From: Paludibacteraceae bacterium
GTDB taxonomy: Bacteria > Bacteroidota > Bacteroidia > Bacteroidales > Paludibacteraceae
DNA length: 10,679 nt
Direction: 5' to 3'
Assembly: GCA_018055865.1 (NCBI GenBank)
Contig: JAGPGR010000043.1
Location: 1-10,679, forward strand
The stretch's first letter is position 1. Each line of letters begins with the position of its first letter. Under the pieces are notes generated by a model, which was not told the DNA's origin, searched no databases, and saw nothing but the letters and a program-made list of their open reading frames with translations. Positions 1 to 10,679 of this stretch are shown in pieces. The position numbers and the translations under genes are program-made.

Positions 1-303
1 GAAAAAACCTGCGATTGCGACGGCAGTTGTGATAAACGAAACTTCAGATTAAAATATCTGATAATCCTTGCCATCGCTACCAGCATCGATGCACTCGCTA
101 CCGGATTTATTTTTACTCCCTATCCGGAAAAAATTCTGCTTGCAGTTTCTGTCATTGGTCTTACTACTTTTGCATTCTCCTACGTTGGGGTCAATCTTGG
201 TCATAAATTTGGTTCGAAATTCAATTTTAATTTCGAAATAATTGGAGGTATCGTGCTGATTTTAATAGGATTAAGAATTCTGATTGAACATTTATCACAA
301 TAA
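1..303 (+). CDS. mntP: Manganese efflux pump MntP, C-terminal part (5' truncated by window)
   Basis: The open frame begins at base 1 and ends at TAA 301-303, giving 100 residues with no start, so the N-terminal half lies outside the window. Two or three hydrophobic segments are visible, including one with the motif SIDALATGF followed by AFSYVGVNLGHKFG and a final IGGIVLILIGLRILIEH helix. The S-x-D-A-x-A-x-G motif and this ending are typical of the second half of the MntP (YebN/DUF204) fold, an inner-membrane protein of about 190 residues built from two repeats that exports Mn2+. The piece begins in the loop between the two halves and carries a small Cys/Asp cluster (CDCDGSCD, residues 4-11), which may touch metal; that is inference. 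A terminator follows directly after the stop. Upstream control, often a Mn riboswitch in other bacteria, cannot be judged here. Confidence 0.88.
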   Translation, partial: EKTCDCDGSCDKRNFRLKYLIILAIATSIDALATGFIFTPYPEKILLAVSVIGLTTFAFSYVGVNLGHKFGSKFNFNFEIIGGIVLILIGLRILIEHLSQ

Positions 304-341
304 AAAATACCGAGCATTCCCCTCAAATGTCCGGTATTTTT
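303..341. terminator. Bidirectional intrinsic terminator between mntP and nfnB
   Basis: The arms AAAAATACCG (303-312) and CGGTATTTTT (332-341) pair perfectly over 10 bp. Inside them GCATT and AATGT can add five more pairs (one G-U), leaving a short C-rich loop. The A run on one side and the T run on the other let the hairpin work for mntP on the + strand and for the nfnA-nfnB transcript arriving from the - strand. Confidence 0.85.
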
Positions 342-372
342 ATTTAAAGAAATATTCTAAAATAATTTCCTC

Positions 373-1848
373 TTACCCTTGATTTTTACTTTCCGATTTG
401 GATTTGATCCATTCGTCCATCGCTTTGGCAGCCCGTCGTCCATCGCCCATGGCGAGTATCACAGTAGCTCCTCCTCTCACTATATCACCTCCGGCAAAGA
501 TTACAGGCATCGATACAGATTGCAACGTATTTTCGTTCACTACCAATGTCCCACGATTACTGGTCTGAAGTTCAGGTGTTGACTGTGCCAGCAGCGGATT
601 AGGTGAAACTCCCACACTCACAATGACTTCATCCACCTCTATCGTTACAGTCTTACCGGGCACTTCTACAGGCGAGCGACGTCCGGATGCATCCGGTTCG
701 CCCAGTTGCATTACCTGTAATACCATGTGAGTTACTCGTCCGTAGTCGTTACCAATATATTCAATGGGATTATGAAGTGTCATAAAATCAATGCCTTCAC
801 TTTTGGCGTGAATTACTTCTTCGCGGCGGGCAGGCATTTCTTCTTCAGACCTGCGGTAAACAATGATTGCTTTTTCGGCTCCCAGCCTGCGGGCAGTACG
901 AACCGAATCCATGGCAGTATTGCCTCCTCCTATCACAGCTACCTTTTTTCCTTTGTAAACCGGTGTGTCCGAATCCGGATTGGCTGCGTCCATCAGATTC
1001 ACCCGTGTCAGATATTCGTTGGATGACATCACTCCAACCAGATTTTCGCCTTTGATATTCATAAAACGGGGCAATCCCGCACCACTCGCTACAAAAATTC
1101 CCTCAAATCCATCCTGCTCCAGTTCATAAATCGAAATTGTCTTGCCAATAATGCAGTTGTTCATAAAATTAACACCCATTTTCCGTAAATTATCAATCTC
1201 AACATCGACAATATTATTTGGCAAACGAAATTCAGGAATGCCGTATTTCAACACACCTCCAATTTCATGTAAGGCTTCAAAAACATGCACCTCGTAGCCC
1301 AGCTTGGCCATATCGCCGGCAAATGAAAGTCCTGCAGGACCAGAGCCTACCACAGCTACTTTTCTGCCGTTGGCAGGAGCAGTTTCGGGCACTGATATTT
1401 TCCCGCTTTCACGCTCGAAGTCAGCTGCAAAACGTTCGAGATGGCCTATAGCTACCGATTCTTTGTTCATTTTCACATGAATACACTTCGCTTCGCACTG
1501 TCGCTCCTGCGGACAAACACGTCCACAAACTGCGGGAAGTGCAGAAGTTTCTTTCAGAATCTTTGCTGCTTCCAGAAATTCTCCCCGTTCGATATTCTTG
1601 ATGAAACCGGGAATATTGATATTTACAGGGCAACCATCCATGCAGGTTGGATTAGCGCAATCCAAACAACGATGTGCTTCTTCGATAGCCATCTGAGAAG
1701 ATAATCCCAGATTCACTTCTTCATTGCGTATATGGCTTCTGTATTCCGGATCCAGCTCCGGCATTTCAACCCGGTGCAAGTTGGTCCGTTCCTTTGCCTT
1801 TATTTGAGCCCGTAAATCTACGCGCCATAGGTCATCTCTTTGAGTCAT
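373..1848 (-). CDS. nfnB: NfnB-type large subunit of NADH-dependent ferredoxin:NADP+ oxidoreductase (GltD-like flavoprotein)
   Basis: This 491-residue protein belongs to the GltD/glutamate synthase small-subunit family. Two N-terminal cysteine sets, C61-C64-C69-C73 and C108-C112-C118-C122, fit two [4Fe-4S] clusters. An FAD-binding VGSGPAG motif follows at about 167-173, an NADP-binding GGGNTAMD at about 307-314 with YRRSEEEMPAR at 331-341, and a second FAD contact GGDIVRGG at about 453-460. Automatic annotation often calls such proteins glutamate synthase small subunit, but no GOGAT large subunit is adjacent. The partner is the FNR-like gene just upstream, which is the NfnAB/SudAB arrangement: a cytoplasmic flavin-based bifurcating enzyme linking NADH, ferredoxin and NADPH. 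I chose the ATG at 1848 because it gives the usual N-terminus (MTQRDD) and only a 17-nt overlap with nfnA. An in-frame ATG at 1986 would add 46 atypical Lys/Trp-rich residues inside nfnA. Activity, and whether it truly bifurcates, is inferred from the family. Confidence 0.85.
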   Translation of the reverse strand: MTQRDDLWRVDLRAQIKAKERTNLHRVEMPELDPEYRSHIRNEEVNLGLSSQMAIEEAHRCLDCANPTCMDGCPVNINIPGFIKNIERGEFLEAAKILKETSALPAVCGRVCPQERQCEAKCIHVKMNKESVAIGHLERFAADFERESGKISVPETAPANGRKVAVVGSGPAGLSFAGDMAKLGYEVHVFEALHEIGGVLKYGIPEFRLPNNIVDVEIDNLRKMGVNFMNNCIIGKTISIYELEQDGFEGIFVASGAGLPRFMNIKGENLVGVMSSNEYLTRVNLMDAANPDSDTPVYKGKKVAVIGGGNTAMDSVRTARRLGAEKAIIVYRRSEEEMPARREEVIHAKSEGIDFMTLHNPIEYIGNDYGRVTHMVLQVMQLGEPDASGRRSPVEVPGKTVTIEVDEVIVSVGVSPNPLLAQSTPELQTSNRGTLVVNENTLQSVSMPVIFAGGDIVRGGATVILAMGDGRRAAKAMDEWIKSKSESKNQG

Positions 1849-2671
1849 TTTTATGTAGTACTTTTCGTTCCATTTCTTCTTTTTCCTGTTCGCGGTATCC
1901 GCCCAATCGCATGAGCATTTCGTCAAAATCAACCTGATGTGCATCAAATTCTGGTCCATCCACACATACAAACTTGGTTTTTCCACCTATAGTTACCCGG
2001 CAGGCACCACACATTCCAGTTCCATCTACCATGATGGTATTGAGCGATGCTACAGTTGGTACGTTGTACTTTCGGGTCAGTTCACTTACAAATTTCATCA
2101 TGATGGCGGGTCCGATTGTGACGCATAAATCTACTTTTTCACGATTAATAACCATTTCTACGCCATTGGTAACCAATCCTTTAGTTCCATAAGAACCGTC
2201 GTCAGTCATCACAATTACTTCGTCCGAATTCTCACGCATTTGTTCTTCCAGAATTACCAGTTCTTTGGTTCTGGCAGCCAACACAGTAATTACTTTGTTG
2301 CCGGCCTTTTTCAAAGCAGCCACAATGGGCATCATGGGAGCGGTACCCACTCCTCCGCACGCACAAACAACTGTTCCGAAATTTTCGATGTGAGTCGCTT
2401 TGCCCAGAGGTCCCACCATATCGGTTATATAATCTCCGGCTTCGAGTGCACATATTTTGGTGGAAGATACGCCCGTTCGTTGTATAACCAGCGTAATTGT
2501 TCCTCTTTCAACGTCGGCATCAGCTATGGTGAGGGGAATCCTCTCGCCTTTTTCACCTACTCTCACCATCACAAAATGTCCTGCCCGACGGGCTTTGGCT
2601 ATTAGCGGAGCTTCAACAATAAATTTCACAACATTAGCCGAGAAATTTTCTTTACTTATAATTTTATTCAT
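1832..2671 (-). CDS. nfnA: NfnA-type small subunit, FAD/NAD-binding ferredoxin reductase (PyrK/sulfide dehydrogenase-like)
   Basis: The 279-residue product has the ferredoxin-NADP reductase fold: an N-terminal FAD beta-barrel with the RIPLTIA contact (residues 44-50), then an NAD(H)-binding domain with CGGVGTAPM (about 105-113), then a C-terminal cysteine-rich part. C221 and C224 (GMCGAC) and C236 (FVCVDGPEFD) would hold a [2Fe-2S] cluster. A fourth cysteine in the usual place is missing, and in characterised NfnA an aspartate fills this role, for which D216 (VDGTG) is a candidate. Family relatives are PyrK and SudB. Its last codons overlap the start of nfnB by 17 nt in another frame, so the two are almost certainly cotranscribed and translationally coupled. 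The start lies 42 bp beyond the stop of the penicillin-binding protein gene. I saw no consensus promoter in that gap, so read-through from the upstream gene is possible. Confidence 0.87.
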   Translation of the reverse strand: MNKIISKENFSANVVKFIVEAPLIAKARRAGHFVMVRVGEKGERIPLTIADADVERGTITLVIQRTGVSSTKICALEAGDYITDMVGPLGKATHIENFGTVVCACGGVGTAPMMPIVAALKKAGNKVITVLAARTKELVILEEQMRENSDEVIVMTDDGSYGTKGLVTNGVEMVINREKVDLCVTIGPAIMMKFVSELTRKYNVPTVASLNTIMVDGTGMCGACRVTIGGKTKFVCVDGPEFDAHQVDFDEMLMRLGGYREQEKEEMERKVLHKNDSKR

Positions 2672-2713
2672 GCCTAATAAAACGGTAATATCCTGATTGA
2701 TAAAATATTGATA

Positions 2714-5149
2714 TTATGGATTGACGGGCTCTGTATTGATAGGTTCAGTTTCCTCACTTTTTATTTTGAGTTCCGGAATCGGTAAGGATTCGATAGGAGC
2801 CCGTTCGAATGTGCTATCTGAATCTTCATTGTCGTATGAAGGTGCATAATCCCTTTCACACTTATAATCCCGTGAGATTTTTTCTTTTGGTTCCGATGGA
2901 AATTTTGCTCTGTATCTTGTAAATTGCTGGTCGGCCAACACTTTTTCCATAAATAATGCAAAAACAGGTAAAGCAGTACGACTTCCCTGCCCCATGCTGC
3001 CGCTCCGGAAGTGAATGCTGCGATGCTCTGCTCCTACCCATGCTCCTCCTACCAGTTTGGGTGTAACACCAATATACCAGGCGTCGGAATAGTTGGACGA
3101 AGTTCCGGTCTTGCCTCCGAATTCGGTATCCCATCGCATCAAATCGAAATTCCACAATGCTCTGGAAGTACCCCCGGGTTCGGTAATTCCGGCTTTCAGT
3201 AATTCGGTCATCAGAAAAGCATTTTCGTAAGAAATCACTCTTTTGGGTTTAGCTTTATGCTCGTAAATCACATAACCATCTTTATCTTCTATTTTGGTAA
3301 CAATGACTGGTGCCATGTACATTCCTTCGTGAGTTACTGTGCTGTATGAATTGACCATTTCCAGCAACGAAACATCCGAAGCTCCCAGACTTAATGTGGG
3401 CACTTCTTCGAGTTTTGATTTAATGCCTAAAAGACGGGCGGCGCCTGCAACATTTTGAATTCCAACATCTTTGGCCAGCTGAGCGGCAATGGTATTGACC
3501 GAACGGGCAAAAGCTCTTTTTAATGTTAAATTGGCGTATGAATAATTTCTGTTTGCATTCTTGGGTTGCCAGGCATATTTTCCTTTTCCCCAGGTGAAAG
3601 GCTTATCCTGATAGCGGTCGCACGGGCTTTTACCGGCAATCATTCCGGCTGTATATACAAATAACTTGAACGTAGATCCCGGCTGTCGCTTGCTTTGAGC
3701 CACTTTATCATAATGCCAGTAATCATAATCAATATCTCCTACCCATGCCTTCACTTGCTTGCTATCCGGCTCCATAGCCACAAAACCACAATGTAGAAAA
3801 TGGTTCATATAACGAATGGAGTCCATCGAACTCATTACTACCTCTTTGGTACCGTCTTTATAATCAAATATTTTTATTTTTCGTGGCAAATTCAGGTACT
3901 TCTGAATAGAATCCTGATTGCCGTCAAATTGGTGAGAAAGAGACTTGTATATGGAGGAACGTTTTGTAATTTCGGGAATAAAATTGGTTAATTCATTCCC
4001 ATTTTCATTTCGCCAGGGATTCTGACCCGACCAGTGTTCGAAGAAGTTTCTTTGCAGGATTCTCATCTGCTTCTGAACGGCATCTTCGGCATATTCCTGC
4101 ATTTTTGAGTCAATAGTCACGTAAATTTTCAACCCGTCGGCATAAATATCATATCCGTTGGTTTCGCCCCATCTTTCCAAAAATTTAGTGAGAAATGAAC
4201 GAAAATAGGGAGCAGTTCCTTCATTGGGCTTTTCTACCTTGTAATTAAGCTTTATCGGCAAACTTTTTAAAGAATCAGCTTCCTCCCGGCTCACGTATTT
4301 GTTATCGGTTAGTTGTCCGATTACCACATCTCTTCTTCCTTTGGCTCTGTCAGGATTGAGGTATGGATTGTAGGCTGTAATGGCTTTCAACAAGCCAACA
4401 AGCACAGCCGATTGCTCGTAGTTTAGTTTATCGGGGGTAGTATTAAAATAAGTACGGGCGGCAGTATGAATTCCGTAAGCATTGCTGCCAAAACTTACCG
4501 TATTGAGGTACATTTCGAGGATATCATTCTTGGAATACAGCAATTCCAGTTTCAAAGCAGCTGTCCATTCTTTTGTTTTTTCGACCGGCAGCCGAAGTCC
4601 GGGCAAAGAACCGAGCAAACCACGTGAATACTGACTGCGGGTTTTAAACATATTTTTAACCAACTGCTGCGTAATGGTACTGGCACCGCGCGGATTGCCC
4701 TGCAGCATATCCCGTGTAGCCGACGCCAAACTGCGAAAGTCTATTCCGAAATGCTTGTAGAATCGCCTGTCCTCAGTACTGATCAGAGTATTAATCATTT
4801 CTTCAGAAATCTCGGATAAAGTAACCTCTTTGCGGTTTTCGGTAAAATATTTTCCCAGAAGTTTTCCGTCGGAACTGATAATTTCAGATGAAAAAGATTG
4901 CGGGGGATTTGCTATAGCGTCAATACTGGGAGATTTGCCAAATAACCAAAAAAAGTTGATATCGACCAGAAGTAAATAGAAGAGGAACAGATAGACTACA
5001 GTAAAAAAGATATTAACGGTTTTACCCCATGTTGGAAGGCCTTTAAACCTCACTATACGACGCTCACGCCAATCAATAAAAATGAATAACCAATTTTTCA
5101 GTACATTGATAATTCTTACGACAAATCTTCGAAGGTGTGTTAATTCCAT
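2714..5149 (-). CDS. mrcA: Class A penicillin-binding protein 1A (bifunctional glycosyltransferase/transpeptidase)
   Basis: The 811-residue enzyme polymerises lipid II and cross-links peptidoglycan in the periplasm. A cytoplasmic basic N-terminus (1-44) is followed by one membrane anchor (about 45-69). The GT51 glycosyltransferase domain shows STEDRRFYKHFGID with the likely catalytic E126, RGASTITQQLVKN (154-166), and LELLYSKNDILEMYLN (201-216). The transpeptidase domain carries all three active-site motifs: S492-TF-K495, S550-V-N552 and K680-T-G-T. The C-terminal tail (about 755-811) is acidic and Pro/Ser-rich with a TEPINTEPVNP ending, probably disordered. Length and order match PBP1A. I preferred the ATG at 5149 over an in-frame ATG at 5245, because the extra 32 residues are hydrophobic and unlike the family, and because a promoter-like TATTTTTG lies at 5178-5171, between the two. 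A terminator separates it from metK upstream. Confidence 0.95.
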   Translation of the reverse strand: MELTHLRRFVVRIINVLKNWLFIFIDWRERRIVRFKGLPTWGKTVNIFFTVVYLFLFYLLLVDINFFWLFGKSPSIDAIANPPQSFSSEIISSDGKLLGKYFTENRKEVTLSEISEEMINTLISTEDRRFYKHFGIDFRSLASATRDMLQGNPRGASTITQQLVKNMFKTRSQYSRGLLGSLPGLRLPVEKTKEWTAALKLELLYSKNDILEMYLNTVSFGSNAYGIHTAARTYFNTTPDKLNYEQSAVLVGLLKAITAYNPYLNPDRAKGRRDVVIGQLTDNKYVSREEADSLKSLPIKLNYKVEKPNEGTAPYFRSFLTKFLERWGETNGYDIYADGLKIYVTIDSKMQEYAEDAVQKQMRILQRNFFEHWSGQNPWRNENGNELTNFIPEITKRSSIYKSLSHQFDGNQDSIQKYLNLPRKIKIFDYKDGTKEVVMSSMDSIRYMNHFLHCGFVAMEPDSKQVKAWVGDIDYDYWHYDKVAQSKRQPGSTFKLFVYTAGMIAGKSPCDRYQDKPFTWGKGKYAWQPKNANRNYSYANLTLKRAFARSVNTIAAQLAKDVGIQNVAGAARLLGIKSKLEEVPTLSLGASDVSLLEMVNSYSTVTHEGMYMAPVIVTKIEDKDGYVIYEHKAKPKRVISYENAFLMTELLKAGITEPGGTSRALWNFDLMRWDTEFGGKTGTSSNYSDAWYIGVTPKLVGGAWVGAEHRSIHFRSGSMGQGSRTALPVFALFMEKVLADQQFTRYRAKFPSEPKEKISRDYKCERDYAPSYDNEDSDSTFERAPIESLPIPELKIKSEETEPINTEPVNP

Positions 5150-5170
5150 TGCAGCTTTTTGATTTCCATG

Positions 5171-5178
5171 CAAAAATA
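5171..5178 (-). promoter_or_regulatory. Possible -7 element for the PBP1A gene
   Basis: On the - strand the bases read TATTTTTG, a full match to the Bacteroidota -7 consensus TAnnTTTG. It lies 21 nt before the chosen ATG at 5149. The nearest TTTG further upstream (5194-5191) is only 12 nt away rather than the usual 19-21, so the -33 part is not convincing. Confidence 0.35.
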
Positions 5179-5314
5179 GTGGAAATGTTTCAAACTGCGA
5201 ACTTAAGATGAAAAAATGTAAAGTATTTGTAGGAATAATATGCAAATCTGCTAATGTTCAGACAGAAAGCAAGCGCAAAAAAATAAAACAGAATTAGCTG
5301 CCTGCACTATAAAT

Positions 5315-5351
5315 AAAAAAAAGGCTTCCTGAGTAAGGAAACCTTTTTTTT
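5315..5351 (-). terminator. Intrinsic terminator after metK
   Basis: An A8-GG-c-TTCC arm (5315-5329) pairs with GGAA-a-CC-T8 (5337-5351) around a 7-nt loop, with one C/A mismatch. It lies just after the metK stop on the - strand and ends in a long U run. It isolates metK from the penicillin-binding protein gene downstream. Confidence 0.85.
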
Positions 5352-5357
5352 TATTTT

Positions 5358-6641
5358 TTATACGAGTGAAAATTCTTTTTTGATTTCGTGAACCATATCT
5401 GTTTTTTCCCAGGTGAAAAGTTCTACTGTTTTCTTAAATTCTTTTCCGGAGGCATCAATAAATGTTTTTTCTTTTTTCACCGGAGTGCGGCCAACATGAC
5501 CATAAGAAGCAGTTTCTTCGTATATCGGATTACGCAGTTTCAGCCTTTTTTCTATTGCTTTGGGACGCATATCAAACAGAACGGCTATTTTTTCGGCTAT
5601 TTGTTCATCAGTAAGATTTACCTTTGATTTCCCGTAAGTGTTAACATATATATTCATTGGATTGGCTAATCCAATTGCATAAGCCACCTGTACAAGTACT
5701 TCTTCAGTAACGCCGGCTGCTACTAAGTTTTTGGCAATGTGACGGGCTGCATACGCTGCCGAGCGATCCACTTTCGAAGGATCTTTGCCCGAAAAAGCTC
5801 CGCCGCCGTGTGCTCCTTTTCCCCCGTAGGTATCTACAATAATTTTTCGCCCGGTCAATCCGGTATCACCGTGAGGACCGCCAATCACAAATTTACCTGT
5901 CGGATTAACGTGCAGTACAAATTCATCCTGAATAAGTTGAGCAAATTGGGGAACTTTGGCTTTTACGCGCGGAATGAGGATGTTTCGTACATCTTCTTTG
6001 ATAATCGATAGCATCTCATTATCAGCTCTTTCCTGTCCTCTTTCGTCGCTCGGATGTATAAAATCATCGTGCTGAGTAGATATAACAATGGTATGAACCC
6101 GCTTTGGTTTGTTATCATCATCATATTCTATCGTAATCTGCGACTTGGAATCAGGGCGAAGATACGTCATCACTTTGCCTTCGCGGCGAATTACCGCCAG
6201 TTCTTTTACCAGTGCATGCGACAAATCAAGCGATAAGGGCAGATAGTTTACAGTTTCGTTACAGGCATACCCGAACATCATGCCCTGATCGCCGGCGCCC
6301 TGATCCATCGGTTCATCGCGTTCCACACCTCGGTTGATGTCCCTGGATTGCTCGTGCAAAGCGGAGAAAATGCCGCACGAATTACCGTCGAACATGTATT
6401 CGCTCTTTGTGTATCCTATTCGGTTGATTACACCGCGTGCAATGGTTTGCACGTCAACATAGGCTTGCGAGCGCACTTCACCGGCAAGCACCACCTGTCC
6501 GGTAGTAACGAGCGTTTCGCAGGCTACTTTTGAGCTGGCATCCTGAGCCAGAAAATTGTCGAGAATGGCGTCTGAAATTTGATCGGCCACTTTGTCGGGG
6601 TGTCCTTCTGACACCGATTCGGAAGAAAATAAATAACCCAT
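5358..6641 (-). CDS. metK: S-adenosylmethionine synthetase (methionine adenosyltransferase)
   Basis: The 427-residue cytoplasmic enzyme makes SAM from methionine and ATP. Visible family signatures are [11 protein letters not shown] (residues 11-21, with H14 and D16 for ATP/Mg), [12 protein letters not shown] (115-126), the phosphate-loop region [13 protein letters not shown] (254-266), and [19 protein letters not shown] (279-297). The length suits the long Bacteroidota form. The ATG at 6641 gives the standard MGYLFSSES start; an in-frame ATG at 6683 would add 14 residues of leader sequence. A SAM-II-type riboswitch lies in the leader (6743-6823), so the gene is probably repressed by its own product, which is strong independent support for both calls. 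A terminator follows the stop, so metK appears to be transcribed alone. Confidence 0.97.
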
Positions 6642-6742
6642 AATATTAATGCATTTTTTAATACTGATAAGTGGTAAATGCAATTTCTCAAATTACAAAT
6701 TCACGTATCAATTGATTTATAAATATTTAGGGAAAGAAAAAA

Positions 6743-6823
6743 GGACTGTAGTAGAAAAAAACGGAAAGTTAGTTACAATTTAGCATTTTTTTTCGTGGTT
6801 GCAAGCAGTCCAAATCTATCCAC
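6743..6823 (-). ncRNA. SAM-II-type riboswitch, long-loop form, in the metK leader
   Basis: Read on the - strand: P1 is GUGG (6823-6820) with CCAC (6798-6795). The loop between them holds AGAUUUGGACUG and CUUGCAA. An A-rich stretch of eight A (6793-6786) then leads to UGCUAAA. The pseudoknot core UUGC (6804-6801) pairs with GC-U-AA (6784-6780), leaving the bulged U typical of SAM-II. GGACUG (6811-6806) pairs perfectly with CAGUCC (6748-6743), separated from GCUAA by a 31-nt insertion. The conserved pieces GAUUU, CUUGCA, P1 3' strand, A-rich linker and GCUAA occur in the SAM-II order and spacing. A long-loop SAM-II variant is known as a separate RNA family. The position before metK fits. Folding and SAM binding are not shown by sequence alone. 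Confidence 0.75.
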
Positions 6824-6841
6824 TTTTTTTTCGGGTGCAAA
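6811..6841 (-). promoter_or_regulatory. Consensus promoter-like pair inside the metK leader
   Basis: On the - strand TTTG (6841-6838), a 19-nt spacer and TAGATTTG (6818-6811) match the Bacteroidota promoter exactly. The -7 element coincides with the conserved AGAUUUG of the SAM-II motif, so the match may be chance. If it is real, its transcript would begin within the riboswitch and lack P1. Confidence 0.35.
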
Positions 6842-6845
6842 GATA
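6838..6845 (-). promoter_or_regulatory. Likely -7 element for the riboswitch-metK transcript
   Basis: TATCTTTG on the - strand matches TAnnTTTG. Initiation a few bases downstream would start the RNA about 10 nt before riboswitch stem P1, a compact and sensible leader. No clear TTTG is seen at the -33 position; the sequence there is T-rich. Confidence 0.45.
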
Positions 6846-6934
6846 AAACAAGTATTTTGAAAAAACACAGAAACGACTGTTAATTCATCGAAAAAAATAA
6901 TTTTTCAGACCTTCATCCTTTTTTTTGAAAGAAG

Positions 6935-7537
6935 TTATAAATCCGCTTTCAGGGCAGAAATAATATCCATTTCCATGTCAGCCGGTTTCACTTTCGATTC
7001 GTATCTCTTAACAGGATTTCCGTCTTTTCCAATCAGAAATTTGGTAAAATTCCACTTGATATTGTCGGCTTCGGTACCCGGAACGTTGCTTTTCAGGTAC
7101 GTGTAAATAGGATGAGTATCTGAACCATTTACATCTATTTTTTCAAACATCGGAAAAGTCACACCATAATTAGCCTGACAAAATGCCAGAATATCTTCGT
7201 TGCTTCCCGGGTCCTGATTCGCGAACTGATTGCTCGGAAAACCGAGAATGACCAGACCGTCATTTTTGTACTTCTCATACAGCTCTTCCAAACCGGCAAA
7301 CTGAGGTGTGTAACCACATTTACTGGCGGTATTAACCACCACTACCACTTTACCTCTGAAATCGCTCATTTTTATTTCCTTGCCTTGCATATTCAAGGCC
7401 GAGAAATCATAAAAATTCTGCGAAACGGCATTAACAGAATTCAGACTGTTATTTTTTTCAGCTTCACCATTTTTTTTAGCGGATGTGCAACCGGTTATTA
7501 TCAAGGTTAGCACTACGATACTGATAATTTTTCTCAT
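6935..7537 (-). CDS. gpx: Glutathione peroxidase-family lipoprotein (probably thioredoxin-dependent, 2-Cys)
   Basis: The 200-residue protein reduces hydroperoxides. It starts with a lipoprotein signal ([17 protein letters not shown]) whose lipobox cysteine is C17, so the mature protein is likely tethered to a membrane in the cell envelope. The thioredoxin-fold domain runs from about 42 to 198. The peroxidatic residue is C74 in [11 protein letters not shown] (cysteine, not selenocysteine), with Q104 (FPSNQF) and W162 (KWNFTKFL) completing the catalytic set. C120 in [11 protein letters not shown] corresponds to the resolving cysteine of yeast-type Gpx3, which points to thioredoxin as reductant; the FPCNQ cysteine of many relatives is serine here. 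The ATG at 7537 gives a clean signal peptide; one at 7564 would add nine residues. No clear terminator is seen after the stop. It is transcribed away from the receptor gene across a long intergenic region. Confidence 0.92.
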
Positions 7538-7619
7538 AGATTTGATTTTTTTCAAATAAAACAATAAAAATCATGAATAGTTCAGTTGAATTTCTACATT
7601 CTTTTTTTCGAACCATTTT

Positions 7620-7631
7620 TGTAATTTTACA
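7620..7631. promoter_or_regulatory. Operator-like palindrome upstream of gpx
   Basis: TGTAA-TT-TTACA is a perfect inverted repeat with 5-bp arms, about 85 bp before the gpx start. It could bind a dimeric repressor or activator, but no regulator is encoded here, and short AT-rich palindromes arise easily by chance. Confidence 0.25.
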
Positions 7632-7658
7632 GAAATAACAAACTGAATAAGTATGTAA

Positions 7659-7739
7659 GGCAGCTATGCCGACACTATAATGAAGAATGAACGGGACGCA
7701 AGAAACGTCAACGGTCAGGCCTTGCGGGTAAGTGCTGCC
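7659..7739 (+). ncRNA. Unassigned structured RNA candidate with pseudoknot
   Basis: This 81-nt stretch is about 54% G+C, well above the AT-rich DNA around it. GGCAGC (7659-7664) pairs perfectly with GCTGCC (7734-7739) as an outer stem. Within it GCCGAC (7668-7673) pairs with GTC-a-GGC (7714-7720), and CGCAAG (7697-7702) pairs with CTTGCG (7721-7726). The last two helices cross each other and their 3' strands abut, so they would stack as an H-type pseudoknot. The unpaired parts are purine-rich on the + strand (AATGAAGAATGAACGGGA), which favours RNA from that strand. It lies upstream of the receptor promoter, so it is either a separate small RNA or part of a longer leader. I found no consensus promoter before it. 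It contains no convincing reading frame. I could not match it to a known family. Confidence 0.5.
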
Positions 7740-7775
7740 AAATCAATAAAACAGGGAAAATTCTAACTACACTTT

Positions 7776-7806
7776 TTTGAATATTTCAAAACATAAGCTA
7801 ACTTTG
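7776..7806 (+). promoter_or_regulatory. Promoter of the TPP riboswitch / TonB receptor transcript
   Basis: TTTG (7776-7779), a 19-nt spacer and TAACTTTG (7799-7806) are an exact match to the Bacteroidota -33/-7 promoter. Transcription would start near 7812-7815, about 40-45 nt before the riboswitch, giving a leader of nearly 200 nt. Confidence 0.8.
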
Positions 7807-7855
7807 CACATAGAAATCTGAACTTTTTTCGGTTTCAAACATTATACTTAAAACA

Positions 7856-7931
7856 ATTTCGGGGTGCCTTAATATTTCGGGCTGAGATCATACCCTTTGA
7901 ACCTGCACGGGTAATTCCGCGAAGGGAAAAA
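7856..7931 (+). ncRNA. TPP riboswitch (THI element)
   Basis: The conserved THI-box blocks appear in order: GGGGTGC (7861-7867), GGGCTGAGATCATACCC (7879-7895), TTTGAACCTG (7896-7905), then GGGTAATTCCGCGAAGGGA (7909-7927). GGGGT pairs with ATACCC for the inner helix, and TTTC (7857-7860) pairs with GAAA (7926-7929) as a short P1. The aptamer binds thiamine pyrophosphate and normally switches the downstream gene off. No terminator hairpin with a U run is seen in the 77 nt before the start codon at 8009, so the switching mechanism is not obvious; control of translation is possible. Confidence 0.95.
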
Positions 7932-8008
7932 GAACAAATCATTTCAAATTTCAACCGTATTTTCAGGCTCTCTCATTGCATTTTATTAACTAATTAATTA
8001 AAAATCAA

Positions 8009-10423
8009 ATGAGAAAGTACCTTCTATTTATATTGCTGATGGTTAGCACAATAACCATTTCGGCACAAAATTTCATTCGTGGTAAAGTAACCGACGAAAG
8101 TAACGTGGCCATTCAGGGAGCCCACGTTACACTTAAACAAATATCTCAATCAGTTAAGACGAACAATCGGGGCGAATTTTCTTTTGAAAATCTGACCGAT
8201 TATGCCTACACACTGCTGATAAAAAGCACCGGATATGAGAATTACGTGCAAAACGTTCAGACCGGTTCGGTAATTACCATCGTGATGACCCATGCTTCCA
8301 TTACACTCGAAGAGGTGAATGTGCTGGCTACGCGTGCCACCGACCGTTCGCCGGTAGCATTTACCAATGTTTCCAAAGATAAAATAGAAGAACGAAATGC
8401 CGGTCAGGATTTGCCATACTTGCTTGCTCTCACTCCCTCGTTTATCACCACGTCGGATGCTGGTACAGGAATAGGTTATACGGGTTTCCGGATTCGCGGC
8501 ACGGATGCCAATCGCACCAATATTACCGTTAACGGAATTCCGCTCAATGATTCGGAATCGCACAGCGTTTTCTTTGTAAATATGCCCGATTTTGCCTCAT
8601 CGCTCCATTCGGTACAGGTGCAGCGGGGCGTAGGAACTTCTACCAACGGTGCTGCTGCTTTCGGAGCCAGCATCAATATGCAGACTGAACTCTTGAATTC
8701 CAACCCTTATGCTGAAACAGGAATTTCTCTTGGTTCGTTTAACACCATGAAAAACAGCGTGATGGCCGGAACCGGATTAATCAATAATTTTGCGGTGGAT
8801 GTGCGGCTTTCCAACATAACTTCGGATGGTTTTATCGACCGCGCCTCAGTGGATATGAAATCGTATTTTGTTTCAGCCGGATATTACGGTGAAAATACGT
8901 TGGTGAAATTCATCACTTTTGGAGGAACGGAAAAAACCTATCAGGCCTGGAACGGAGTAGATATTGAAAATCAGGAACGTACATTCAACGAACTTGGAAT
9001 GTACTTTGACAAAAACGGAAACACAAGATTCTATGATAATCAGACAGATAACTACAATCAAACGCATTACCAGCTTCACTGGACTCAGGAGTTAAATTCA
9101 AAGTTGAATTTGAATACAGCCTTGCACTACACACGTGGATTGGGGTATTACGAAGATTATAAAACAGCCCGAAAATACAAGGAATACGGCTTAGAACCAG
9201 CCATAGTGGATGATATTACGCTTAAAAAGACGGATTTGGTGCGTCAGAAATGGCTTGATAATCATTTTGGCGGGGCAACATTTTCGTTGAACTGGAATGC
9301 GAATAATCTTGCCCTGACTTTCGGTGGTGCTGCTAATAAATATTACGGCGATCATTACGGAAAAGTGCTTTGGGTGCAATATCCGAACCATGCAGAAGTA
9401 GGCCATCAGTACTATTTCAATCAATCGAGCAAAACTGATGCAAACGTTTTTGGAAAAATGAATTACCTGATTGCCAATAAATTATCGGTTTATGCAGACC
9501 TGCAATACCGTTATATCCTGCACGAAATGAACGGCAAGGACGACAAATACGATGATAATAAAGGCGTTATGCGGGATATCACTCAAACTCATGCCTTCCA
9601 TTTCTTCAATCCGAAAGCAGGGTTGAATTACCAACTGGACCGCGCTAACAGCATTTTTGCTTCATTTGCCATTGCCAACCGGGAGCCCAATCGCAACAAC
9701 TACACCGATGCCGGACCCAACTACAGTCCGACAAGTGAACGCTTGTATGACTCAGAACTGGGTTACAGATACTTCTCAGGAAGTTTCAGTATTGGAGCAA
9801 ATCTTTATTACATGAAATACATCAATCAGCTTATCCTGACAGGGAAAATCAGTGAAATAGGCGAACCGCTAACTTCTAACATACCCGACAGTTACCGCAC
9901 GGGGCTGGAATTAATGACCGGTGTAAAGTTATTGGATGGACTACGTTGGGATGGAAATTTGAATCTTAGTCAGAATAAAATCAAAAACTTCACAGAATAT
10001 GTGGATGTGTATGATACTAACTGGAACCGGACTGGAATAAAAGAGAATTTCTTCGGTAGGAGCAACATCTCTTTTTCGCCCAGTATAGTGGCAAACAGCA
10101 CTTTCAGTTATTCATTCAAAGGATTTGAAACTGCTTTTTACTCCACTTACGTTGGCAGGCAATATCTCGACAATACTTCGGATGCATTGCGTTCCATCAA
10201 CGCATATTTCGTAAATAATCTCCGGCTGGGATATTCGTGGAGAATGAATAAAATCAAATCCATTGATTTTAACTTGCTGATAAACAATTTATTCAATTCG
10301 GAATATGAAACAAATGGTTACAATTGGTTCACGTATTATCTGGGTAGCGAAAGAATGAACGAAAAAAGGTATTTCCCGCAAGCAGGCATCAATTTCCTGT
10401 TTTCAACTTCTTTGAAATTGTGA
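8009..10423 (+). CDS. TonB-dependent outer-membrane receptor, probable thiamine transporter
   Basis: The 804-residue protein begins with a signal peptide (MRKYLLFILLMVSTITISAQ, cleavage near 20). Residues 22-95 form a carboxypeptidase-regulatory-like beta domain (RGKVTDE...IQGAHVTL...TNNRGEFSF) common in Bacteroidota receptors. The plug follows at about 110-228, with GFRIRGTDANRTNITVNGIPLND and VQVQRGVGTSTNGAAAFGASINM, then a 22-strand-type barrel rich in aromatic and Asn residues to the end. It should import its ligand across the outer membrane using TonB-ExbBD energy. The ligand is not readable from the protein, but the TPP riboswitch in its leader says thiamine or a derivative; TPP-controlled receptors of this kind are known in Bacteroides. 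It is shorter than SusC proteins and has no SusD partner. In Bacteroides such receptors often precede pnuT, but here a strong terminator follows, so it seems monocistronic. Confidence 0.93.
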   Translation: MRKYLLFILLMVSTITISAQNFIRGKVTDESNVAIQGAHVTLKQISQSVKTNNRGEFSFENLTDYAYTLLIKSTGYENYVQNVQTGSVITIVMTHASITLEEVNVLATRATDRSPVAFTNVSKDKIEERNAGQDLPYLLALTPSFITTSDAGTGIGYTGFRIRGTDANRTNITVNGIPLNDSESHSVFFVNMPDFASSLHSVQVQRGVGTSTNGAAAFGASINMQTELLNSNPYAETGISLGSFNTMKNSVMAGTGLINNFAVDVRLSNITSDGFIDRASVDMKSYFVSAGYYGENTLVKFITFGGTEKTYQAWNGVDIENQERTFNELGMYFDKNGNTRFYDNQTDNYNQTHYQLHWTQELNSKLNLNTALHYTRGLGYYEDYKTARKYKEYGLEPAIVDDITLKKTDLVRQKWLDNHFGGATFSLNWNANNLALTFGGAANKYYGDHYGKVLWVQYPNHAEVGHQYYFNQSSKTDANVFGKMNYLIANKLSVYADLQYRYILHEMNGKDDKYDDNKGVMRDITQTHAFHFFNPKAGLNYQLDRANSIFASFAIANREPNRNNYTDAGPNYSPTSERLYDSELGYRYFSGSFSIGANLYYMKYINQLILTGKISEIGEPLTSNIPDSYRTGLELMTGVKLLDGLRWDGNLNLSQNKIKNFTEYVDVYDTNWNRTGIKENFFGRSNISFSPSIVANSTFSYSFKGFETAFYSTYVGRQYLDNTSDALRSINAYFVNNLRLGYSWRMNKIKSIDFNLLINNLFNSEYETNGYNWFTYYLGSERMNEKRYFPQAGINFLFSTSLKL

Positions 10424-10469
10424 AAAAAAATAAATAAAATTTCTGTTTCCCTTTAGCTCATTACAAAGA

Positions 10470-10502
10470 AAAACGTCTGAGAAATTTATTCTCAGACGTT
10501 TT
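10470..10502 (+). terminator. Strong intrinsic terminator after the receptor gene
   Basis: AAAACGTCTGAGAA (10470-10483) and TTCTCAGACGTTTT (10489-10502) pair perfectly over 14 bp around a 5-nt loop, and a T-rich tract follows. The A-rich 5' side could also let it work on the - strand. Confidence 0.93.
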
Positions 10503-10526
10503 ATATTATTTCTTTATCTTGTTATG

Positions 10527-10579
10527 TTTAGCTTTTTGATATCTGAAACGCTGACTTATAGGTCAAAAAGTAGGCTAAA
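10527..10579. repeat. Imperfect inverted repeat upstream of the transposase-like fragment
   Basis: TTTAGC-TTTTTGA (10527-10539) is mirrored by TCAAAAAG-tag-GCTAAA (10563-10579). The core CTTTTTGA/TCAAAAAG is 8 bp, the outer TTTAGC/GCTAAA is 6 bp, and the right arm has a 4-nt insertion. It could form a hairpin or lie near the end of a mobile element. No function can be assigned. Confidence 0.35.
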
Positions 10580-10603
10580 AACTCTTGAATTGCCTGATAT
10601 CAT

Positions 10604-10611
10604 TATCTTTG
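10604..10611 (+). promoter_or_regulatory. -7 element before the transposase-like fragment
   Basis: TATCTTTG matches TAnnTTTG and lies 16 nt before ATG 10628, so the RNA would have a very short leader. No TTTG is found 19-21 nt upstream; only a TTG at 10585-10587. Confidence 0.4.
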
Positions 10612-10627
10612 CGGTAAATCAAAGATT

Positions 10628-10679
10628 ATGAACAAAAAAAATGCTTTTATTGTGGTAGTAAAATTACCAAGAAAAATGG
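10628..10679 (+). CDS. Start of a possible insertion-sequence transposase (zinc-ribbon N-terminus), cut by window edge, with apparent frameshift
   Basis: From the ATG at 10628 the direct frame reads MNKKNAFIVVV and looks like nothing known. From 10642, in another frame, the bases read CFYCGSKITKKNG, the C-x-x-C-G-S...K-N-G pattern that opens many InsA-like/IS1-type transposases. The two frames meet at a run of eight A (10634-10641): nine A would join the ATG to the zinc-ribbon frame. That frame has no ATG, GTG or TTG between its last stop (TAA near 10615) and the motif. So the gene is either frameshifted, read by slippage on the A run, or affected by a sequencing error. Only about 17 codons are visible, so the IS family cannot be named. 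Confidence 0.45.
   Translation, partial: MNKKNAFIVVVKLPRKM

Follow-up and report, generated by a model that had tools for sequence, protein, structure and literature searches.

In the window (the whole 10,679-nucleotide stretch of DNA that was analysed), metK, the gene for S-adenosylmethionine (SAM) synthetase, lies on the minus strand behind a leader (Table 1). Read along that strand, the order is the TATCTTTG box, an aptamer, a 31-base insert, CAGTCC, T6, another 95 bases and the metK ATG. Two overlapping oxidoreductase genes at 373-2671 on the minus strand encode a Fer4_20/pyridine nucleotide-disulphide oxidoreductase and a DHODB iron-sulphur domain protein, a pair that we take to resemble the NfnAB type. 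On the plus strand, 8009-10423 encodes a TonB-dependent receptor with an N-terminal carboxypeptidase-regulatory-like domain.

Table 1. Features of the metK leader and gene, with the basis of each assignment.
Feature	Coordinates	Strand	Basis
TATCTTTG, fitting the TAnnTTTG consensus of the Bacteroidota -7 promoter box	6838..6845	-	Letters; consensus from PMC7366714
SAM-II long-loop aptamer	6770..6829	-	RF01726 match, 57.3 bits, gathering score 44
P1 5' strand GUGG	6820..6823	-	Letters and RF01726 match
P2b 5' strand GGACUG, inside the P1 loop	6806..6811	-	Letters; covaries with the distal strand
UUGC, conserved core, 5' side of P2a	6801..6804	-	Letters and RF01726 match
P1 3' strand CCAC	6795..6798	-	Letters and RF01726 match
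A-rich linker	6785..6794	-	Letters and RF01726 match; A8 at 6793-6786
GCUAA, conserved core, 3' side of P2a	6780..6784	-	Letters and RF01726 match
31-base pyrimidine-rich insert between P2a and P2b	6749..6779	-	Letters, leader comparison
P2b 3' strand CAGUCC	6743..6748	-	AGUCC in 8/8 and CAGUCC in 7/8 congeners; covariation across 234 leaders
U6 run directly after P2b	6737..6742	-	Letters; directly after the helix in 2/8 congeners
CUUUCCC, part of the C-rich, G-poor leader stretch	6730..6736	-	CTTTCC in 34/234 leader stretches vs 14.1 in shuffles; C over G skew
metK, S-adenosylmethionine synthetase, from ATG 6641	5358..6641	-	Three S-AdoMet_synt Pfam domains

The leader element is almost certainly a SAM-II long-loop riboswitch, a known class. 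In the Rfam covariance-model search, RF01726 (SAM-II long loops) scored well above its gathering score, whereas RF00521 (classic SAM-II) gave only 15.2 bits on the leader, under its cut-off of 36; the window held no further Rfam match at the gathering score. A reading of this DNA made from the sequence alone (the sequence-only reading) had named the class and proposed these model searches. The core that it described, with P1 GUGG/CCAC, UUGC/GCUAA and the A-rich linker, proved correct in letters and coordinates. SAM-II long loops are listed for Bacteroidetes and marine samples in a table of PMC2864571. The likeness to that class consists in a full-model score above the gathering cut-off, the same gene context (a SAM/methionine gene downstream, here metK with all three AdoMet-synthetase domains in Pfam) and the same phylum, and nothing sets the element apart from it. 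Compared with the Rfam model, the distal strand of the outer stem P2b lies past the model's end. With classic SAM-II (PMC1273637; Sargasso Sea metX), the element shares the H-type pseudoknot, the UUGC and GCUAA core and stem P2.

How widespread is this element among relatives of the window? At E <= 0.001, RF01726 matched all eight genomes of the genus, 127 of 150 genomes from the family, 129 of 198 drawn from the order and 45 of 296 from the phylum; a scan for the SAM-II core in viral contigs found none. The named MetK loci that match best point to Bacteroidales as the order of the window. Loci were read for every one of the 130 further matches from the order search, for 112 of 127 further matches from the family search and for 80 metK loci of named genomes. 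This gave 321 records (L001-L320 and the window), of which 258 carried the core pattern and 245 a metK start; 234 leaders were analysed once identical leaders and those with starts less than 40 bases after GCTAA had been removed. The 63 records without the core pattern comprise 48 from the MetK similarity search and 15 RF01726 matches that the pattern missed. In 210 of the 234 leaders, a TAnnTTTG sequence, the -7 box consensus given for Bacteroidota in PMC7366714, precedes the P1 block by no more than 45 bases, and the transcript should thus begin close to the aptamer.

RF01726 ends before the distal strand, which leaves P2b partly outside the model. Is the pairing of GGACUG with CAGUCC across the 31-nt insertion real? 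The sequence-only reading had proposed that it closes the pseudoknot, and had suggested looking for covariation in related metK leaders. Each leader was given the (different) loop strand of another leader and the complement was sought downstream, in 100 rounds of swapping. The exact complement of a leader's own strand was found 10-60 bases downstream in 49 of the 234 leaders, against a mean of 14.8 and at most 25 with swapped strands, and regions 0-10 and 60-110 gave no excess over swaps in the same set. Allowing one G-U pair, the counts were 78 leaders against 44.7, with swaps reaching at most 57. The first five strand bases found their complement in 70 of 232 leaders (17.1 expected), and when only one leader was counted per strand type the figure was 9.5 against 3.0. 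As a measure of chance, 1.5% of leaders with a different loop strand carry the exact GGACTG complement 10-60 bases after GCTAA. The loop and distal strands vary together, as GGACU/AGUCC, GGAUA/UAUCC, GAACC/GGUUC, GAUUG/CAAUC and GGAUG/CAUCC; within the genus, AGUCC is kept in all eight leaders and CAGUCC in seven.

Several counts run against P2b. When one G-U pair is allowed, barely more strand types than expected have a complement, both for the full strand (15 against 13.6) and for its first five bases (22 against 20.0); two leaders whose strand has four bases are excluded from the type-level counts. The pairing register of the GAUUGAUUGC strand type is ambiguous. Most of the 234 leaders lack a full complement, so that the stem is shorter, located elsewhere or absent there. 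Because of the covariation across the 234 leaders and the conservation within the genus, P2b is nevertheless a real long-range pairing.

Directly after CAGUCC come six U residues, at 6742-6737. Does this run turn the aptamer into a terminator? The sequence-only reading had suggested that a helix stabilised by SAM and followed by U6 would resemble an intrinsic terminator, one that has no expression platform apart from the aptamer. The arrangement itself is present in the window, where the stem stands directly before the run, and in the closest congener by MetK (L243; 92.0% amino acid identity), in which an A adds one A-U pair to the helix before U6. A third congener, L245, has the helix, then C, then U4, which makes three of eight with U4 within one base of the helix and two with U6 directly after it; in the other five the helix is not followed by such a run. 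In L308, a C and a long run of U come after the P2b strand. The GGACUG/CAGUCC duplex alone is worth -8.0 kcal/mol. The HMP-PP (thiS) riboswitches also offer an earlier example of a stem shared by aptamer and terminator (PMC6478431), although there the aptamer is described as lying within a classic terminator hairpin, while here one pseudoknot stem adjoins a U run, in two species.

The relatives lend this proposal little support. The U run is not directly after the helix in six of eight congeners, and it is not a feature of the family. A helix of at least 5 bp was found in 145 of the 234 leaders and was followed at once by U4 in seven, compared with 99.0 and 4.5 for swapped strands; the rate per helix is the same for real and swapped strands, so helix and U run are not associated, and stem and run together are not conserved beyond chance. 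U4 within one base of the helix occurred in 13 leaders against 8.9 with swaps. Under a stricter definition of the strand, which missed L243, a run followed the helix in one leader of 78, the window itself, where chance gives 2.9. T6 alone is cheap in these leaders: of 400 positions tested in the eight genus leaders, 16 (4.0%) begin a TTTTTT, as do 90 of 11584 across all leaders. The folds of the 96 bases that end with U6 (z +0.47) and of 228 bases (z -0.18) are no better than those of shuffles. In the 228-base minimum-energy fold, itself at shuffle level, GGACUG and CAGUCC form an ordinary nested stem with P1 open, which suggests that the stem need not depend on SAM. It is quite improbable that P2b and U6 form a SAM-stabilised terminator in the window's species and the congener nearest to it, and a shade more doubtful is the fuller proposal that this platform-free terminator, formed by SAM-bound P2b and U6, was recently derived there from a U-rich leader.

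Ordinary terminators do occur among the relatives. A hairpin with a U-rich tail was found in 21 of the 234 leaders, as against a mean of 2.5 and at most 5 in 20 rounds of shuffling, and 13 leaders had one below -7 kcal/mol, compared with 0.4 in shuffles; several of these leaders come from the same genera. On this count, some relatives probably use ordinary transcription attenuation. Such terminators stand between the aptamer and metK in L141, L146-L148, L157, L158, L260, L263, L138, L144, L145, L104 and L308; in L263 and L138 the terminator hairpin is upstream of the candidate distal P2b strand. A conventional terminator/antiterminator that follows the aptamer as a separate element, an arrangement of many SAM-II switches in proteobacteria (cases are given in PMC1273637 and PMC2258182), could in principle operate in the window too. 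However, the scan for short-loop hairpins found no hairpin-plus-U terminator in any of the eight congeners, the window included, nor a short-loop GC-rich hairpin before the U run, and a pattern scan of 6400-7100 for short-loop hairpins gave no terminator-like site on the minus strand. We regard a separate terminator here as very improbable.

If not transcription termination by a hairpin, what does the switch act on? The tentative choice, at slightly less than even odds, is translation. Ribosome loading is favoured because the phylum is without classical Shine-Dalgarno sites (PMC7366714) and the genus has no conserved intrinsic terminator. According to PMC2258182, translation attenuation is the commoner mode of riboswitches outside the Firmicutes; the same source counts against translation in so far as it describes the SAM-II switches of alpha- and beta-proteobacteria as occurring most often with terminators. 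Direct masking of the start is not the form that such control would take. In classic translational SAM-II switches, as presented in PMC10907184, the ribosome site is in the 3' strand, whereas here that strand is placed behind the 31-base insert and 101 bases separate CAGTCC from ATG 6641, in agreement with the roughly 100 nt of the sequence-only reading. For the 78 leaders that have a full complement, the distance from the end of the distal P2b strand to the ATG has a median of 51 bases and a 5th percentile of 38. Such distances are too great for direct occlusion of the start. In the metA switch of S. meliloti, too, the SAM-II pseudoknot lies a long way from the start codon that is used, and PMC9373788 reports control of translation at a distance; that switch needs a Shine-Dalgarno site (PMC9373788), a signal that the phylum of the window lacks (PMC7366714).

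The composition of the leader bears on this translational reading and on a further alternative, namely that the pseudoknot governs the loading of Rho on a C-rich, G-poor leader. At positions -100 to -40, the C over G skew is 0.227 in 89 metK leaders with the core and -0.020 upstream of 153 other genes of the same loci; in the window, the 45 bases that begin 5 bases after GCTAA include 13 C and 2 G and are 80% pyrimidine. Skew is also present in the 39 metK leaders that lack the core (0.147), and it may thus belong to metK and not to the switch. The literature search returned no paper whose title joins SAM-II to Rho-dependent termination. Rho-dependent attenuation is unlikely on this evidence, and we think that ribosome loading would rank first, Rho second and a terminator made of P2b and U6 third. 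For the output step of Bacteroidota SAM-II switches in general, no paper was found by title or the start of the abstract in a search that most subscription journals lie outside; PMC12121620 uses Bacteroides RNA-seq data, and the term 'SAM-II' is absent from its main text.

Other pairings in the leader might serve as switching partners. An anti-P1 pairing, CUUUCC/GGAAAG, occurs exactly in 18 of 233 leaders (17.3 with swaps) and was rejected; with one G-U pair allowed it is above swaps, at 81 against 56.5 and at most 72. A hairpin that would sequester the core through the complement of GCUAAA was rejected for the window's order (26 of 234 leaders against 30.9 in shuffles). Pairing confined to the ten bases next downstream of GCUAA showed no excess and was likewise rejected. 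For a start-codon hairpin CCC/AUGGG, CCC is present in 93 of 118 leaders with AUGGG and in 49 of 116 others; the lineages are confounded and CCC often occurs without GGG, and the hairpin was not adopted. Neither was a hairpin just before the ATG, which is seen in the genus and, at z < -2, in 44 of 134 long leaders; over the last 70 bases it barely exceeds other genes, with 0.11 of 89 leaders against 0.07 of 150.

Words enriched 8-75 bases after GCTAA, in leaders against shuffles, include TTTCTG (35 against 8.9), TTCTGC (25 against 5.7), TATTAA (51 against 17.4) and CTTTCC (34 against 14.1). In the insert at 6779-6749 on the minus strand, CUUUCC is kept among the congeners (CUAUCC in one) and is followed by a U-rich run; within the genus, both show more conservation than the U run that follows P2b.

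Outside the order, a different arrangement is encountered. A GCUAAAG..CUUUAG[CU] hairpin, which would sequester the aptamer's own core, is found in metK leaders that include L322, L325, L332, L334, L336, L340, L341, L343-L348, L350 and others. Of the 27 out-of-order loci, 25 were used for a test, many of them from close relatives: a complement of GCUAAA within 70 bases was present in 16 of these leaders, against 4.7 and at most 10 in shuffles. This anti-core hairpin looks like a switching partner different from that of the window's order.

Taken as a whole, the explanation that we favour is a SAM-II long-loop OFF switch that would act on ribosome loading, with a probability of about 0.5. The metK mRNA would carry the aptamer at its 5' end, and SAM would bind the P1/P2a core and lock the pseudoknot, with P2b closing across the 31-base insert. 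The locked pseudoknot would render the pyrimidine-rich, G-poor leader less usable for ribosome loading on an AUG some 100 bases away. Abundant SAM would then lead to less synthesis of MetK, a direction that we infer from the class and the gene. The U6 run after P2b would then be a peculiarity of two species rather than the effector.

Hiding a Shine-Dalgarno site is what SAM-II switches are chiefly known for; in a group without such sites, however, the long-loop form frequently precedes metK. The mapped distal strand of P2b names the bases for compensatory mutants. If the P2b-U6 proposal were true, a pseudoknot locked by its ligand would itself be the terminator.
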